64,000 nt of DNA, taken from positions 1 to 64,000 of the forward strand of contig JAIQFN010000033.1 in NCBI GenBank assembly GCA_020073265.1. The letters run 5' to 3'. The translations under genes were made by a program, and so were the position numbers. Of the stretch, positions 1 to 64,000 are shown piece after piece. A model generated the notes under the pieces. It ran no database searches and had not been told where the DNA came from. It worked only from the letters and a program-made list of their open reading frames with translations. The stretch is from Terriglobia bacterium (GTDB lineage: Bacteria > Acidobacteriota > Terriglobia > Bryobacterales > Bryobacteraceae). Every line of letters starts with the position of its first letter. Position 1 is the stretch's first letter.

Positions 1-1302
1 GCCGCCCATCCAACTGGCCAGGATGGGCTTGTGATCCAGCTTGGCGAAGCGCGTCAGCTTCTCGGCGATGAGCGCCGGGTTGGTCATGCCCTGCGGCGTC
101 ATGATCACCAGCAGTCCGTCCGCGTCCGGATCCTTGGCGACGATCTCCACCGCTTTCTCGAAGCGTTCCGGCCCGGCGTCGCCGATGATGTCGACGGGAT
201 TGGCGTGGCTCCAGTGCGGCGGAAGCACTTTGTCGAGCGCCTCCGAAGTGGCGGGTGAAAGCTCGGCCAGCTCGCCTCCTCCCAATAGCACCGCGTCGGT
301 GGCCAGCACGCCGGGGCCGCCCGCGTTGGTGACGATGGCCAGTTTCGGCCCGGTGGGGCGGGGTTGGCGCGCCAGCACTTCGGTCATGTAGAAAATGTCG
401 GCGATGCTGTTTACGCGCAGCACCCCCACGCGCCGGAAGGCCGCGTCCAGCACATCGTCGCTGCCCGCCAGCGAGCCGGTGTGCGAGGCGGCGGCCCGGG
501 CGGCTTGCTCGGTGCGGCCGGCTTTGATCACGATGATCGGTTTGTTCAAGGCCACTTCGCGGGCGGCCGAAAGGAACGAGCGCGCATCGCCGATGGATTC
601 CATGTAGACCACGATGCTGCGCGTGTGCTCGTCGTCGCCCAGATAGTCGATCAGGCTGCCCCAGCCCACGTCCAGCATGGAGCCGGCCGAGATGAACGCG
701 CTGAAACCGATCTGCTCGCGCAAGCTCCAGTCCAGAATGGCGGTGCACATGGCGCCGCTCTGGCTTACGAAAGCCACGTTGCCGGGCCGGGCCACGGTTT
801 GCGCGAAGGTCGCGTTCAGGCCGCTGACCGGGCACATGACGCCCAGACAATTGGGACCGATGACGCGCATCTTGGCCGGACGGGCGGCGGCCAGGATCTG
901 GCGCTCCAGCTCGGCGCCGCGCGCGCCGGATTCGCGGAAACCGGCCGAGATCACCACCACGCCGCGCGTTCCACTGCGCGCGCATTCCTGGACGACGCCC
1001 GGGACCGTTTCGGCCGGCGTCACGATGACGGCCAGCTCGGCCGGTTCCGGCAGGCTCGCGACATCCGGGTAGGCCTTGATACCCAGCACGCTGGTTTTCT
1101 TCAGGTTCACCGGAAACACGGTGCCCCCGAAGGGACTGCTGATCAGGTTCCAGAGCACCTGGCGGCCAACGTGCCCCTCCCGATCCGTGGCGCCGATGAC
1201 GGCCACCGACCTCGGCTTGAAGAAGACATCCAGATCGCGGCGGGTGATGTCTTTTTGCGATTGAATCGCGTTAGTTCGATCCGTAATCGTAGCCATAGCC
1301 AT
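1..1302 (-). CDS. ADP-forming acyl-CoA synthetase (acetate-CoA ligase type), partial
   Basis: The gene runs off the left edge; 434 N-terminal residues are visible. They read as the alpha part of an NDP-forming acyl-CoA synthetase: a CoA-binding Rossmann segment ([16 protein letters not shown], about residues 31-46), the VIGPNCLGV segment (148-155), VSQSGA (179-184) and the segment [11 protein letters not shown] with the probable phospho-histidine at His274. Enzymes of this family interconvert acyl-CoA, ADP and phosphate with acid, ATP and CoA in the cytoplasm; some members carry a fused acetyltransferase domain, which cannot be judged here. ATG 1302 is the first start after an in-frame stop; a second ATG lies six bases further in. 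No clear ribosome binding site is seen. It is the last visible gene of the cytochrome/Usp locus, 97 bases after the Usp gene. Confidence 0.88.
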
Positions 1303-1399
1303 ACACTATAGATGCAATTTCCTTCGGGGGCGCTCGCGGAGTTTTGCGTGCCCCAGCCCACTTCGGGGAAAGTTAAAGGTCAATGACGGCGCACGGTCC

Positions 1400-2236
1400 T
1401 CAAACGCTCACCACCGGACAGGGCGACTGGCGGATGATCGAGTAGGCATTTTCCCGCAGGCGGCCCAGCACTCCGCCGGCGACGCTGCGGCCGATCACCA
1501 CGAGGTCGGCTTTTTCGCGGGCCGCGCATTCGCACACCGCGGGGGCGACCTCGTCGCCGATCACAAAGACCCGGGCATCCGCGCCCACGCACTGCTGCAC
1601 GGCTCGAACCTTCTCGGTGGCCTGGCTGATCAGTTCCTCGCTACGGGTTGGGTGGCTGTAGACCGAGGGAACCTGGCTCGCCTCCGGCACGGCATGAACG
1701 ATCTGGAGTTCGGCTCCAAATTCGGCCGCGAAGTTCTTGGCCCAGGCCGCGGTGGGGCAGCTCTGGGTTCCGAGGTCGATGGCGCACAGGATTCTGCGGA
1801 ACGCGATGTCCTCCAGGCGCGGCACGTGTTCCATGTGCACTCCGGTCCAGACCGGGCACCCGGCGTGATGCAGGACTTTGGCCGTCACCGATCCCAGGAT
1901 CATGCGGCGGAAGGCGCCATAGCCGTGCGTGGGAAGCAGGATGAGATCGCTGGCACGCTCCTGCGCGTACTCGAGAATCCTGGCGGCCGCATCGCCCTCC
2001 AGCAGCACTCGCTGCACATCGAATTGCTTGAGCTCGTCCACCATGTACTCGCCCAGCCGTTGTTCCTCGATCGCGGAGGAGTCCACTGGAACATCGTTGT
2101 AGTTGAGCGGCTCCAGCACGCGCAGCAGCGTCAGTTCTGCCTGAAAGTGGCCGGTGAAGGTTTCGGCCATGCGAGCGGCGCTGTTGCAACGCTCCGAGAA
2201 GTCCACGGGAAACAGAATTTTCTTGGGAGGAAACAT
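1400..2236 (-). CDS. Tandem-domain universal stress protein (UspA family)
   Basis: The 278-residue protein holds two UspA domains, roughly residues 4-135 and 145-278. Each opens with the usual beta strand (KKILFPVDFS and RRILCAIDLG). Domain 1 keeps the nucleotide-binding pattern G-x2-G-x9-G-S (THGYGAFRRMILGS, about 104-116), so it probably binds ATP; the matching loop in domain 2 (GRSVAGGVLGRLRENA) is degenerate. ATG 2236 is chosen because the upstream bases contain GGATGAGG; a longer frame starting at 2338 would overlap the cytochrome b gene. It follows the cytochrome b gene by 68 bases and is probably cotranscribed. Usp genes next to respiratory genes are common in anaerobic or microaerobic regulons; the exact role here is inferred only from context. 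Confidence 0.9.
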   Translation of the reverse strand: MFPPKKILFPVDFSERCNSAARMAETFTGHFQAELTLLRVLEPLNYNDVPVDSSAIEEQRLGEYMVDELKQFDVQRVLLEGDAAARILEYAQERASDLILLPTHGYGAFRRMILGSVTAKVLHHAGCPVWTGVHMEHVPRLEDIAFRRILCAIDLGTQSCPTAAWAKNFAAEFGAELQIVHAVPEASQVPSVYSHPTRSEELISQATEKVRAVQQCVGADARVFVIGDEVAPAVCECAAREKADLVVIGRSVAGGVLGRLRENAYSIIRQSPCPVVSV

Positions 2237-2304
2237 AACAACCTCATCCTTTCCGGGTAAACACCCTCTCCGCCGTTGGCCGCGCGCCGTCGCGCGGGTC
2301 TGTT

Positions 2305-3198
2305 TTACTCGCTCACGAAAGCCACCACCATCAGGCACAAGAAGATCAAGCCGATCAGGATGGCGGCGCCGCCGAACAGCCAGCCGAAATTCCGCAGCCA
2401 GCGCGGCGGCGGTTCCACTCGAAGTTTTTCCAGCTGACCGCTCTCCACCAGCTTGCGGTACTCTTCCGGATGCCGATGCTTGAGTTCCTCTTCGCTTTGC
2501 CGGCCGGTGAAGATCACCAGGTCCATGGGGAAGTTGTCCGGCCGCAGGTGCGTGTTGAAGAAGTGGATGGTGAAGATGAAGCCCACCGCGAGGATGGCCT
2601 CTTCACCGTGAATCAGCAATGCGATGTTGAGCCATGATCCGGGTATGAAGCGGGTGAAAAAAGGAGCAAACCACATGGCATAGCCGGACAAGCCGATGAT
2701 CCCCATGCCCCAGAAGACGGCCCAGTAGTCCACCTTGTCCCAGTAGGCGTATCGTCCGAACTTGGGCTTCGGGCCGCGGAACAGGAACCACTTGATCTGC
2801 GCGATGAAGTCTTGAATGTCTTTCAAGTTCGGGACCATGGACGAGGGACCCCACACCAGGCCATACTCCTTGCGGGAGACGATCCGGTACACCAGGTTGG
2901 CGACGTGGATCCCGAAAGCGATGGTCAGGACCACGGCGCTGAAGAGGTGGAAGAACAGAATGGTTCCAAAGCCGCCCACGGCGCGGGCCATGTTCATGGC
3001 CCAGGGAGCGCTGCTGAAGCGCAGGGGCAGTCCCGTCATGGCCAGCCCCAGGAAGGTGCTCAGCAGAAAGCCGTGCAGAAAGCGCTGCGCCACCGAAAAG
3101 CGGGAATAGTAGCGCACGCCGGAATCCTGGCTGGTCCGGAATCCGTCGGCCGCGGCCTGGGGCTCGCTGGATGTCGCAGTTAGATTGTCGTAATCCAT
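2305..3198 (-). CDS. Membrane cytochrome b (formate dehydrogenase gamma / thiosulfate reductase type)
   Basis: The 297-residue protein has four or five hydrophobic segments (about 43-60, 78-104, 158-180, 193-215, 273-295) and histidines placed like haem b ligands: His42, His84, His98, His197, His212 and His217. This matches the di-haem cytochrome b subunit that passes electrons between the quinone pool and periplasmic partners. ATG 3198 is preferred because GGAAGGGAGAGA precedes it; an ATG at 3222 would overlap the end of the upstream cytochrome gene. The gap to that gene is 16 bases, so the cytochrome b and the multihaem protein are almost certainly made together. No molybdoenzyme subunit is present in the visible locus, so the physiological donor or acceptor is unknown. 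Confidence 0.85.
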   Translation of the reverse strand: MDYDNLTATSSEPQAAADGFRTSQDSGVRYYSRFSVAQRFLHGFLLSTFLGLAMTGLPLRFSSAPWAMNMARAVGGFGTILFFHLFSAVVLTIAFGIHVANLVYRIVSRKEYGLVWGPSSMVPNLKDIQDFIAQIKWFLFRGPKPKFGRYAYWDKVDYWAVFWGMGIIGLSGYAMWFAPFFTRFIPGSWLNIALLIHGEEAILAVGFIFTIHFFNTHLRPDNFPMDLVIFTGRQSEEELKHRHPEEYRKLVESGQLEKLRVEPPPRWLRNFGWLFGGAAILIGLIFLCLMVVAFVSE

Positions 3199-3214
3199 AA
3201 GATCTCTCCCTTCC

Positions 3215-4357
3215 TTAGGCATGGTCCCCTCCGGCTGGTGTGAGGCCGTTGCGGCGCTCGACCAGCGACCGAACCAGCCATAGCAGGGCGTGCAGCGCGA
3301 AGAAGCCGAGCACGCCGGCGAGCAACAGGTTCATGAAAACCCACGACCCCCAGAGAGCCACGTTGGCTTGGCGGTTATGCCGGTCCGCGTGCGGCTGATA
3401 GCTGACGAAGCTCTCGGTCACTCCCGAGTGGCACTTGCCGCAGGTGGCTTTCAAGTTGGCGCGATTCACCATGGACTTCGGATCCGAGCGCGCGCGGATG
3501 TCGTGGAAGCCGTGACAGTCCCAGCAATGCGCGGTCTCGACATAGCCGAGCGCGGAGACCTGCGCGTGGAAGGTGTCGCGGTAGGTGACTAATTCGTCAT
3601 GATGGCAGCCTCCACAGGTCGCGGTAGTCTTCATCTGCCATTCCGCGGTTCGGACGCTGGCGATCTGGTGGGTGGTGTGGCAGTCCGTGCAAACCGGAGT
3701 GCGCGAGTTCCCGACCGCGGCGCGCTGGCCATGGATGCCGGACAGGTAGTCCTGCTTGGGTCCGGCATGGCAGCCCCCGCAAGTCTCGGCGATATGCGCG
3801 CGATTGGTGCGGCTGGCCGGATCCTTGCTGCTCAGAATCTTGTGCGACCCGTGGCAGCTCGAGCAACTGGCCGCCACCAGCAGGCCGTCCTTGGTGAGCG
3901 CGAAGCCGTGGATCGAGTCCATGTACTTCGTATAAACAGGGGCCAGCCCGTGTTGCGAGGCCATCTGGCCGTCGCTGTGGCAGGCGCCGCAGGTGCGCGG
4001 CAGGTTGGTGGGATAAGTGGCCGACTTCGCATTGGACGACGCCAGGATCGCATGCGCGTCGCCGTGGCAGCCCTGGCAAGCCTGGGCGCTCACGGAAGCA
4101 TGCACGCTGGACGCGACGCCGTGCGCCGGATCGGCGTGGCAGGTGTCGCATTTCACCTTGGCGGCGTTGGCGGCGTGCGGATAGTCCTTCTTATCGACGT
4201 GGCAGTCGGCGCAGGAGAGAACTCCGTGCACGCTGGCCTGAAAGTTTACGCCCTTGTCGTCGTGGCAGGCTAGACAGTCTGCGGTCTTCGGTGAACTGGC
4301 GGCGAAAGCGCTGAAGGCCAGGGCTAGCCATAACGCGACCGCGGTACTCCACTTCAT
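3215..4357 (-). CDS. Secreted 11-haem cytochrome c with C-terminal membrane anchor
   Basis: The 380-residue protein has a Sec signal peptide (about residues 1-20), eleven CxxCH motifs spread over the middle (CLACH, CADCH, CDTCH, CQGCH, CGACH, CSSCH, CGGCH, CTDCH, CGGCH, CWDCH, CGKCH) and one hydrophobic segment near residues 336-358. Spaced histidines offer distal ligands, as in cytochrome c3 / octahaem-like families. It should lie on the outer face of the cytoplasmic membrane and relay electrons. ATG 4357 is chosen because AGGAGG sits five bases before it; a GTG six bases upstream is less likely because it lies against that ribosome site. It starts 12 bases after the NapC-type gene and ends 16 bases before the cytochrome b gene. 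Confidence 0.9.
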   Translation of the reverse strand: MKWSTAVALWLALAFSAFAASSPKTADCLACHDDKGVNFQASVHGVLSCADCHVDKKDYPHAANAAKVKCDTCHADPAHGVASSVHASVSAQACQGCHGDAHAILASSNAKSATYPTNLPRTCGACHSDGQMASQHGLAPVYTKYMDSIHGFALTKDGLLVAASCSSCHGSHKILSSKDPASRTNRAHIAETCGGCHAGPKQDYLSGIHGQRAAVGNSRTPVCTDCHTTHQIASVRTAEWQMKTTATCGGCHHDELVTYRDTFHAQVSALGYVETAHCWDCHGFHDIRARSDPKSMVNRANLKATCGKCHSGVTESFVSYQPHADRHNRQANVALWGSWVFMNLLLAGVLGFFALHALLWLVRSLVERRNGLTPAGGDHA

Positions 4358-4369
4358 GAGCACCTCCTC

Positions 4370-5821
4370 TTACTTTTCTTTCGCGCCTCCTGTCGACGCT
4401 TGCGGGGCCGGGTCCATCCCGAGTTCAGTCAAAATCTTCGGGTTCTTCTCGCTGACCGCCAACAGATCGTGGCAGGTGGCGCAATCATTTGAAATCGTGC
4501 GCCCATCGGCGCTGCTATGATTGCCATCGTGGCACCGGAAGCAACCGGGGAAATCAGTATGTCCCAGGTTGTTCGGATAGGTGCCCCAGGTGATCTTCAT
4601 TTCCGGAAAAACGTTTTGCTGGTAGATCGACTGCACGGCCCCGATCGCGTTTTTCAGATCGGCGGCTTGCCGGGCGAACACCTGCGGATATGAGGTTCGA
4701 TAAAAATTCTCGAGCGCCGCGGAGATTTCCTTGGCCGCCGCGGCCTGGTCCGGATAATCGCGCTTCAGCGCCGCCACGGCCTGTTTCTTGATAAACGGCA
4801 GCGCGGGGCTGATGCTCCCCTGCGTCATGGCCAGATCCAAAGCGCGCTCGGGGAGTTGGAAAATGTGCGTGGGCCGATTGTGGCAGTCCATGCAATCCAT
4901 GTTGCGGTGTTCGCCGCGCGCCAGCTCCTCGGGCGTCACTTTCACATCGGTGGAGTTGTAGACCGTCACCTTCCCGTTGGCGTCCGTGTAGGTCACCTGG
5001 GGGATCACCTGGCGATGCTGATCGGTAGCGATGTACTGCATGAAGGCCTTGGCGTCGACGTGCGCGCCGTGGATGCCCACCGTGCCCGAGAAATTTCGAC
5101 CGCCGATCTTCATCAGCGCGACGGTGGTGGAGCCGGAATTCGGCTCGTCGGCGGCGTACTCGGTATGCACGAAGAATTTCTGGCCGCTGAAGCGTTGCGG
5201 CCAATGGCACTGTTCGCAGGTCTCGCGCGCCGGCCGGAGCGCTTCCACCGGGGAGGGGATCGGGCGGGGGTACGAATTGAAAAGCACCGCGAAGACCTGC
5301 CCGGCGCCCGAGAGTTTCGATTTCACGAAGAACGAAGCGCCCGGGCCGATGTGGCAGTCCGTGCAGGCCACGCGCGCGTGCGGCGAATGCCGATAGGCCG
5401 TGTATTCCGGGTCCATCACCTTGTGGCAGGACTGCCCGCAGAAGGCGTCGGTGTCCATGTAGGTGACGGCGCGATAGGTGAACTGGCTGCCCATCACCAG
5501 GTTGGCCATGGTGGTCAAGACCACGAAGATCGCCAGCTTCCGCAGCTCGCCGCCCCGTGGAATGAACGGGCCCCGATCGCCCGCCTTGCGCCGCCTCCAG
5601 GTGTGCAGCGCGATGCCCAAGGGAATCAAGATCAGGCCCAGGATGAACACGCCCGGCAGAATCAGGAAGAGCAGGATTCCGATGTATGGCGTGCCGGCTT
5701 CGCCCCTCCAGAACGCCGGCAGGGTCAACAACCAGAGAATGCCCGACGTGGTTACGAGTGCTACGCCGATCAAGCTGATGATATTACTGGCCAAGTAGGC
5801 CAAGGGTGTGCGCGAGAGCAT
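4370..5821 (-). CDS. NapC/NirT-type six-haem cytochrome c
   Basis: The 483-residue protein has three hydrophobic segments at the N-terminus (about 12-35, 45-70, 92-112), followed by a periplasmic domain with one CxxxCH site (FCGQSCHKVM, near residue 128) and five CxxCH sites (CTDCH, CEQCH, CMDCH, CFRCH, CATCH). The first site and the following pattern fit NapC/NirT quinol dehydrogenases, which take electrons from menaquinol or ubiquinol and hand them to periplasmic cytochromes. The size is larger than classic NapC (about 200 residues) because of the extra haem domain. It is the first gene of the run NapC-type, 11-haem, cytochrome b, Usp, CoA ligase. ATG 5821 has only a weak AGGA close to it and lies about five bases from the start site predicted by the sigma-54-like element upstream, so the true start or promoter needs care. 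Confidence 0.88.
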   Translation of the reverse strand: MLSRTPLAYLASNIISLIGVALVTTSGILWLLTLPAFWRGEAGTPYIGILLFLILPGVFILGLILIPLGIALHTWRRRKAGDRGPFIPRGGELRKLAIFVVLTTMANLVMGSQFTYRAVTYMDTDAFCGQSCHKVMDPEYTAYRHSPHARVACTDCHIGPGASFFVKSKLSGAGQVFAVLFNSYPRPIPSPVEALRPARETCEQCHWPQRFSGQKFFVHTEYAADEPNSGSTTVALMKIGGRNFSGTVGIHGAHVDAKAFMQYIATDQHRQVIPQVTYTDANGKVTVYNSTDVKVTPEELARGEHRNMDCMDCHNRPTHIFQLPERALDLAMTQGSISPALPFIKKQAVAALKRDYPDQAAAAKEISAALENFYRTSYPQVFARQAADLKNAIGAVQSIYQQNVFPEMKITWGTYPNNLGHTDFPGCFRCHDGNHSSADGRTISNDCATCHDLLAVSEKNPKILTELGMDPAPQASTGGAKEK

Positions 5822-5835
5822 CCGTCCTGCAGGAC

Positions 5836-5851
5836 CGCAATCATAGCACCA
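5836..5851 (-). promoter_or_regulatory. Sigma-54-like promoter before the NapC-type gene
   Basis: On the minus strand the bases read TGGTGCTATGATTGCG, which gives GG-N10-GC and resembles TGGCAC-N5-TTGCA. It sits directly before the cytochrome operon and near a gene for a sigma-54 activator. The predicted start of transcription (about 5826) would leave almost no leader before ATG 5821, which counts against it. The 12-base palindrome GTCCTGCAGGAC (5824-5835) fills the space between the element and the start codon. Confidence 0.45.
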
Positions 5852-5972
5852 AAGAAAACAGCGGGATTTAAATGGTAGGTCCGTGAAAACACAGGGTCAA
5901 AACACCCAATCGAAGGCCGGGCGTGTGTTAGCTCGCCCAGTTGGGCAGCCGGGAAGCGAGCGGCCGCAGAAC

Positions 5973-5999
5973 GTTAGTTGCTTACTTATCAGCAATAAC
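5973..5999. promoter_or_regulatory. Imperfect inverted repeat, possible activator site
   Basis: Two arms, GTTAGTTGCT (5973-5982) and AGCAATAAC (5991-5999), are complementary apart from one bulged base and are eight bases apart. They lie about 150-170 bases upstream of the predicted start for the cytochrome operon, a usual distance for enhancer sites of sigma-54 activators. There is no other support. Confidence 0.3.
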
Positions 6000-6077
6000 C
6001 CCACGGTTCACCCGGCCCGAAGCATGGGGACAATGGCGCTGCCGAGGAGAGCTTGTCAGAGGCTAACCTGCCGGAAC

Positions 6078-6545
6078 CTAGTCGCCGAAATGGCAGGGTC
6101 TGGAGAAGCGGCATCTTCCGCAGCGTGCCGGAGGATCGATCACGGGAAGTTGGGGGGTATGGCTGGCGCGGTGTCCTTCGCGGTAAGGACCAGATCCTGA
6201 AGTTCTGCTCCGGCCGTCGGTCCTGGGCAAACGCATTTCCGCTGCGATGATCGCCAGATGAGCGGTACCGGGCGAATCGCCCTCAAATACCACGTGGCGC
6301 ACGCCGGCGTCCCAGATCCTGGACAGGTGATCGGACCCCTTGCGTGTGATCACCACAAACCGTTCGGGCTCTCCATCCAGATATATAAGGTTCTCGGCCT
6401 GGTTGCCATCGATGACTACCACTCCGTCCAGTCTGAGGTCAGGCCGCTCTACAACGTAGACGCGATGTGCTCCGTCGCGCGATAGCAAGTTCCGGAGCGA
6501 CTCTGTGTATTCCGAATCGTGGAGCGCCAACTGGATCGTTTTCAT
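6078..6545 (-). CDS. Small receiver-like hypothetical protein
   Basis: The 155-residue product is not firmly recognised. Residues 1-115 alternate hydrophobic strands and helices like a degenerate response-regulator receiver (MKTIQLALHD..., VVVIDG, RFVVITRKG, VRHVVFEGDS), but the usual acidic pocket and phospho-aspartate are not clear. The last 40 residues are basic and cysteine-containing (CGRCRFSRPC) and look unlike a receiver; they could be a real tail or the result of a frame change. A good sigma-54 promoter lies 31-46 bases upstream of ATG 6545, which supports the gene being real and under the control of the divergent activator. It points toward the cytochrome operon, 256 bases away. Confidence 0.6.
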   Translation of the reverse strand: MKTIQLALHDSEYTESLRNLLSRDGAHRVYVVERPDLRLDGVVVIDGNQAENLIYLDGEPERFVVITRKGSDHLSRIWDAGVRHVVFEGDSPGTAHLAIIAAEMRLPRTDGRSRTSGSGPYREGHRASHTPQLPVIDPPARCGRCRFSRPCHFGD

Positions 6546-6575
6546 GGCAAGCCCGTTATCTCTGATTGAGAGCGT

Positions 6576-6591
6576 TGCAATCCGGGAGCCA
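6576..6591 (-). promoter_or_regulatory. Sigma-54 promoter for the receiver-like gene
   Basis: The minus strand reads TGGCTCCCGGATTGCA, a near-consensus -24/-12 element (TGGCAC-N5-TTGCA, GG-N10-GC spacing exact). The expected start of transcription is near 6565, leaving a leader of about 20 bases before ATG 6545. A sigma-54-dependent activator is encoded divergently about 160 bases away. Confidence 0.65.
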
Positions 6592-6609
6592 GTACTTTGT
6601 GAAGTCCAA

Positions 6610-6714
6610 AACCGCTCCGTTATGAAGGCGTTAGCCGTGGGTCCGAAGTTCGAAGTGCGGTAAGCCGCTGCCCGCGTGGGCTACAAGCCCCAAAGATTGC
6701 GCAAAGGAGCGGTT
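6610..6714. promoter_or_regulatory. Spaced inverted pair AACCGCTCC / GGAGCGGTT
   Basis: AACCGCTCC (6610-6618) and its exact reverse complement GGAGCGGTT (6706-6714) lie 87 bases apart in the divergent region between the receiver-like gene and the activator. They are about 45 and 145 bases upstream of the predicted sigma-54 start, so they are candidate binding sites for the activator. A short GGGCT-aca-AGCCC hairpin (6678-6690) lies between them. This is pattern evidence only. Confidence 0.35.
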
Positions 6715-6752
6715 ACCAACGTGCTAGGTGAACAAACAAGAGACATACATTT

Positions 6753-8144
<1,392 letters not shown>

Positions 8145-8175
8145 CTCCGTCTCGACCTGCCCGCTGACCCTCGCA

Positions 8176-8195
8176 GGCGCCGCTTGATCGGCGCC
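8176..8195 (+). terminator. Possible terminator hairpin after the activator gene
   Basis: GGCGCCG and CGGCGCC form a perfect seven-base stem around the loop CTTGAT, 31 bases after the stop codon of the activator and 39 bases before the acyl-CoA ligase start. No run of T follows, so intrinsic termination is uncertain. Confidence 0.35.
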
Positions 8196-8234
8196 CTCCC
8201 AACCAAATAAAGTAATACCTGCGAGACATATCTT

Positions 8235-9869
8235 ATGCAAGGCCTCATGATGGACTACCCGCTGACGCTCACACACGTGCTGGAGCGCTCGGCCAAGCTG
8301 TTTCCGAAGAAAGAAATCGCGAGCCGGATGCCGGACGGCATGCATCGCTACACGTTCGCCGATTTCCACGGCCGCGTGCACGCGGTGGCTCGAATACTCG
8401 AGCGGCTGGGCGTGCGGCCGGGCGACCGCGTGGGGTCGCTGTGCTGGAACAGCTTCCGGCACCTGGAGCTGTACTTCGCGGTTCCCTGCTACGGAGCGGT
8501 CCTGCACACGCTGAACCTGCGCCTGGCCGCCGATCAGTTGGCTTATATCATCCAGCACGCCGACGACAAGGTCATCTTCGTGGATGCGTCGCTCGCTTCC
8601 ATCCTGGAACCGATCCGCGATCAGATTCCGTGCGTGCAGCACTTCGTCATCCTGCCGGATGAAGCCGCTGAGACCAGCCTCGCGCCGAAGTCCGACTACG
8701 AGGAGTCGATCCGAGCCGCCGGGAACCAGCCGTATGCCTGGCCGCGCCTGGAGGAAACCTCGGCGGCGGCCACCTGTTATACCTCCGGAACCACCGGCAA
8801 TCCCAAGGGCGTGCTGTACACGCATCGCGCGCTGTTTCTCCACAGCTTCGCGCTGGCCATGTCGGACGTGTTCGGAATCTCGGAACGCGATACGGTGCTG
8901 CAGATCGTGCCGATGTTTCATGCCAACGGCTGGGGGATTCCGTTCGCCGCGGTGATGACGGGATCGCGCATCGTATTCACCGGCCGGCAGCTCCAGCCCG
9001 CCGATATCGCCGAACTGATTCAAGACGAGCGCGTTACATTCACGGCCGGTGTGCCCACCATCTGGATGACGCTGTACGGATACCTGGAGAGCCATCCGCA
9101 CGATCTTTCATCGCTGCGCGCGGTGGTGGTGGCCGGGTCCGCGATGCCGCGGCAGTTCATCGAGCGGTATGCGAAGAAGTACGGCGTGCCCTTCCGGCTG
9201 GCCTGGGGCATGACCGAGACCACGCCCATCGCAACCATCATGACCATCAAGGGCCAGCTCGAGGAACTGCCCGAGGCGCAGCGCTTCGATCTGCTGGCCC
9301 GGCATGGTCTTCCGTTGGCGGGCGTGGACATCCGGATCATGGATGCGGAAGGCAAAGAACTGCCTTGGGACGGCGACACCATGGGCGAGCTGCAGGCGCG
9401 CGGTCCCTGGATCACCAGCGGCTACTACAACGATCCGCGCAACGACCAGGCTTTCGCCGACGGCTGGTTCCGCACCGGCGACGTGGCCACCATCGATGCG
9501 GAAGGCTACCTGCAAATCATGGATCGCACCAAGGACCTGGTGAAGAGCGGCGGCGAGTGGATCTCGAGCGTGGACTTGGAGAACGCCATCATGGCGCATC
9601 CCAAAGTGGCGGAAGCGGCCGTGATCGCGGTGTTCCATCCCAAGTGGCAGGAGCGGCCGCTGGCCTGCATCGCTCCGGCGGCCGAGTATCGCGACAACAT
9701 CAGCAAGCAGGAGATCCTGGAATTTCTCGCCGCGCGGGTGGCCAAGTGGTGGCTGCCCGACGATGTCGTGTTTATCGACGCGGTGCCGAAGACCAGCGTC
9801 GGCAAATTCAACAAGCGCGCGCTGCGCGATCAGTTCAAGGACTACGTGTTACCGGGAACGAACCAGTAA
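8235..9869 (+). CDS. AMP-forming fatty acyl-CoA synthetase
   Basis: The 544-residue protein has all core motifs of the ANL superfamily: the P-loop YTSGTTGNPKG (182-192), the GMTET motif, the YYNDP...WFRTGD motif, the hinge DRTKDLVKSGGEWIS and a C-terminal KTSVGKFNK with the catalytic lysine. It activates a carboxylic acid, probably of medium or long chain, to the acyl-AMP and then the CoA thioester in the cytoplasm. ATG 8235 is used; two further in-frame ATG codons follow within 15 bases. It follows the sigma-54 activator in the same direction, 90 bases away and beyond a small hairpin, so cotranscription is uncertain. The substrate cannot be read from sequence alone. Confidence 0.92.
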   Translation: MQGLMMDYPLTLTHVLERSAKLFPKKEIASRMPDGMHRYTFADFHGRVHAVARILERLGVRPGDRVGSLCWNSFRHLELYFAVPCYGAVLHTLNLRLAADQLAYIIQHADDKVIFVDASLASILEPIRDQIPCVQHFVILPDEAAETSLAPKSDYEESIRAAGNQPYAWPRLEETSAAATCYTSGTTGNPKGVLYTHRALFLHSFALAMSDVFGISERDTVLQIVPMFHANGWGIPFAAVMTGSRIVFTGRQLQPADIAELIQDERVTFTAGVPTIWMTLYGYLESHPHDLSSLRAVVVAGSAMPRQFIERYAKKYGVPFRLAWGMTETTPIATIMTIKGQLEELPEAQRFDLLARHGLPLAGVDIRIMDAEGKELPWDGDTMGELQARGPWITSGYYNDPRNDQAFADGWFRTGDVATIDAEGYLQIMDRTKDLVKSGGEWISSVDLENAIMAHPKVAEAAVIAVFHPKWQERPLACIAPAAEYRDNISKQEILEFLAARVAKWWLPDDVVFIDAVPKTSVGKFNKRALRDQFKDYVLPGTNQ

Positions 9870-9877
9870 AGCCGTAG

Positions 9878-9900
9878 CGCCGCGTTATTTTTGCGCGGTG
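9878..9900. terminator. Hairpin between convergent stop codons
   Basis: CGCCGCG (9878-9884) pairs with CGCGGTG (9894-9900) with one G-T pair; the nine-base loop TTATTTTTG holds the stop codon of the minus-strand gene. It lies between two convergent genes 15 bases apart and could end transcription from both sides. Confidence 0.35.
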
Positions 9901-11192
9901 GTGGTGACCGGCGCTGCCGGCTGATCCACGTAGTAGGTGATGCCGGTATACTGCATCTCCTGCCAGGTCTGTTCGCCCCAGTGCACTTCGATCTTCGGAT
10001 CCGGATTGGACGCGTTGTTGACCGAATTGTCGTAGTGCGCCGTGGCCTCCAGGCGCGATCCCTTGGGCACCGCGATAGGCTTGGCGAAGGTGTAGTAGGT
10101 CTGCCAGTTGAAATCGTACTTGGGCACCGACAGCACCACTTCCGAGCGGCCGTCCGGATAGATCAGGCGATACTCCCAGCTCTTGCCGCGCAGATGCGTG
10201 TGCGGGAACAGAGCGGTGATGTGGGAATTCTCGGTGAACTCGATGGCCGAGTCGACGGCCTGGTTCGAGGAGCCCGCGGGAAGACGAAGCAAAATGTTGA
10301 CGAAGGCGCTGTTGTGGATCTCACGCTGCGGGGGTTCCTTGGCGAAGATCAATCCGACGCTGGACTGGTCGGTGGCGGCCTTGCCGCTGGCGGTGTAGTG
10401 CACCTGGAGCATCAGCGTGGAGCCGGCCGGAATCTTGACCGCCGAGCCGGGTTCGAAAACCATGGCGTTGGTGCCTGGGGCGGTGGTCGCGATCAGCGCG
10501 CCCTGGCCTCCGCCAAGCTGTTGGCCTTCGGCGGCGCCGCCGCCCGGACGGGGCATCATGGGCATTTTGGGGAGGACGGGAACGAACGCGGCTTGCGTGT
10601 CATGCGTCGAACCCTTCGGCTCGCGGCAGAAAACCAGAATGTGATGCACGACGTTGCGCACGCCGGGCCGCACTTCGATGGCCTGCACCCACTTGTCTTC
10701 AGTGAAATTGGTGGGGATGCTGAAGTACTGATAGGCGATGGTGCCACTGGCCGGCACATCGTAGGACTTGGTCATGCTGAGCACCACGTCGGGAGTGCCG
10801 ATCTCCCAGCCCTCCGTGAATTTCGGGGAGGGTGGCAGGTCCTTGGGATTGCCTTGCGGCGCGCCCGCGTCGGCCCAGGCGATGAGCGTGTTCTTGTCGG
10901 CATCCGTCAGCCGGCGATCGTTCGAAAACGTGCCGTGCGGGGCTTCGGCGTGCCACGGCGGCATGACTCCACGCGAAACATTCTCGCGGATCGACTTGGC
11001 CCAGGGCCGTGCCTGTTCATAAGTGAGCAGGGACATGGGGGCGATCTCGCCCGGCCGGTGGCAGCCGGCGCAGTTCTTATAGAGGATCGGCGCGACGTCT
11101 TTGGAGAAGGTCGGCGTGGCGGAGGGAGCGCCCATTGCGCTCACGGTCAGGATGGCGGCCCCCAGCGCCGCTACAGGCAGAAAACGGCTCAT
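9885..11192 (-). CDS. Cytochrome c / copper type II monooxygenase-like protein (paralog 1)
   Basis: The 435-residue secreted protein (signal peptide about 1-21) has an N-terminal cytochrome c part with one haem site CAGCH (41-45), then a two-domain region resembling peptidylglycine/dopamine monooxygenases. Potential copper ligands are His183-His184 (VVHHILVF), His265 (QVHYTAS), His331 and His333 (PHTHLRG) and His386 (AHYDNS). Known enzymes of this fold hydroxylate C-H bonds with ascorbate and oxygen; the bacterial haem-fused group is uncharacterised, so the substrate is unknown. Glycine/proline-rich residues 214-233 look like a flexible insert. Two paralogs lie at 46529-47887 and 55438-56778. 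Confidence 0.8.
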   Translation of the reverse strand: MSRFLPVAALGAAILTVSAMGAPSATPTFSKDVAPILYKNCAGCHRPGEIAPMSLLTYEQARPWAKSIRENVSRGVMPPWHAEAPHGTFSNDRRLTDADKNTLIAWADAGAPQGNPKDLPPSPKFTEGWEIGTPDVVLSMTKSYDVPASGTIAYQYFSIPTNFTEDKWVQAIEVRPGVRNVVHHILVFCREPKGSTHDTQAAFVPVLPKMPMMPRPGGGAAEGQQLGGGQGALIATTAPGTNAMVFEPGSAVKIPAGSTLMLQVHYTASGKAATDQSSVGLIFAKEPPQREIHNSAFVNILLRLPAGSSNQAVDSAIEFTENSHITALFPHTHLRGKSWEYRLIYPDGRSEVVLSVPKYDFNWQTYYTFAKPIAVPKGSRLEATAHYDNSVNNASNPDPKIEVHWGEQTWQEMQYTGITYYVDQPAAPVTTTAQK

Positions 11193-11242
11193 CGTAAGTC
11201 AGCTCCTTTCTTTTCAGGATACCGCAGTGGGATGGGACGCGC

Positions 11243-12328
11243 TCAGCGCCGGGGTGGCGTGGAGGTCCTGTGGCCGGCCCGGGCCACGAGAGCAAGCACT
11301 ATCAGCGCTACCGCCGCGGCCGCCAGTGAATCGGGCTCGGGGACCGGATCGGCGTCGGCGCCGAAGGATCCGGCCGGCGGATCCAGCAGGAATGCGCTGG
11401 GCTGGCCGTTGAACAAGCCAGTTCCGACGATGTCGCCCGCCCCGTTGATCCCGTAGGCGGCCAGCAACTGCCAGCCGGATCCGGCCGGGATCAGCGAGTT
11501 CAAGTCCAGCATGGCGCCGCCGGTGTACAAGAACGCCCGTGGATTGTCCTCGGTGTCCGACCAACTGTATCCCACGATGCTGCCGCTGTCATTGATCCCG
11601 TAAGCGAAGCTGCATCCTCCGCTTAGCGTTCCGAGGTCGGTCAAAACGCCCGCGATGGCCAGAAACGCGTGATCGTAACCGCTGGACACGCCGGAGTGTC
11701 CGATCACCTCGCCGCTATCGTTGACGCCGGTGGCATAGCTGTTGGCACCTCCCAGCGTGCCCAGCTCGATCAGGCTGCCGCTAGGGTCCCACACGATTCC
11801 GCGAAACAATCCCGAGGCCAGGTCGCCGTAGCCCACCACGGTGCCCGCGTCGTTGATGCCATAAGCGGAACTCCAATCGCCGCCCGGCAACGCGCCCAGA
11901 TCCTGGTAAGCGCCGTTCTGCAGCTTGAAGGCATGGCCGTTGCTGCCGATGATGACGCCGGCGTTGTTGATTCCCATGGCATAGATGCCGGCGCCGAGAT
12001 CCGTGACTCCCGAGCCGGTCCAGACCGTTCCGTGCGGCTGGCCGTTGACATACGAAGTTCCCACGATTGCGCCAGAGCCGTTGATCCCGTAAGCGTACGA
12101 ATCGGAGGCGGAAGGGAAAGAGAGAGGCTGGATCGGTCCGCCGCCCGGCGACTGAAACGCTTGCTGAACTCCGGCCACGGTCTCGGCCCATCCAATTACG
12201 GACCCGGAGTCGTTGATCTGGTAGCCCATCGACGACGAGCCGCCCCAGCTTCCCAGGTTCGTGACGGAGTAGATGGTGTCGCCGCTCAACAACGCGGTCA
12301 GGCTTATGAGAAGGCCAAGAATTTTCAT
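11243..12328 (-). CDS. HAF-repeat secreted protein with PEP-CTERM anchor
   Basis: The 361-residue protein has a signal peptide (about 1-15) and seven repeats built around the pattern YGIN(D/G)xGxIVG (for example YAYGINGSGAIVG, SAYGINDAGTVVG, FAYGINDSGSIVG), which is the HAF/beta-propeller-like repeat of extracellular proteins. It ends in VPEPDSLAAAAVALIVLAL followed by basic residues, a PEP-CTERM signal read by exosortase. It is expected on the cell surface or in the exopolysaccharide matrix. It stands alone, 51 bases after (downstream of) the start of paralog 1 on the same strand order, with no partner of obvious function. A second PEP-CTERM protein is at 45489-46310; no exosortase gene is seen in the window. 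Confidence 0.85.
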   Translation of the reverse strand: MKILGLLISLTALLSGDTIYSVTNLGSWGGSSSMGYQINDSGSVIGWAETVAGVQQAFQSPGGGPIQPLSFPSASDSYAYGINGSGAIVGTSYVNGQPHGTVWTGSGVTDLGAGIYAMGINNAGVIIGSNGHAFKLQNGAYQDLGALPGGDWSSAYGINDAGTVVGYGDLASGLFRGIVWDPSGSLIELGTLGGANSYATGVNDSGEVIGHSGVSSGYDHAFLAIAGVLTDLGTLSGGCSFAYGINDSGSIVGYSWSDTEDNPRAFLYTGGAMLDLNSLIPAGSGWQLLAAYGINGAGDIVGTGLFNGQPSAFLLDPPAGSFGADADPVPEPDSLAAAAVALIVLALVARAGHRTSTPPRR

Positions 12329-12516
12329 GCGAACTCGCGCGCCGGACTTGAGGCAGCCCGAGTATCACACGCGATCGCAGACCAGAGAATGCCCGATCGG
12401 CACATTTTGGCGCGCCGCCGGGTTCGGTACGCGAATACTAATCCAGCGGTAGTAGAGGGAGGGAGGCGCGGCATCGCAGCCAACCACTTCTCTCCGCGCC
12501 GGGATAACCTGATCCC

Positions 12517-13380
12517 ATGCCCATCGATGCATCTTTATTGAACGAGGTGGAACATCTGCGCGAGCTGGCCGAGCAGGACAAGACGGCGCTGGCCGAAAAG
12601 ATCGAGCTGCTGAAGTACCCAGCGGGCGAAAACATCTTCAACTACGGCGATCCGGGCCACGCGCTGTTCATCGTTCGTTCCGGCGAAGTCGAGATCTTCG
12701 TGCGGAACGATCAAGGCGAGAAGATCGTGCTCGAAATTTCCAAGCCGGGCGACATCTTCGGAGAAGTGTCGTTGCTGGACGACGGACCGCGTACCGCCTG
12801 GGTGACGGCGCTCGGAGACGTGGAGGTTTTCCGGCTGGATCGCGAGCACTTCGAGGATTACGTCCGCCAGCACACTCCCGCCGCGTTGAACTTGCTCAGC
12901 GTGGCGGCCCGGCGTCTCAGACAAAGCGACGAGTTCATTCGTCACACGGTGGCGCGCAACGTGAACGACGTCGCCGAGGAACGCGGCACCCTGCTCACGC
13001 GCGTGGCGGACGCCGTTCCGGCTTTGACCGGCAGCGTGCTTTCGCTGGCATTTCACGCGTTGTTCTTCGCCGCCTGGATCGTGCTCAATCTGAGTTGGAT
13101 CGGCGGAAGCCGGGCTTTCGACCCGTATCCCTTCGAATTTCTCGCGGTGATGCTTTCGCTGGAAGCCATCTTCCTGACGCTGTTCGTGCTGACCAGCCAG
13201 AACCGGCAGAGCGCGCGCGACCGCATCCGCGCCGACATCGAGTTCCAGACCAGCATGAACACCGAAATGAAGATCGCCTATCTGCACGAGAAGATCGACA
13301 AACTGACCGAGGGCCACTACCAGGTGCTGGTGAACGTACAGAAGCTCGCCGCCACGGGCGAAAGCGGGCGGCGTAACTAG
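12517..13380 (+). CDS. Cyclic-nucleotide-binding DUF1003 membrane protein
   Basis: The 287-residue protein has an N-terminal cNMP-binding domain (about 20-135: GENIFNYGDPGHALFIVRSG, then the phosphate-binding cassette region FGEVSLLDDGPRTAWV) and a C-terminal DUF1003 region with two membrane segments (about 170-192 and 207-228) and a cytoplasmic helical tail. The family is linked to inner-membrane proteins of unknown role; the nucleotide domain suggests ligand control. ATG 12517 lacks a strong ribosome site. The stop codon overlaps the stop codon of the convergent MaoC gene in the palindrome CTAG. Confidence 0.88.
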   Translation: MPIDASLLNEVEHLRELAEQDKTALAEKIELLKYPAGENIFNYGDPGHALFIVRSGEVEIFVRNDQGEKIVLEISKPGDIFGEVSLLDDGPRTAWVTALGDVEVFRLDREHFEDYVRQHTPAALNLLSVAARRLRQSDEFIRHTVARNVNDVAEERGTLLTRVADAVPALTGSVLSLAFHALFFAAWIVLNLSWIGGSRAFDPYPFEFLAVMLSLEAIFLTLFVLTSQNRQSARDRIRADIEFQTSMNTEMKIAYLHEKIDKLTEGHYQVLVNVQKLAATGESGRRN

Positions 13381-13853
13381 GTTCTCTTGCGGAGTAAGTA
13401 CTTGTGTTCTCCCTCCAGCACCAGCGCGCCGGATTGGTTGTGGACGGTGGCGCGCATCACCACGACGCCGGTGGTGCGCTGCGGGATCAGCCCGGTGATC
13501 TCAAGCATCGGGTACAACGTATCGCCGGCGTAGACCGGTTTCAGAAATTTCGCGGACAGCTCCAGGAAGCCGATCAGCGAGTCGTTGATCTGATGCGGAA
13601 ACGCGCCGGCGCCGGCGGTGGTGAAGCACAGCACCTGAAGGCCGTGCGCCAGCAAGCCGGGATGGCCGTGAGCGCGGCAGAACTCGACGTCATAGTGAAT
13701 GGGATGATTGTCGGCCGAGACGGTCTGGAATGCCGCGAAGTTGGCCTCCGTGATGGTCCGGCTGGGCAGGCGGAAACATTCGCCGGCCGCGAAATCCTCG
13801 AACCAGCGCTGGTCGCTGAGACGGTGGCGCAGGGGATCGAAATCCTGGCTCAT
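13377..13853 (-). CDS. MaoC-like (R)-specific enoyl-CoA hydratase
   Basis: The 158-residue single hot-dog protein has the hydratase signature around SADNHPIHYD, with the catalytic pair Asp48 and His53, and the downstream segment AHGLQVLCFTTAG. Such enzymes hydrate trans-2-enoyl-CoA or related thioesters in the cytoplasm. The length is normal for the family. It ends in a four-base overlap with the convergent DUF1003 gene. No beta-oxidation partner adjoins it, so its pathway is unknown. Confidence 0.88.
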   Translation of the reverse strand: MSQDFDPLRHRLSDQRWFEDFAAGECFRLPSRTITEANFAAFQTVSADNHPIHYDVEFCRAHGHPGLLAHGLQVLCFTTAGAGAFPHQINDSLIGFLELSAKFLKPVYAGDTLYPMLEITGLIPQRTTGVVVMRATVHNQSGALVLEGEHKYLLRKRT

Positions 13854-13885
13854 GCGATGTCCTCATATTAAACTAAGGGACTCGG

Positions 13886-14919
13886 ATGCAAAGCGGCTGG
13901 CGGGCAGTCTCGAAACTCTACCACGCCTGGTTCACCGGCCTGATCCTCATGGTGGTGACGCGGCGCGGAGCCTCGGCGGGCGAGGAGTTCCTGTTCCGGA
14001 TCTTCCGGCGACAGCATCTGGCTACTTTTCTCGCGGGCTTGAAAAAGCTCGGGCTGGAAGAATTGCCTCCGGCGGTTCGGGCGGCGCGGTATCACTATCT
14101 GTCCAATTCCATCGGCGGCGTGCGGGTGGAGTACATGTACGAAAGCGACCGCAAGGCGTGGATCCGCTATCCGCCGCCGCGCTGGATCTGGTACGGCCCG
14201 GCGATCTGCGGATCCCGAGCGAGGTTTCACGCGGCATGCTGCGCGGATGGCATGCCCACAACGGCGTCACGATGGAAAACCCGCGGCTGGGGTTTGTTTG
14301 CACCAAACAGACCGTCGACGGACAGGACAGCTTGGAAGGTTACTTCTACGAGTACGATCGCGAGCTGGCGCCCGAAGAGCGGCTGCGGTTCGCCCGCGAT
14401 GAGGAAGCGCCTCTTTTTGACCCGGCGAAAGCGCCGCGGCTGGTCACCAGCGCATGGCCCCAAGAGCGACTGGACAAGGCCGAGCGCAACTACGCGATGG
14501 AATACATCCGGACCGCCCTCCCGGTACTGATCGAGCTGTTCGGTCCGGCGGATGCCCGCCAACTGGGAGGCAACGCGGCCTACTTGACCGGGCTGCAGTT
14601 CCTCGATGAGTGCAGAGCGCTGCTCGGTGTTTCGGGAGCGGGCGCCGATGGCTTCGTGGAATTCTTCACGCGCATGGCGGAAGCACAAGGCGAGGAAGTC
14701 AGCACGCACGATTCCGGCAATGGCAGCCACCTGATCCGCCAGCGCGGATGGCGCCTGATGCGTGGTGTCGAACCGCTGGATGCGTCGGCATTCGCAATCT
14801 GGAACGCGCTATGGGAGGGTTGTCTGGCGGCGCACGACCGGAGTCTCAGTTGGACGGTTCAGGCGGGACCAGGGCAGGACGTCTTCGAATGGCGCGTCGG
14901 CGCTCGCCGGATGCCGTAG
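13886..14919 (+). pseudogene. Frameshifted gene of unknown family
   Basis: Two frames give one continuous protein-like sequence of about 344 residues. The first frame, from ATG 13886, reads well to about 14205 (…RWIWYGPAIC); the second takes over at about 14209 (…IPSEVSRGMLRGWH) and ends at the stop at 14919. Moving between them needs a -1 shift, so the present sequence lacks one base (or has two extra) near 14200-14212. Past that point the first frame turns arginine- and serine-rich and stops at 14530. I do not recognise the family with certainty; the second half (AMEYIRTALPVLIELFGPAD) distantly recalls ATC-hydrolase-like proteins. It could be a recent inactivation or a sequencing error. No slippery heptamer supports programmed frameshifting. 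Confidence 0.7.
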
Positions 14920-14927
14920 CGCCGCTG

Positions 14928-16562
14928 CTACGCCGCGTTCTTTTCGAGCGCCAGCTCGCGCTCCCGTTGCCAGCGCAGCTTGTTCTGGTAGTCCTGGTAG
15001 AGCGTAGTGAATCCGGCCCACCAGTAGCCCGCCACGAACAGCAACAGGAACGGGACCGCGGGGAAATTCCAGGTCCCAATGGCGTAGGCGGTCATGTAGA
15101 CGAAGTAGGCGCCCATGGCCAGCTCGGCGTAGGGCAGCCAGCCGCTGCGGCGCCGGTATTCCACGTTCTCGATCTTCACCTTGCGATCGCCCACCGCGTA
15201 CTTGGCGGTGCGGGCGAAGGCGGACTTGATCCCGAACAGCGCCTCCAGCACAGCTTTGGCGTTGACCAGCGTCAGAGCCACCCCGGCCGCCATCAGCGCC
15301 GGCATCAGCAGCCAGGCCCGCTTCCAGTCCTTCGGGAACAGCTCGTATTGCGCCACCAGGTAGAAGGCCGAAATCGACCAGAAGGCCGCGATGATCAGCG
15401 GCAGATCGATAGTGACCATCTGCATCCATCCCATGTAGAAGCGCACGATCATCACCGGGAGCGTCAGCACCGAGATCAACAGCATGAGCGGGTAAGAAAT
15501 ATTAGGCGTCAGGTGGAAGAACGCTTCCAGCTTGGTGCGCAGCGGAATATCGGCGCGCCAGATCGACGGCAGCAGTTTCAGCGCGACCTGCGTCAGGCCC
15601 TTGGCCCAACGCGATTGCTGCACTTGAAATCCGTAGGTGTCCACGGGCAGCTCGGAGGGACATTCGATGCTGGGTACGTAGATGAACCGCCAGCCCTTGA
15701 GCTGCGCGCGATAGCTCAGGTCGGAATCTTCGGTCAGCGTGTCGTGCTGCCAGCCGCCGGCGTCCTCGATCATGCTGGCGCGCAGGATGCCCGCGGTGCC
15801 GTTGAAGTTGAAGAACAGGCCGCTGCCGAAGCGCGCGGCGTGCTCGATGACGAAGTGCCCGTCCAGCAGCATGGCTTCCACTTCGGTCAGCAGATTGTAG
15901 TGCCGGTTGACGTAACTCCAGCGCGTCTGCACCACGCCCACCTTGGGGTCGGCGAAGTAATGCACGGTGCGCATCAGAAAATCGCGCGGCGGAATAAAGT
16001 CGGCGTCGAATACGGCGATCAGCTCGCCGGTCGCCGTCCGCATGCCTTCCTGCAGGGCGCCGGCTTTGAACCCGTTCCGGTTGGACCGGTGATGATACTC
16101 GATGGGAACGCCGGCGGCCTGGTGTTCGCGCACCAGGCTCTGGGCGAACGGATGCGTGTCGTCGGTGGAATCGTCCAGCACCTGGATTTGCAGCAGGTGC
16201 CTGGGATAGTCCATCTTGGCCACTTCCTCGATCAACCGTTCCACCACGTAGCGTTCGTTATAAAGCGGCAGTTGCACGGTGACGCGAGGCAGCGTCTCAA
16301 ACTTCGACGGCGGCGCCGTGGGTAGCTGCTTGCGATGGCGCATGTAGCGCCGGATCATCTCGTAGCGGTGGCAGCCGTAGCAGGAAAGGATCACCAGGAT
16401 CACGAAGTACGGCACCAGCACCGACCAGTCGAACCAATCCAGACGATGCACTCCGGCAAAAGTGTCGTCGAAAAAGGACTGCATGAGCTGGTTCGCCGAA
16501 GACGCCAACAGGATTGCTGGAAGCTTCATTGCCGGTCCCATGACTGTTGCTGCAGCGAACAT
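14928..16562 (-). CDS. Cellulose-synthase-like family 2 glycosyltransferase
   Basis: The 544-residue membrane protein has an N-terminal membrane segment (about 48-64), a GT-A catalytic domain and several C-terminal membrane segments (about 352-378, 390-410, 425-445, 490-530). Catalytic signatures are Asp130-Asp131 (LDDSTDD), DAD at 186-188, TED at 277-279 and QQSRW (315-319). This is the pattern of processive beta-glycan synthases, closest in look to glucomannan/CslA-like enzymes, using UDP- or GDP-sugars at the cytoplasmic face and moving the polymer outward. Start codons at 16562, 16541 and 16529 are all possible; none has a strong ribosome site. The gene converges on the frameshifted gene with eight bases between. 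Confidence 0.88.
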   Translation of the reverse strand: MFAAATVMGPAMKLPAILLASSANQLMQSFFDDTFAGVHRLDWFDWSVLVPYFVILVILSCYGCHRYEMIRRYMRHRKQLPTAPPSKFETLPRVTVQLPLYNERYVVERLIEEVAKMDYPRHLLQIQVLDDSTDDTHPFAQSLVREHQAAGVPIEYHHRSNRNGFKAGALQEGMRTATGELIAVFDADFIPPRDFLMRTVHYFADPKVGVVQTRWSYVNRHYNLLTEVEAMLLDGHFVIEHAARFGSGLFFNFNGTAGILRASMIEDAGGWQHDTLTEDSDLSYRAQLKGWRFIYVPSIECPSELPVDTYGFQVQQSRWAKGLTQVALKLLPSIWRADIPLRTKLEAFFHLTPNISYPLMLLISVLTLPVMIVRFYMGWMQMVTIDLPLIIAAFWSISAFYLVAQYELFPKDWKRAWLLMPALMAAGVALTLVNAKAVLEALFGIKSAFARTAKYAVGDRKVKIENVEYRRRSGWLPYAELAMGAYFVYMTAYAIGTWNFPAVPFLLLFVAGYWWAGFTTLYQDYQNKLRWQRERELALEKNAA

Positions 16563-16717
16563 CTTTTAGGACGCGTGAGCGGCTGACTGTTCAGCGCGGG
16601 GTCAAACATATCTATCCTAACATCCTGCCCGCCCTGCGACTTGTGGTTTAGTCGGCGCTCAAGATTGTATCTGGGCTTACAATTCGAGCGCGGCAGCGCA
16701 AGTACAATGAGAATCAG

Positions 16718-17722
16718 GTGAGAGCGCTCGGATTGTTACTCCTGGCTGGCGCGGCGTTTGCGCAGGATCGCCCGCAGTTCGTCTGGCAGGGCGAAGTGGA
16801 CGGCGCGGCGATCCTCTATCTCCGCGGTAACCGGCTGGACGTGCAGGTCAAGGACGGAACGCCTGTCGCGCGGCAGCAGTTTCACTTTTACGACGCGCTC
16901 ACCGGCAAGCGTCAGGATGCCCGGTTGAGGGTGCTGGAAGGCCGCGGCTATGTTCACGTGGTGGATCAGCCGCGGATCGAGAACCAGTACACGCTCGCGG
17001 TTGCCATCGAGGATCGCCAGCCGGGAAGTTCGTTCTATTCGATTGCTCTCTACTGGGATGCGTCCAGCCGATTCTTCGAAGGCTCGCGAAGCCAAGGTCG
17101 CATGGACCAGGTGACCTGGAGCGGCCGGGTGGACGAAGAGGCGGTGGTAAGCTGCCGCGCCAAGACTTGCGTGTCCAGCGCTGCTCGCGGCGAACCGGTG
17201 GCGGCCGAGCACTTCAAGTTTTCACGTCCCCTGCCTGACCGCGCCGTGGACGTGAGGCTTGAAAACTCCGAGGGCCGGGGCCAGATCCGGTTGGTGGAGC
17301 AGCCCAGCGAAGCCAACCACTACACGGCGCGCGTTTCGATTCGCGATCCTCAAAGCGGCACCGGCGAGTACTCGTTCACGCTGCGGTGGGGCCGCGAGAG
17401 CGGTAAGGAACCGGAGCCGGTGCTGACCGGTCCGGGGCTGATGTGGAGCGGCCTGGTGGAAGGACGGGTGCGCGTGACGGTGCGCGGCGGGGCCTCGGTT
17501 TCGCAAGTGATGCAGGGCCTTCCCATTGAGAACGAGCGCGCGGAGCTCCTGCGGCCGCTGCCCGCGCGCTCGGACCTGCATCCGGTGGCGAAGAAGCTGC
17601 AGGGTCGCGGCCGCGTGGAAATCATCGAGGTTCCCTCCGAGCAGAACAACTACCAGCTCGTTTTTGAGATCGACGACCCGGAGCCCGGAGCCTTCCGTTA
17701 CGAAATCGAACTCGATTGGTAA
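16718..17722 (+). CDS. Secreted protein of three tandem repeats, unknown function
   Basis: The 334-residue protein has a signal peptide (about 1-15, ending AAFAQ) and three diverged copies of a domain of about 95 residues: 22-113, 132-226 and 241-334. Each copy opens with (V/T/M)W-G-V(D/E), holds a GRG(Y/Q/R)(V/I) segment followed by Q/EPS-EN-Y, and closes with a (Y/F)-x-(I/F)-x-L-x-W strand. The last copy ends the protein. I do not know the family; the beta-rich repeats suggest periplasmic or surface binding modules. Translation begins at GTG 16718; the ATG 11 bases upstream runs into a stop. The hybrid kinase gene follows 141 bases downstream. Confidence 0.75.
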   Translation: MRALGLLLLAGAAFAQDRPQFVWQGEVDGAAILYLRGNRLDVQVKDGTPVARQQFHFYDALTGKRQDARLRVLEGRGYVHVVDQPRIENQYTLAVAIEDRQPGSSFYSIALYWDASSRFFEGSRSQGRMDQVTWSGRVDEEAVVSCRAKTCVSSAARGEPVAAEHFKFSRPLPDRAVDVRLENSEGRGQIRLVEQPSEANHYTARVSIRDPQSGTGEYSFTLRWGRESGKEPEPVLTGPGLMWSGLVEGRVRVTVRGGASVSQVMQGLPIENERAELLRPLPARSDLHPVAKKLQGRGRVEIIEVPSEQNNYQLVFEIDDPEPGAFRYEIELDW

Positions 17723-17863
17723 CGCTGCGGATCTTCGCCGCATGCGGAAATCTGTTTGCCAGCGTGGTCCGACGCGCTTGCCGGTGATAGAATCTGGTGT
17801 GGGCTGGAACCTGGCGGGGAAGGTTCCTGGTTCCGCCGTTTCGACGCCACACGCAACGAGCGT

Positions 17864-19747
17864 ATGAACCTGGAAGGCATCCGCGTCCTGCTGATCGAAG
17901 ACAATCCGGCCGACGCTCGCCTGCTCGGGGAACTGTTGCGCGAGACCGGCGCAGGCCGCGTGAAGATGGAACACGTGGAAGAGCTGGGGGCCGCGGTCGA
18001 ATTCCTGTATCGCGAGCAGTTCGACGTGATTCTTTTGGATCTGTCGCTGCCGGACGGACAGGGTCTCGAGACGATTGCGCGGGTACATTCCCACGCTCCG
18101 AAGGTCCCGATCGTGGTGCTCACCGGCCTGGACGACGAAGCCATCGCCGTCCGCGCCCTTCGCAGCGGCGCGCAGGACTATCTGGTGAAGGGTCGAGTGG
18201 ATGGCGACCTGCTGCTTCGGTCCATCCGCTACGCCTCCGAACGCGGGCGGGCCATCGAAGCGCTGGAGCGGCGTGAGGAGCACTACCGCTCGCTCATCGA
18301 GAACTCGCTGGATCTGATCAGCATTCTCAACTCCGACGGCACCATCCGCTATGCCAGCCCGTCGCACGAGCGGGTGTTCGGCTATCCGGTCGAGGACCTG
18401 ATCGGCCAGAACGCTTTCGACTTCATCCATCCTGACGACCTTCCAGCGGTCCGAGCCGCATTCGAGCGAGCGGATGGAGCGGCGGCGCTCGCCTGCCGCG
18501 TTCGCCAGAAGGACGGAACCTGGCGCGTGCTGGAGTGCTTCGGCCGCGATCTCTCGCACTTGCCCGGCGTGCGGGGCATGGTGATCAACTCGCGCGACAT
18601 CACCGAGCGCAGGCGCCTGGAGGAGCAGCTCCAGCATTCGCAAAGACTGGAGGCCATGGGACGGCTGGCCGGCGGCGTGGCGCACGACTTCAACAATCTG
18701 CTGATGGTGATCACCGGACATTCGCAGATGCTGCTGGACGCCATGCATCCCGCGGATCCGGCGCGCGGCGACCTGGAGCAGGTGGTGAAGGCCGCCGAAC
18801 GCGCCACCGATCTCACGCGCCAGCTGCTGGCCTTCAGCCGACGCCAGGGCGTCCGGCCCGCGCATATTCATCTCAACACGCTGGTCCAGGATATGGAACG
18901 CATGCTGCGCCGCGTGCTGGGCGAGGACATCGAGTTGCTGACGATCCTCGCTCCGGAGCTGGACACCGTGTATGCCGATCCCGGACAGATCGAGCAGGTG
19001 ATTCTCAACATCGCCGTCAACGCCCGGGACGCCATGCCGCAGGGCGGCAAGCTCACGCTCGAAACCTCCCACGCCGAGCTCGCCGAGGAATTCGATCGGG
19101 CGCAACCGGCGGCCGGCCAGCTGAAGTACGTGACGCTCTCCATCAGCGATACCGGCTCCGGCATGGAAGCGCAGGTGCTGACCCGAGTGTTTGAACCGTT
19201 CTTCACCACCAAGGAGCATGGCACCGGCCTGGGTCTCTCCACCAGCTATGGAATCATCAAGCAGTCCGGCGGTTCCATCACGGTGGATTCGACACCCGGG
19301 GTTGGAACCACGTTCCGCATCTCGCTTCCTCCGGCGGAGACCGCGGCCGAGGAGCGCGAGTCCCAGCCTGAAAGGCCGGCTGCGCGCGGCACCGAGACCA
19401 TTCTGCTGGTGGAGGACGAGGAGGGTGTCCGGCGCGTGGTCGAGACCATGCTCAAGCGCCATGGCTACAGCGTGCTCTCTTCGGGTTCCACCGCCGAAGC
19501 GCTGAGCGTGGCCCAGCAGCACGCCGGTTCGATCCATCTTCTGATCACCGACCTGGTTCTGCCCGGCATGAGCGGCCGCAAGATGGCCGACCACTTGACT
19601 GCGCAACGCCCTGACATGCGCGTCCTGTATGTGTCGGGTTACGGCGATCCCAGCGGCCCGGTGACGGATGCCGCGTTTCTGCAGAAGCCGTTTTCGAACG
19701 AAGAGCTGGCCCTGAAGGTCCGCGAAGTTCTGCTCGCAGGCTCCTAG
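17864..19747 (+). CDS. Soluble hybrid sensor kinase: receiver-PAS-kinase-receiver
   Basis: The 627-residue cytoplasmic protein has no membrane segment. An N-terminal receiver (about 5-122, phospho-acceptor Asp59 in LLDLSLPDG, conserved Lys109) leads to a PAS domain (about 137-250), a dimerisation domain with the H-box GGVAHDFNN (His274), an HATPase domain with NARDAMP, DTGSGM and GTGLGLS, and a C-terminal receiver (about 510-627, LLITDLVLPGMSG). Signals could thus enter through the first receiver and leave through the last. ATG 17864 begins the receiver; an in-frame GTG at 17756 would add 36 unrelated residues. The Cas6-like gene starts 11 bases after the stop. No DNA-binding output partner adjoins it. 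Confidence 0.9.
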   Translation: MNLEGIRVLLIEDNPADARLLGELLRETGAGRVKMEHVEELGAAVEFLYREQFDVILLDLSLPDGQGLETIARVHSHAPKVPIVVLTGLDDEAIAVRALRSGAQDYLVKGRVDGDLLLRSIRYASERGRAIEALERREEHYRSLIENSLDLISILNSDGTIRYASPSHERVFGYPVEDLIGQNAFDFIHPDDLPAVRAAFERADGAAALACRVRQKDGTWRVLECFGRDLSHLPGVRGMVINSRDITERRRLEEQLQHSQRLEAMGRLAGGVAHDFNNLLMVITGHSQMLLDAMHPADPARGDLEQVVKAAERATDLTRQLLAFSRRQGVRPAHIHLNTLVQDMERMLRRVLGEDIELLTILAPELDTVYADPGQIEQVILNIAVNARDAMPQGGKLTLETSHAELAEEFDRAQPAAGQLKYVTLSISDTGSGMEAQVLTRVFEPFFTTKEHGTGLGLSTSYGIIKQSGGSITVDSTPGVGTTFRISLPPAETAAEERESQPERPAARGTETILLVEDEEGVRRVVETMLKRHGYSVLSSGSTAEALSVAQQHAGSIHLLITDLVLPGMSGRKMADHLTAQRPDMRVLYVSGYGDPSGPVTDAAFLQKPFSNEELALKVREVLLAGS

Positions 19748-19758
19748 CTCCGGATACC

Positions 19759-20682
19759 GTGACGTTCGATGTGTATGCATTCCGGTTTCAGTTCGTGGCG
19801 CGAGACCGGATCGTGTTTCCGCCCGGAGGGCCGGCCAATATTTTGCGCGGGGCGTTCGGGGGCGCGCTCCGGCGCCTGGCGTGCGCGCCGCACTGTCCCG
19901 GGTTCGAAGGGGCGAGCGTTCGCGCTTGCGAGCTGCGGCACACCTGCGAGTACGCCCGCATCTTCGAGCCGGGAGCGCCAGGCGCGGGCCCGAGCGGCCT
20001 GGGGGACTGGCCGCGACCGTTCGTCTTACGGGCCTCGCACCTGGATGGTTGCGCGATCGCCCCGGGCCAGCCGTTCTGGTTCGGCGTCAACCTCTTCGAG
20101 ACGCGCCGGCCGATAGTCGACCATTTCTCGCGCGCCTTCGCGGAGCTGGGCCGTGGGGGCTTCGGGCCGGGACGCGGCCGGGCTGAGCTCGCGAGCGTCG
20201 AACAAACGGACTGCGGCGGCCGTGCGACGGATGGTTCGCCGATTTCCATTCCACTGGAGCCACGCCACATGGAATCCCGGCGGGTGCGTGTCGAATTTCT
20301 GACGCCGACCGAGCTGAAGAGCGGACCGGCGCCGGTGGCAACGCCCGAATTCGGCGTGTTGTTCGCGCGAGCGCGGGATCGCGTAAGCACGTTGCGGGCG
20401 CTCTACGGCGCGGGTCCGCTGGACGTCGATTTTCGCGCTCTCGGCGAGCGGGCCGGCGCCGTAAAAATGGTGCGCTGCGAGCTGCGGCAGGTGGAGGCGA
20501 AGCGGCGCAGCAGCCGCACCGGCCAGGTTCACGGCCTGGGCGGATTGGTTGGCTTGGCGGAGTACGAAGGCGAGCTGGGCGAGTTTCTTCCTTTTCTCGA
20601 GGCCGCGCGCTGGACCGGTGTCGGACGGCAATGCGTGTGGGGCAAGGGCGAGATCCGCGCCCGCGTTATCCTGAATTCATGA
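19759..20682 (+). CDS. Orphan Cas6-like RAMP protein
   Basis: The 307-residue protein fits the Cas6/RAMP endoribonuclease family (pfam10040-like). The N-terminus has LRGAFGGALRRLAC, then four cysteines (Cys42, 46, 57, 63) leading into CEYARIFEPG, a signature of one Cas6 subgroup. The C-terminus has the glycine-rich loop TGVGRQCVWGKGEIRAR (about 286-302). Family members cut CRISPR precursor RNA. Here no repeat array and no other cas gene is visible in 64 kb, so another RNA target or a trans-acting role for an array elsewhere is possible. It starts at GTG 19759, 11 bases after the kinase gene, and its stop overlaps the start of the next gene (ATGA). Confidence 0.72.
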   Translation: MTFDVYAFRFQFVARDRIVFPPGGPANILRGAFGGALRRLACAPHCPGFEGASVRACELRHTCEYARIFEPGAPGAGPSGLGDWPRPFVLRASHLDGCAIAPGQPFWFGVNLFETRRPIVDHFSRAFAELGRGGFGPGRGRAELASVEQTDCGGRATDGSPISIPLEPRHMESRRVRVEFLTPTELKSGPAPVATPEFGVLFARARDRVSTLRALYGAGPLDVDFRALGERAGAVKMVRCELRQVEAKRRSSRTGQVHGLGGLVGLAEYEGELGEFLPFLEAARWTGVGRQCVWGKGEIRARVILNS

Positions 20683-21794
20683 AGGCGGTTGCCGTCTTCC
20701 CTTCCAGGCGCGAAATCCGCGTCGTCGATCACCCGGAGCCGAAGCTCACCTCGCCCACCGAGGCGCGCATGCGCGTGCTGGAGGTGGGAGTGTGCGGCAC
20801 GGACCGCGAGATCGCCGGGTTTCAATACGGCACGCCACCGGACGGGAGCGATTACCTGGTGATCGGGCACGAGTCATTGAGCGAAGTGGTGGAAGTCGGG
20901 GCCCAGGTGTCGAAAGTGAAAGCGGGCGATCTGGTGGTTGCCACCGTGCGGCGCCCTTGCCCGCACGCTTCCTGCGTCGCGTGCCGCGAAGGCCGGCAGG
21001 ATTTCTGCTACACCGGCGATTACACAGAGCGCGGCATCAAGCGTCGGCACGGTTTCATGACCGAGTTCATCGTCGAAGAGGAGCGCTATCTCAACGTGGT
21101 GCCGCGCGAGTTGCGCGAGGTCGGCGTGCTGACGGAGCCGCTCACCATCGCCGAAAAGTCGCTCGAGCAGCTCTCGATGGTCCAGCAGCGCCTCCCGTGG
21201 GCTTGCACCGGAGACGCCGGCAAAGGTCCCGGACGCCGCTGCCGCGCGGTGGTTCTGGGCGCCGGCCCGGTGGGAATCCTGGGCGCGATGGCGTTGCGCC
21301 TGGCCGGGTTCGAAGTCACGGTATACTCGCGGTCGGCCGGGCACGCGGAGCAAAACGGCATCGTCAGCGCGATCGGCGCGCGATACATCGCCGCCGAGAC
21401 TCACTCGGTGGAAGAGCTCGCGGCCGCGGCCGGTCCCATCGACGTGGTGTATGAAGCCGTCGGGGCCTCCGGCGTGGCCTTCGAAGTCATCAAACAATTA
21501 GGACCCAACGGCGTGTTCATATTCACCGGCGTGCCCGGGCGCAAAGGACCCATCGAAGTGGACACCGACGACATCATGCGCGACGTGGTGCTGAACAACC
21601 AGGCGTTACTGGGCAGCGTGAACGCCCCGCCACACTCCTTCCAGGCGGCCATCGCGCACCTCGGCGCGTTCGTCAGCCGCTGGCCGGACGCGGTCCGCTC
21701 CATCATCACGGCGCGTTTTCCCATCGACCAGGCGCTGGAACCGCTGGCGGCCCCGGGCGCTGGAACCAAGAGCGTGGTCCAAGTGTCGCTGTGA
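20679..21794 (+). CDS. Zinc-dependent glucose 1-dehydrogenase-like MDR enzyme
   Basis: The 371-residue protein belongs to the medium-chain dehydrogenases of the archaeal glucose dehydrogenase group. It shows VCGTDREI and GHE for the catalytic zinc, four closely spaced cysteines for the structural zinc (CPHASCVACREGRQDFC, about 88-104) and a Rossmann motif VVLGAGPVGILGA (about 189-201). It would oxidise an aldose such as glucose with NAD(P)+ in the cytoplasm. ATG 20679 overlaps the stop of the Cas6-like gene by ATGA, so its translation is likely coupled; an upstream in-frame start at 20631 would lie deep inside that gene. Its own stop overlaps GTG of the cyclase gene (GTGA). Confidence 0.87.
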   Translation: MKAVAVFPSRREIRVVDHPEPKLTSPTEARMRVLEVGVCGTDREIAGFQYGTPPDGSDYLVIGHESLSEVVEVGAQVSKVKAGDLVVATVRRPCPHASCVACREGRQDFCYTGDYTERGIKRRHGFMTEFIVEEERYLNVVPRELREVGVLTEPLTIAEKSLEQLSMVQQRLPWACTGDAGKGPGRRCRAVVLGAGPVGILGAMALRLAGFEVTVYSRSAGHAEQNGIVSAIGARYIAAETHSVEELAAAAGPIDVVYEAVGASGVAFEVIKQLGPNGVFIFTGVPGRKGPIEVDTDDIMRDVVLNNQALLGSVNAPPHSFQAAIAHLGAFVSRWPDAVRSIITARFPIDQALEPLAAPGAGTKSVVQVSL

Positions 21795-22432
21795 CCAGCG
21801 ACTGGATGGACATCTCCACGCCCCTGCGCAACGGCATGCTGCACTGGCCTGGAGACGCGTCGTTCGAACGCAGGGAAACGCTGAAGCTCGCCCAGGGCGC
21901 CGAATGCAACCTTTCAGAGCTGCACACCAGCGCTCACATGGGTACGCACCTGGATGCTCCCCGGCACTTTCTGGAGGGCGGCGCCGGTATCGACGCCATG
22001 CCCATTGCGGCGATGGTCGGGCGCGCGCGGGTTATCGCCATCCAGGATCCTGAGCTGATCCGTATCCGAGAGCTCGAAGCGCATCGGCCGGCGCAGGGCG
22101 AGCGGCTGCTCTTCAAAACGGCCAATTCGAGTCCGCGCTGGAAGACCGGGGAGTTTCAGGAGAACTTCGTTCACATCCCTTCGGACACAGCCGCTTACCT
22201 GGCCGGATGCGGCGTGCTCACCGTGGGAGTTGATTATCTCTCGGTGGGCGGCTATCAGACCGACGGCGCCGAGACGCACCGCATCCTGCTTGGCGCCGGT
22301 ACCTGGATCATCGAGGGTCTAGATCTGGAATTGGTGGAAGCCGGCGACTACGAGCTGCTTTGCCTGCCTCTCAAAATCGTGGATGGGGACGGTGCGCCGG
22401 CCCGGGCCCTGGTCCGCAGGCTGGTCCGATAG
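21791..22432 (+). CDS. Cyclase family metal hydrolase (kynurenine formamidase-like)
   Basis: The 213-residue protein carries the signature HMGTHLDAPRHF (49-60) with metal ligands His49, His53 and Asp55, as in kynurenine formamidases and related cyclases (pfam04199). Such enzymes hydrolyse amides or lactone-like bonds with zinc or manganese. Start GTG 21791 overlaps the stop of the dehydrogenase gene; ATG 21806 is an alternative five codons later. It is the third gene of a tightly packed unit after the Cas6-like and dehydrogenase genes. A lactone-acting enzyme next to a sugar dehydrogenase would make sense, but this is inference. Confidence 0.87.
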   Translation: MTSDWMDISTPLRNGMLHWPGDASFERRETLKLAQGAECNLSELHTSAHMGTHLDAPRHFLEGGAGIDAMPIAAMVGRARVIAIQDPELIRIRELEAHRPAQGERLLFKTANSSPRWKTGEFQENFVHIPSDTAAYLAGCGVLTVGVDYLSVGGYQTDGAETHRILLGAGTWIIEGLDLELVEAGDYELLCLPLKIVDGDGAPARALVRRLVR

Positions 22433-22494
22433 CGTCCGGTTCCGCTAAAGCTTGCTAACCCTTGCCCGATAAGGAATGCGGGAGCAATTTGCAA

Positions 22495-24105
22495 ATGATT
22501 ATCGGAAAGAAAATCAGCCTCACCTGCGCCGCACTTAGCGCTCTGAGTGTAGCGATCGGCGCAACGTCGCTGATCATGTTAGGCCAGATGCAACGCAATC
22601 AGGAAGCGACCGTGACCGATGCTATGCCGGGCATCTACGACATCGGCAGGGCACAGAGCCTCACGAAAGATATGCGGGGCCGCATGCTGATGCACATCGC
22701 AACCAGTAATGAGCAGGAAAGATCCCAGTTCGAATCGGATATCAGCAAGTATCGGGACCAATTCAAAGGCATCTTAAAGGATGAAGAGAAGACCATAACA
22801 CGTGCCGCCGATCGCGAAATGTTCGTCAAGATCGAGCCTGCTTTTGATCGTTTTGTAGCCTCCTGGGAAGACGTTCAGGCACTGAGCCGGAAGGAGCAGG
22901 ACCAAGCGGCGCTCGCCCTCTTTCAAAGCAGCGTCCTGCCGGCGTTTCAAGTACTCGACAAGGCGGTGCTGGATGAAGTGGAGCAGAACAAATCGTTTGG
23001 GGACGAATGCGCCGCCAATTCCGGTCGTGCCGCCCGGCTGGCCAATTGGTGGATCTGGGGACTGCTGATCATCAGCATCACGTTGGGTGGGGCGATGGGA
23101 TTCTTCATGGTGCGGGCCATCAATGGCGTGCTGCGGCAAACCGCCACCGAACTTACCGAGGGAGCCGGGCAGATCGCCAGCGCGTCTTCGCAAGTGGCTT
23201 CCTCCAGCCAGTCGCTCGCGCAGGGGGCTTCCGAACAGGCCGCGTCGCTCGAAGAAACCTCCGCGTCAACGGAAGAGATTACCTCCATGACGCGCAAGAA
23301 CGCCGAGAATTCCAAATTGGCGGCCGAGATGATGGCGACGGTCGACCAACACGTCCAGGAAGGCAATCGCACCTTGGAGCAGATGGTGGGATCCATGGCC
23401 GAGATCAATTCGTCCAGCGACAAAATTTCGAAGATCATCAAGGTCATCGATGAGATCGCGTTCCAGACCAACATTCTGGCTCTGAACGCGGCCGTGGAAG
23501 CGGCGCGGGCGGGCGAGGCCGGCATGGGATTCGCCGTGGTGGCCGACGAAGTGCGGACGCTGGCCCAGCGCTCCGCGCAAGCCGCCAAGGACACCGCGGC
23601 CATGATCGAAGAATCCATTGCGAAATCGAACGAAGGCAGCACCAAGCTGCAGCAGGTGACGGAAGTGATTCGAGCCGTCACCGAAAGCGCCGTCAAGGTG
23701 AAAACGCTGGTGGACGAGGTGAACCTCGGCAGCCAGGAGCAGGCGCGCGGCATCGAGCAAATCTCCAAGGCCGTCGCCCAGATGGACCAGGTGACCCAGA
23801 CCACTGCCGCCAACGCTGAGGAAAGCGCCTCGGCCAGCGAAGAGCTGTCGGCACAGGCCGAAGCGCTCAATCAGATCGTGCGGCGGCTGCGTGCGCTAGT
23901 GGACAGCTCGGTCTCCGAGAGCATGAGCACCCGGCCGGAGGCGCCAGCATCCAAACCGGCCGCGCGGCCGGGCTTCGCGAAACGCAACTTGGACGCGCTG
24001 CAATCCGCCGTGGCTCGACGCCCCGCGCCGGCCCCGGTCGCAGTCTCAGCCGGCCGCCGCGACCAGGACTCCTTCCCGCTCGACGATAACTTCATTGAGG
24101 GTTAG
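22495..24105 (+). CDS. Methyl-accepting chemotaxis protein
   Basis: The 536-residue protein has an N-terminal membrane segment (about 6-28), a periplasmic four-helix-bundle sensor (about 30-180), a second membrane segment (about 186-207) and a long cytoplasmic coiled-coil signalling domain with the hairpin tip [21 protein letters not shown] proline- and alanine-rich tail of about 50 residues follows. No clear HAMP domain is seen between the second membrane segment and the coiled coil. It would feed a CheA/CheW complex, none of which is in the window. ATG 22495 is chosen over a TTG at 22462 because it sits just before the membrane segment. Confidence 0.92.
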
Positions 24106-24166
24106 TGCAACTCCGGGGACGGGTGGCGAAACCTCCCGCCCCTGACAGCTTCTCTATAATGGCCGC

Positions 24167-26161
24167 ATGGCCAAGCTTTCCCTCGGTTTGTTTCTCGCCG
24201 CCGCCGCGCTCGCGCAAACGCCCACCATCGAGCAGTCGCTCGGCATGCAGTCGGTGGCGGACGCACAGATCTCGCCGGACGGCCGCTACGTCGCCTACAC
24301 CGTGCAGCAAGCCAACTGGGACGAAGATGAGTTCGTTCAGCAAATCTGGATTGCGGTGGTCGCCACCGGTGAGCGGTATCAACTTACCAGCGCCAAGAAG
24401 TCCAGCCAGAACCCCAAGTGGTCGGCCGACTCCAAGCGCATCGCGTTCACGTCCGAACGCGACGGCAAGCGCCAGATCTACGTCATCCACCCGTCGGGGG
24501 GCGAGGCGCAACAACTGACCAGCGAAGAAAACGGTGTGAGCTCGTTCGAGTGGGCGCCGGACGGAAGCGCCATCGCTTACACCTCCAGCGGTCCGGAACC
24601 AAAGGCCAAGAAGGACCGCAAGGAAAAGTACGGCGATTTCGAGATCGTGGAAGGCGACTACGCCATGCTGCGCTTGTGGTCCATCCAGGCGCCGGCCGAA
24701 ATACCCGGCGATCCGAAAAAGCGGCCGCAACCGGAAGCGCTCACCGATGGCGCGCAGTTCAGCGTCGGCGACTTCGCCTGGTCGCCGGATTCCAAGCTCA
24801 TCGCCTTCAGCGCGCAGCGCGACCCGGACATCAGCTCGTCGAACACGGCGCAGATCTACATTCTGGATCTCGGCGACAAGCACGTGAGAAAGCTGCTCGA
24901 TTCGCATGGCCCCAACCAACGCCCGCGTTGGTCGCCGGATGGGCGCCAGATCGCCTTTGATACGTCCAACGGCGAACCGTTCTACTACTATGCGAACGCG
25001 CGCATCGCAGTACTGCCTGTTACCGGCGGCGAACCGCGCATCGTCACCGCCAACTTCGACGAAGACGCCGGTCTGGTGGACTGGGGACCGGACGGCATCT
25101 ATTTCACGGCTTATCAAAAAGGCGCGGCGCACCTGTTCCGCGCGGAACCGGCGACGCTGGCGGTCCATCGCATCACTGGCCCGGATCCGTATTACGCCAG
25201 TGGCGCCTCGTTCACCCGCGATCACCGGATGATGGCTTCGGTGGGCGCGCTGCCCAATCATTTTTCGGAAGTTTTTGTTTCTTCGGTTCAGGATTTCGCT
25301 CCCCGTTACCTCACCGCGGTGGGCGAGCAGTGGAAGCAATTCCATCTCACCACGCGCGAGATGATCGAGTGGAAATCCGCCGACGGCACGCCGATTCAAG
25401 GTGTTCTGGTGAAACCCGCCGGTTATGATCCATCGCGGAAGTATCCGCTGCTGGTGGTGATTCACGGCGGTCCCACCGGAATGGACACTCTGGTTTCTCC
25501 GGCCGACCGTTACTATCCGGTGGAGCGGTTCGCCGCCAAGGGCGCGCTCATTCTGGAACCCAACTATCGCGGCTCGGCCGGCTATGGCGAGAAGTTCCGT
25601 TCTCTGAATGTGCGCAATCTCGGCCTGGGCGACTATGCCGACGTGATCTCGGGCGTCGACTACCTGATCGCCAAGGGCGTGGCGGACAAGGATCGCGTGG
25701 GAGCCATGGGCTGGAGCGAGGGCGGTTACATTTCGGCGTTCATTACCACTTACAGCGACCGCTTCCGCGCCGTCTCGGTGGGCGCGGGGATTTCCGACTG
25801 GATGACTTACTACGTCAACACCGACATCCATCCCTTCACGCGCCAGTACCTGAAGGCCACGCCCTGGGACGATCCGGAAATCTATCAGAAGACGTCGCCT
25901 ATTTTCTACGTGAAGAACGCCAAGACGCCGACGCTGATCCAGCACGGCGATCAGGACAAGCGCGTGCCTCCGCCCGATTCGTTCGAGCTGTACCAGGCGC
26001 TCAAGGATCGCGGCGTGCCCGTGAAATTCATCCTCTACAAGGGATTCGGCCATCCCATCAACAAGCCCAAGCAGCAGCGCGCCGTCATGGAGCACAACTA
26101 CGATTGGTTCGCCAAGTACATCTGGGGCGAAGAACCGCAGCAGGCCGCGGCAACCAACTAG
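24167..26161 (+). CDS. Secreted S9 family prolyl oligopeptidase / dipeptidyl aminopeptidase
   Basis: The 664-residue protein has a signal peptide (about 1-16), a seven-bladed beta-propeller of WD40-like PD40 repeats (about 30-390, for example ISPDGRYVAY, WSPDSKLIAFS, WSPDGRQIAF) and a C-terminal alpha/beta hydrolase domain. The catalytic triad is readable: Ser in GWSEGGY, Asp in QHGDQDKRVP, His in GFGHPI. It probably trims peptides in the periplasm or outside the cell. The peptidase M28 gene starts 11 bases after its stop, so both are likely one operon for peptide use. Confidence 0.93.
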   Translation: MAKLSLGLFLAAAALAQTPTIEQSLGMQSVADAQISPDGRYVAYTVQQANWDEDEFVQQIWIAVVATGERYQLTSAKKSSQNPKWSADSKRIAFTSERDGKRQIYVIHPSGGEAQQLTSEENGVSSFEWAPDGSAIAYTSSGPEPKAKKDRKEKYGDFEIVEGDYAMLRLWSIQAPAEIPGDPKKRPQPEALTDGAQFSVGDFAWSPDSKLIAFSAQRDPDISSSNTAQIYILDLGDKHVRKLLDSHGPNQRPRWSPDGRQIAFDTSNGEPFYYYANARIAVLPVTGGEPRIVTANFDEDAGLVDWGPDGIYFTAYQKGAAHLFRAEPATLAVHRITGPDPYYASGASFTRDHRMMASVGALPNHFSEVFVSSVQDFAPRYLTAVGEQWKQFHLTTREMIEWKSADGTPIQGVLVKPAGYDPSRKYPLLVVIHGGPTGMDTLVSPADRYYPVERFAAKGALILEPNYRGSAGYGEKFRSLNVRNLGLGDYADVISGVDYLIAKGVADKDRVGAMGWSEGGYISAFITTYSDRFRAVSVGAGISDWMTYYVNTDIHPFTRQYLKATPWDDPEIYQKTSPIFYVKNAKTPTLIQHGDQDKRVPPPDSFELYQALKDRGVPVKFILYKGFGHPINKPKQQRAVMEHNYDWFAKYIWGEEPQQAAATN

Positions 26162-26172
26162 ACTGGAAACGA

Positions 26173-27642
26173 ATGAAACTCGCTGCTCGACTGTTGACGT
26201 CTCTGGCGTGCCTCCTGGCCCCGGCATTCAGCCTGTACGGTCAGGACGCTCCGCATCGTCTGGCGGCTCGCGCGCGCGGCGACACGCCGCTGGTCCGGGA
26301 TCTGATGGAATTGTGCGATGGCATCGGAGGCCGGCCCACTGGATCGCCGGCCTGCGACCGTGCCATCGAATGGGCCGCGCGAAAATTTCGCGAAGCCGGA
26401 ATCGAGAACGTAAGCGTGGAGCCATTCGCGGCTCAGAGCTTGTGGCTGCCGGTATCGGCCGAGGCGGCGGCGGTCGCGCCGGTGAAGTTCCCGATCCGCA
26501 TTGCCGCGTCGCCCATGAGTCCTTCCACCAAGGGACCGCTGGAGGCGCGGCTGGTGGACGCCGGGCCGGGAACTCCGGAGGCCTTCGCCAAGCTGGGCGG
26601 CGCGGTGAAAGGCGCGATCGTGCTGGTGCACTCTTCCGAGATGAAGAGCCTCGACGATCTCTTTTCTGAATATTTCCGCAACGGTGCGCTGCTGGAGGCC
26701 GTTCGCAAGTATCAGGCGGCGGCGCTGTTACTCGAATCCACCCGGCCGCGCGGCCTGCTCTACCGGCATCCGATCTCGCTCGACGCCAACTACGCTCCAC
26801 TGCCGACGGCTGTGATCTCGCGCGAACATGCCGAGCGGCTGGCGCGACTGGCCGAGAAGGGCGAAGTGCGGGTGCGTCTCTCCATGACCAACCAGACCGC
26901 GCCGGCGTATGAGTCGAAGAACGTCATCGCCGAGATCCGGGGCCGCGAGAAACCGGACGAGATCGTGCTGATCGGAGCGCACCTGGATTCCTGGGACCTG
27001 GGAACCGGCGCCGAGGACAACGGCGTGAACGTCGCCATGGTGATCGACCTGGCGCGCGCGTTTCACCAACTGGGTATCGTTCCACGCCGGACCCTGCGTT
27101 TTGCGCTGTTCACCGGAGAAGAGCAGGGCATGCTGGGATCCCAGGCCTATGTGGCGCGGCACAGAAGCGAACTGGATCGCTTCGCCGCCATGCTCGCCTT
27201 CGATACCGGGTCCGGGCGGCTGGCGGGATTCTTTCTGAACGGCCGCGAGGAAATGCGACGACCGATCGATAGAGCGCTGGATGCCGTGGAAGGCCTGAAC
27301 GCCACTCAACACGTCATCGATGCCATCGACGGAACCGACAACTTCGATTTCATGATCTCGGGGGTGCCGAACCTGGTCGGCATTCAGGACCCGATCCCGT
27401 ACCTGCCGGACTATCACGCCGAATCCGACACCTTCGATCGTGTGAACGTACGTGAAGAAAAGAACACCGAAGCCATCGCGGCCGCGCTGGTGTGGAGCTT
27501 CGCCGAGAATCCGGATCGCCCCGCCCGGCGGCAGACGCGCGCCGAAGTGGAGAAGCTGGTGATCGACACCAAGCTCGACGAGCAGATGAAAACCTTCCGG
27601 CAGTGGGACGACTTCAAGGCCGGGAAGCGCGGGCTGTTTTAA
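26173..27642 (+). CDS. Secreted M28 family zinc aminopeptidase/carboxypeptidase
   Basis: The 489-residue protein has a signal peptide (about 1-22, ending SLYGQ), a protease-associated insert (about 120-235) and an M28 catalytic domain. Co-catalytic zinc ligands are seen in order: GAHLDSWDLG, the bridging Asp in GAEDNG, the general base GEEQG, Asp in AFDTGSG and His in DYHAESDT. ATG 26173 is used; the frame stays open upstream into the S9 gene but the signal peptide begins here. Its last 29 bases overlap the convergent glycosyltransferase gene. Coupled with the S9 peptidase it would complete degradation of extracellular peptides. Confidence 0.92.
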   Translation: MKLAARLLTSLACLLAPAFSLYGQDAPHRLAARARGDTPLVRDLMELCDGIGGRPTGSPACDRAIEWAARKFREAGIENVSVEPFAAQSLWLPVSAEAAAVAPVKFPIRIAASPMSPSTKGPLEARLVDAGPGTPEAFAKLGGAVKGAIVLVHSSEMKSLDDLFSEYFRNGALLEAVRKYQAAALLLESTRPRGLLYRHPISLDANYAPLPTAVISREHAERLARLAEKGEVRVRLSMTNQTAPAYESKNVIAEIRGREKPDEIVLIGAHLDSWDLGTGAEDNGVNVAMVIDLARAFHQLGIVPRRTLRFALFTGEEQGMLGSQAYVARHRSELDRFAAMLAFDTGSGRLAGFFLNGREEMRRPIDRALDAVEGLNATQHVIDAIDGTDNFDFMISGVPNLVGIQDPIPYLPDYHAESDTFDRVNVREEKNTEAIAAALVWSFAENPDRPARRQTRAEVEKLVIDTKLDEQMKTFRQWDDFKAGKRGLF

Positions 27643-28570
27643 CCGCGGCTTCCAGCTTTCGATGCAGGCCTCGCGGCAGCAGGCGCGCCGACAGAATTGC
27701 CGAACCCAGCAGCCAGGTGCGCGAGTCTTTCAGCAGAAAGCCGGGCGCGCGGCCCAGGGCCTGGCGAAAAAGCCGCACTGCGGACGGCACGTCGCCGCTC
27801 TCGTAGGCGTAGGCTGCCAGCGCCCGGCGGAAATTCGCCCAGGAGAAACGCTCGATGGCCGCCAGTTCATCCGGACAGCGCAGCCGCATCTTGGCCATGA
27901 TTCGTTCCCAGGCCTCCTTTTGCTGTTCCCATTTGCCGGTAAGCTGCCCGGGCCGTCTCCGGTAAAGAGTCGATACGCGCGGCGAACCGTGCAGGTTGCC
28001 GGCCCCGAGCAGCGCCAGACGCAGCCAGTAGTCGTAGTCAGAGGCAGCTCGAAGCTCTTCATCAAAGCAGCCCGTCCGTTCGCACGCCTCGCGGCGCATC
28101 AGGACCGTATTGGCGGCGATCATGTTTTCAATCAGGAGGTCGCGCAAGGTCAGCACGCCGGACCATCGCCGTATCGTGCGGCCCGTATCGCGGCCCGCTA
28201 CATCCACCATGCGCACCGCCGAGAAGACCAGATCGGCTTCCGGCAGTGCATCCAGGTGCGCGACATCCTGCTGCAGTTTGCCCGCCAGCCATACGTCATC
28301 GCCATCCATGAAAGCGATCAGTTGGCCGCGCGCGCGGCGCAGACCGGCGTTTCGTGCCGCGGCAATACCGCTGTGTTGCTGACACGACAACATGATTCTC
28401 TCGTCCCGGATGTGCTCGATCTCGCGCCTGGTGCCATCCGAGGAGCCATCATCGATCACGATAAGCTCCAGGTCGGTCCAGGACTGCGAGAGCACCGAAT
28501 CGCATGCCGCGCGCACGAACGGCGCGACATTGTAGACCGGAAGAATCACCGAGACGCGCGGATCAGGCAC
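27614..28570 (-). CDS. Family 2 glycosyltransferase (copy 1)
   Basis: The 318-residue protein begins at the GT-A core (RVSVILPVYNVAPFV), with the nucleotide-binding motif VIDDGSSDGT, the DxD-type motif MDGDDVW and acceptor-side segments ASDYDYWLRL and TLYRRRPGQLT. GTG 28570 is chosen: it has AGGG upstream, overlaps the previous gene by eight bases and starts just before the first strand; a longer frame to 28762 lies wholly inside copy 2. The C-terminal 80 residues are helical with hydrophobic stretches. It probably adds sugars to a surface polysaccharide or glycolipid. It is a clear paralog of the gene directly upstream. Confidence 0.88.
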   Translation of the reverse strand: MPDPRVSVILPVYNVAPFVRAACDSVLSQSWTDLELIVIDDGSSDGTRREIEHIRDERIMLSCQQHSGIAAARNAGLRRARGQLIAFMDGDDVWLAGKLQQDVAHLDALPEADLVFSAVRMVDVAGRDTGRTIRRWSGVLTLRDLLIENMIAANTVLMRREACERTGCFDEELRAASDYDYWLRLALLGAGNLHGSPRVSTLYRRRPGQLTGKWEQQKEAWERIMAKMRLRCPDELAAIERFSWANFRRALAAYAYESGDVPSAVRLFRQALGRAPGFLLKDSRTWLLGSAILSARLLPRGLHRKLEAAVKTARASRP

Positions 28571-29519
28571 GTGCAACCCTGAGCGCGGCCCGCGTGATGT
28601 ATCCGTGCAAACGAGCCGGCAACAATAGCCCGCTGAGCGCCGCGGCGCCCATCTGGTAGTTGCGGCGGTCAGCGAGAAAGGTCTTGGGAGCGCAAGCCAG
28701 CGAACCAGCCAGGGTCCGGACCGACTTGGCGTAGTCGCCGGCTTGATACCAGCCGTACGCAAAGAAGCGCCGCATATTGGAGCGCGCCTGCTTCTCGACC
28801 TGCGCGACCACTCGCGGCGCCAAATCGTGGGCTTTCCGGATCAGGCGATCGAAGTCCTGCTCCAGGGCCGGCACGTCGCTGGTAAGCTGGCCGGCGCGGC
28901 GGCGGTAAAAGGTCAGGAATTCGGGAATCGCCCACAAGCTGCCGGGCCGCCGTGCCGCCATGCGCAGCCAGGCGTCCAGATCGTAGTAGGCCGAGAACGC
29001 CGGGTCGATGCCACCGGCCGCAGTCAGTGCGTCCCGGCGCAGCACCGAGGCGGATCCATTCCCAATCACGTTATCAGCCAGCAGTTCGTCAAACGAGATG
29101 GGACCGTTCCAGTGTCGCGACGCGAGACCGGTGTCGCGGCCGTGTTCATCGATGATGCGCGACCAGGAAAAAGTGAGATCCGCTTCCGGATGGGCGTCCA
29201 GGAATTGCACGTGCCGCTCCAGCTTCGTGGGACTCCACAAATCGTCGCCGTCCAGAAGCGCCAGATAGTGCGCTTGGGTGAGCGCGATGCCTTCTCGCAA
29301 CTGGGCAGCCGCCCCTCGATGCGGCGACCGAACGACACGCAGCCGCGCGTCAGCGATCGCGCCGGCGATTTGCGGCGTGTCGTCCGTCGAGCCGTCGTCC
29401 ACGACCAGCAGTTCGAAGTCCGAAAACGTCTGCGCCAGCGCCGATTCGATCGCCGCGCCGATGTAGTCGGCCACGTTGTACGCCGTCATCACGATAGCCA
29501 CTCGCGGCGGGGCGGGCAT
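28563..29519 (-). CDS. Family 2 glycosyltransferase (copy 2)
   Basis: The 318-residue protein has the GT-A core RVAIVMTAYNVADYI, VVDDGSTDDT, LDGDDLW, YYDLDAWLRM and FLTFYRRRAGQLT, closely matching copy 1 along the whole length. Both copies have the same length and the same C-terminal layout, so they arose by tandem duplication and now probably add different sugars. No other polysaccharide export or synthesis gene is in the immediate cluster; the deacetylase/ACP operon lies 1 kb away on the other strand. Confidence 0.9.
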   Translation of the reverse strand: MPAPPRVAIVMTAYNVADYIGAAIESALAQTFSDFELLVVDDGSTDDTPQIAGAIADARLRVVRSPHRGAAAQLREGIALTQAHYLALLDGDDLWSPTKLERHVQFLDAHPEADLTFSWSRIIDEHGRDTGLASRHWNGPISFDELLADNVIGNGSASVLRRDALTAAGGIDPAFSAYYDLDAWLRMAARRPGSLWAIPEFLTFYRRRAGQLTSDVPALEQDFDRLIRKAHDLAPRVVAQVEKQARSNMRRFFAYGWYQAGDYAKSVRTLAGSLACAPKTFLADRRNYQMGAAALSGLLLPARLHGYITRAALRVARA

Positions 29520-29564
29520 GCTGTATCAATAATACTTTGGCTTCGGCATTAGAATCGAAGATGG

Positions 29565-30452
29565 ATGACTACCGCCTCGCCCCGCCTTTATCTGGAACGG
29601 CCCGGCCCCCTGATGTTCTTTTGGGGCACCTTCCGGCAGGCCTTCGTGGCGGCCTACGAAGACAACTGCTTCGGCGTCGCCAAAAGCGCGGCGTATTCAG
29701 CGCTGTTGGCGTTCTTCCCGGTTCTGGCCTCGATCGCCGCCATCCTGGCCCAGGTGAACGCCCAGTCGGTGGCGCGCGTGTTTTCGCGGCTCCTGTTTGA
29801 AGTGGTCCCGCCGGGCACCGAGGAACTGGTGCGAAGTCAATTCGCCGCGCACGGCCAGCGTCCGTTCTGGCTGATTCTCGCAGCGGTGCTGCTGTCCGCC
29901 TTGGCCGCTTCCGGCGCCATGATCAGCCTGATGGATGGCTTTCAGGCGGCCTACCGCCTGCCCTCCGGACGCCCGTTCCTGAAGCAGAGAGGCGTGGCCG
30001 TGCTCCTGGTCTTTATCGCGGCGGTGCCGGCCATCGGCTCGTCCATGCTCATTGTGTTCGGCGCTCGCACCGAACAGTGGATGTTGGGCTGGCTCGGGCT
30101 TCCGCCGGAAGCCGAGATCCGCACCGGCGTGATCCTGGTCTTCGGGTTGCTGCGCTACCTGGTGGCGCTCGCCGCGACGGTTTTGGTCACCGGACTGCTC
30201 TACTACGTCGCCCCCAACCGCCCGCTCAAGTTCAGCGGCGTGTGGCCGGGCGCGTGGCTTGCGACGTTCTTATGGTTGGCCGCGACGTCCGGGTTCGGCT
30301 GGTACGTACGCAACATTGCCAACTACAGCGTGCTGTATGGCAGCATCGGGGCCGTCATCGCGCTGTTGGTGTGGATGTATCTGATCGCCGTGATCGCGCT
30401 GATCGGTTGCGAATATAACGCCGTTCGCGAGCGCCTGCTCATGGGACTCTGA
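29565..30452 (+). CDS. YihY/BrkB family membrane protein
   Basis: The 295-residue protein has six hydrophobic segments (about 38-62, 95-120, 143-165, 186-214, 222-240, 252-275) and the family signature near SAAYSALLAFFPVLASIAA and LYGSIGAVIALLVWMYL. The family was once called ribonuclease BN by error and is now seen as inner-membrane transport- or lipid-related proteins of unknown function. ATG 29565 is used; another ATG four bases upstream is in a different frame. Confidence 0.9.
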   Translation: MTTASPRLYLERPGPLMFFWGTFRQAFVAAYEDNCFGVAKSAAYSALLAFFPVLASIAAILAQVNAQSVARVFSRLLFEVVPPGTEELVRSQFAAHGQRPFWLILAAVLLSALAASGAMISLMDGFQAAYRLPSGRPFLKQRGVAVLLVFIAAVPAIGSSMLIVFGARTEQWMLGWLGLPPEAEIRTGVILVFGLLRYLVALAATVLVTGLLYYVAPNRPLKFSGVWPGAWLATFLWLAATSGFGWYVRNIANYSVLYGSIGAVIALLVWMYLIAVIALIGCEYNAVRERLLMGL

Positions 30453-30580
30453 GCGGAGCGGAATCCGGCCCGGAGGCCGCAGATGCTTGGCGAGCCTTCA
30501 CCCTGCTACGCTGAAACAATGTCGATCGGTTCCTTTCCGGGCGGCTTGCGGCAACCCAAGGCGAGATCCCTCCGGCGCGC

Positions 30581-31306
30581 ATGATGGACTGGGAGCAATG
30601 CTTCGAAGGCGCGGCTGGAGCGGCGGTGTTGGCGTCCGCCGGCGTCCTGGCCTACGCGGTGCGCTACCCATCGTCGTCGCTGCTGGCGCCTTCGGTGTAC
30701 CGGGGGACCAGCCAGCGCCGGGCCATCGCGCTCACTTTCGATGACGGACCCAGCGAATCCACGCCGCGGTTGCTCGAGATCCTGGCCAGCCACCGTGCGC
30801 CGGCCACTTTCTTCCAGTGTGGCGCCAGTGTCCGAAGGCTGCCGCAGGTGGCGCGCGAAGTGGCCGCGGCGGGTCACGAAATCGGCAACCATTCCGACAC
30901 GCATCCGAAACTGCACTTCAAGTCGAGCGAATTCATTTACCGCGAACTGGCCGGCGCCCAAGAGGCCATCCAGCAGGCCACCGGCATCCAGCCGCGCTAC
31001 TTTCGCGCTCCTTTTGGAATTCGCTGGTTCGGGTTACGCGAGGCGCAGCAGCGGCTTGGTTTAATGGGTGTGATGTGGACCGCCATCGCCGTCGACTGGA
31101 AGTGGCCCGCCGATCGAGTGATCGAACGCTTGCTGCACGGCGCCGGCAATGGCGCCATTTTCTGCCTGCATGACGGAAGACTGCTGGGAGCCAGCCCGGA
31201 TATCCGGGTTACGCTCCAAACGGTCCGCGAAGTTCTGCCAAAATTGATGGAGAAAGGTTTTCATTTCGAAAAGGTGAGCGAAATCCTATGTCCAACCAAG
31301 AACTGA
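30581..31306 (+). CDS. NodB-type polysaccharide deacetylase
   Basis: The 241-residue protein has an N-terminal hydrophobic anchor (about 10-27) and a NodB domain: TFDDGP with Asp54-Asp55, metal ligands His104 and His108 (GNHSDTHP), RAPFGIRWFG and the C-terminal CLHDG with the catalytic His. It removes acetyl groups from N- or O-acetylated glycans in the periplasm. ATG 30581 or the next codon is the start. Its last 19 bases overlap the acyl carrier protein gene, which suggests a shared operon and possibly a shared product such as an acylated glycan. Confidence 0.9.
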   Translation: MMDWEQCFEGAAGAAVLASAGVLAYAVRYPSSSLLAPSVYRGTSQRRAIALTFDDGPSESTPRLLEILASHRAPATFFQCGASVRRLPQVAREVAAAGHEIGNHSDTHPKLHFKSSEFIYRELAGAQEAIQQATGIQPRYFRAPFGIRWFGLREAQQRLGLMGVMWTAIAVDWKWPADRVIERLLHGAGNGAIFCLHDGRLLGASPDIRVTLQTVREVLPKLMEKGFHFEKVSEILCPTKN

Positions 31307-31560
31307 CCGAGCGGGTCAGAGGAATCATCGCGGCCAGCCAGCATCTTGCACCGGAGAAGGTCACGGCCGACAGCACGTTCGAGGAACTGGGCATCGATTC
31401 GCTGGACGGGATCAACATCCTTTTCGCGGTGGAGAGCGAGTTCAATATCAACATCCCCGACGATGCCGCGCAGAGCATCCGCTCGGTGCGCGATGTCGTG
31501 GACGGTATCGCCAAGCTGCTCGATCAAGGCCAGGAAGGCCAAGCGGCCCTGAGAGCCTAG
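31288..31560 (+). CDS. Acyl carrier protein
   Basis: The 90-residue protein shows the carrier signature GIDSLDGINI with Ser38 as the phosphopantetheine site, a typical acidic profile and a four-helix length. It starts inside the deacetylase gene (19-base overlap) and is followed 35 bases later by a ketoacyl-ACP synthase. It is likely a dedicated carrier for that synthase, not the housekeeping AcpP, because the rest of the fatty-acid cluster is missing. Confidence 0.93.
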   Translation: MSNQELTERVRGIIAASQHLAPEKVTADSTFEELGIDSLDGINILFAVESEFNINIPDDAAQSIRSVRDVVDGIAKLLDQGQEGQAALRA

Positions 31561-31595
31561 AATTCCGTGGCACCAATGCGAGCTCGCCGGACCGC

Positions 31596-32813
31596 ATGAC
31601 GCATCGCGTAGCCGTAACCGGCCTGGGCGTCATCTCGGCCCTCGGCCATAACTGGTGCGAATTCTGGCAAGCGCTCTCGGAAGGCCGGCCGGGAATCGCG
31701 CCACTGGAAGCCGTGGATCGCTCGCTGCTGCGATTCCAGAACGGCGCCGAGGTCAGAAACTACGACCCCGCGCGCCACTTCGACGAAAAAGAAATCGGAT
31801 TGCTCGACCGTTTCGCTCAGTTCGGCGCGATTGCCGCCCGCGAAGCCGTCGCCGGCTCCGGCGTCCAGTGGACCGATGAGCTGCGCGAAAAAACCGCCAT
31901 CGTCACCGGCTGCTGCGTGGGCGGTCAAACCACCGAAGACGAGGGCTTCGTCAACCTATATCGCAAGAACATTCCGCGGGTGAATCCTCTGACCATTCCG
32001 CGCACCATGGAGAACGCCGCGGCCAGCCGGATCTCGCTTGAAACCGGCGTGGTGGGCCCCACCTATACCGTGTCCACCGCGTGCTCGTCTTCCAATCACG
32101 CCATCGGGCAGGCCTTCTGGATGGTCCGCAGCGGAGCCGTGCGGATGGCCATCGCCGGCGGAAGCGAGGCCGTGTTCAGCCTCGGGTTTCTGAAAGCCTG
32201 GGAGGCCATGCGCGTGGTTTCGCCCGACACCTGCCGGCCGTTCTCGCGCGACCGGCGGGGCCTGATCCTGGGCGAAGGCGGCGCCATGCTGGTGCTGGAG
32301 CGTCTGGATTCCGCCCGCGCCCGTGGCGCCAAGATCTACGGCGAGATGGTCGGATTCGGAATGTCGTCGGATGCGTATCACATCACGCAACCTTCGGCGG
32401 ACGGCGCCGCGCGAGCCGTCCGGGCTTGTCTTGCCGACGGCGAGATCAAGCCGGAGAGCATCGGGTATATCAACGCGCACGGAACCGCGACTCCGGCCAA
32501 CGACGCAACCGAGACCGCGGCCATCCGCAAGGTGTTCGGCGCGCACGCGGACAAACTGGCGGTCAGTTCCACGAAATCCATGCACGGACACGCGTTGGGC
32601 GCGGCGGGCGCCCTCGAAGCCGTCGCCACGCTGCTGGCGCTGGGCCGCGGCGTGTTGCCGCCCACAGCCAACTACAATGAGCCGGATCCAGCCTGCGACC
32701 TGGACGTCATACCCAACCAGGCGCGCCAGGCGCAGGTGGAATACGCTCTCTCGAACTCGTTCGCCTTCGGCGGCCTGAACGCGGTCCTCGCTTTTCGTTC
32801 CTTGGTTCCTTAG
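31596..32813 (+). CDS. Beta-ketoacyl-ACP synthase II-like (FabF family)
   Basis: The 405-residue condensing enzyme has Cys163 (VSTACSSS), His295 (NAHGTATPAND) and His332 (TKSMHGHALGAAG), the Cys-His-His triad of elongating synthases. It would join malonyl-ACP with an acyl-ACP. It follows the acyl carrier protein gene and forms a three-gene unit with the deacetylase. The last codons (for Arg-Ser-Leu-Val-Pro and the stop) lie inside an octamer repeat that folds back on itself, so the C-terminus was shaped by that repeat. Confidence 0.93.
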   Translation: MTHRVAVTGLGVISALGHNWCEFWQALSEGRPGIAPLEAVDRSLLRFQNGAEVRNYDPARHFDEKEIGLLDRFAQFGAIAAREAVAGSGVQWTDELREKTAIVTGCCVGGQTTEDEGFVNLYRKNIPRVNPLTIPRTMENAAASRISLETGVVGPTYTVSTACSSSNHAIGQAFWMVRSGAVRMAIAGGSEAVFSLGFLKAWEAMRVVSPDTCRPFSRDRRGLILGEGGAMLVLERLDSARARGAKIYGEMVGFGMSSDAYHITQPSADGAARAVRACLADGEIKPESIGYINAHGTATPANDATETAAIRKVFGAHADKLAVSSTKSMHGHALGAAGALEAVATLLALGRGVLPPTANYNEPDPACDLDVIPNQARQAQVEYALSNSFAFGGLNAVLAFRSLVP

Positions 32814-32901
32814 TTCATTGGTCCATTCGTTCCTTCGCGTCGTCCGGACCACGCAACCAAGCAACCAAGCAACCAACGAACCAAGGAACCAACGAACCAA
32901 G
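32797..32901. repeat. Inverted array of octamer repeats
   Basis: The left arm (32797-32836) has units of eight bases close to GTTCCTTG; the right arm (32853-32901) has units close to AACCAAGC/AACCAACG, the reverse complement of the left ones. The centre holds the palindrome GTCCGGAC (32842-32849). The whole can fold into a hairpin of about 45 imperfect pairs. It overlaps the stop codon of the ketoacyl synthase gene and ends 24 bases before the next gene, so it may act as a terminator or may be a mobile short-repeat element. Confidence 0.85.
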
Positions 32902-32925
32902 ACGTTATGATGGTTCTTGGGCACC

Positions 32926-33972
32926 ATGGTTCCTCCCACGCCGGAGAGCCGGCTTCGATCCCGCATTTTCATGCTGGTTACGCTGCTGGTGTCGCTGGCC
33001 TGCCTGGGCTGGGCGCTGCACGGCGTTAGTTGGAGCGAACTTTTGGAAGACATCGGCGAGCTGGATTGGCGCTGGATCGCCGCCGGCGTAGCCGCGCAAG
33101 TGCTGGCCTATGTTTTTCAAGGCTGGCGATGGAGCCTGTTGCTGCGCCCGGTGGGTCCGGCTTCTACTTCGAAAGCCACCCGTGGCATTTTCATCGGCCT
33201 GTTCGCCAACGAAGTGCTGCCGCTGCGCGCCGGCGAATTGATCCGCTGTTTTCTGCTGAGCCGCTGGAGCCGTATCCCGATCTCGGTGACGCTGGCCTCG
33301 GCGCTCATCGAACGCATCTTCGATGGCCTGATGCTGATGGTCGGGCTGTTCTTCTCGCTCCACTACCTGCGCGGTTTCCCGCTCAGCCGCGGGCAGGCCC
33401 GGGGCATCGGCATCCTGACGGACAGCGCCATTTTCCTGGCGGTTTTGATCGTGATCTGCGGCGCCATCCTGGCCGTGGCCATGTACTGGCGCGAGCAGGC
33501 TCTGGACGCGCTGCTGGACGCGCGCCTGTTCAGTTGGGCGCACGTATTCATCGAAGATCTGCATCGCATCGGCCACTCCCGCTATCTGTACCTCTCGGCT
33601 CTGGTCAGCATTCCGCATCTGCTGATGCAGATCCTGCCGATCTACGCGGTGATGCAGGCCTACCAGCTCGATGAAGGTTCCTGGAGGGGAGCCGCGGCCC
33701 TGATGATACTGCTGCGTCTGGGATCGGCCGCGCCCCAGGCTCCGGGCAACCTGGGCCTCTTTCAGCTTTTGTCCACGCTCGGTCTGACGCTGTTCGGCGT
33801 TCAGCAAGCCATGGCGCGGCGCTTCACGCTCATCCTGTGGGCCGTGGTGACCGTGCCGCTGGTGATCGTCGGATTCATCGATCTGGTAGTCACGGGAGCC
33901 AAGATCGGCGAAGTCCACCGCGAGGCGCAAGCCGAGATGCGCGCGCGGCAGGACGAGCTCACCCGAACCTAA
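32926..33972 (+). CDS. Lysylphosphatidylglycerol-synthase-TM / UPF0104 family membrane protein
   Basis: The 348-residue protein has about eight membrane segments and the family features near IFIGLFANEVLPLRAGELIRCFLL and RLGSAAPQAPGNLGLFQ. This domain is the flippase part of MprF and also stands alone in many bacteria, where it is thought to move lipids or hopanoids; it has no aminoacyl-transferase part here. ATG 32926 is chosen; a TTG three codons earlier is in frame. It begins 24 bases after the octamer hairpin. Confidence 0.85.
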   Translation: MVPPTPESRLRSRIFMLVTLLVSLACLGWALHGVSWSELLEDIGELDWRWIAAGVAAQVLAYVFQGWRWSLLLRPVGPASTSKATRGIFIGLFANEVLPLRAGELIRCFLLSRWSRIPISVTLASALIERIFDGLMLMVGLFFSLHYLRGFPLSRGQARGIGILTDSAIFLAVLIVICGAILAVAMYWREQALDALLDARLFSWAHVFIEDLHRIGHSRYLYLSALVSIPHLLMQILPIYAVMQAYQLDEGSWRGAAALMILLRLGSAAPQAPGNLGLFQLLSTLGLTLFGVQQAMARRFTLILWAVVTVPLVIVGFIDLVVTGAKIGEVHREAQAEMRARQDELTRT

Positions 33973-33982
33973 GCCGCCGGGT

Positions 33983-34816
33983 TCAGTGCGTCATGGCGTA
34001 GAGGATGTAGTTCACGCCGATGCGGATCGCCAGGCCCGCGAATCGTTCCGGGTACTGGGGTGAATCCGCCCATTCCCAGCCGTCGCCCAGATCCGAGTTG
34101 TACGAAATGGCCACCATGATGCGGCCCTTGTCGTCGTAGATGCCGCGCCAATGCGCGCCCACACCGCCGTCGTTGGGATTCTTCGCGCCCACGCGCAGAT
34201 GCTCCGCGCCGGGAACCTGGAAACGATCGTCCAGATCGAACACGGTGTGGAAGATGGGGTCGTTATCCGGGATGTCGACAATAGGCCGGTCCGGGAAGAC
34301 GAAGCGGATTCTCTTCTCGAACATCTCCCATTCGTAGTTGCCGTGAAAATCGTCGGCCATGAAGAAGCCGCCGCGCAGCAGGTAATCGCGCAGCACTTTG
34401 GCCTGCGATTCGGTCAAGCCCCATTCGCCCACCTGGACCGCATAGAGCCAGGGCCAGTTGTAGACGTCGTCGCCGTCTTCGAGACTGACCGGCTGCTCCA
34501 CCGAGCGCACGTTCACGCGAGTCAGGCGCCGTACGGCTTGAGAGAAATGGCGGTCGGCGCGCGGATAATCCTGGGTCCAGAGCGAGAGGCCCTGCCGCCA
34601 GTCGCCATCGAACCGCCCGCGATAGCCGTCGTTTGGTCCGGGCGGAAACATCAGCCGCGCGAAAGTCCATTCGGACTTGTCCCGCCAATCGGGTGTCAGC
34701 TCGAAATTGTAGTACTCGACGCCGCGATATTGCCGGAAGGGTTTCTGGAAAGCGTACAGCACGCCCAGGCAGCCAAGTCCACACGCCAGTCGCAACAACT
34801 TGCTCCGCCAGCTCAT
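33983..34816 (-). CDS. DUF4159 protein
   Basis: The 277-residue protein has an N-terminal hydrophobic segment (about 8-24), then a DUF4159 domain: FARLMFPPGPND, QPVSLEDGDDVYNWPWLY, LLRGGFFMADDFHG and a C-terminal AIRIGVNYILYAMTH. The fold recalls the glutamine-amidotransferase-like domain of gliding or aerotolerance-related proteins in other phyla; no enzymatic function is established. ATG 34816 is preferred because GGAAAG lies eight bases upstream; the frame is open to 34858. It converges on the UPF0104 gene with ten bases between stops. Confidence 0.82.
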   Translation of the reverse strand: MSWRSKLLRLACGLGCLGVLYAFQKPFRQYRGVEYYNFELTPDWRDKSEWTFARLMFPPGPNDGYRGRFDGDWRQGLSLWTQDYPRADRHFSQAVRRLTRVNVRSVEQPVSLEDGDDVYNWPWLYAVQVGEWGLTESQAKVLRDYLLRGGFFMADDFHGNYEWEMFEKRIRFVFPDRPIVDIPDNDPIFHTVFDLDDRFQVPGAEHLRVGAKNPNDGGVGAHWRGIYDDKGRIMVAISYNSDLGDGWEWADSPQYPERFAGLAIRIGVNYILYAMTH

Positions 34817-34934
34817 CGCGTTCTTTCCGAAGAATACCACCTGCCCGGTCGCCGCCACTCCACGACCAACAGCCGGAGGTATGATCCGGGGAACCTTTAA
34901 ACGTCTTTATGGTTGGATGGTTCGCAACCGCGCT

Positions 34935-35132
34935 CTAGTGTGCGGCGGCGGTTCGCAGCAGAAACAAGATGCTGGCGCCGGCTCCCCCGACGGCGGCGAC
35001 TACAGCCACGTACTGCCAGACTGACGAGCGCGATGACGTCTGGCGAGTTCGTGGAAGCTGGCATCCACACGCGCCGCAATAGCCGATGTCGTCCTCGGCA
35101 ACGCTGCGGCAATCCGGACATTGCTTTGCCAT
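34935..35132 (-). CDS. Small zinc-ribbon membrane protein
   Basis: The 65-residue protein has two CxxC pairs (Cys5/Cys8 and Cys19/Cys22) that form a zinc ribbon, a short basic linker and one membrane segment (about 40-60). The start is supported by AGGAG about seven bases upstream. Similar tiny zinc-ribbon/membrane proteins are common and mostly uncharacterised. It stands alone between non-coding stretches; 35133-35406 upstream holds nothing I can support. Confidence 0.7.
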   Translation of the reverse strand: MAKQCPDCRSVAEDDIGYCGACGCQLPRTRQTSSRSSVWQYVAVVAAVGGAGASILFLLRTAAAH

Positions 35133-35406
35133 CTTGTTCTCCTGGTATGAAGATGGCTCGGTTGTTTGGATGGGGGATTCAGCCTCGAGTACTAGCTGGT
35201 ACTGCGCGGCGCTGGACCGCGATTTTGGACCTCCCGGAGATAAGAGCTGGAGAAGTAACCGCTTGGCGGTGTACCTGACGCGATGCGCAGCGATCCGACA
35301 CTAGTCCGCATAGCTCGCCCGGCTTAGCTCCAATCACTGCGACCCGGGCTGCGGTACTGGACCGCTTACGCCGGATGTTTGGCGAGTACCTGCTCGCGAC
35401 GTCCCC

Positions 35407-38400
35407 CTACTGCGCGACGATCAACCGGGTGGTGTTGGCTTTCACGTTGTCCTGCGTGATCACCACCTCCAGGCTTCCGGATCTCGCTCCGTGAGGAACC
35501 GTGAAGTTGATCTGATACAGGCCCACGCCTCCTGGAGTCAGGCCGGCGAACGACACGTCGGCTGATTGCCCATCCACCGTGACCTGCGGCCGGGACTGAA
35601 CGTCGGCCGGCGGATCGGACGGTGCGGCGGTTCCCGACTGCACCCCCGGCGTGGTCGCTCCCATGCCAACCAGATAGATGGTGAGCGGTTCATCGGGTTT
35701 GGCCGGCCGGTTCGTATCCACCAGGCTGTAGTCGGTGTGTTGCGCCACCAGTCTTCCGTCGGCAAACGCCACCGTAGCCGGAGTCACCGGCGCCAGATCG
35801 ACGTCCTGCGGCAGCGTGATCTGATTGTTGACCGCCAGCAGCGCGGAGTAGGTTTGTTTGGGCGCCAGCTCCGAAGGTATCTGAACCACCAACTGAGTCT
35901 TGCTGACATAGAACAGAGGCGCGGGCAGTCCACCAATCAGCGCTTCAACTCCTTTGAACGCGGGCGGCAGAGGCACCGCGGCGGGTTGGTCCGGAGAATC
36001 CGCGAGGTTGTCTCCGTAGACCTGCGTTACCGTGCCCGGCGCGAGCGGCGCCCCGACTTGTGGGTTCAAGTTGTTCAACAGCCCTCCGGTCACGAGCAAA
36101 GGTCCCGCCCTGGCGTTGGGGTTTACGTTCCCGGCCAACTGCATTTCAGCCGGCGTGAGTGAACCCGATGCGGCATCGATAGTCACGGTCAGGCCGGATG
36201 ACGGCGTGGCGGGCTGCCACGTCGCTGCATAGGCGGCCGTCTGGCCATCTCCGGTCAGAGAAATCGCCACATCTCCGTTGGAGAACGACGCCACCACGGA
36301 AGCACTCGTGAGCGCGTTGCCGCAGTTATCGACAACCTGGACCGCCAGTGTCGCGGGCCAACCCGCCGGCACTGAAAAATTATCGAATAGGCCAGTTTGC
36401 GCCAGCACTGTGCTGGAGGGAGTGCAGGTGGTAGCGCGGACGCTGGTCTGTGCCGTGTCCATCGCCGCGACAGTTCCGGGCGCCTGCAAAATCATCGTCA
36501 CCAAGACGCCTCGTACGATGGCGCCGATCCCGATGTTCACGGTCCCGGTATAAATCCCCGGGCTCAAGGTCCCTGGAGTTACCGAGACTGAGATCTGCGC
36601 CGGGCTGGTCTGCGAGGTCGTGCCGGAGGCTGGTTTGACCGAGAGCCAGTTGGCTCCATCGTCGGTTAAGGTGGAAGCAAAAAAGCTCACTGGATCGGCG
36701 CTGGTGGTATTTACGGTGACCTGCTGAGCCGCCGGCGCCGCGCCACCCGAACTGGTAGCGAAAACAAGACCGGCCGGGTCGGGTTCGGGAACCGGCGGCG
36801 TGCCCGAGGGAGCCACATCGGCGACGACCACGACAAATTGCGGCGCGTTTTGGGACTGCGGGTCGCTGACTTGGATCAGCGCGAACTTGTCGCCGGCCGA
36901 GCTCGCCGCGGTATTGCTCAAGTGGACCGTGAAGGACGACTGATTGCCCGGCGTCGAGGTGTCATGGGTGTTCGTCAACGTCACCAGGTCGGCGCCCCGC
37001 ACCGCCTGGGCTGTCCAGTTGACCGTAGTGCCCGTATCACCGAGATTCCGCACAAAGATCCGCTGCGTTCGCGAGCTTTGGTTCCCCTGAATTGTCGCGA
37101 ATCGGACGCCATTCAGACTCAGGGACATGCTGGCGCCCTGGTCGGCAATGACCAGCGTGACTGGAATGTCGAACTGATCGAAGGGAGCCGCCAGTGATGT
37201 GGTGACACGGATCGCGTCCCGATAAGTACCGGCCTCGAGACCGTGGGTGTCCACCGTGACCGTCACCTGTGCCGGGTTACCCACCCGCACCGTCTGCGCC
37301 GACGCATCGACTCCGACAATCCAGGGGCTCTTGCCCACTACGGTCAGCGAGAACGGAATGGCGCCTGATCCACCTTCGTGGCGCAGCAGGAAGGTCTGTT
37401 GACGCGTGCCCGGATTTGCCGTGCGCCCGTGGAACCGGAGCAGCCCCGGGGCTACGGACAGGCTGGGCGGCGGATTCGAAACAGTCAGGGTCACCGCAAC
37501 GTCCACGGGCGGCACCGCTGCGCCAGTGGCCGCAAGACTGACCCGAATCCGGCCGGAGAACGTTCCCGGAGACGACGTAGAGGAACCGAAGCTGACCTTC
37601 AGGATACTCGGCGTGGTGCCTGACTTGGGTGCAACCGTCAGCCCCGCCGGAGCCGCGCCGCCTTTGCCATCGTCCAGCTGCACCGTAAACGAGACTGGCG
37701 CGGCTGCGCTGGTCGACACGGTGAGATCCTGTGGGCCGGAAATGTCGCCGACGGTTGCATTGAACTGCAGCGCCGACGGCGCAACGATCAGCGTCTGAGT
37801 GGCTGCGCCGATCGTCACTGAGAACGGTTTCACCGCCGACGCGACGCCAAACGATACCGAGACAGTAGGATTGAATGTTCCCGTCCTGGAGGGCGTGCCG
37901 GAATAGATGCCCGTGTGCGGGTCAATCGTCAGGCCGATCGGAAGACCGCCCAGAGAAACCGACCAGACCGCACCTGAAGAGGGACCGTCGCTGGATTGAA
38001 ACTGAATGGAATAGGGAACACCGACCGTAGCCGGCGGCAAGGGACTTGCGGTTGTGATCTGCGGGACGCCGATGGTGAAGGTCTTAGTTCCGGGAGAGTT
38101 GTTAGGTTCCTGCGGCGCGGCGCCCTTTACCGTAAAAGTATAGGTCCCCGCCGCGCTCGGCGTGCCCGTGAGATCGCCTCCCGAGGTCAGATTCAGTCCG
38201 GGCGGCAGGGAGCCTGCGGAAATGGACCACTGCAGAGGCGTCGTTGCGCCAGTGGCCTGAAAGACCACTCCCTGAATGACGTTGTTCAACGAGTAATATC
38301 CCGGCAGCGTAGTCGTGACCGTAATCGCCGCGTTCGCCCGGGGGGCAAACAAGAGCAATGAGACGAATAGACCTCCCAGCACGGGCCACTGGCTACGCCG

Positions 38401-38445
38401 GAAGGAATTTCGCAGAGTAACTAGAGTATCTAAGGTTGAATCCAT
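35407..38445 (-). CDS. Large secreted Ig/BACON-type protein with Solibacter C-terminal domain
   Basis: The 1012-residue protein has a signal peptide (about 15-39), two putative-Ig domains (about 45-125 and 130-215: PLQWSISAGSLPPGLNL, GTPSAAGTYTFTV), several BACON-like beta domains (about 215-650) and a C-terminal part of about 220 residues (VTGGLLNNLNPQVGAPLAPG, VYGDNLAD, VVQIPSELAP, TIYLVGMGATTPGV, GLYQINFTVP) that matches the TIGR03437 domain named after Solibacter. It is probably exported and surface-bound or released; the target is unknown. This domain is the strongest lineage marker in the window. A distinct leader or operon partner is not seen. Confidence 0.85.
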   Translation of the reverse strand: MDSTLDTLVTLRNSFRRSQWPVLGGLFVSLLLFAPRANAAITVTTTLPGYYSLNNVIQGVVFQATGATTPLQWSISAGSLPPGLNLTSGGDLTGTPSAAGTYTFTVKGAAPQEPNNSPGTKTFTIGVPQITTASPLPPATVGVPYSIQFQSSDGPSSGAVWSVSLGGLPIGLTIDPHTGIYSGTPSRTGTFNPTVSVSFGVASAVKPFSVTIGAATQTLIVAPSALQFNATVGDISGPQDLTVSTSAAAPVSFTVQLDDGKGGAAPAGLTVAPKSGTTPSILKVSFGSSTSSPGTFSGRIRVSLAATGAAVPPVDVAVTLTVSNPPPSLSVAPGLLRFHGRTANPGTRQQTFLLRHEGGSGAIPFSLTVVGKSPWIVGVDASAQTVRVGNPAQVTVTVDTHGLEAGTYRDAIRVTTSLAAPFDQFDIPVTLVIADQGASMSLSLNGVRFATIQGNQSSRTQRIFVRNLGDTGTTVNWTAQAVRGADLVTLTNTHDTSTPGNQSSFTVHLSNTAASSAGDKFALIQVSDPQSQNAPQFVVVVADVAPSGTPPVPEPDPAGLVFATSSGGAAPAAQQVTVNTTSADPVSFFASTLTDDGANWLSVKPASGTTSQTSPAQISVSVTPGTLSPGIYTGTVNIGIGAIVRGVLVTMILQAPGTVAAMDTAQTSVRATTCTPSSTVLAQTGLFDNFSVPAGWPATLAVQVVDNCGNALTSASVVASFSNGDVAISLTGDGQTAAYAATWQPATPSSGLTVTIDAASGSLTPAEMQLAGNVNPNARAGPLLVTGGLLNNLNPQVGAPLAPGTVTQVYGDNLADSPDQPAAVPLPPAFKGVEALIGGLPAPLFYVSKTQLVVQIPSELAPKQTYSALLAVNNQITLPQDVDLAPVTPATVAFADGRLVAQHTDYSLVDTNRPAKPDEPLTIYLVGMGATTPGVQSGTAAPSDPPADVQSRPQVTVDGQSADVSFAGLTPGGVGLYQINFTVPHGARSGSLEVVITQDNVKANTTRLIVAQ

Positions 38446-38838
38446 AATAGAGGGAATTCCAATTATCTCGGATCGGCAGGCCGCCCCTTTGACTTGATAC
38501 CGCCCACGGGGAGCCCGCCGGAATCGAGAATGGCAGCCGGCTACAACCGCTCTGGGTCACTGCGTCAAGGTAAAATTCGCCGTCTGGCTGGCACCGATCT
38601 CGCGGGAAAGATCCAGCGGCCCAGGTCAAACTCACGCCGGGCTTTCGGATGGACGCTGCCCGCGAGCGTCACGCTGCGAGTTTGCGCGCGAAGCCTGACC
38701 AGGGGAAAAAGAAGCACGCAGACCGGAACGGCCAGATGCAGGCCCGTGCACGTCATCTTGGTAGACCCAATCCGCAGTCAATAGGATGCATCGAACCACG
38801 GTGCGAAGGCCTGGCGCGGCCTCCGTCCTCCACATGGC
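38446..38838. other. 393-base stretch without an intact gene
   Basis: Between the large Ig-like protein and the polytopic membrane protein no complete gene is visible. On the minus strand it holds a short frame that looks like the beginning of a degraded protease (separate entry) and otherwise no recognised signal. Confidence 0.5.
38565..38756 (-). pseudogene. Remnant of a kumamolisin-type (S53) protease N-terminus
   Basis: The 63-codon frame from ATG 38756 gives a signal peptide (AVPVCVLLFPLVRLRAQ) followed by SVTLAGSVHPKARREFDLGR, which resembles the start of the pro-domain of acidobacterial pro-kumamolisin proteases (pattern VHPLARPEFDRG). The similarity stops at once, and the frame ends after 18 unrelated residues. 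In another frame the next bases could encode a short beta-strand tail (ASQTANFTLTQ and stop) like the C-terminus of such secreted proteins, as if the middle had been deleted. The assignment rests on memory of the family pattern. Confidence 0.4.
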
Positions 38839-40602
38839 TCAGTCATGGCCGGCGGCATGCGCGGCGTCTCCGGACTGCGGGAGAAAACCAATTGAGCGAA
38901 TCAAGGCGCCGAGCGGCTCCGAATCCCGCGTCGGAAAGAACGGCGGATCGAACGTGATCTCGAAATCCTTCACTGCTTCCGCATCCGATGATACCGGCCA
39001 AGTGAACTTTTGGAATCCGCTTTTTGTGAACCGATATTCGACAATAGTCCGGCCTTGCGACGACACTCGCATGACCTGGTGAAGATTCTCTCCCTGATTT
39101 GGAAGCAGGTAGACGTCGACGGCAAACAGGCCGTCACCCCGAGGCTCTCGCAACCGGATTACGGATCGAGCAGATGCCCATCGGTAACTGACTACCAATC
39201 CCCTCCAGCCCGTCTTGAGCTGCCAGATCGGATTTGTTTCCGCGAAGTCCACATACGAAACCGCATGGCCGTCTCCCGGATAATCGTCTCTGAGCAACCG
39301 ATGCCGGCTGATATCCCATGTCAGAAGGACCGATCCAGGGCGGCGAATGAGTTCCCGCGCCTCGGGGGCATCCACGCGGAAAACGGGAAGGTCGTATTTG
39401 TCGAGCACGTATCGGAAGAGACCCTCCTGCCCCCAGATATTAAAGTCGCCCGGTGTACCTTCAAAGACAACTGCTTTGGGGACTGGGGGTATTGGCAGAC
39501 TGGTGAGGACCTGTGCGACATAGGGCCGATTCTCGTGCCCCAGGGCGAGAATTGGATTCCGCTCTTGGCGCAATCGCTCGTAGCTGGCTGGAATCCAGAT
39601 GATCAGGAACAGAACGGCCCACCAGGGCTTGCTCTCGGCAACCGCGGCCACAACGATTGCGAACGCCAACAAGGGAACATACAGGTACACGCCGGAATGA
39701 CGCTCGGGAAAGAGCAGCATGGGAGCCAGCAAAATCCAAAAACTGATCACGCCGAACGTAACCAGGCGCTGGCGCAGAAACAACACGCCGGCAGAAATGA
39801 CAAGACCCGCCCAAGGCACGTAAAAGAGCTTTCCTCCGTAGTACAAGAGCGCGGCCCACATGCCGCCAAGCGTCAGGTGCGGCGTGTACCAGGACTCCGG
39901 ACCTTTTGGCGCCATCCAGGCTTGCAGTCCGAACGAGAATGACAGGACAAAGAACGGTATCAGAAGCATCCACCGCGATGTAGCTCGATTCCTGGGAAAC
40001 CACCACTCGTACAAAAGCAGCACGGCCGGCAGCATCAACTCCATTTCCTTGCTTTTGAACGCGAACAGAGCGCACAGCAAGCTCAGGAAGATGCGCTGGC
40101 GCTGATAAAGCAAGAGAGCGGCAATGACCCAAAAGCCGCAAAGCGTGTCGAACAAGTACATGGGCTTCCAGTAGGCGGGAAGTGTCGACATGTGCAGCGC
40201 AAAGAATAAAAAGCCCACGGCGGCGGCGGCTGGTCGAATTCCCAAACGCCTGAGAAACAGCCAGAGCATGAGCGACGTCGCGATGTGCACTGCCTGCAGG
40301 ACCGCCACATAGGGCCAGAAGTGAAAGTGCGCGACCGAGCCAAGGATTTTGTAATAGAGAAGGCCGGCCGGCCGAACCATCAGTTCAAAACGCAGACTGA
40401 CGAGCCCTTTGAGTGTTTCGGCCCACGGAACGAACCGCGCCAGCGCTAAGTTGGAGAAGTCGTCATCGCTGAAATAACTCTGGAACGCAAGCTTGCTGAA
40501 GGCTACGAAAAGGCCGATGATCGCAAATAGCGCCAGAGCGCTTACATAGTGCTCCCGAGGTCGCTTGAATCCGTGTGTCGGGCTGTCGGCCAAGTTGAAC
40601 AC
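38839..40602 (-). CDS. Polytopic membrane protein, GT-C glycosyltransferase-like
   Basis: The 587-residue protein has about ten membrane segments in residues 20-370 and a C-terminal soluble part of about 210 residues. The first loop holds SYFSDDDFSNLALARF, an acidic pair placed like the catalytic motif of GT-C enzymes that use lipid-linked sugars; the frequent aromatic residues also fit. I cannot name the family. It could be a mannosyl- or arabinosyltransferase-like protein or a membrane protein of another type. ATG 40602 is used. The neighbouring anti-sigma gene ends 123 bases upstream on the same strand, so it may be part of the same regulon. Confidence 0.65.
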   Translation of the reverse strand: MFNLADSPTHGFKRPREHYVSALALFAIIGLFVAFSKLAFQSYFSDDDFSNLALARFVPWAETLKGLVSLRFELMVRPAGLLYYKILGSVAHFHFWPYVAVLQAVHIATSLMLWLFLRRLGIRPAAAAVGFLFFALHMSTLPAYWKPMYLFDTLCGFWVIAALLLYQRQRIFLSLLCALFAFKSKEMELMLPAVLLLYEWWFPRNRATSRWMLLIPFFVLSFSFGLQAWMAPKGPESWYTPHLTLGGMWAALLYYGGKLFYVPWAGLVISAGVLFLRQRLVTFGVISFWILLAPMLLFPERHSGVYLYVPLLAFAIVVAAVAESKPWWAVLFLIIWIPASYERLRQERNPILALGHENRPYVAQVLTSLPIPPVPKAVVFEGTPGDFNIWGQEGLFRYVLDKYDLPVFRVDAPEARELIRRPGSVLLTWDISRHRLLRDDYPGDGHAVSYVDFAETNPIWQLKTGWRGLVVSYRWASARSVIRLREPRGDGLFAVDVYLLPNQGENLHQVMRVSSQGRTIVEYRFTKSGFQKFTWPVSSDAEAVKDFEITFDPPFFPTRDSEPLGALIRSIGFLPQSGDAAHAAGHD

Positions 40603-40725
40603 GAGCAGCGTTCAGGATGCCACAGTTTCCACGCCTTTGCCGATTGAGCCGGCCGTTTGTGCGGCGGCGTTCGGGGCGAGTCATGAGCCCCACTCTATCG
40701 TGGGACAGCGGGCCGACAGGACGTA

Positions 40726-41586
40726 TTACCTTGCCGGTTGGAGACTGTCCAGTAATCTTTCGAGCGCGGGCTGCCCAGGATGCTGCTCGATCGCCTGTCT
40801 CATCTCGCGCCTCGCATCGTCCAACAATCCAGCGCGGCCGTACTCAACCGCCAGTTGCAGATAGGTCGATTTCCCCGCCGCCAATCCTTGGAGTCTGGCC
40901 GCCGTGGATGCGTCCACGATGCGGAAGCGCGCGGGAGCTTCCGGAGGCTTCTCCAGCGTGACGTGTTCGTTTCCTCGCAGGGCAGTTATCTGCCATTCAT
41001 AGGTCCGGTCGCGAGCCAACACTCGATCGCAGATCCATGCGGTTGTGGCGAGATCCGGACTCTCGGCGGCCGGCACGCCGTCCAAGGCGAAGACCTGCAC
41101 TTTATAGTTCCACCCTTCGCCGAGCGGCTTCCATAGGAAACTCGGCTGCTGGCTGAGCACCGCTGTTCCCTTCGGCGAAAGGAGGGCGGCGCTGGCGGGT
41201 GTGTCACGTCCCATGAGCACCTCGCGCGGCGGATTGAGCTCCTTGACGAACTCAGGCTGCGGGATGCTGCCCGTGCGGAGTGCATCCTCTACGGATCGAT
41301 CCCGGCGTTCGAACCAAACCGTGAGACCGATTGTCGCGAGTATAGCCGCTGCAGCGGCGTAGGCGAGCCACATGCGAGCTGTGCGGTTAGTGCGTGGCCC
41401 CGCCGCGCCCAGCGCCGCGCGAAGATCTGATTCCATCGTTGCAGCGCCGAGGCGTTCCGCAAGCTTCGAGCGGCATTCCTCGCATTGCGCGATATGTTCA
41501 TGGACACCGCGCACTTCGTCCGGAGTGAGGAGCTGATGCTCGTATCCGAACAAAGACTCTGGCGGAAGATGGCTGGACGGGTTCAC
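40726..41586 (-). CDS. Membrane anti-sigma factor with zinc finger
   Basis: The 286-residue protein has an N-terminal zf-HC2-like motif (His31, Cys35, Cys38 in HIAQCEECRSKL), a single membrane segment (about 72-92) and a periplasmic region of about 195 residues with a fibronectin-like part (about 140-215) and a C-terminal helical hairpin of TPR type. Anti-sigma factors of this form hold an extracytoplasmic-function sigma factor until the periplasmic part is cleaved or binds a ligand. The gene follows the sigma factor gene by 42 bases and the TPR-CHAT gene by about 1 kb. Confidence 0.82.
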   Translation of the reverse strand: MNPSSHLPPESLFGYEHQLLTPDEVRGVHEHIAQCEECRSKLAERLGAATMESDLRAALGAAGPRTNRTARMWLAYAAAAAILATIGLTVWFERRDRSVEDALRTGSIPQPEFVKELNPPREVLMGRDTPASAALLSPKGTAVLSQQPSFLWKPLGEGWNYKVQVFALDGVPAAESPDLATTAWICDRVLARDRTYEWQITALRGNEHVTLEKPPEAPARFRIVDASTAARLQGLAAGKSTYLQLAVEYGRAGLLDDARREMRQAIEQHPGQPALERLLDSLQPAR

Positions 41587-41628
41587 CGAACGCTCCCTGC
41601 CGATTCCGAGTGTTTGACAGCCCCCATA

Positions 41629-42600
41629 TTACCTTTCCGGCCCCAAACGCGTATTTAAACGCTTCCTTGCCGCCATGCGAAGGTTGATCACCTGCTGGCG
41701 GGTACAGCCGAGCAGGCCGGCGATGCGATTGTCGTCATACGGCAATTCGACCCATATCGCGGCGAGTTCCGCTTCGCTCACTTCGAGAGCGCCGGCAACT
41801 TCGGCGAACGCGGCGATGCCCGCGGCGGTGAACAGCGCCAGCGCCGAATTGCCGCGGCCAACCCGCAGGTTGAGCAGCAGCGCGACACGTTGCGCGCGGG
41901 GCAGCCGGCGAACCTCGTCCCACAGCCGCGCTGTGAACCGGCGCCGGTCCATGGCCACTTCGGCCCCTGGGCCGGGGGCGGGGATTTCGTTCAGATCCAC
42001 AGCATCGGAATCGTCCACCGGATCCGGGGGAATGTGCCAGACCCGCACCACGATCGCCGCCAACGCATCGAACTCCACCGCGGCGCCCGCGGCTTTGAGA
42101 ATCCGCTGCAGTACCGTAGCCAGATTGCGGTCGCCTTCCACGCCTTGCGCCAGTTGCTCCAGAACCCTCGCGTCGGCGATTCTCGAACGGGATGGCGATG
42201 CTTGTAGCTCGCACCAAGTTCGCCCGTCCGGCCCATCGCTGAGGCGAAACGCGGGCTCGTGCCGCAACACATAGATCACTTGCCTTCGCAATCGCGCCCG
42301 GCCGGGCCGCCTGCGCCGGAAATAGTGATTGCAAGCGTTCGTGGCTAGCACGGACACGTAAGCTGGAAAATCTTCGATTGCGACCGAGGCGGGGTCGGCC
42401 TTCATGCGGCGCAGATGCAGAAGCAGCTCGAGCCGTGCCTCCGAGCACACGTCATCTATGTCGTCCCACAAACCCGCCAGCCTCCGGGAGACGGCGCGGC
42501 GAATAATGGGATCTGCGTTCGCCACGATCAAATCGCCCAGACGCTCCCGCTCCGCCGATGCTTCCGAGGCGTCGACGTAGGACTTGAGCAGTTCGTCCAT
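41629..42600 (-). CDS. Sigma-70 family factor, ECF-like and unusually long
   Basis: The 323-residue protein has a region-2-like part (about 25-98: DDIDDVCSEARLELLLHL, FPAYVSVLATNACNHYFRRRRP) and a region-4 helix-turn-helix near the end (YDDNRIAGLLGCTRQQVINLRMAAR, about 288-312), separated by a long middle of about 180 residues, more than in usual ECF factors (about 180-200 residues in total). It would direct RNA polymerase to its own regulon. It starts seven bases after the TPR-CHAT gene and is followed by its likely anti-sigma factor. Confidence 0.8.
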   Translation of the reverse strand: MDELLKSYVDASEASAERERLGDLIVANADPIIRRAVSRRLAGLWDDIDDVCSEARLELLLHLRRMKADPASVAIEDFPAYVSVLATNACNHYFRRRRPGRARLRRQVIYVLRHEPAFRLSDGPDGRTWCELQASPSRSRIADARVLEQLAQGVEGDRNLATVLQRILKAAGAAVEFDALAAIVVRVWHIPPDPVDDSDAVDLNEIPAPGPGAEVAMDRRRFTARLWDEVRRLPRAQRVALLLNLRVGRGNSALALFTAAGIAAFAEVAGALEVSEAELAAIWVELPYDDNRIAGLLGCTRQQVINLRMAARKRLNTRLGPER

Positions 42601-42607
42601 CGCTCGC

Positions 42608-45421
42608 TCAGTTGGGACTGCCGACTACTTCGAATGCCGCCCAGTAAAAAGGATGCGAATACTTGCCGCCGCCGATCAGGCCGAGTGCGGCATTCCGGAG
42701 CGAGGCGGCCTTTCCGAGCATGGACCCCGAGCGACGGCCCTCCAGCAGCCCTCGGTGGAACCGGATCATCAGGTCCGAATCGCTGGATGATTCTACTGGC
42801 CACAGACTCGCCACGGTGGTGGGAACGCCCGCCACGAAAGCGGCCCACAGCATTCCGTCAATTCCTTCGCCAGGCGGGGCGCGGCCACGGGCGGTTTCGC
42901 AAGCCGACAACACCAGTACGTCGGCCTTGAGATTGAGCGCCATCAGTTCGCGCGCCTCGAAAATACCGTCCTCGCCGCCGGACTTGGCGAGGAGCACGCG
43001 GGAGTACATGGGACTTGCATTGTCCAGAACCGCGTGCGAAGCGAGATGCAGCACTCTGTACCGCCCGGCTTCTGCCTTTAAGGCAGCTTCGGTGGCTGCT
43101 TCGCCCGTCAGAACCCGGCTGGCTTCGGAGCCATACAAGCCTTGAATGGCCCGAACCTGCCGGGCCGCTTCCGGCAGCCGATCATGCCCGGCCGGGTCCC
43201 CGAAGGCCAGCAACTCGCGGTCGGCGGAAGTCTGACTGCGGCCCCGGGAGATGCGCATCGTTTCGCGAAGCACGGCCATCGACGGCGAGTAGGACACCGC
43301 CGCGTCTTCGATCAAGAAGTGCTTCTCACGCGGCTGCAGCGCATGGAACGGTATATCCCAGAGCTGCTCATCCGGAATGACGATCAGGGCAGTCTGGCCC
43401 GACAGGTCCGCTTCCACTGGACCCAGCAATATACGGTACAGTTCCCGTGCCGCCGGCGCATAGCCCAGATCGTGCGAGGCAAGCTGGCGGTTGAACTCGG
43501 AAGCCTTCGCGGCCAGTGCGGCTTGGCCGATGCCGAGCGCCGCCACGCGCGGGCGTGTCCCAGGCTTGATCACAAACACGTACGTGTTGGCGGGAGTGAC
43601 CAGGTAGTTGAGCACCAGGGCACGGGCCTCCGCCGCGGTCTCCTCGATCTGGGCAACGCTCAGCGCCGGCGCCACTCCGCGCTGGAAAGCCGTCTCGGGG
43701 TGAGCGGCATAGAGCGTGCTTTGCAGAGCGGCGAGTTCACGCCGCGCCCGATCGAGCTCTGCCCTCGGAGCCGGCGCCTCGGGTTGAGCGGCGATCTGAA
43801 GATTCAACGCCACCAGCCGGCTCTCGATGCTTCGTTCGGCTCGCCGCTCCTCGGCTGTCAGCGCCTTATTCAGATCCACACGGCCGGAGCGAAGAATATC
43901 ACCCAACACCCGCGACTTGGATCGCTCCGTAAACTCGAGCGCCTCTTCCGTTTTGCCGGCTGCCAGCGAAATGGCGACTCGTTCCTGGTAGGGCTCGAGT
44001 TTGTTGGCAAAATAGGCCGGCAGTGCCGACGGCGGCGCTGTCACGCGGGCGCGCAGGGATTCGATGGTAGCGATCGAGGCGTCGAATTCTCGGGCCGCTT
44101 CTTTGTCGCGCTGGAGACGGCGCAACGCCTGGCCCACCGCCAGTTGTGCCTCCCAAAGCGTTTCCGGCCGATCGATGCTGGCGAGCAGGTTCTCGGCTTC
44201 CCGAGCCAGGGCCAGCGCTTCATTCACATGTCCCAATGCCAGCTTCATATGCGCCAGCTCGGACAAAGTGCCCGCCAGGTTCGGCGTATCCGAAATTTCA
44301 CGCTCGATCGCGGCGGCCTGGCGCATCTCGGCGTCGGCCTCCGCGTAGTGCTTAGAGCGGAACGACACGCGCGCCAGCCCGACGCGCGCCTCCGACTCCA
44401 CCAGCCGGTAGGAGCTCGCGCGCGACAGGTCGAGACACTCGCGATAATGCCGCGCAGCTTCCTGCAGATGGTTTGCCGACAGCATCTCGGCGCCGAGGTT
44501 CTTGTGTAAGTCGGCGTCGATGCTCTTGTCGCCGACCGTGCGATTCAACGCCACCGCCTTGGTGAAGAACGCGATGGCCTGCTCGTGGTCGCCTTGCGCG
44601 GCGTAAACCAGACCGATATTGTTGGTCGCCTCGGCCACCGCCCAGCGCGCGCCGATCCGTTCATCGGCCTGAAGCGCTTGCCGATAGGCCTGCAACGCCG
44701 GGCGGTAATTTCCGCGATAAGTCTCGATCACCGCGATGTTGTTCAGCGCGTTTCCGAGCCGCGAATCGTCGCCCAGCCTTTCAGCGATCGCCATACTTTG
44801 CCGGCTGTACTCCAAGCCGCGCTCATAGTCGCCCAGCTCGCCATATCCGATGCCAAGATTGTTCAGCGCGACGGCGCGCCGCCGGTCGTTTCCAAGCGCA
44901 CCGAACTCCCGTTCCGCCCGGTCCAGATATTCCAGCGCGAGCAGCTTGTCGCCCAATTGCCGGGAGGCGTTGCCCAGGTTGTTGAACGCCATCGCGACTC
45001 CGGCGCGATCGCCCAGTTTCTGCCGGATCTCGAGCGCGCGCTCGATGGTTTCCTTCGAAGCCTGGAAATCGCCTCTGCGGTACTGCACGTTCGCGATCTG
45101 CTGCAGCGCGTCGGAGATGCCTTTTTGGTCGCCCAGTTTCTCGCTGATCGCCAGGCCCTGCCGCGCCAGCTTCTCGGCGTTATCGTAGTTCGCCTTGCCG
45201 TATTCGACGGCGGCACTGCCGGTCAACGCGGCCGCCTGCGATTTCTCGTCGCCCGATTGAACCGCCAGATCGAGAGCGCGCCGATAAGCCCTCATTGCCT
45301 GGTCCCACTGATTGGCGGTGGCGGCCTGATCGCCTGCCGCGAGAAGATCCGCGAGTTCGCTGGTCTGCGCCGCGCAGGTCCAGGTCAACACGAGCAGAGC
45401 CAACGTTACCATGAACCGCAC
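42608..45421 (-). CDS. Secreted TPR-CHAT protease
   Basis: The 937-residue protein has a signal peptide (about 1-18), a TPR array of about nine or ten repeats (about 25-440: MAFNNLGNASRQLGD, ALNNLGIGYGELGD, ATNNIGLVYAAQGD), a helical linker and a C-terminal CHAT domain (about 620-930). The caspase-like dyad is intact: His796 in LHLASHAVLD and Cys841 in LVLSACETARG. CHAT proteins are cysteine proteases that cut specific partners. It is the first gene of the operon with the sigma and anti-sigma genes (gap to sigma seven bases). With a signal peptide it should sit in the periplasm, on the same side as the outer part of the anti-sigma factor, which is a plausible substrate. Confidence 0.9.
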   Translation of the reverse strand: MRFMVTLALLVLTWTCAAQTSELADLLAAGDQAATANQWDQAMRAYRRALDLAVQSGDEKSQAAALTGSAAVEYGKANYDNAEKLARQGLAISEKLGDQKGISDALQQIANVQYRRGDFQASKETIERALEIRQKLGDRAGVAMAFNNLGNASRQLGDKLLALEYLDRAEREFGALGNDRRRAVALNNLGIGYGELGDYERGLEYSRQSMAIAERLGDDSRLGNALNNIAVIETYRGNYRPALQAYRQALQADERIGARWAVAEATNNIGLVYAAQGDHEQAIAFFTKAVALNRTVGDKSIDADLHKNLGAEMLSANHLQEAARHYRECLDLSRASSYRLVESEARVGLARVSFRSKHYAEADAEMRQAAAIEREISDTPNLAGTLSELAHMKLALGHVNEALALAREAENLLASIDRPETLWEAQLAVGQALRRLQRDKEAAREFDASIATIESLRARVTAPPSALPAYFANKLEPYQERVAISLAAGKTEEALEFTERSKSRVLGDILRSGRVDLNKALTAEERRAERSIESRLVALNLQIAAQPEAPAPRAELDRARRELAALQSTLYAAHPETAFQRGVAPALSVAQIEETAAEARALVLNYLVTPANTYVFVIKPGTRPRVAALGIGQAALAAKASEFNRQLASHDLGYAPAARELYRILLGPVEADLSGQTALIVIPDEQLWDIPFHALQPREKHFLIEDAAVSYSPSMAVLRETMRISRGRSQTSADRELLAFGDPAGHDRLPEAARQVRAIQGLYGSEASRVLTGEAATEAALKAEAGRYRVLHLASHAVLDNASPMYSRVLLAKSGGEDGIFEARELMALNLKADVLVLSACETARGRAPPGEGIDGMLWAAFVAGVPTTVASLWPVESSSDSDLMIRFHRGLLEGRRSGSMLGKAASLRNAALGLIGGGKYSHPFYWAAFEVVGSPN

Positions 45422-45488
45422 GCCATGATTGTACGTCGTGCGACACCTGTGCCGCCCGTGGAACCACCCTAAAAAACCGTCCGACCAG

Positions 45489-46310
45489 TTAGCCGCGGCG
45501 AGCGAAGGCTTTCCGGAAAACGAGCGCCAACAGACCCAAACCCGCCGTCGCCAGTGTCGAAGGCTCCGGCACCGTGCTGGGCGTGTCGCCAGGTAGGGTG
45601 ACCTCTCCGGGAGTGGTCAAAAATCCCGAGGTTTGATCCATCGTAACGCCATCCGGTAGGTCGAAAGAGATCAGAGCCGTATGGGAGACACCCAGGGTAG
45701 CCGACCCGTTGGCATTCCCAGAGATGTTGAAAACGAATTGGTACTCAGTATGAGTTGCATCAACCGGGAACGTAACGGAAAGATCGTAAGGGAACGCCAG
45801 GTCTGTGTTACCGAAAAAGGGCGTCGGATCACCTGCCTGGACGTGGGCGCTGGTCGGGCATCCGTTGAAGGTACGATCCGCCAGGTAGACCTGCGTGCAA
45901 AAGATGTTAGCCGAGAAACTGACGCCGTTCAGTACCGGGTCCCCGAGCGTGTCGAAGACCCCGGCGATCATCATGTGTATGGTGACATCGCCGGATCCCG
46001 AGAAAGCCTGATTCACAATCAAATCGGCCGCCGCCACTTGGCCACTGCCGTCCGGGGCACCCATCACGTCGAAACCCAGAGCCCCGTGAAAAAGATCCGC
46101 GTAGGCTCCTGGTACCTCAGCCAGACTGCTCGACGTTTCTTCGTCGCCGATGGTACCCGAAGGGGAATGCAACTCGGCCACAACGATGAATGCGCCAGGA
46201 GTAAAGAGATCCAACTTGATGGGATCGACAATGGGGCCAGCCTGTGCCACACCTCCCGCAAACACAATCCCGAGCAGTAGCGCCGCCCATGGCCTGGCAT
46301 CCATCGTCAT
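45489..46310 (-). CDS. PEP-CTERM secreted protein
   Basis: The 273-residue protein has a signal peptide (about 1-24), a beta-rich body without recognised domain and the C-terminal signal VPEPSTLATAGLGLLALVFRK, a typical PEP-CTERM tail for exosortase sorting. ATG 46310 is chosen because GGAGG precedes it by six bases; the frame stays open to 46586 but without a start signal. The gene stands alone, 67 bases upstream of the TPR-CHAT start on the same strand; a run of six T after its stop is not preceded by a convincing stem. Confidence 0.82.
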   Translation of the reverse strand: MTMDARPWAALLLGIVFAGGVAQAGPIVDPIKLDLFTPGAFIVVAELHSPSGTIGDEETSSSLAEVPGAYADLFHGALGFDVMGAPDGSGQVAAADLIVNQAFSGSGDVTIHMMIAGVFDTLGDPVLNGVSFSANIFCTQVYLADRTFNGCPTSAHVQAGDPTPFFGNTDLAFPYDLSVTFPVDATHTEYQFVFNISGNANGSATLGVSHTALISFDLPDGVTMDQTSGFLTTPGEVTLPGDTPSTVPEPSTLATAGLGLLALVFRKAFARRG

Positions 46311-46528
46311 TCTGGTCCTCCGTGCACCGTTAGGTGTCTGACTTCGCCGTCGCATGATCTGAGGAACCATCGCGCGAGATATTACCTCCACTCCCAAGGA
46401 TCTCGAACGCGGGCTGGGTGAAAGCGTCGGCTGGCGCTCAGCGCCTTCGGCAACTTCCTGTGGATGAATTCCGGGCAGCACAGAGAACGCGGTTTGGTAC
46501 AATGTTAGCCACGCGGAGGTCCCACCGA

Positions 46529-47887
46529 ATGCGAGCGTACGCGACTGGTTTGATGCTCCTCTGCGCGGCATCCGCCGCCGCAGCACCCACCTTCACCAGA
46601 GATGTCGCGCCCATCTTTTACAAGAACTGCGTGAGTTGCCACCGTCCTGGGGAACTGGCTCCCATGTCGTTGCTCGATTACCGGTCGGCTCGTCCCTGGG
46701 CCAAGGCGATCCGGGCAGCGGTAGCGACGGGCAAGATGCCGCCCTGGTTTGCCGATCCCCGGTACGGGCATTTTTCCAATGACACCCGCCTGAAAGAGCA
46801 GGATATTGCCACGGTCAAAGCGTGGGTGGACGCAGGCGCGGCCGAGGGCGACCCCAAGGATCTGCCCGTGCCCCCAAAGTTCGTTGAAGGATGGCGTCTG
46901 GGAAAGCCCGATCTGGTTATCGACATCGGACAGGACTTCCGGGTGCCTGCCGGCAAAGACCTGTACAAGGATTTCGTCGTTCCCACAGCTTTCACGGAAG
47001 GCAAGTGGATTCGCGCCGCCCAGGTCCTGCCGGGAAACCGCAGGCTGGTTCATCATGTGCATGTCTACGTGGTGGCGCAGGGTACGGATGCTGATTCCCA
47101 ACAGGAGGCCAAGTTGGCGGTGGCCAACCGGGTACCGTCGCTCGCCGGCTTCGCGGAAATTGAAGACGGGTTGACGCGGGTTCGCGAGGATGCCCCGGTG
47201 ATCAACGACGCCTGCGCCGCCAACGCGAATCTTCCCAATTTGAGCGGCTTTGAGGAAGGATCGCTGACCACCATGCTGCCGGGCAAGCCGCCGGACGATT
47301 TCGACGTGTTCGGCGACGGCAGCACCGCCAAATACATACCCGCCGGGGCCAAGCTGCGGTTCCAGATCCACTATGCCAAAGTCGATGAGGCCGGTACCGA
47401 TCGGACCAGCGTTGGGCTGTACCTGGTAGCCAAGGCGCCGGAGAAGCCGTTAAGACGCGTGGATCTGCGCAATCGATTCTTTCTGATTCCCGCGGGCGCT
47501 GGAAATCACGAGGTGAAGCGGTGCTATGACGTGGAGCAGGACAAGCTGCTGGTGGCGATCACGCCGCACATGCACTACCGAGGCAAGGACGCAACCTATG
47601 AGCTGATTCACGCCGACGGCAGACATGAGATTCTCCTGGTGGTCCCGCATTACGACTTCAACTGGCAGTTACAGTACCGCTTCGAGAAGGCGATCCTGAT
47701 GGAAAAAGGAAGCCGCATGGTAGTTACGTTCCACTACGACAACAGTCCGAACAACCCGGCAAATCCGGAGCCGTCCAAGGCGATTCGCTGGGGCGACCGG
47801 ACCGAAGACGAAATGATGGTCACCTGGACCGAGACCATCAATGTTTCCCCGGCCGGTTCTTCCTTGAACGCATCCGCGGGGAAGTAA
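46529..47887 (+). CDS. Cytochrome c / copper type II monooxygenase-like protein (paralog 2)
   Basis: The 452-residue secreted protein (signal peptide about 1-19) has one haem site CVSCH (34-38) and a copper-monooxygenase-like region with His175-His176 (and His178), His281, His347 and His349 (PHMHYRG) and His402 (FHYDNS), all positions of paralog 1 kept. It has an insert of about 60 residues (about 186-265) that includes one cysteine (Cys229). ATG 46529 is chosen because GGAGGT lies eight bases upstream; ATG 46502 is possible. The gene converges on the seven-haem TPR cytochrome gene 13 bases away. Confidence 0.8.
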   Translation: MRAYATGLMLLCAASAAAAPTFTRDVAPIFYKNCVSCHRPGELAPMSLLDYRSARPWAKAIRAAVATGKMPPWFADPRYGHFSNDTRLKEQDIATVKAWVDAGAAEGDPKDLPVPPKFVEGWRLGKPDLVIDIGQDFRVPAGKDLYKDFVVPTAFTEGKWIRAAQVLPGNRRLVHHVHVYVVAQGTDADSQQEAKLAVANRVPSLAGFAEIEDGLTRVREDAPVINDACAANANLPNLSGFEEGSLTTMLPGKPPDDFDVFGDGSTAKYIPAGAKLRFQIHYAKVDEAGTDRTSVGLYLVAKAPEKPLRRVDLRNRFFLIPAGAGNHEVKRCYDVEQDKLLVAITPHMHYRGKDATYELIHADGRHEILLVVPHYDFNWQLQYRFEKAILMEKGSRMVVTFHYDNSPNNPANPEPSKAIRWGDRTEDEMMVTWTETINVSPAGSSLNASAGK

Positions 47888-47900
47888 CCGGGAAGAGCTC

Positions 47901-50159
47901 TTAACGCAGGCCCTGTAATGCAGCCTGGCGAATCGCCGGGTCGGGGCTCTCGGCAGCCTTCTCGAAATGTTCGCGCGCCTCGGAGGCATTTCCCTGCTGA
48001 GCCAGAATCTTTGCCAGCGCCAGTTGTGCGTCCGCCAGATCGGGTTTCAGCCGCACCGCCAGCCGATAGTGGTCCACCGCTTCGCGGGTACTTCCTCGCG
48101 CTGCCAGCAGGTCGGCCAGGTCGCTTTGCGCCTGAGCGCGATCCGGAGCCAGTTGTACGGTTTTCCGCAATTCGGCTAGCGCGCCATCGTAGGACTTGGT
48201 CAGCAGCAGAAGGAGGCCGTAGCCATGGTGAGCGTCCACATAGGCGGGGTCGCTGGCGATTGCTTTCTCGTAGTGGTACTTGGCTTGGGCATAATCGCCG
48301 CCACCCGCCAGCAGACTCGCGAGATTGCTGTGCGCGGCCGCCAGGTCGGGCTGAGTGCGAATCGCGTCGCGAAAGGCCTTTTCCGCACCCGTCTGGTCTC
48401 GTTTCTCCAGCCGAAGCAGCCCCAGTAGATTGCAGGCTTCCGGCTCATCGGGATTGGCTGCCAACGCGGACTGGAGCGCCGATTCCGACTTGTCCAGGTT
48501 TCCGAGGCGCAGATAGACGTTGCCCAGGTCGGTCAGAACGCCCGAATCCGTCGGCCCGGTCTCTGCCTTTTCCAGCGTCGCCGCGGCGCGCCCCAACTCC
48601 CCGGTGTCCACCAGTGCCGAGGCGAGCTCTTTCAACGCGGGTCGGAAATCCGGCTGGCGGCGAAGGGCTTCCTCGAACCATCGAATGGCTTCCTGTTTCC
48701 GCCCGGCCTTGGACTCAGCCTTTCCGAGTTCGAAATAGAACTCCGGCCTGACGGGATGGTTCTTATCGAGAGACTGCTGGAGCCGCGGGATGCCCGCCTG
48801 CAAACCGGCGCCGTTCTGAACTTGCGCGATTGCCACGTACAGCTCGTTGTCGGTGGTCTCGGCAAGCGGGTCCGGATAGTAAGGGACCACGGCGCCTTGG
48901 TAGGCGTGCTCGGCGGCCGCGTCCGTCTCCCGAAGTGGAGCCAGCAGGTCGCCTGCCGGCGCAGACCGTTGAATGAAATGGTCGGTCATCACTACGTGCA
49001 CGGCGTCGTCGGTCCGCCGCTTGGGCATGTGGCAGTCAACGCAATTCATCCCAGCCTTGGTGCCAGACGGATGAGCGGTCGCGTGGCAAGTGCGGCAGAC
49101 CGAAGTGTAGTGCTGGCTAGCCTCTGCTCCGCGGAGCGACTGATGCGGATTGTGGCAGGTGGTGCAGGTCATCTGGCTGGATCGAAAACACGCCGACTTG
49201 CGCAGGCGATAGGCGGCGTGCGCGACTTCGAACTTGCCATCACGGATTTGGCCTGGAGCGTGGTCGAAGTACACGGCGTAGTCGCCGAGCGGCTCTCCAG
49301 GCCGATAAGAAAACGGCTCGCGATCGAAGCGGCGAAGCATGCCGGGCAGTTGCCGGCTGGTGGTTTCCAGGTGGCACTGCATGCAGACGTCCAGTTGTCT
49401 TTCTCTGCTCAGGCGAGCGGGATTCAGGATTGAGCCGCGAATGGATTCCACCGTGGCGCGGCCAGACTGAGCGGCCTGGACGTGCTGCTGTCCGGGACCG
49501 TGACATCGCTGGCAGTCGATGCCCTCCGGCAAAGCGCCCGTTAGGATTGGCTCGTTGCCGCCGGAAGTTGGGCGCTCGTTCAATCCCGGATAGCCATTGT
49601 GACAGAACAGGCAGTCATACGAGATCGCACGGCGGAAATCGCGCTGGTCCGGCCGGTCGTAACCGGGACTCATGGCCCAGTAGCCGCCTTTTTCGGCGTA
49701 CCAGCTCACTGGAAGTTCAATGAGCTTCCCTTCCGGGCTGCGATGCAGGTAGGTGCGGGCATGGTTGCCGGAGCCGATGACAAAGTCCACTGCATACTCG
49801 ACCACATTGGCCGGTTGTCCGTCGAAGCCGAGCTGGTGGCGGCGCTGGTACAGTTTTCCATCCCGCTCCAGCATGGTGTAATACCGGTCGGAGTCGCGAT
49901 GGTAAAAGACGTTGTGGCTGCTGTAGTCCTCGACCGTGCTTTCAGGGCGAGGACGATACAACGACCGGCCCATGCCTGTGAGCCGGTATGTCTTGGCGAT
50001 CTCTGAATGACAGCCGGCACAGGCGCCCGGATCGGCGTAGCTCGACCGAGCCTCGGCCGCCGGATGCGACGGCTTGCGCGTGAGCAGAAAAAAGTAGCAA
50101 GCGGCCGCAGTCAGGGCGATTACGCCCAGAACTACGGCCAGCTTGCTTCGAAAACTCAC
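47901..50159 (-). CDS. Membrane-anchored seven-haem cytochrome c with TPR domain
   Basis: The 752-residue protein has a membrane anchor near the N-terminus (about 8-26), a cytochrome part with seven CxxCH sites (CAGCH, CLFCH, CQRCH, CMQCH, CTTCH, CRTCH, CVDCH) in residues 45-390 and a C-terminal array of about eight TPRs (about 430-740). The haem part resembles cytochrome c554 / multihaem nitrite-reductase-like proteins, and the TPRs offer a docking surface for partners. GTG 50159 is preferred (GGATGGAG close by); GTG 50177 is also in frame. It lies behind the TonB receptor gene on the same strand, 79 bases after its stop. Confidence 0.88.
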   Translation of the reverse strand: MSFRSKLAVVLGVIALTAAACYFFLLTRKPSHPAAEARSSYADPGACAGCHSEIAKTYRLTGMGRSLYRPRPESTVEDYSSHNVFYHRDSDRYYTMLERDGKLYQRRHQLGFDGQPANVVEYAVDFVIGSGNHARTYLHRSPEGKLIELPVSWYAEKGGYWAMSPGYDRPDQRDFRRAISYDCLFCHNGYPGLNERPTSGGNEPILTGALPEGIDCQRCHGPGQQHVQAAQSGRATVESIRGSILNPARLSRERQLDVCMQCHLETTSRQLPGMLRRFDREPFSYRPGEPLGDYAVYFDHAPGQIRDGKFEVAHAAYRLRKSACFRSSQMTCTTCHNPHQSLRGAEASQHYTSVCRTCHATAHPSGTKAGMNCVDCHMPKRRTDDAVHVVMTDHFIQRSAPAGDLLAPLRETDAAAEHAYQGAVVPYYPDPLAETTDNELYVAIAQVQNGAGLQAGIPRLQQSLDKNHPVRPEFYFELGKAESKAGRKQEAIRWFEEALRRQPDFRPALKELASALVDTGELGRAAATLEKAETGPTDSGVLTDLGNVYLRLGNLDKSESALQSALAANPDEPEACNLLGLLRLEKRDQTGAEKAFRDAIRTQPDLAAAHSNLASLLAGGGDYAQAKYHYEKAIASDPAYVDAHHGYGLLLLLTKSYDGALAELRKTVQLAPDRAQAQSDLADLLAARGSTREAVDHYRLAVRLKPDLADAQLALAKILAQQGNASEAREHFEKAAESPDPAIRQAALQGLR

Positions 50160-50238
50160 AGCTCCATCCAAGCACACTCGCGCGTGCGCCGGACAGCGAA
50201 GCCGAGGCCGGGCGCGACGGCACCCGGCTTCGCGAGCC

Positions 50239-53200
50239 TCAGTAGTTCAACCGAAGGGCGAATTGAACCAGCCTGGGATTGTTCAGTTGCGAACCGATTA
50301 CCCCAAAGGTGGTCGTTCCCAAGGCGACGCCCGGCCGTCCGAACTGCACGCGATTGAAGAGATTAAACACCTCCGTGCGGAACTGGAGCTGGAAGCGCTC
50401 GGTTATAGCCGTGTTCTTGAAAACCGTGAAATCGTAGTTCGCGACTCCATCCGTGCGGACGTCGGGCAGGTTGCGTCCAGCGTTCCCGAAGGTAGAGGCC
50501 GCCGGCGTGGTGAAGTCTGCAACATTGAACCATTCATTCAGCCGCGACTGCGCCGACCCATCCAGCTTCGCGCTTTGGCCTGTGCTGTTCGGCCGCGAGA
50601 GGCCACCGAAGGAATTCGTGAGATTCACCGCCGTGGACAACCCCAGCGGGAAACCGCCCTGGAAGGTAGAGATCCCATTGATTCCCCATCCGGATACCAG
50701 CTTCTCCGCCGGCCCGTGGAGTGAACTGAGATACTTCTTCTGCTTTCCGAAGGGGAAGTCGAGAACGTAACTTATCACCAGGCGGTGAGCGACGTCGAAA
50801 CTGGATAACGCGCGCTCCGCGGCCAGGTTGTAGTTGTTCGCTGCGACGCTAAAGGACGAAGTGGATTGGCCTCCTTCCAGCCAGAACGTGTCCGTTTCGC
50901 GGTCGGCAATCAGCTTGGACCAGGTGTAGGAGCCCGAGACCGTGCCACCTTCGGCGAAGCGTTTCTGGACGCGCACCTGCATGGAGTGGTAGATGGAGTT
51001 CCGGTTAGACTCTCCAAAACTCACCCCGTCGTACTGCGGGAACGGGCGCAGAAGCTGTCCCTGCGCGACGGTGGGAGCAGCCAGGATTCCCGTGGTCACT
51101 AGTCCGTAGAACGGGTTGGGAACCTGTTTCTGGAGCACGGCGCTGCCCAGAGCCTGGTTCTGCGGCGAGAGCTGGTTTTGATCGATCGCGCCCGCAAGAT
51201 GGGTGCCTTTCGCGCCGGCGTAGGCGACTTCGATCACAGTCCCGCCGGCAAGCTCCCGCTGAACGTTGAAGTTCCACTGTTGAATATACGCCGCCCGAGT
51301 TTCCACCCCGTTCGCGGTGAGCTGGTATCCGCTGCTGACAGACTGGGCGATGGCTTGGCCCAGCAGGGCGGTCTGGTAACTCGGATCGCGCCCGAGCGGT
51401 GCGAGCAAGCCATTCGGGAACGGATTGCTCAAGACGGCGTTCGGCGTCAGGCTGCCATCCAGGGTGGATGCCCAGTTGGTAGTGGTTTGGGTAAGCGGAC
51501 CAATGCTTCCGCCCCCGAGTATGTCGTATTGAGCCGGGTAGAAGATACCGTAGCCACCACGGAGCACGGTCTTATCAGTGAGGCGGTAGGCGAAACCTGT
51601 GCGCGGCGCAAACAGGAGGTAGTGCGGATTCTGATTGTAACGATTTTCGTGATCTGACGAGTTAACCAGCCCCAGCCGGCCCTTGAGCGGCAACCCGGTG
51701 TATGCGGCCGCTGGACTCACGGCATTCGGGAGAAATACGTCCATGCGGTCGAATCGCTCGGTGTAGGGAATGGTGGGTTCCCAGCGGATCCCGAGGTTGA
51801 TGGTCAACTTCCGGCTCAGTTGGAACGTGTCAGACGCATAATATCCCTGATAGTACTGCCTGGTAGCGTAAGGCGCCGGTTCGTTTGCGTTCCCACCCGA
51901 TCCGAACCCCAGCAGGAACGAGGCATATCCGGAGCCGGTGCCGGCGGGAGCAAACGGATTGGCCGAGGTGAAGAGATTGTCGAAGTTGTAAGAGCCGCTG
52001 GCATTCTGGCTTTGGCTGTAGTTGGTGTCCATTCGCCGGACTTCGCCGCCGAACTTCATGGTGTGACGGCCCTTGATCACAGTAAGACTGGGCGTGACCG
52101 CAAGAATGAGATTGTCTTGCAAAATCACGCTGCCCGTTCCGGAGATCGAAGCTATGTTCTGGATCACCGGGTAGGGGAAGGTGCGATACACAACCGAGTT
52201 GTTGAGACTGGCGGGCTGCCCGAACGTCGTGAGGTCGAAACCCAGGCTGGACGGGGAGCGATCATAGACGTACCGCACGCCCGAAAAACGAAAATCTCCA
52301 ACCACTGACGGACTGAACACGTAGGTGTCGCCGAGCACCAACTGTTGAGAAGTCACGGTTTCCAGCCCGATATCCGGGTGAGTCTTGTTTTGGAATGGAT
52401 CGATGGGGATGTTGTTGTACCACCAGCGCGTATAACGGCCGAACAAGTGCTGCTTGTCGCTGACGTTCTGATCCACCCGGCCATTGATCTGGTTGCTATC
52501 GCCGCCGATACTGGCGTTGGTGGAGAAGTTCAGGCTGTTGGTGAATGGCTGGCCCGGTATATTGGGGTGTGCGAACAAGTCCCGCATAGCCAGAGCCGTC
52601 TTATCCATGCGGCTGAGCGGGATCAAGTTGTTGTCGAACGGGCGGCGCAAGACGGTTTGGCCGGGCGCGCAGGGAGCGTTGCCCAGGACGCCGCAAGTGG
52701 TCAAGGGGTCGTAGATAGGAATCAAAGCGCCGGAGGCGCTACGCAGATTCGAGAAGTCGCCGTTGCGCCATTGGTCGGTCGGGACGCTCAGCAAATACGA
52801 TTGCCCCTGACGCTGTCGGAAACCTTCATAGCCAAAGAAGAAGAACGTCTTGTCTTTCACCACGGGTCCACCGATCGTCCCTCCAAACTGGTTCTGGGTG
52901 AAGGGAGGACGCGCTACGCCGGTCCGATTGTTGAAAAAGTTGTTGGCGTTTAGGACCTTGTTTCGCAGGAACTCATAGGTGCTGCCGTGGAACTCGTTCG
53001 TTCCGGACTTGGTGGTGAGATTGATAACTCCGCCCGCAAAACGGCCGTACTCCGGGCCAATGTTGTTGGTCTGCACACGGAACTCTTGCACCGCATCCTG
53101 GGCCGGAAGCATGGTGGTCAGGTTAACCAGGAACAGGTTCACCGGACCTCCGTCGATGTAGGTGACACTCTGGTTCCCAAAACCGCCGCCGATCTGGAAG

Positions 53201-53778
53201 TTGCCGACACCGAAGATATTCTGACCGGTGGGATTGGTCGAGGAGAGTCCCTGCGGCACCACGCCAGGCACCAGTGCGACCAGACCGAGCACGTTGCGAC
53301 CGTTGAGCGGCATCTCGAGAACTCTTCTCGCCTCGACCACTTGTCCAAGCGAGGTCGTCTCGGTTTGAAGTAACGGCGCATGGGCTGTGACTTCCACAGT
53401 CTGGCCAACCTCTCCGACCTGCATCGCCGCGTCGTTGCGGACCACACCCTCTACCTGGACCTCGATGTTGTCGCGGGTCATGCGCTTGAAGCCGGTTTTC
53501 TCGATGTCCACCCGATAGCGGCCTGGAATCAGGTTGACGAACTGGTAGTTGCCTGATTCGTCGGTCTCGGCTGTGCGACGCTCGGCGGTGCCAAGGTTAG
53601 TCACAACTACCGAAGCGTGGGGCACGGTGGCTCCCGTCGAATCGGTGACTGTCCCTACGATTGAGCCGAAGAATGTCTGTGCCTGCACCGTGCAAAGCAG
53701 AGCAGAAATTGCGATCAACAGATAAGCCAATCTCAGCGCGAGACCCCTCATTACGTGAGGAGAGGTTAAGTTCGTCAT
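50239..53778 (-). CDS. TonB-dependent receptor with carboxypeptidase-like N-terminal domain
   Basis: The 1179-residue protein has a signal peptide (about 1-34), a carboxypeptidase-regulatory-like beta domain (about 38-120: SIVGTVTDSTGATVPHASV), a plug domain (about 130-250: RRVLEMPLNGRNVLGL, VTYIDGGPVN) and a long outer-membrane barrel ending in an aromatic residue (FALRLNY). This Oar/CarboxypepD type is expanded in Solibacter relatives and is thought to take up large substrates. The start has AGGAGG seven bases upstream. No TonB box partner or SusD-like gene adjoins it; a protease or cytochrome might use the same regulator, since AT-rich repeats lie upstream. Confidence 0.93.
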   Translation of the reverse strand: MTNLTSPHVMRGLALRLAYLLIAISALLCTVQAQTFFGSIVGTVTDSTGATVPHASVVVTNLGTAERRTAETDESGNYQFVNLIPGRYRVDIEKTGFKRMTRDNIEVQVEGVVRNDAAMQVGEVGQTVEVTAHAPLLQTETTSLGQVVEARRVLEMPLNGRNVLGLVALVPGVVPQGLSSTNPTGQNIFGVGNFQIGGGFGNQSVTYIDGGPVNLFLVNLTTMLPAQDAVQEFRVQTNNIGPEYGRFAGGVINLTTKSGTNEFHGSTYEFLRNKVLNANNFFNNRTGVARPPFTQNQFGGTIGGPVVKDKTFFFFGYEGFRQRQGQSYLLSVPTDQWRNGDFSNLRSASGALIPIYDPLTTCGVLGNAPCAPGQTVLRRPFDNNLIPLSRMDKTALAMRDLFAHPNIPGQPFTNSLNFSTNASIGGDSNQINGRVDQNVSDKQHLFGRYTRWWYNNIPIDPFQNKTHPDIGLETVTSQQLVLGDTYVFSPSVVGDFRFSGVRYVYDRSPSSLGFDLTTFGQPASLNNSVVYRTFPYPVIQNIASISGTGSVILQDNLILAVTPSLTVIKGRHTMKFGGEVRRMDTNYSQSQNASGSYNFDNLFTSANPFAPAGTGSGYASFLLGFGSGGNANEPAPYATRQYYQGYYASDTFQLSRKLTINLGIRWEPTIPYTERFDRMDVFLPNAVSPAAAYTGLPLKGRLGLVNSSDHENRYNQNPHYLLFAPRTGFAYRLTDKTVLRGGYGIFYPAQYDILGGGSIGPLTQTTTNWASTLDGSLTPNAVLSNPFPNGLLAPLGRDPSYQTALLGQAIAQSVSSGYQLTANGVETRAAYIQQWNFNVQRELAGGTVIEVAYAGAKGTHLAGAIDQNQLSPQNQALGSAVLQKQVPNPFYGLVTTGILAAPTVAQGQLLRPFPQYDGVSFGESNRNSIYHSMQVRVQKRFAEGGTVSGSYTWSKLIADRETDTFWLEGGQSTSSFSVAANNYNLAAERALSSFDVAHRLVISYVLDFPFGKQKKYLSSLHGPAEKLVSGWGINGISTFQGGFPLGLSTAVNLTNSFGGLSRPNSTGQSAKLDGSAQSRLNEWFNVADFTTPAASTFGNAGRNLPDVRTDGVANYDFTVFKNTAITERFQLQFRTEVFNLFNRVQFGRPGVALGTTTFGVIGSQLNNPRLVQFALRLNY

Positions 53779-54279
53779 GGTACCGCCTCCTAAGCAGCAT
53801 GGCCGATTGTCAAGTCCGAGTGCGTCTCTTCGCCGATCCTAGTGCAAAACGTTTCAACAAAACTGGTCTCAGAGGACGCTATACGGAAGACAAAGCGAGT
53901 CGAGGTAACTTATCTCGTTTTCCGAGCGGAAGGCAACAGAAAATAGACTGTTTCAATTTTGTTTCACTCGCAGAAATCGGGCAAAGTGCGTGCTAATTGC
54001 AATGACCATTAGAATCCGGGCAAGGAAGGCCCGCGAGGACTGTACTACTGGCTTGATGAGACGACTTCAATTTGTTTCAAACAGAGAAACACGGACCGGC
54101 TTAGAAGTCCGTTCACCGACCTGGTTCCAAGCCAGCGTTACAACCTTGATTGGGTCCGAGTCGCCAACCTCGAACCGATTCGATCCATTGATGCCCGATC
54201 CAGCTCTCGTGCTAGCATGGTTTCCGGAAATGAATCAAGGCTCAGGTGGAAGCCGCGGGAGGGCAAGGTCCAATCAACT
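53779..54279. other. 501-base divergent region with repeated GTTTCA motifs
   Basis: The region between the TonB receptor and the Nif3-like gene is AT-richer than its surroundings. It has GTTTCAATTTTGTTTCA (53950-53966), a related TTCAATTTGTTTCA (54066-54079) and GTTTCAACAAAAC (53851-53863), whose reverse complement GTTTTGTTGAAAC is similar. These may be operator copies. A further motif lies at 54170-54183. No gene is seen. Confidence 0.45.
54170..54183. promoter_or_regulatory. Possible operator TCGAA-ccga-TTCGA (site 1)
   Basis: A perfect five-base inverted repeat with a four-base spacer, 96 bases upstream of the Nif3-like gene. The 15 bases GAACCGATTCGATCC at 54172-54186 recur exactly at 61333-61347 and a close relative is at 55388-55401. 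Confidence 0.4.
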
Positions 54280-55161
54280 ATGACAGCCATTCTGACCAGA
54301 AAGCGCTTCCTGGAATTGGCAACCCCGGCGCTCTGCAGCATTGCGGCACGCGGGCAGAGCGCCGACCGTCTCACCGCCCGCCAACTCGTCGAGCGGATCC
54401 AGCGACACGTCGGAGTTCCCTGGCAATCTTCCACTGTCGACACCTTCAAGGCCGGCAATCCGGATACGCCACTGAAGGGTATCGCTACCACGATGATGGC
54501 GACGCTGGACGTGATCGAGCGCGCCGCCCGATCCGACAAGAACATGGTGATTACTCACGAGCCCACGTTCTACAATCACGAGGACAACACGCAGAGCTTC
54601 GCCGGCGACAAGGTGTTGGCGGCTAAACTGGATTTCATCGCCAGGAATGACATGGTGGTCTGGAGGTTTCACGACCATTGGCATGCCCGGCGGCCCGATG
54701 GAATCACAACCGGAATGGCCAAGGCGCTGGACTGGGAAAAATACCGAAGCCAGGAAGGCGAAGGTCTCTACGACTTGCCGCCCGCATCGCTGGAACAAAT
54801 GGCCCGGCAAGTCCAGAATCGGCTAGGTATTCGAATTATCCGCGTGGTAGGGGATCCTGCAATGAAGGTTCGGAGGATCGCTTTGAGGCCCGGCTATTCG
54901 ACTCTGGCGGCTACCATGCGAGCGTTCGCCCAGCCGGACGTCGACGTGCTCGTGATCGGAGAAGCACGCGAGTGGGAAGGCGTTGAATACACTCAGGACC
55001 TCATTGCCGCAAACCACAGGAAAGGCCTGGTGATTCTCGGTCACGTGATGTCGGAAGAAAGCGGGATGCGGGAATGCGCCGAGTGGCTGAAGACCTTCGT
55101 GACCGAGGTGCCGATCGAGTTCATCGCCGCAGGCGAGCCGTATTGGATGAGGCGGTCGTGA
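54280..55161 (+). CDS. Nif3-like dinuclear metal protein
   Basis: The 293-residue protein has an N-terminal segment that could be an export signal (MTAILTRKRFLELATPAL with basic residues, then IAARGQSA) followed by a body that resembles the Nif3/YbgI family: VITHEPTFYNHED with His93 and His100, RFHDHWHA with His131 and His133, and LGHVMSEESGM near the C-terminus as further metal ligands. Family members bind two metal ions in a hexamer; their enzymatic role is uncertain. An exported version would be unusual. ATG 54280 is chosen because the hydrophobic start begins there; a frame to 54217 is open. The start has only a weak ribosome site. Confidence 0.65.
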   Translation: MTAILTRKRFLELATPALCSIAARGQSADRLTARQLVERIQRHVGVPWQSSTVDTFKAGNPDTPLKGIATTMMATLDVIERAARSDKNMVITHEPTFYNHEDNTQSFAGDKVLAAKLDFIARNDMVVWRFHDHWHARRPDGITTGMAKALDWEKYRSQEGEGLYDLPPASLEQMARQVQNRLGIRIIRVVGDPAMKVRRIALRPGYSTLAATMRAFAQPDVDVLVIGEAREWEGVEYTQDLIAANHRKGLVILGHVMSEESGMRECAEWLKTFVTEVPIEFIAAGEPYWMRRS

Positions 55162-55383
55162 TCCAATCCCAGCAAACGCATGACCCCGCCGCCCGCAGCC
55201 GACCTGGCGTTTTGATTGCGCGGTTCACCGACCGAAATGACCCTAAATCCGGCCGTTATAGTGAAAGGCTCACAACACCAATCAGTTAGGAGCTCTTCCA
55301 AGGCTATCGAGTGCGGCCGCAATAGCGAAGGTTCGCACTGATTGTGTTCACCGTTAGAAACAGATCCACGCGCGGCCGACAGG

Positions 55384-55401
55384 CGAATCGAAACGATTCG
55401 G
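55384..55401. promoter_or_regulatory. Possible operator with inverted repeat (site 2)
   Basis: CGAATCG-aaa-CGATTCG is a perfect seven-base inverted repeat (55384-55400). It contains the spacing of the site-1 motif (TCGAA-acga-TTCGG, 55388-55401). It ends 37 bases before the start of the third Cu-monooxygenase paralog, where an operator could act. The rest of 55162-55437 shows nothing. Confidence 0.4.
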
Positions 55402-55437
55402 TAGACTATTGAACGAATCTGGATCATAATTGCTACG

Positions 55438-56778
55438 ATGACTCGTTCTTTTCGCGCCTTGGCATTTTTCGCGGGACTTGGCTCCCTCGCTCTTGCAGCT
55501 AGCAAGTCTTCTTCACCGACCTTCGCGCAGGACGTTGCGCCGATTCTTCAGAAGCGCTGCCAGAGCTGCCACCGGCCCGGAGAGATCGGCCCGATGTCTC
55601 TGTTGACCTATGAGCAAGTCAGGCCGTGGGCCAAGGCCATCAAATCTGCCGTGCTGACCCGCACCATGCCGCCGTGGCATGCCGACCCGCACTACGGCTC
55701 ATTCGCTAACGATCGGTCGTTGTCAGAACCCGAGATTCAGACCATCGCCGCGTGGGCCGATAGCGGCGCGCTCCCTGGCGATCTCGCCACGGCGCCTGGA
55801 CCTGTTCAGTTCGCTGAGGGCTGGCGCATCGGAACACCGGACGTGATCTTCGAGATGCCCAAGGAATTCCAGGTTCCGGCGACCGGCGTGGTGGACTATC
55901 AGTGGATCAAGATTCCCACCGGTTTCACCAAGGATATCTGGGTGGAAGCCGTCGAGGTGCGGCCCGGAAACCGGCAGGTGGTCCATCACTCGGTGGTCTA
56001 TACCCGCGAGCCTGGTCTGCTGTACGGAAAGAAAGAGCCGTATAACGAATTCTTCCAGTTGTCGGCCGATGATGTCATCGACGTCGCTAAGGAACGGAAA
56101 GCGAACACCATGTTCGCGGCCACTACGGAGCCGGAGCATTTGCAAGTTTATGCGCCTGGCGCCGACCCCATCGTGTTCGGTCCCGGCGCGGCTCGCTTGG
56201 TGAAGGCCGGATCCGATCTTATTTTCGAGATGCATTACACCCCCAATGGCACCGCCACTACCGATCGGACGCGAGTCGGCTTGCGTCTCGCGAAGGCGCC
56301 TCCCCAAGAGCGAGTGCGCACGGTTCGCATCAACAATGGTCCTCCGCTGGCCATTCCGGCCGGCGATGCGAACTACCGCATGGAATCCAGAGTGGAGACC
56401 GTGGCGCCGGTGACGATTGTTTCCTTCATGCCGCACATGCATCTGCGCGGCAAGTCGATGGAGTTTCGCGTTACCTATCCGACCGGAGAGACCGAGGTTC
56501 TTCTCAGCGTTCCCCGCTACGATTTCCACTGGCAAATGACGTACTACTTGAAGAACCCCAAGGTGCTTCCGACCGGAAGCGTGATCACTTGCGTCGCCGT
56601 TTATGACAACTCGCCCAACAACAAGTACAACCCCGATCCGACTGTGGTGGTCAAAGGCGGCCGCCAGAGCTTCGAGGAAATGATGGCGGGCTTTGTGGAT
56701 TTCGCGATCGGTCCTACACAATCGCTGGAGCTGTTCCGCGATGCTCCCATGCCGCAGTTGCAAACCGCGGCCAAGTAA
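55438..56778 (+). CDS. Cytochrome c / copper type II monooxygenase-like protein (paralog 3)
   Basis: The 446-residue secreted protein (signal peptide about 1-21) has a haem site CQSCH (41-45) and monooxygenase-like ligands His183-His184 (VVHHSVVY), His266 and His333/His335 (PHMHLRG). At the last position, where paralogs 1 and 2 read HYDNS, it reads VYDNS (Val388), so one possible ligand is lost. The insert of about 55 residues (about 191-247) differs from the other two. It faces the DUF1501 gene with 33 bases between stops. Confidence 0.8.
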   Translation: MTRSFRALAFFAGLGSLALAASKSSSPTFAQDVAPILQKRCQSCHRPGEIGPMSLLTYEQVRPWAKAIKSAVLTRTMPPWHADPHYGSFANDRSLSEPEIQTIAAWADSGALPGDLATAPGPVQFAEGWRIGTPDVIFEMPKEFQVPATGVVDYQWIKIPTGFTKDIWVEAVEVRPGNRQVVHHSVVYTREPGLLYGKKEPYNEFFQLSADDVIDVAKERKANTMFAATTEPEHLQVYAPGADPIVFGPGAARLVKAGSDLIFEMHYTPNGTATTDRTRVGLRLAKAPPQERVRTVRINNGPPLAIPAGDANYRMESRVETVAPVTIVSFMPHMHLRGKSMEFRVTYPTGETEVLLSVPRYDFHWQMTYYLKNPKVLPTGSVITCVAVYDNSPNNKYNPDPTVVVKGGRQSFEEMMAGFVDFAIGPTQSLELFRDAPMPQLQTAAK

Positions 56779-56811
56779 CCGAAGGTACCCTCTACTACTG
56801 CCGGCAGCCGG

Positions 56812-58260
56812 TCAAGCCAGGATGCCCTTGATCAGGGTGGCTTCATCGGTGGGACCAATGAGGCGCTGGTTCAGACCCTGGAACGGATAACTGAGGCGGA
56901 ATGCGTCCAGCCCCAGCAAGTGCAGCACGGTGGCCTGAAGATCGCGGATCGTGACTTTGTTCTCCACCGGGTAGTAGCCAATCTCGTCGGTGGCGCCGAA
57001 GTTCAGACCGCGTTTTACGCCGCCGCCAGCCATCCACATGCTGAACGCATGCGGATGATGATCGCGTCCCATGAAGGAACCGTAGACGCCGCCCCGGTTT
57101 TCGCGCATGGGGGTCCGGCCGAATTCGCCGCCCCACACCACCAGAGTCTGATCCAGAAGGCCGCGCTGCTTTAGGTCCTGAATCAGCGCTGCGACGGGCT
57201 GATCGATGCCGCGCGCGCGATCCGGAAGATCGTAGCGGATATCCTCGCGGCGGTTGGATCCGTGGTGATCCCAGCCCCACTGGAACAACTGCACGAAGCG
57301 CACACCCTTCTCGACCAGGCGGCGCGCCAGAAGGCAGTTGTTGGCGAACGACACGCTGCCGGGTTCGGTTCCATACATTTTGTGGATGCTGGCGGGCTCG
57401 CGAGAAATGTCCATCACTTCAGGTACCGATATCTGCATCCGGTACGCGAGTTCATATTGCGAAACACGCGCCGCAGTCTCCGGATCGCCCGTGGCTTCTT
57501 GCTGCAGTTTGTCGAGATCGCCGATCGCGTCCACGGTCTTGCGCCGCAGCGCCCGGCTGATTCCATCGGGGTCGCTCAAGTAGAGAACCGGATCGCCCTG
57601 AGTGCGGCATTGAACTCCTTGATAAACGCTGGGAAGGAAGCCGCTGCCCCACAGACTCTTTCCTCCGTCGGGATTGTTGCCGCCCCCGACCAGGACCACA
57701 AAGCCTGGCAGATCCTGATTCTCAGAGCCTAAGCCGTAAGTCGCCCAGGCGCCCATGGAGGCGGCGCCGAACCGCGAATTTCCGGTGTGCAGGAACAACT
57801 GCGCGGGCGCATGGTTGAACTGTTCGGTGGTCATCGAGCGGATGATCGTTACGTCGTCGATGACATTGGAAAAATTCGGAAGCAGCTCGCTCACCCATCC
57901 GCCCGACTCGCCATGTTGCGAAAACTGGAAGGGCGTCCCCATCATTTGTGGCACACCCTTGATGAAAGCGAACCGCTTGCCCTTTAACAATTCGTCCGGA
58001 CACGGCTTGCCGTTGTACTTGATCAATTCCGGCTTGTAATCGAGTAAGTCGAGTTGAGAGGGCGAGCCGGCCATGTGCAGGTAGATGACCGCTCGCGCCT
58101 TGGGAGCGAAATGGGGCGGCTTGGGGACCATCGGGTTCGTCTCGGCAGCCACGGCGGCGCGGTTCAGGCCCGCCAGAAACATACCGGCGAGGCCGAGCTG
58201 GCAGCGCTCCAGAAAGTGACGGCGCGTATATTCCTGAATCAAAGAATAGTCGGAAGACAA
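56812..58260 (-). CDS. DUF1501 family protein with Tat-type signal
   Basis: The 482-residue protein starts with a twin-arginine motif (YTRRHFLERC) and a hydrophobic stretch (LAGMFLAGLNRAAVAA), then has the DUF1501 body (AVIYLHMAGSPSQLDLLDYKP, TEQFNHAPAQLFLHTG, VVWGGEFGRTPM, GRDHHPHAFSMWMAGGG). The family resembles alkaline-phosphatase/sulfatase-like folds (note DHH and the GGEFGRTP loop), but no enzyme role is proven. It follows the PSD1 gene by five bases; the two are always neighbours in planctomycetes and Solibacter relatives, and probably act on the same extracellular substrate. Confidence 0.9.
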   Translation of the reverse strand: MSSDYSLIQEYTRRHFLERCQLGLAGMFLAGLNRAAVAAETNPMVPKPPHFAPKARAVIYLHMAGSPSQLDLLDYKPELIKYNGKPCPDELLKGKRFAFIKGVPQMMGTPFQFSQHGESGGWVSELLPNFSNVIDDVTIIRSMTTEQFNHAPAQLFLHTGNSRFGAASMGAWATYGLGSENQDLPGFVVLVGGGNNPDGGKSLWGSGFLPSVYQGVQCRTQGDPVLYLSDPDGISRALRRKTVDAIGDLDKLQQEATGDPETAARVSQYELAYRMQISVPEVMDISREPASIHKMYGTEPGSVSFANNCLLARRLVEKGVRFVQLFQWGWDHHGSNRREDIRYDLPDRARGIDQPVAALIQDLKQRGLLDQTLVVWGGEFGRTPMRENRGGVYGSFMGRDHHPHAFSMWMAGGGVKRGLNFGATDEIGYYPVENKVTIRDLQATVLHLLGLDAFRLSYPFQGLNQRLIGPTDEATLIKGILA

Positions 58261-58265
58261 ATCAG

Positions 58266-60977
58266 CTACCTCCTGGTCAGCATCTCGTCGAGATTCAGTA
58301 TCGTGTTGGCGACCACCACCCAGGCGGCTCGCGCCGGTTGATCGCGCCGGGGATCGGGTGGGCCGAGAGAACGAACCGCCACCAAACCGACATCGATGGA
58401 TTGCCCTCGGTCCTTCTCTCCGATGCGGTAAGCGCGCACGGCGATCAGGTTCCGGCCCGGCTTCAGCGCGGCAATAGCGGGCTTATCAATTGCGTATTTG
58501 TAGTAGCTGGTCCGCTCGATGGATGAAGCCGCGGCTCGAACGCCGTTCAAAAATACTTCGAAGCCGCCGGTGCAGCGAATCAAAAGGTGCGGATCCTCCA
58601 GCGGGCCGGCCGGAACATCGAACTCGTAGCGCATCCACAATTGTTCGGAATCCCAAGGCGTGCCTGCAGGACTCTCAGCCGAGCCCTGCGCCGCGGGCGA
58701 ACGAAACGCAAACGGTCCGGCGCCTGACTTCCAGGCGTTGGCGTCAAAGGCGGAGGTCTTCCAGGCATCGCCCGGATCTTGCGTGGTGTACTGCCAGGAA
58801 CTGGCCTTCCCGCGCCCATCCGCCACCAGAGCGATCTCGCGGTCAGAGCTATACAGCACCTTGTCATAGTTCAGCAGCTTCTGCGAAGACTCCGCGTCGA
58901 GGTCCGCCTGCGCGTCCCGATGCAACGCCAGAAGCCGCTTGGCCTCACTCGGAGACGGCTGGCGGCCGACGGCCATTTGAAACATGTACGCAATGCGGGC
59001 CTGGTCGGACGCACCGGCTTCGTCGAGCGTGCGAAGGGCGATCCTCTGTGCGGCTGCCATCGAAACCGGATCGTTCAACGAGGCCAGCGCCTGCAGCGGT
59101 GTGTTGGTCCGGATGCGCCGCATCGTGCACACCTCGCCGGTCGGCGCGTCATAGGTCGTCATCCAGGGATATGGCGAGGTGCGCCGAAGGAACGTGTACA
59201 GGCTGCGCCGATACCGGTCCTCGCCGGAACTGAGAATCCATTGATCGGAATTGTAGACTACCTGCCAGATTCCGTCCGGCTGCCAGGGCATCACCGGAGG
59301 TCCGTACATTTTCGAGCTGAGCAGACCAGCGACGCTGAGCATCTGGTCGTGAATCATCTCGGCATCCAGACGGTAGCGAGCGCCTCGAGCCAGCAAACGG
59401 TTGTAAGGATCGCGCTCTTCATCAGCGGCGGACGCATCGGAGGACTGGCGGTAGGTGGCCGAAGTCACGATGGTCTTGAGCATGGCCTTCACGTTCCAGT
59501 CCGAATTCATGAACTCGGTGGCCAGCCAGTCCAGCAATTCCGGATGGCTCGGCGAGCTACCCTGGGTTCCGAAGTCCTCTTCCGTTTCGACGATACCGCG
59601 GCCGAACAGCCGAGCCCAGAAACGGTTCACTGTCACTCGGGCGGTGAGGGGATTTTCCTTGTTGACCAGCCATTCCGCCAGGCCGAGGCGGTTCCGAGGG
59701 GCGTCGCCGGGCATGGGGAAGAACGCAGCGGGCGTGGCCGCCTGCACCTCCGCGCCGGGATCGAGAAAGTTGCCGCGCTGTTCGATATGGGTGACGCGGA
59801 GTTTGTCCGGAGGCAGGTCACGCATGACCAGCGTAGAGCCTCCGCCGATTTTCAGGGATGGAGTATCGTCAACGCGATTGGCGTCCTGCGTTTGATTGAG
59901 GAACGCGTACAGTTGATAGAACTCGGCGTGTGAGATCGGGTCGTACTTGTGGGTGTGACACTGCGCGCACCCCCAGGTAAGTCCCATCCACACTTGGCCT
60001 GTGACGGCGACGCGATCCTTGACGGCCAGATCGCGAAACTCCTCCGGATCGCTTCCGGCTTCCGGATTTGTCATGGTGTTGCGGTGGAAGCCGGTGGCGA
60101 TCAAGTCATCCTCGGTGGGCGAGGGGAGCAGGTCGCCGGCGAGCTGCCGGATGCTGAACTGGTCAAACGGCATGTTAGCGTTGATGGCTTTGATCACCCA
60201 GTCGCGATACGGCCAGATGGAGCGGCGGAAGTCTCGCTCGTAACCCTGGGTGTCGGCGTAGCGTGCCAGATCCAGCCAGACGCGCGCCCAGCGTTCGCCG
60301 AACTGAGGCATGGCCAACAAGCGGTCGATGTAACGCTCGTAGGCGTCCGGCCGTTTGTCGTCGACGAACTCGCGCACCCATTCCGGGGCGGGCGGCAGAC
60401 CAATCAAATCGAGCGCTGCGCGGCGGGCGAGTAAATTCGCGTCGGCCTCGCGCGATGGTTTCAGATTCTCCTGTTCGAGACGGGCGAGAACGAAATAGTC
60501 GATGCCACTGCGCGGCCACGCCTGGTTGCGGACGGACGGCAGGTTCGGCCGGACCGGCTTCGCGAACGCCCAATGCCTGGTGTAAGCAGCGCCCTGGTCG
60601 ATCCAACGCTTGATCAGATCCACTTCGGTTGGGGAAAGCCGCTCACCAACCGGCGGCATGGGCGTCGTGGGATGGGTGATTCGGACGAAGACGCGACTCT
60701 GCGCGCTCGAGCCAGGAACGATTCCGGTACGTCCGCCGTTCTTGCCGGTGGCGCCGTCGAACGTATCGAGTCGAAGGCCAGCTTGGCGGCTCCCTTCATC
60801 GGGACCGTGACAGGCGAAGCACCGTTTGGCGAGCAACGGCCGGATGTCGCGCTGGAAGTCCACCGGTGGACCAGCCGCCAGAGCCGCGAAGCTGCCCACG
60901 AGCGCGAACCAGGCGGCGGCCAAATTGCGGCGAACTCCACCTGCGCGGTGCTCCCGAATCCTTTGATGGTTTTTCAT
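58266..60977 (-). CDS. PSCyt1/DUF1549/DUF1553 protein
   Basis: The 903-residue secreted protein has an N-terminal signal (about 17-36), a planctomycete-type cytochrome c site CFACH (53-57), a DUF1549 part (about 150-350: ARRAALDLIGLPPAPEWV, ERWARVWLDLARYADTQGYE), a DUF1553 part (about 420-700: NRLGLAEWLVNKENPLTARVTVNRFW, MRRIRTNTPLQALASLNDP) and a C-terminal beta domain of about 160 residues of galactose-binding look. The start has GGAGG upstream. It is the first gene of the pair with DUF1501. Such pairs are often linked to degradation of complex polysaccharides, a link known from context only. Confidence 0.9.
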   Translation of the reverse strand: MKNHQRIREHRAGGVRRNLAAAWFALVGSFAALAAGPPVDFQRDIRPLLAKRCFACHGPDEGSRQAGLRLDTFDGATGKNGGRTGIVPGSSAQSRVFVRITHPTTPMPPVGERLSPTEVDLIKRWIDQGAAYTRHWAFAKPVRPNLPSVRNQAWPRSGIDYFVLARLEQENLKPSREADANLLARRAALDLIGLPPAPEWVREFVDDKRPDAYERYIDRLLAMPQFGERWARVWLDLARYADTQGYERDFRRSIWPYRDWVIKAINANMPFDQFSIRQLAGDLLPSPTEDDLIATGFHRNTMTNPEAGSDPEEFRDLAVKDRVAVTGQVWMGLTWGCAQCHTHKYDPISHAEFYQLYAFLNQTQDANRVDDTPSLKIGGGSTLVMRDLPPDKLRVTHIEQRGNFLDPGAEVQAATPAAFFPMPGDAPRNRLGLAEWLVNKENPLTARVTVNRFWARLFGRGIVETEEDFGTQGSSPSHPELLDWLATEFMNSDWNVKAMLKTIVTSATYRQSSDASAADEERDPYNRLLARGARYRLDAEMIHDQMLSVAGLLSSKMYGPPVMPWQPDGIWQVVYNSDQWILSSGEDRYRRSLYTFLRRTSPYPWMTTYDAPTGEVCTMRRIRTNTPLQALASLNDPVSMAAAQRIALRTLDEAGASDQARIAYMFQMAVGRQPSPSEAKRLLALHRDAQADLDAESSQKLLNYDKVLYSSDREIALVADGRGKASSWQYTTQDPGDAWKTSAFDANAWKSGAGPFAFRSPAAQGSAESPAGTPWDSEQLWMRYEFDVPAGPLEDPHLLIRCTGGFEVFLNGVRAAASSIERTSYYKYAIDKPAIAALKPGRNLIAVRAYRIGEKDRGQSIDVGLVAVRSLGPPDPRRDQPARAAWVVVANTILNLDEMLTRR

Positions 60978-60997
60978 CCGCGTGCCTCCGCCTGACT

Positions 60998-61015
60998 GTT
61001 CTTTGGCAAAAGAAC
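60998..61015. promoter_or_regulatory. Inverted repeat before the PSD1 operon
   Basis: GTTCTTT-ggca-AAAGAAC is a perfect seven-base inverted repeat 20 bases upstream of ATG 60977. Its place near the start codon suits an operator. No other copy was noticed. The rest of 61016-61330 shows no gene. Confidence 0.35.
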
Positions 61016-61330
61016 ATTATGGCGTATTGGCAATGACCACAAGCTGCGATCTCTTGCCTTCCCATGCGGTTCATGAGGTGAAACCGACACTCTCATCGTA
61101 AACGTGAAAAGTGATTGTGCAATCAGTCATTTGCATAAATAACGCCGTGAAAGCGCCGCCGGGAGAAAGTACTCCAACCGGTCTCATTATTTCGTTGGGG
61201 GAACCTCTGCCGTTCGCCGCGGCGCCCCTTCCCCTACGAGCAGGCGTTTGTCGTCTTGCCCCGAATCTTGTCCCGGCGGCTTTGTTCGCTTAAACGAGTG
61301 AAAAAAACCGAAGTTGGAGTATTATCGAAC

Positions 61331-61344
61331 GTGAACCGATTCGA
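61331..61344. promoter_or_regulatory. Possible operator GTGAA-ccga-TTCGA (site 3)
   Basis: The motif matches site 1 except for its first two bases and shares the 15 bases GAACCGATTCGATCC with it (61333-61347). It is 227 bases upstream of the dihaem cytochrome c gene, just before a small open frame. Confidence 0.35.
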
Positions 61345-61347
61345 TCC

Positions 61348-61566
61348 GTGACCCAACTCCTTAACAACAGCCTGGATGATCCGATGGATTGGACGTACAC
61401 ATCCACGGACACGCGACCGTGCGTGGCGGCGCGCCAGCCTTATGGCCTGATCAGCATCGCCAACTCGGACGCCGCCGCTAGTTCTCGCGCCGACGCCGCG
61501 ATCCTGATGGCCTACGAGGCCGTCAACCACGTTATGAACCGGCGCGCGATGCCGCGATTCGCCTAG
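61348..61566 (+). CDS. Small hypothetical protein, doubtful
   Basis: A 72-residue frame beginning at GTG ends five bases before the dihaem cytochrome c gene. It has no recognised motif, and no good ribosome site. Its tight spacing to the cytochrome gene is the only support; it could equally be the leader of that gene. I see no homology pattern in it. Confidence 0.25.
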   Translation: MTQLLNNSLDDPMDWTYTSTDTRPCVAARQPYGLISIANSDAAASSRADAAILMAYEAVNHVMNRRAMPRFA

Positions 61567-61571
61567 CCGCC

Positions 61572-62414
61572 ATGTTGCGATTCATTCATCCAAGGGTTCG
61601 CTCGCGGCCGATGTGGCCCTGGGCTCTGTTCGCGCTGGCTCCGCTGCCGCTCTTCGCGCAGGGAACCGCCGCGGTCACCAACCCGGTGGTCAGCAATCCC
61701 TCGAACATCGAGCGCGGGCATCAGTTCTTCGCCAACAACTGCGGAATCTGTCACGGTTTCAATGCCCAGGGCGGCGACAAGGGACCCAATCTCAACAACG
61801 GCCAATTCCGCCATGGCAGCGGTGACGCCGATCTTTTCAACACCATCACCCGCGGAATTCCCGGAACCGTGATGCCCGCCAGCGCATTGCCGGCCGAGCA
61901 AGTGTGGGCGATGATCACCTTCCTGCGCTCCAAGGTGGTTGCCGCGCGGGCCCAGATCGGCGGGAATGCCCAGGCTGGAGAGAAGACCTTCTGGAGCAGC
62001 GACAAGTGCGCGCACTGCCACATGGTCAACGGCCGGGGAGGTCTGCTGGGACCCGATTTATCCCGGATCGGAGCCATGCGCACGGTTGAGTACTTGACCG
62101 GGAAGATCCGCAATCCCAATCGGGAGCTGACCACCGGACTGCACGAACCGAACGGCGACTATGTCGTCCCCATTGCGAACGCCACGGTCACGGTTGTAAC
62201 CAACAGCGGCCAGCGCATAACCGGCGTTCCGCGCAACGAAGACACTTTCTCGGTCCAGATGCTGGGCACCGACAACGAGATCCATCTCTTCCTGAAGAAA
62301 GAGGTGAAGGATGTTCTGCACGAGCAGAAGTCGCTGATGCCGGCCTACAGCCAACAGATGTTGAGTGACAGCGAACTCAAGGACCTGCTGGCTTACCTGG
62401 CGACACTACACTAA
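61572..62414 (+). CDS. Secreted dihaem cytochrome c
   Basis: The 280-residue protein has a signal peptide (about 12-30) and two class I cytochrome c sites: CGICH (57-61) and CAHCH (146-150), each in a small helical domain; the segment LMPAYSQQMLSD near the end supplies a Met ligand. Between the two lies a c-type-typical TRGIPGTVMPAS. The C-terminal part (about 185-265) is beta-rich and resembles the dehydrogenase-linked cytochromes of planctomycetes and Solibacter relatives. It ends 12 bases before the PQQ dehydrogenase and is likely its electron acceptor. Confidence 0.9.
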   Translation: MLRFIHPRVRSRPMWPWALFALAPLPLFAQGTAAVTNPVVSNPSNIERGHQFFANNCGICHGFNAQGGDKGPNLNNGQFRHGSGDADLFNTITRGIPGTVMPASALPAEQVWAMITFLRSKVVAARAQIGGNAQAGEKTFWSSDKCAHCHMVNGRGGLLGPDLSRIGAMRTVEYLTGKIRNPNRELTTGLHEPNGDYVVPIANATVTVVTNSGQRITGVPRNEDTFSVQMLGTDNEIHLFLKKEVKDVLHEQKSLMPAYSQQMLSDSELKDLLAYLATLH

Positions 62415-62426
62415 GGAAACGATCCG

Positions 62427-64000
62427 ATGAAGCCGAGTAAGAATCCAATTGTCAAGTATGCCCTGATCGCCGGTGCGCTGCTGCAGTTCGTGCCAGCGTG
62501 GCCGCAAGTTGCTCCTCAGGATGGGCGGAACTGGACCACGTATTCAGGCAACTATGCCGGCTGGCGTTACAGCTCCCTGGATCAAATCAACACGGCCAAT
62601 GTTCAGAATCTGGTGCCGCAGTGGGTTTTTCAGTCCGGCGATCTCGGGAAGTTCGAGACCACGCCGATCGTGGTCGACGGAATCATGTACGGAACCGCGC
62701 AGAACGATCGCAGCTTCGCATTGGATGCCCGGACGGGCAAGGCCATCTGGCGCGCCGAACGCCGCCTGCCGCCTAATATTCGAGCCTGCTGCGGCAACGT
62801 CAATCGAGGATTTGCAATTCAAGGCAACAAGCTGTTCATGGCCACGCTGGACGCGCATGTTATCGCCATGGATACCAGAACGGGCAATATTCTTTGGGAT
62901 ACGAAAGCCGCGGAGTACTCAGAAGGATATAGCTTCACGCTCGCGCCGCTGCTGGTGAAGGACAAGATCATAGTGGGCGTGTCGGGGGGCGAGTTTCCCA
63001 TCCGCGGATTCATTGACGCCTACGATACCGCCACCGGAAAGCGTGTCTGGAGGTTCTACACCATCCCGGGACCCGAGGAGCCGGGCCACTCGTCGTGGTC
63101 GCCGGATTCCTGGAAAGTTGGCGGAGCGCCGGCCTGGGTGACCGGCTCTTACGACCCTGAACTGAATTTGCTGTACTGGGGCACCGGAAATCCGGCGCCC
63201 AGCAACTACGGAGGGCAGCGCGACGGCGACAACCTGTACAGCAATAGCGTAGTGGCTTTGGACGCCGATAGCGGAAAGCTCAAATGGCATTTTCAATTCA
63301 CGCCGCACGACCTGTTCGACTATGACTCCACTCAGACGCCGCTGCTGATCGACGCGCAGTGGAAGGGGCAGCCGCGCAAGCTCCTGCTTCAGGCCAACCG
63401 CAATACCTTCTTCTACGTGCTGGACCGGGTGACGGGACAGTTCCTGCTCGCGAAGCCCTTTGCTTCACAGAATTGGGCCAAGGAGATCGGTCCGGATGGC
63501 AGGCCGGTTCCCAACCCCGGCACGGTTCCGGGGAAGGACGGCACCACTATCTGCCCGGGTTGGGCGGGTGGGGTCAACTGGAATCCTTCGTCGTACAGTC
63601 CTCAAACCAGGCTCTTCTATGTCAACGCTCGCGAAGAGTTCTGCACCATCTTCGGTGGAAACCCTGAAGCGCCCGTCGCTGGCCGGTATTTCTACGGCAG
63701 CACCTTCGGAACTCCCACCGGCCAGAAAGACTGGGGAGCGCTGCGCGCCATCGACCCGCTGACCGGCGCGATCAAATGGGAGTTCAAGATGTACTCGGCC
63801 GGCTGGGGCGGAGTATTGTCCACGGCGGGCGGATTGGTTTTCACCGGCGACAACGAAGGGAATCTCATGGCATTCGATGCCGCCACAGGCAAGCACCTGT
63901 GGCACTTCCAAATGGGGTCGCCCGTGTTCGCAGCTCCGATGAGCTATTCACTGAACGGAAAACAGTACCTCATCATCCCGGCCGGGAGCGCACTTTTCGC
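62427..64000 (+). CDS. PQQ-dependent alcohol dehydrogenase, partial
   Basis: The gene runs off the right edge; 524 residues are visible. It has a signal peptide (about 1-26), the repeating eight-bladed propeller W motifs (WRYSSLDQINTANVQNL, DARTGKAIWRAE, DTATGKRVWRF, DADSGKLKWHF, DPLTGAIKWEF, DAATGKHLWHF), the vicinal cysteines Cys121-Cys122 that stack on PQQ, and the metal ligands Glu189, Asn255 and Asp298. The pair Asp298-Tyr-Asp300 (LFDYDS) has a second aspartate two residues on, as in lanthanide-dependent XoxF. It would oxidise an alcohol in the periplasm and pass electrons to the adjoining dihaem cytochrome. ATG 62427 has AAGGA upstream. Confidence 0.93.
   Translation, partial: MKPSKNPIVKYALIAGALLQFVPAWPQVAPQDGRNWTTYSGNYAGWRYSSLDQINTANVQNLVPQWVFQSGDLGKFETTPIVVDGIMYGTAQNDRSFALDARTGKAIWRAERRLPPNIRACCGNVNRGFAIQGNKLFMATLDAHVIAMDTRTGNILWDTKAAEYSEGYSFTLAPLLVKDKIIVGVSGGEFPIRGFIDAYDTATGKRVWRFYTIPGPEEPGHSSWSPDSWKVGGAPAWVTGSYDPELNLLYWGTGNPAPSNYGGQRDGDNLYSNSVVALDADSGKLKWHFQFTPHDLFDYDSTQTPLLIDAQWKGQPRKLLLQANRNTFFYVLDRVTGQFLLAKPFASQNWAKEIGPDGRPVPNPGTVPGKDGTTICPGWAGGVNWNPSSYSPQTRLFYVNAREEFCTIFGGNPEAPVAGRYFYGSTFGTPTGQKDWGALRAIDPLTGAIKWEFKMYSAGWGGVLSTAGGLVFTGDNEGNLMAFDAATGKHLWHFQMGSPVFAAPMSYSLNGKQYLIIPAGSALF

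Follow-up and report, generated by a model that had tools for sequence, protein, structure and literature searches.

The window analysed here is a stretch of 64,000 nucleotides from a soil-dwelling member of the phylum Acidobacteriota, in which genes for a TPR-CHAT protein, a sigma factor and an anti-sigma factor adjoin one another. All three are open frames on the minus strand, in the order CHAT, sigma, anti-sigma given in a preliminary description of this DNA, with gaps of 7 bp between CHAT and sigma and 42 bp between sigma and anti-sigma; from spacing and strand only, we infer that they form an operon. A simple scan, which excludes ECF promoters, found no sigma-70-type promoter within 40500-45800. 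Spaced direct repeats of at least 22 nt were sought in 30000-60000 of the window, and no CRISPR array was found there; the only close direct repeats of that length were three two-copy families, two of them in the TPR-encoding stretch and the third at 50372-50475, and these were rejected as signs of CRISPR at the locus. Signal, transmembrane (TM) and zinc-motif assignments in the scripts were made with simple rules (Table 1).

Table 1. Genes and features of the CHAT, sigma and anti-sigma locus (positions in the window)
Feature	Position	Strand	Evidence
Membrane anti-sigma factor (candidate), 286 aa, GTG start	40726..41586	-	HxxxCxxC, one TM segment, adjoins sigma
Outer TPR-like helical hairpins, residues 226-281	40744..40911	-	AF2 helices; TPR_14 sub-cutoff
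Outer FN3-like beta sandwich, residues 135-223	40918..41184	-	AF2; Foldseek
Transmembrane segment, about residues 74-92	41311..41367	-	Hydropathy; AF2 helix 68-105 (76-93 with low confidence)
Zinc motif H31-C35-C38 (His31-x3-Cys35-x2-Cys38)	41473..41496	-	Invariant in A2 (3 sequences) and A5 (6 sequences)
Long ECF-like sigma factor, 323 aa, ATG start	41629..42600	-	TIGR02937 and Sigma70_r2 (both sub-cutoff), PDB profile, Foldseek
Region-4-like C-terminal HTH with TRQQVINLRMAARKRL	41644..41775	-	Alignments; AF2 helices 276-283, 290-297, 301-319
Part of inter-domain insert, weakly like RNA polymerase delta subunit N-terminal domain	42025..42132, approximate	-	Profiles A4, A7
Sigma region 2	42307..42498	-	PF04542
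TPR-CHAT protein with export-type N-terminus, 937 aa, GTG start	42608..45421	-	Pfam CHAT 214 bits, TPR_12 141 bits; open frame
CHAT peptidase domain, residues 656-934	42620..43456	-	Pfam
Catalytic Cys841 codon	42899..42901	-	Kept in 11/11 sigma-linked CHATs
Catalytic His796 codon	43034..43036	-	Kept in 11/11 sigma-linked CHATs
Signal-peptide-like N-terminus, about residues 1-19	45365..45421	-	12-residue core, mean hydropathy 2.43

The product of the first gene is a predicted CHAT peptidase by its domain score (PF12770, 214 bits against a curated cut-off of 24) and its dyad. His796 and Cys841, previously described as an intact pair, lie within the CHAT motifs; the alignment of sigma-linked CHATs in which both are kept includes the window protein, and the dyad is kept in 102 of all 104 rows in the set used for the CHAT tree. 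The N-terminus is of the hydrophobic Sec type and ends in CAAQ, as judged by simple hydropathy and not by a trained predictor. Hydrophobic cores of at least 1.98 were present in 10 of the 11 sigma-linked CHATs, with L189, at 1.75, an ambiguous case. The CHAT phylogeny was a quick tree with many weak forks, and three rows of the 31-row CHAT clade repeat others (L229 of L100, L213 of L049 and L227 of L189). A defence-system reading was considered and rejected: PADLOC matched the window CHAT to a generic TPR model and, within its TPR part, weakly to C3a156, and gave no match for the window sigma or anti-sigma; a weak match to BovA was seen in one of four other CHATs scanned (L105).

The sigma factor departs from the compact two-domain ECF layout in that an insert of about 100 residues separates regions 2 and 4. 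Its scores fell below the cut-offs of both Pfam Sigma70_r2 (21.9 bits, cut-off 24) and NCBIfam TIGR02937 (30.0 bits, cut-off 42.9), and a single-sequence search found no solved relatives at E up to 1. Its identity is nevertheless supported by the profile of its relatives (A7), which matches an ECF sigma in the PDB at E 9e-4, and by Foldseek, in which the top matches of the sigma model were sigma factors, none reaching E 0.001. Because the AF2 model had a pTM of 0.38, only domain-level statements were taken from it. Region 2 was matched by 11 of 14 members of the sigma subfamily at E up to 1; region 4 scored 9.6 bits in the window sigma, Sigma70_r4_2 was matched by 3 of the 14 members at E up to 1, and the C-terminal HTH is conserved in the subfamily alignment. 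The resemblance of the insert to the delta subunit comes from profiles A4 and A7, which matched 2krc and other delta chains at E 0.002-0.005, with no support from Pfam.

The anti-sigma factor carries ZAS-type features, namely HxxxCxxC in the N-terminal cytosolic domain, one TM segment and a gene beside that of a sigma factor, and its zinc motif, single TM segment and outer domain agree with the earlier account. Although the window protein scored 17.9 bits against Pfam zf-HC2, below the cut-off of 22.2, its identity is secured by the match of the relative L009, which at 39.2 bits lies above the cut-off. The protein probably restrains the neighbouring sigma at the membrane. The best Foldseek match of the FN3-like domain was the MtxA C-terminal domain (4z29, E 1.3e-5), followed by many FN3 domains at E >0.001.

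Linkage of the genes was surveyed in relatives at 35 distinct sigma loci, of which four (in G062, G089, G088 and G083) had been found via CHAT and were excluded from the count. A same-clade CHAT lay within about 8 kb in 13 of the 31 sigma-selected loci, the window included, with CHAT and sigma codirectional in five and convergent in eight. At the other 18 loci no CHAT was found within about 8 kb; many of these reach contig ends, one (L009) has at least 8 kb on both sides and no CHAT, and two have such a CHAT farther along the same contig (G166 C30 at 11 kb and G381 C125 at 30 kb). L048 and L095, which were chosen solely for their CHAT, likewise have a sigma and a zinc-motif TM protein, and L048 represents a third gene layout. 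In G397, a CHAT, a sigma and a zinc-motif TM protein stand in a row, and the outer part of the last does not match the outer-domain model; in G117, a 67-residue CHAT remnant follows one sigma. The preliminary description had held that its proposal would fail if the three genes were not kept together in relatives. On this point it was not refuted: the genes are linked at the 13 loci and co-occur in genomes where they are unlinked (below), though they do not always stand together, as the 18 loci with no CHAT nearby show.

Among 81 family CHATs, 30 have a same-strand sigma within 2.3 kb; the 338 kb close to CHATs hold 30 same-strand sigmas and the 571 kb farther out hold 5. The sigma model behind this count contains no sigma that adjoins a CHAT; it replaced a first model, built in part on two such sigmas from this genome, which gave 36 of 81. 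That the genes are chance neighbours or a single inherited cassette of no shared function could draw on the weak forks of the quick tree and on the shared history of related genomes, but with three layouts, unlinked co-occurrence and the excess of sigmas near CHATs it is highly improbable.

Co-occurrence was assessed in one draw of 396 genomes of the phylum. The sigma was found in 21 of them and a CHAT of at least 300 bits in 13, of which 12 also have the sigma (Fisher 1.4e-16). The CHAT and outer-domain models contain sequences from some of the counted genomes; once the 9 genomes whose sequences had gone into the CHAT model were set aside, the sigma was found in 3 of the 4 CHAT genomes that remained, against a base rate of 12/387 (p 9e-5). 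The match breaks down just below the threshold, since the sigma was found in 4 of the 12 genomes whose best CHAT scored 250-300 bits. The anti-sigma outer domain was found at 170 bits or more in 14 of the 396 genomes. All 14 have the sigma and a CHAT of at least 270 bits (in two genomes a partial match, and in some on a different contig), compared with one of the seven sigma genomes without the outer domain (G100, G117, G281, G397, G408, G416 and G423; p 1.3e-4), or two of seven if the 256-bit CHAT of G117 is counted (p 1.0e-3). These seven may be repurposed lineages. The thresholds of 300, 270 and 170 bits were chosen after the scores were seen; the outer-domain scores drop clearly from 174 bits to 87 for the next best, whereas the CHAT scores show no such gap. 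The sigma and CHAT searches scored five first-look candidates per genome and the outer-domain search eight, so that absences are not exhaustive. Two further searches scored all or nearly all candidates, in 22 and 11 genomes. G287 and G065 have this CHAT type, and no sigma was found in them. Mirror distances over 12 loci, from which species history was not removed, gave partial correlations of 0.50 for CHAT and sigma, 0.41 for CHAT and outer domain given sigma, and 0.07 for outer domain and sigma given CHAT. That CHAT tracks the outer domain among sigma genomes (14/14 vs 1/7) fits the outer domain as its proposed target.

Sigma/anti-sigma operons often include a target gene, and the CHAT could accordingly be an output, an envelope protease that the sigma turns on, that acts elsewhere and that is encoded nearby through co-regulation. 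Linkage and co-occurrence are also predicted by such an arrangement, but among genomes that all have the sigma CHAT still follows the outer domain, with which it correlates given sigma, and the convergent layout would require a separate CHAT promoter. A shared promoter was sought by two-block motif and k-mer counts in the regions upstream of 22 sigma operons and 12 CHATs. The counts were not clearly above shuffles, and no regulon is claimed; the failure to find a shared two-block motif is a weak null that counts slightly against the output role, which we regard as unlikely.

The best reading of these data is that the exported CHAT is a dedicated site-1-like protease, or at least a partner, of the anti-sigma outer domain. 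The recurrence of the trio despite changed gene order suggests that the protease helps to release the sigma from outside the inner membrane, and substrates of CHAT proteases are commonly encoded close by, according to PMC9729208. Sigma binding, docking, trigger, cleavage and sigma release are proposed as follows. The cytosolic zinc-type domain of the anti-sigma would hold the sigma at the inner membrane, while its FN3-plus-TPR domain would be presented to the periplasm. The exported TPR-CHAT would dock on this outer domain, probably via its TPR array, and on a signal would cut the anti-sigma outside the membrane, for which export and an intact dyad are fitting properties. An RseP-type site-2 protease and cytosolic proteases would then complete the release. 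Eight Peptidase_M50 (PF02163) matches in five frames were found in the genome (best E 2e-64), a presence that is not specific because all 14 control genomes also have matches. For this three-part envelope signalling module, in which the exported CHAT cuts the anti-sigma outer domain and frees the sigma, we put the probability at about 0.5.

RseB, a periplasmic partner of RseA, offers a different precedent, that of a CHAT which senses and shields the anti-sigma by binding and does not cut it. The long TPR array of the CHAT and the TPR-like helices of the anti-sigma suggest binding, but the dyad is kept in every aligned sigma-linked CHAT, an argument that is weak because nearly all rows of the whole CHAT set keep it too; a purely non-proteolytic role is considered quite unlikely. 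It is more improbable still that the outer domain restrains or places a protease whose true substrates are other envelope proteins, with sigma release as a side branch. Two CHATs for one sigma, as found at 300 bits in both G289 and G032, would suit such restraint, as against four CHATs for four sigmas in G381 and two for two in G166 at the same threshold. Above 270 bits, however, the CHATs of G381 number six for its four sigmas, a mismatch that weighs against the main reading.

In titles and abstracts among the matches listed in our literature searches, and within the scope of those searches, no published description of this module was found. To our knowledge, CHAT proteases are common in bacteria and few have a known substrate; the module points to a probable substrate domain and, in the sigma regulon, to a probable output, and it comes with many natural examples for comparison, by which the role of an exported relative of caspases becomes directly testable. 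It would also set the CRISPR protease and sigma module in a wider, non-CRISPR context. A broader generalization has a fairly low probability: in Acidobacteriota, exported caspase-like CHATs would serve membrane anti-sigmas as their dedicated site-1 proteases, a further trigger of ECF signalling in addition to PDZ serine proteases and PrsW-type proteases, and Csx29/Csx30/CASP-sigma would be a CRISPR-captured cytosolic variant of this wider design.

The system compared with this locus in the preliminary description was type III-E Craspase, in which a TPR-CHAT protease, Csx29, is likewise encoded with a sigma and its inhibitor, Csx30, and cuts that inhibitor, as described in PMC10028731. The resemblance lies in the logic and does not establish common descent, and the CHAT here differs from the cytosolic one in its export-type N-terminus. 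Among the PDB matches Csx29 was the sole CHAT protein, at a weak E of 0.013; no match of the anti-sigma to Csx30 was found in the PDB at E up to 1, and the inhibitor candidate here instead has a zinc motif, spans the membrane and carries an outer domain of FN3 and TPR type; and the searched part of the window has no CRISPR-like array. The DegS/RseA/RseP/sigma-E pathway is similar in having a membrane anti-sigma with a periplasmic domain and in the presence of the site-2 family and the proposed release of a sigma. It is unlike the present locus in that the DegS-type site-1 protease is a PDZ serine protease, whereas the role is proposed here for a caspase-like CHAT that bears a TPR array and would act on an FN3/TPR outer domain. 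Also similar are other loci from the same family of Acidobacteriota, two of them in this genome (L010 and L011), in which a sigma, a TM anti-sigma-like protein and an exported CHAT occur together; the TM protein of L010 is without the HxxxCxxC pattern and has a weak zf-HC2 match. Their sigma and CHAT clades and their outer parts differ from those described here, and these neighbourhoods look like parallel pairings.

The three-gene observation of the preliminary description, covering gene order, catalytic dyad and membrane topology, was confirmed. The genes lie in one row on the same strand (see table), with gaps of 7 bp between CHAT and sigma and 42 bp between sigma and anti-sigma. The CHAT domain scored 214 bits and included both His796 and Cys841, and the N-terminus resembled a Sec signal ending in CAAQ, from which export of the protein is predicted. 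The anti-sigma factor carried the motif H31-C35-C38 and a single transmembrane segment, located near residue 74. Its outer part, of approximately 190 residues, was modeled with AF2 from six sequences (mean pLDDT 78) as a beta sandwich with helical hairpins after it. The top Foldseek match of this part was the MtxA C-terminal domain (E 1.3e-5), and the further matches were mostly FN3 domains with E values above 0.001. A PEP-CTERM protein is encoded just upstream of the CHAT gene and gave no sign of membership in the CHAT/sigma/anti-sigma module.

Features of the window discussed in the text
Feature	Coordinates	Strand
TPR-CHAT protein, 937 residues	42608-45421	minus
Sigma factor, 323 residues	41629-42600	minus
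Sigma factor insert, portion resembling delta subunit	42025-42132 (approximate)	minus
Anti-sigma factor, 286 residues	40726-41586	minus
PEP-CTERM protein	45489-46586	minus

The sigma factor is unusual. Its regions 2 and 4 gave weak Pfam matches, a 28-sequence profile searched against the PDB matched an ECF sigma factor (E 9e-4), and the top Foldseek matches of its AF2 model were sigma factors, with no E value below 0.001. Approximately 100 additional residues separate regions 2 and 4, and a portion of them resembled the N-terminal domain of the delta subunit of RNA polymerase (E 0.002-0.005); because Pfam gave no support, this likeness is a lead rather than a finding, and the portion is possibly a built-in polymerase-modulating domain.

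Conservation was assessed at loci chosen through the sigma factor alone. A three-sequence profile placed the window's sigma subfamily in 21 of 396 Acidobacteriota genomes, at 26 loci after two pieces of one gene were merged, and a scan of named genomes returned six loci, all from Acidobacteriota MAGs, of which five were new, giving 31 in total. The same CHAT type was located within approximately 8 kb at 13 of the 31, the window included. Five of these are codirectional (the window, L180, L194, L294 and L188); a zinc-motif protein is next in the row at the first four, and the outer-domain anti-sigma factor of the L188 genome is on another contig. L180 is the closest relative of the window by CHAT and shares its layout. 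The other eight are convergent, CHAT pointing toward the sigma/anti-sigma pair (L185, L189, L191, L193, L200, L202, L203 and the locus of genome G349, where sigma and CHAT are both interrupted and CHAT is approximately 7 kb away). At the G349 locus (L313), an in-frame stop was observed in the sigma gene and the CHAT gene was split over two frames, with the anti-sigma gene open; joint decay or an assembly error are possible causes. No CHAT was found within approximately 8 kb at 18 of the 31 loci, many of which reach contig ends (L009 does not). The trio is not always kept together in relatives, and the comparison did not refute the proposed mechanism. A 67-residue CHAT C-terminal remnant, possibly a decayed CHAT, directly follows the sigma gene in genome G117 (L187:1025-1228).

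Starting from CHAT, a quick tree grouped all 11 sigma-linked CHATs in one clade (SH-aLRT 100), together with ten family CHATs chosen regardless of window-type sigma. These ten come from seven genomes, six of which carry a window-type sigma; a less sensitive single-sequence search detected this sigma in 2 of 37 family genomes. Direct linkage to the sigma was seen for two of the ten: L095 is arranged like the window, and L048 has a third layout (sigma, anti-sigma, CHAT). Among the 396 genomes, 12 of the 13 with a CHAT of at least 300 bits had the sigma factor (Fisher 1.4e-16), as did three of four after removal of the nine genomes that had fed the CHAT model (p 9e-5). A sharp link is confined to the highest CHAT scores, since 4 of the 12 genomes with a best CHAT of 250-300 bits had the sigma factor. 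Copy numbers of CHAT (300 bits) and sigma were equal in G381 (four and four, with two further CHATs at 270-300 bits) and G166 (two and two); G289 and G032 had two CHATs for one sigma, and in G287 and G065 such a CHAT was present and the sigma was not found. The association is real, extends across Acidobacteriota and is independent of any one gene layout.

Proximity was also examined across the family, where CHAT was found in all 61 genomes searched. The sample (80 loci, 81 CHATs) was drawn from the upper part of a longer match list, omitted some loci near contig ends and was not random. With a sigma model built without CHAT-adjacent sigmas, a same-strand sigma was located at most 2.3 kb from 30 of the 81 CHATs; an initial model had given 36, and the figure of 30 is used here. 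Sigmas near CHAT numbered 30 on the same and 7 on the opposite strand in 338 kb, and those at 2.3-8 kb numbered 5 and 2 in 571 kb. At many loci a zinc-motif or other transmembrane protein sits between sigma and CHAT. In a separate group (L098, L103, L105, L119, L133, L144 and L148) the sigma directly adjoins a CHAT without export signal, often with more same-strand genes after the pair; these may be closer to Csx29 in compartment than the window's CHAT. Within Acidobacteriota, the 8.3-Mb genome G154 showed a striking expansion, with 65 CHAT-profile matches.

The window's own genome has four CHAT genes, three of which combine an export-type N-terminus with an adjacent sigma and an adjacent transmembrane protein, far above chance given 36 Sigma70_r2 matches in 6.4 Mb. 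The two besides the window's are L011 (L011:7628-10446, on contig C108), with CHAT, a sigma with regions 2 and 4 and a zf-HC2 protein (26.2 bits), and L010 (L010:8974-14359, on contig C57), with a sigma (region 4 at 54.5 bits, no region 2 match), a transmembrane protein that has TPR and matches zf-HC2 weakly, and CHAT. Both differ from the window in sigma clade, CHAT clade and outer part. No sigma was found in the 17-kb stretch that holds the fourth, a DUF7379-CHAT protein.

A model of the outer domain only, built from 19 sequences, matched 14 of the 396 genomes at 170 bits or more, all others reaching at most 87 bits. All 14 had the sigma factor and a CHAT of at least 270 bits (G058 and G349 by partial matches). 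Of the seven genomes that have the sigma and not the outer domain, G397 carried this CHAT (294 bits) and G117 reached 256 bits, giving p 1.3e-4 for outer domain and CHAT among sigma genomes, or 1.0e-3 if G117 is counted. The main rival explanation treats CHAT as an output gene of the sigma factor. At 12 fully linked loci, CHAT-sigma distances correlated with the outer domain held constant (partial r 0.50), CHAT-outer domain distances correlated with sigma held constant (0.41), and outer domain-sigma distances hardly did with CHAT held constant (0.07). This pattern suggests that CHAT and the outer domain are in contact, the distances still including species history. In genome G028, where the phylum profile search found no window-type sigma, a protein of 244 residues (L309, contig C4, approximately 170825-171277) has a single hydrophobic segment at its N-terminus and a distant relative of the outer domain (86 bits), and adjoins a 931-residue protein.

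In the most likely mechanism, the exported CHAT would bind the FN3/TPR domain of the anti-sigma factor and, on a signal, cut this outer domain, after which a site-2 protease, for which an M50 protein on contig C119 is a candidate, would free the sigma factor. We infer these steps because CHAT tracks the outer domain, the dyad is kept and CHAT is predicted to be exported, and from two published precedents, in which Csx29 cuts a sigma inhibitor (PMC10028731) and CHAT substrates are encoded near their protease genes (PMC9729208). The mechanism proposed in the preliminary description has gained support on comparative grounds and is the best available, short of proof. None of the papers listed by a literature search describes this module. 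The trio was not classed as a Craspase member because no CRISPR array was found in the 30 kb around it, the anti-sigma factor had no Csx30 match in the PDB, the window's CHAT is predicted to be exported and its similarity to Csx29 is weak (E 0.013). The proposed likeness to Craspase is a TPR-CHAT protein acting on a sigma inhibitor, and that to DegS/RseA would be the periplasmic cut of a membrane anti-sigma factor.
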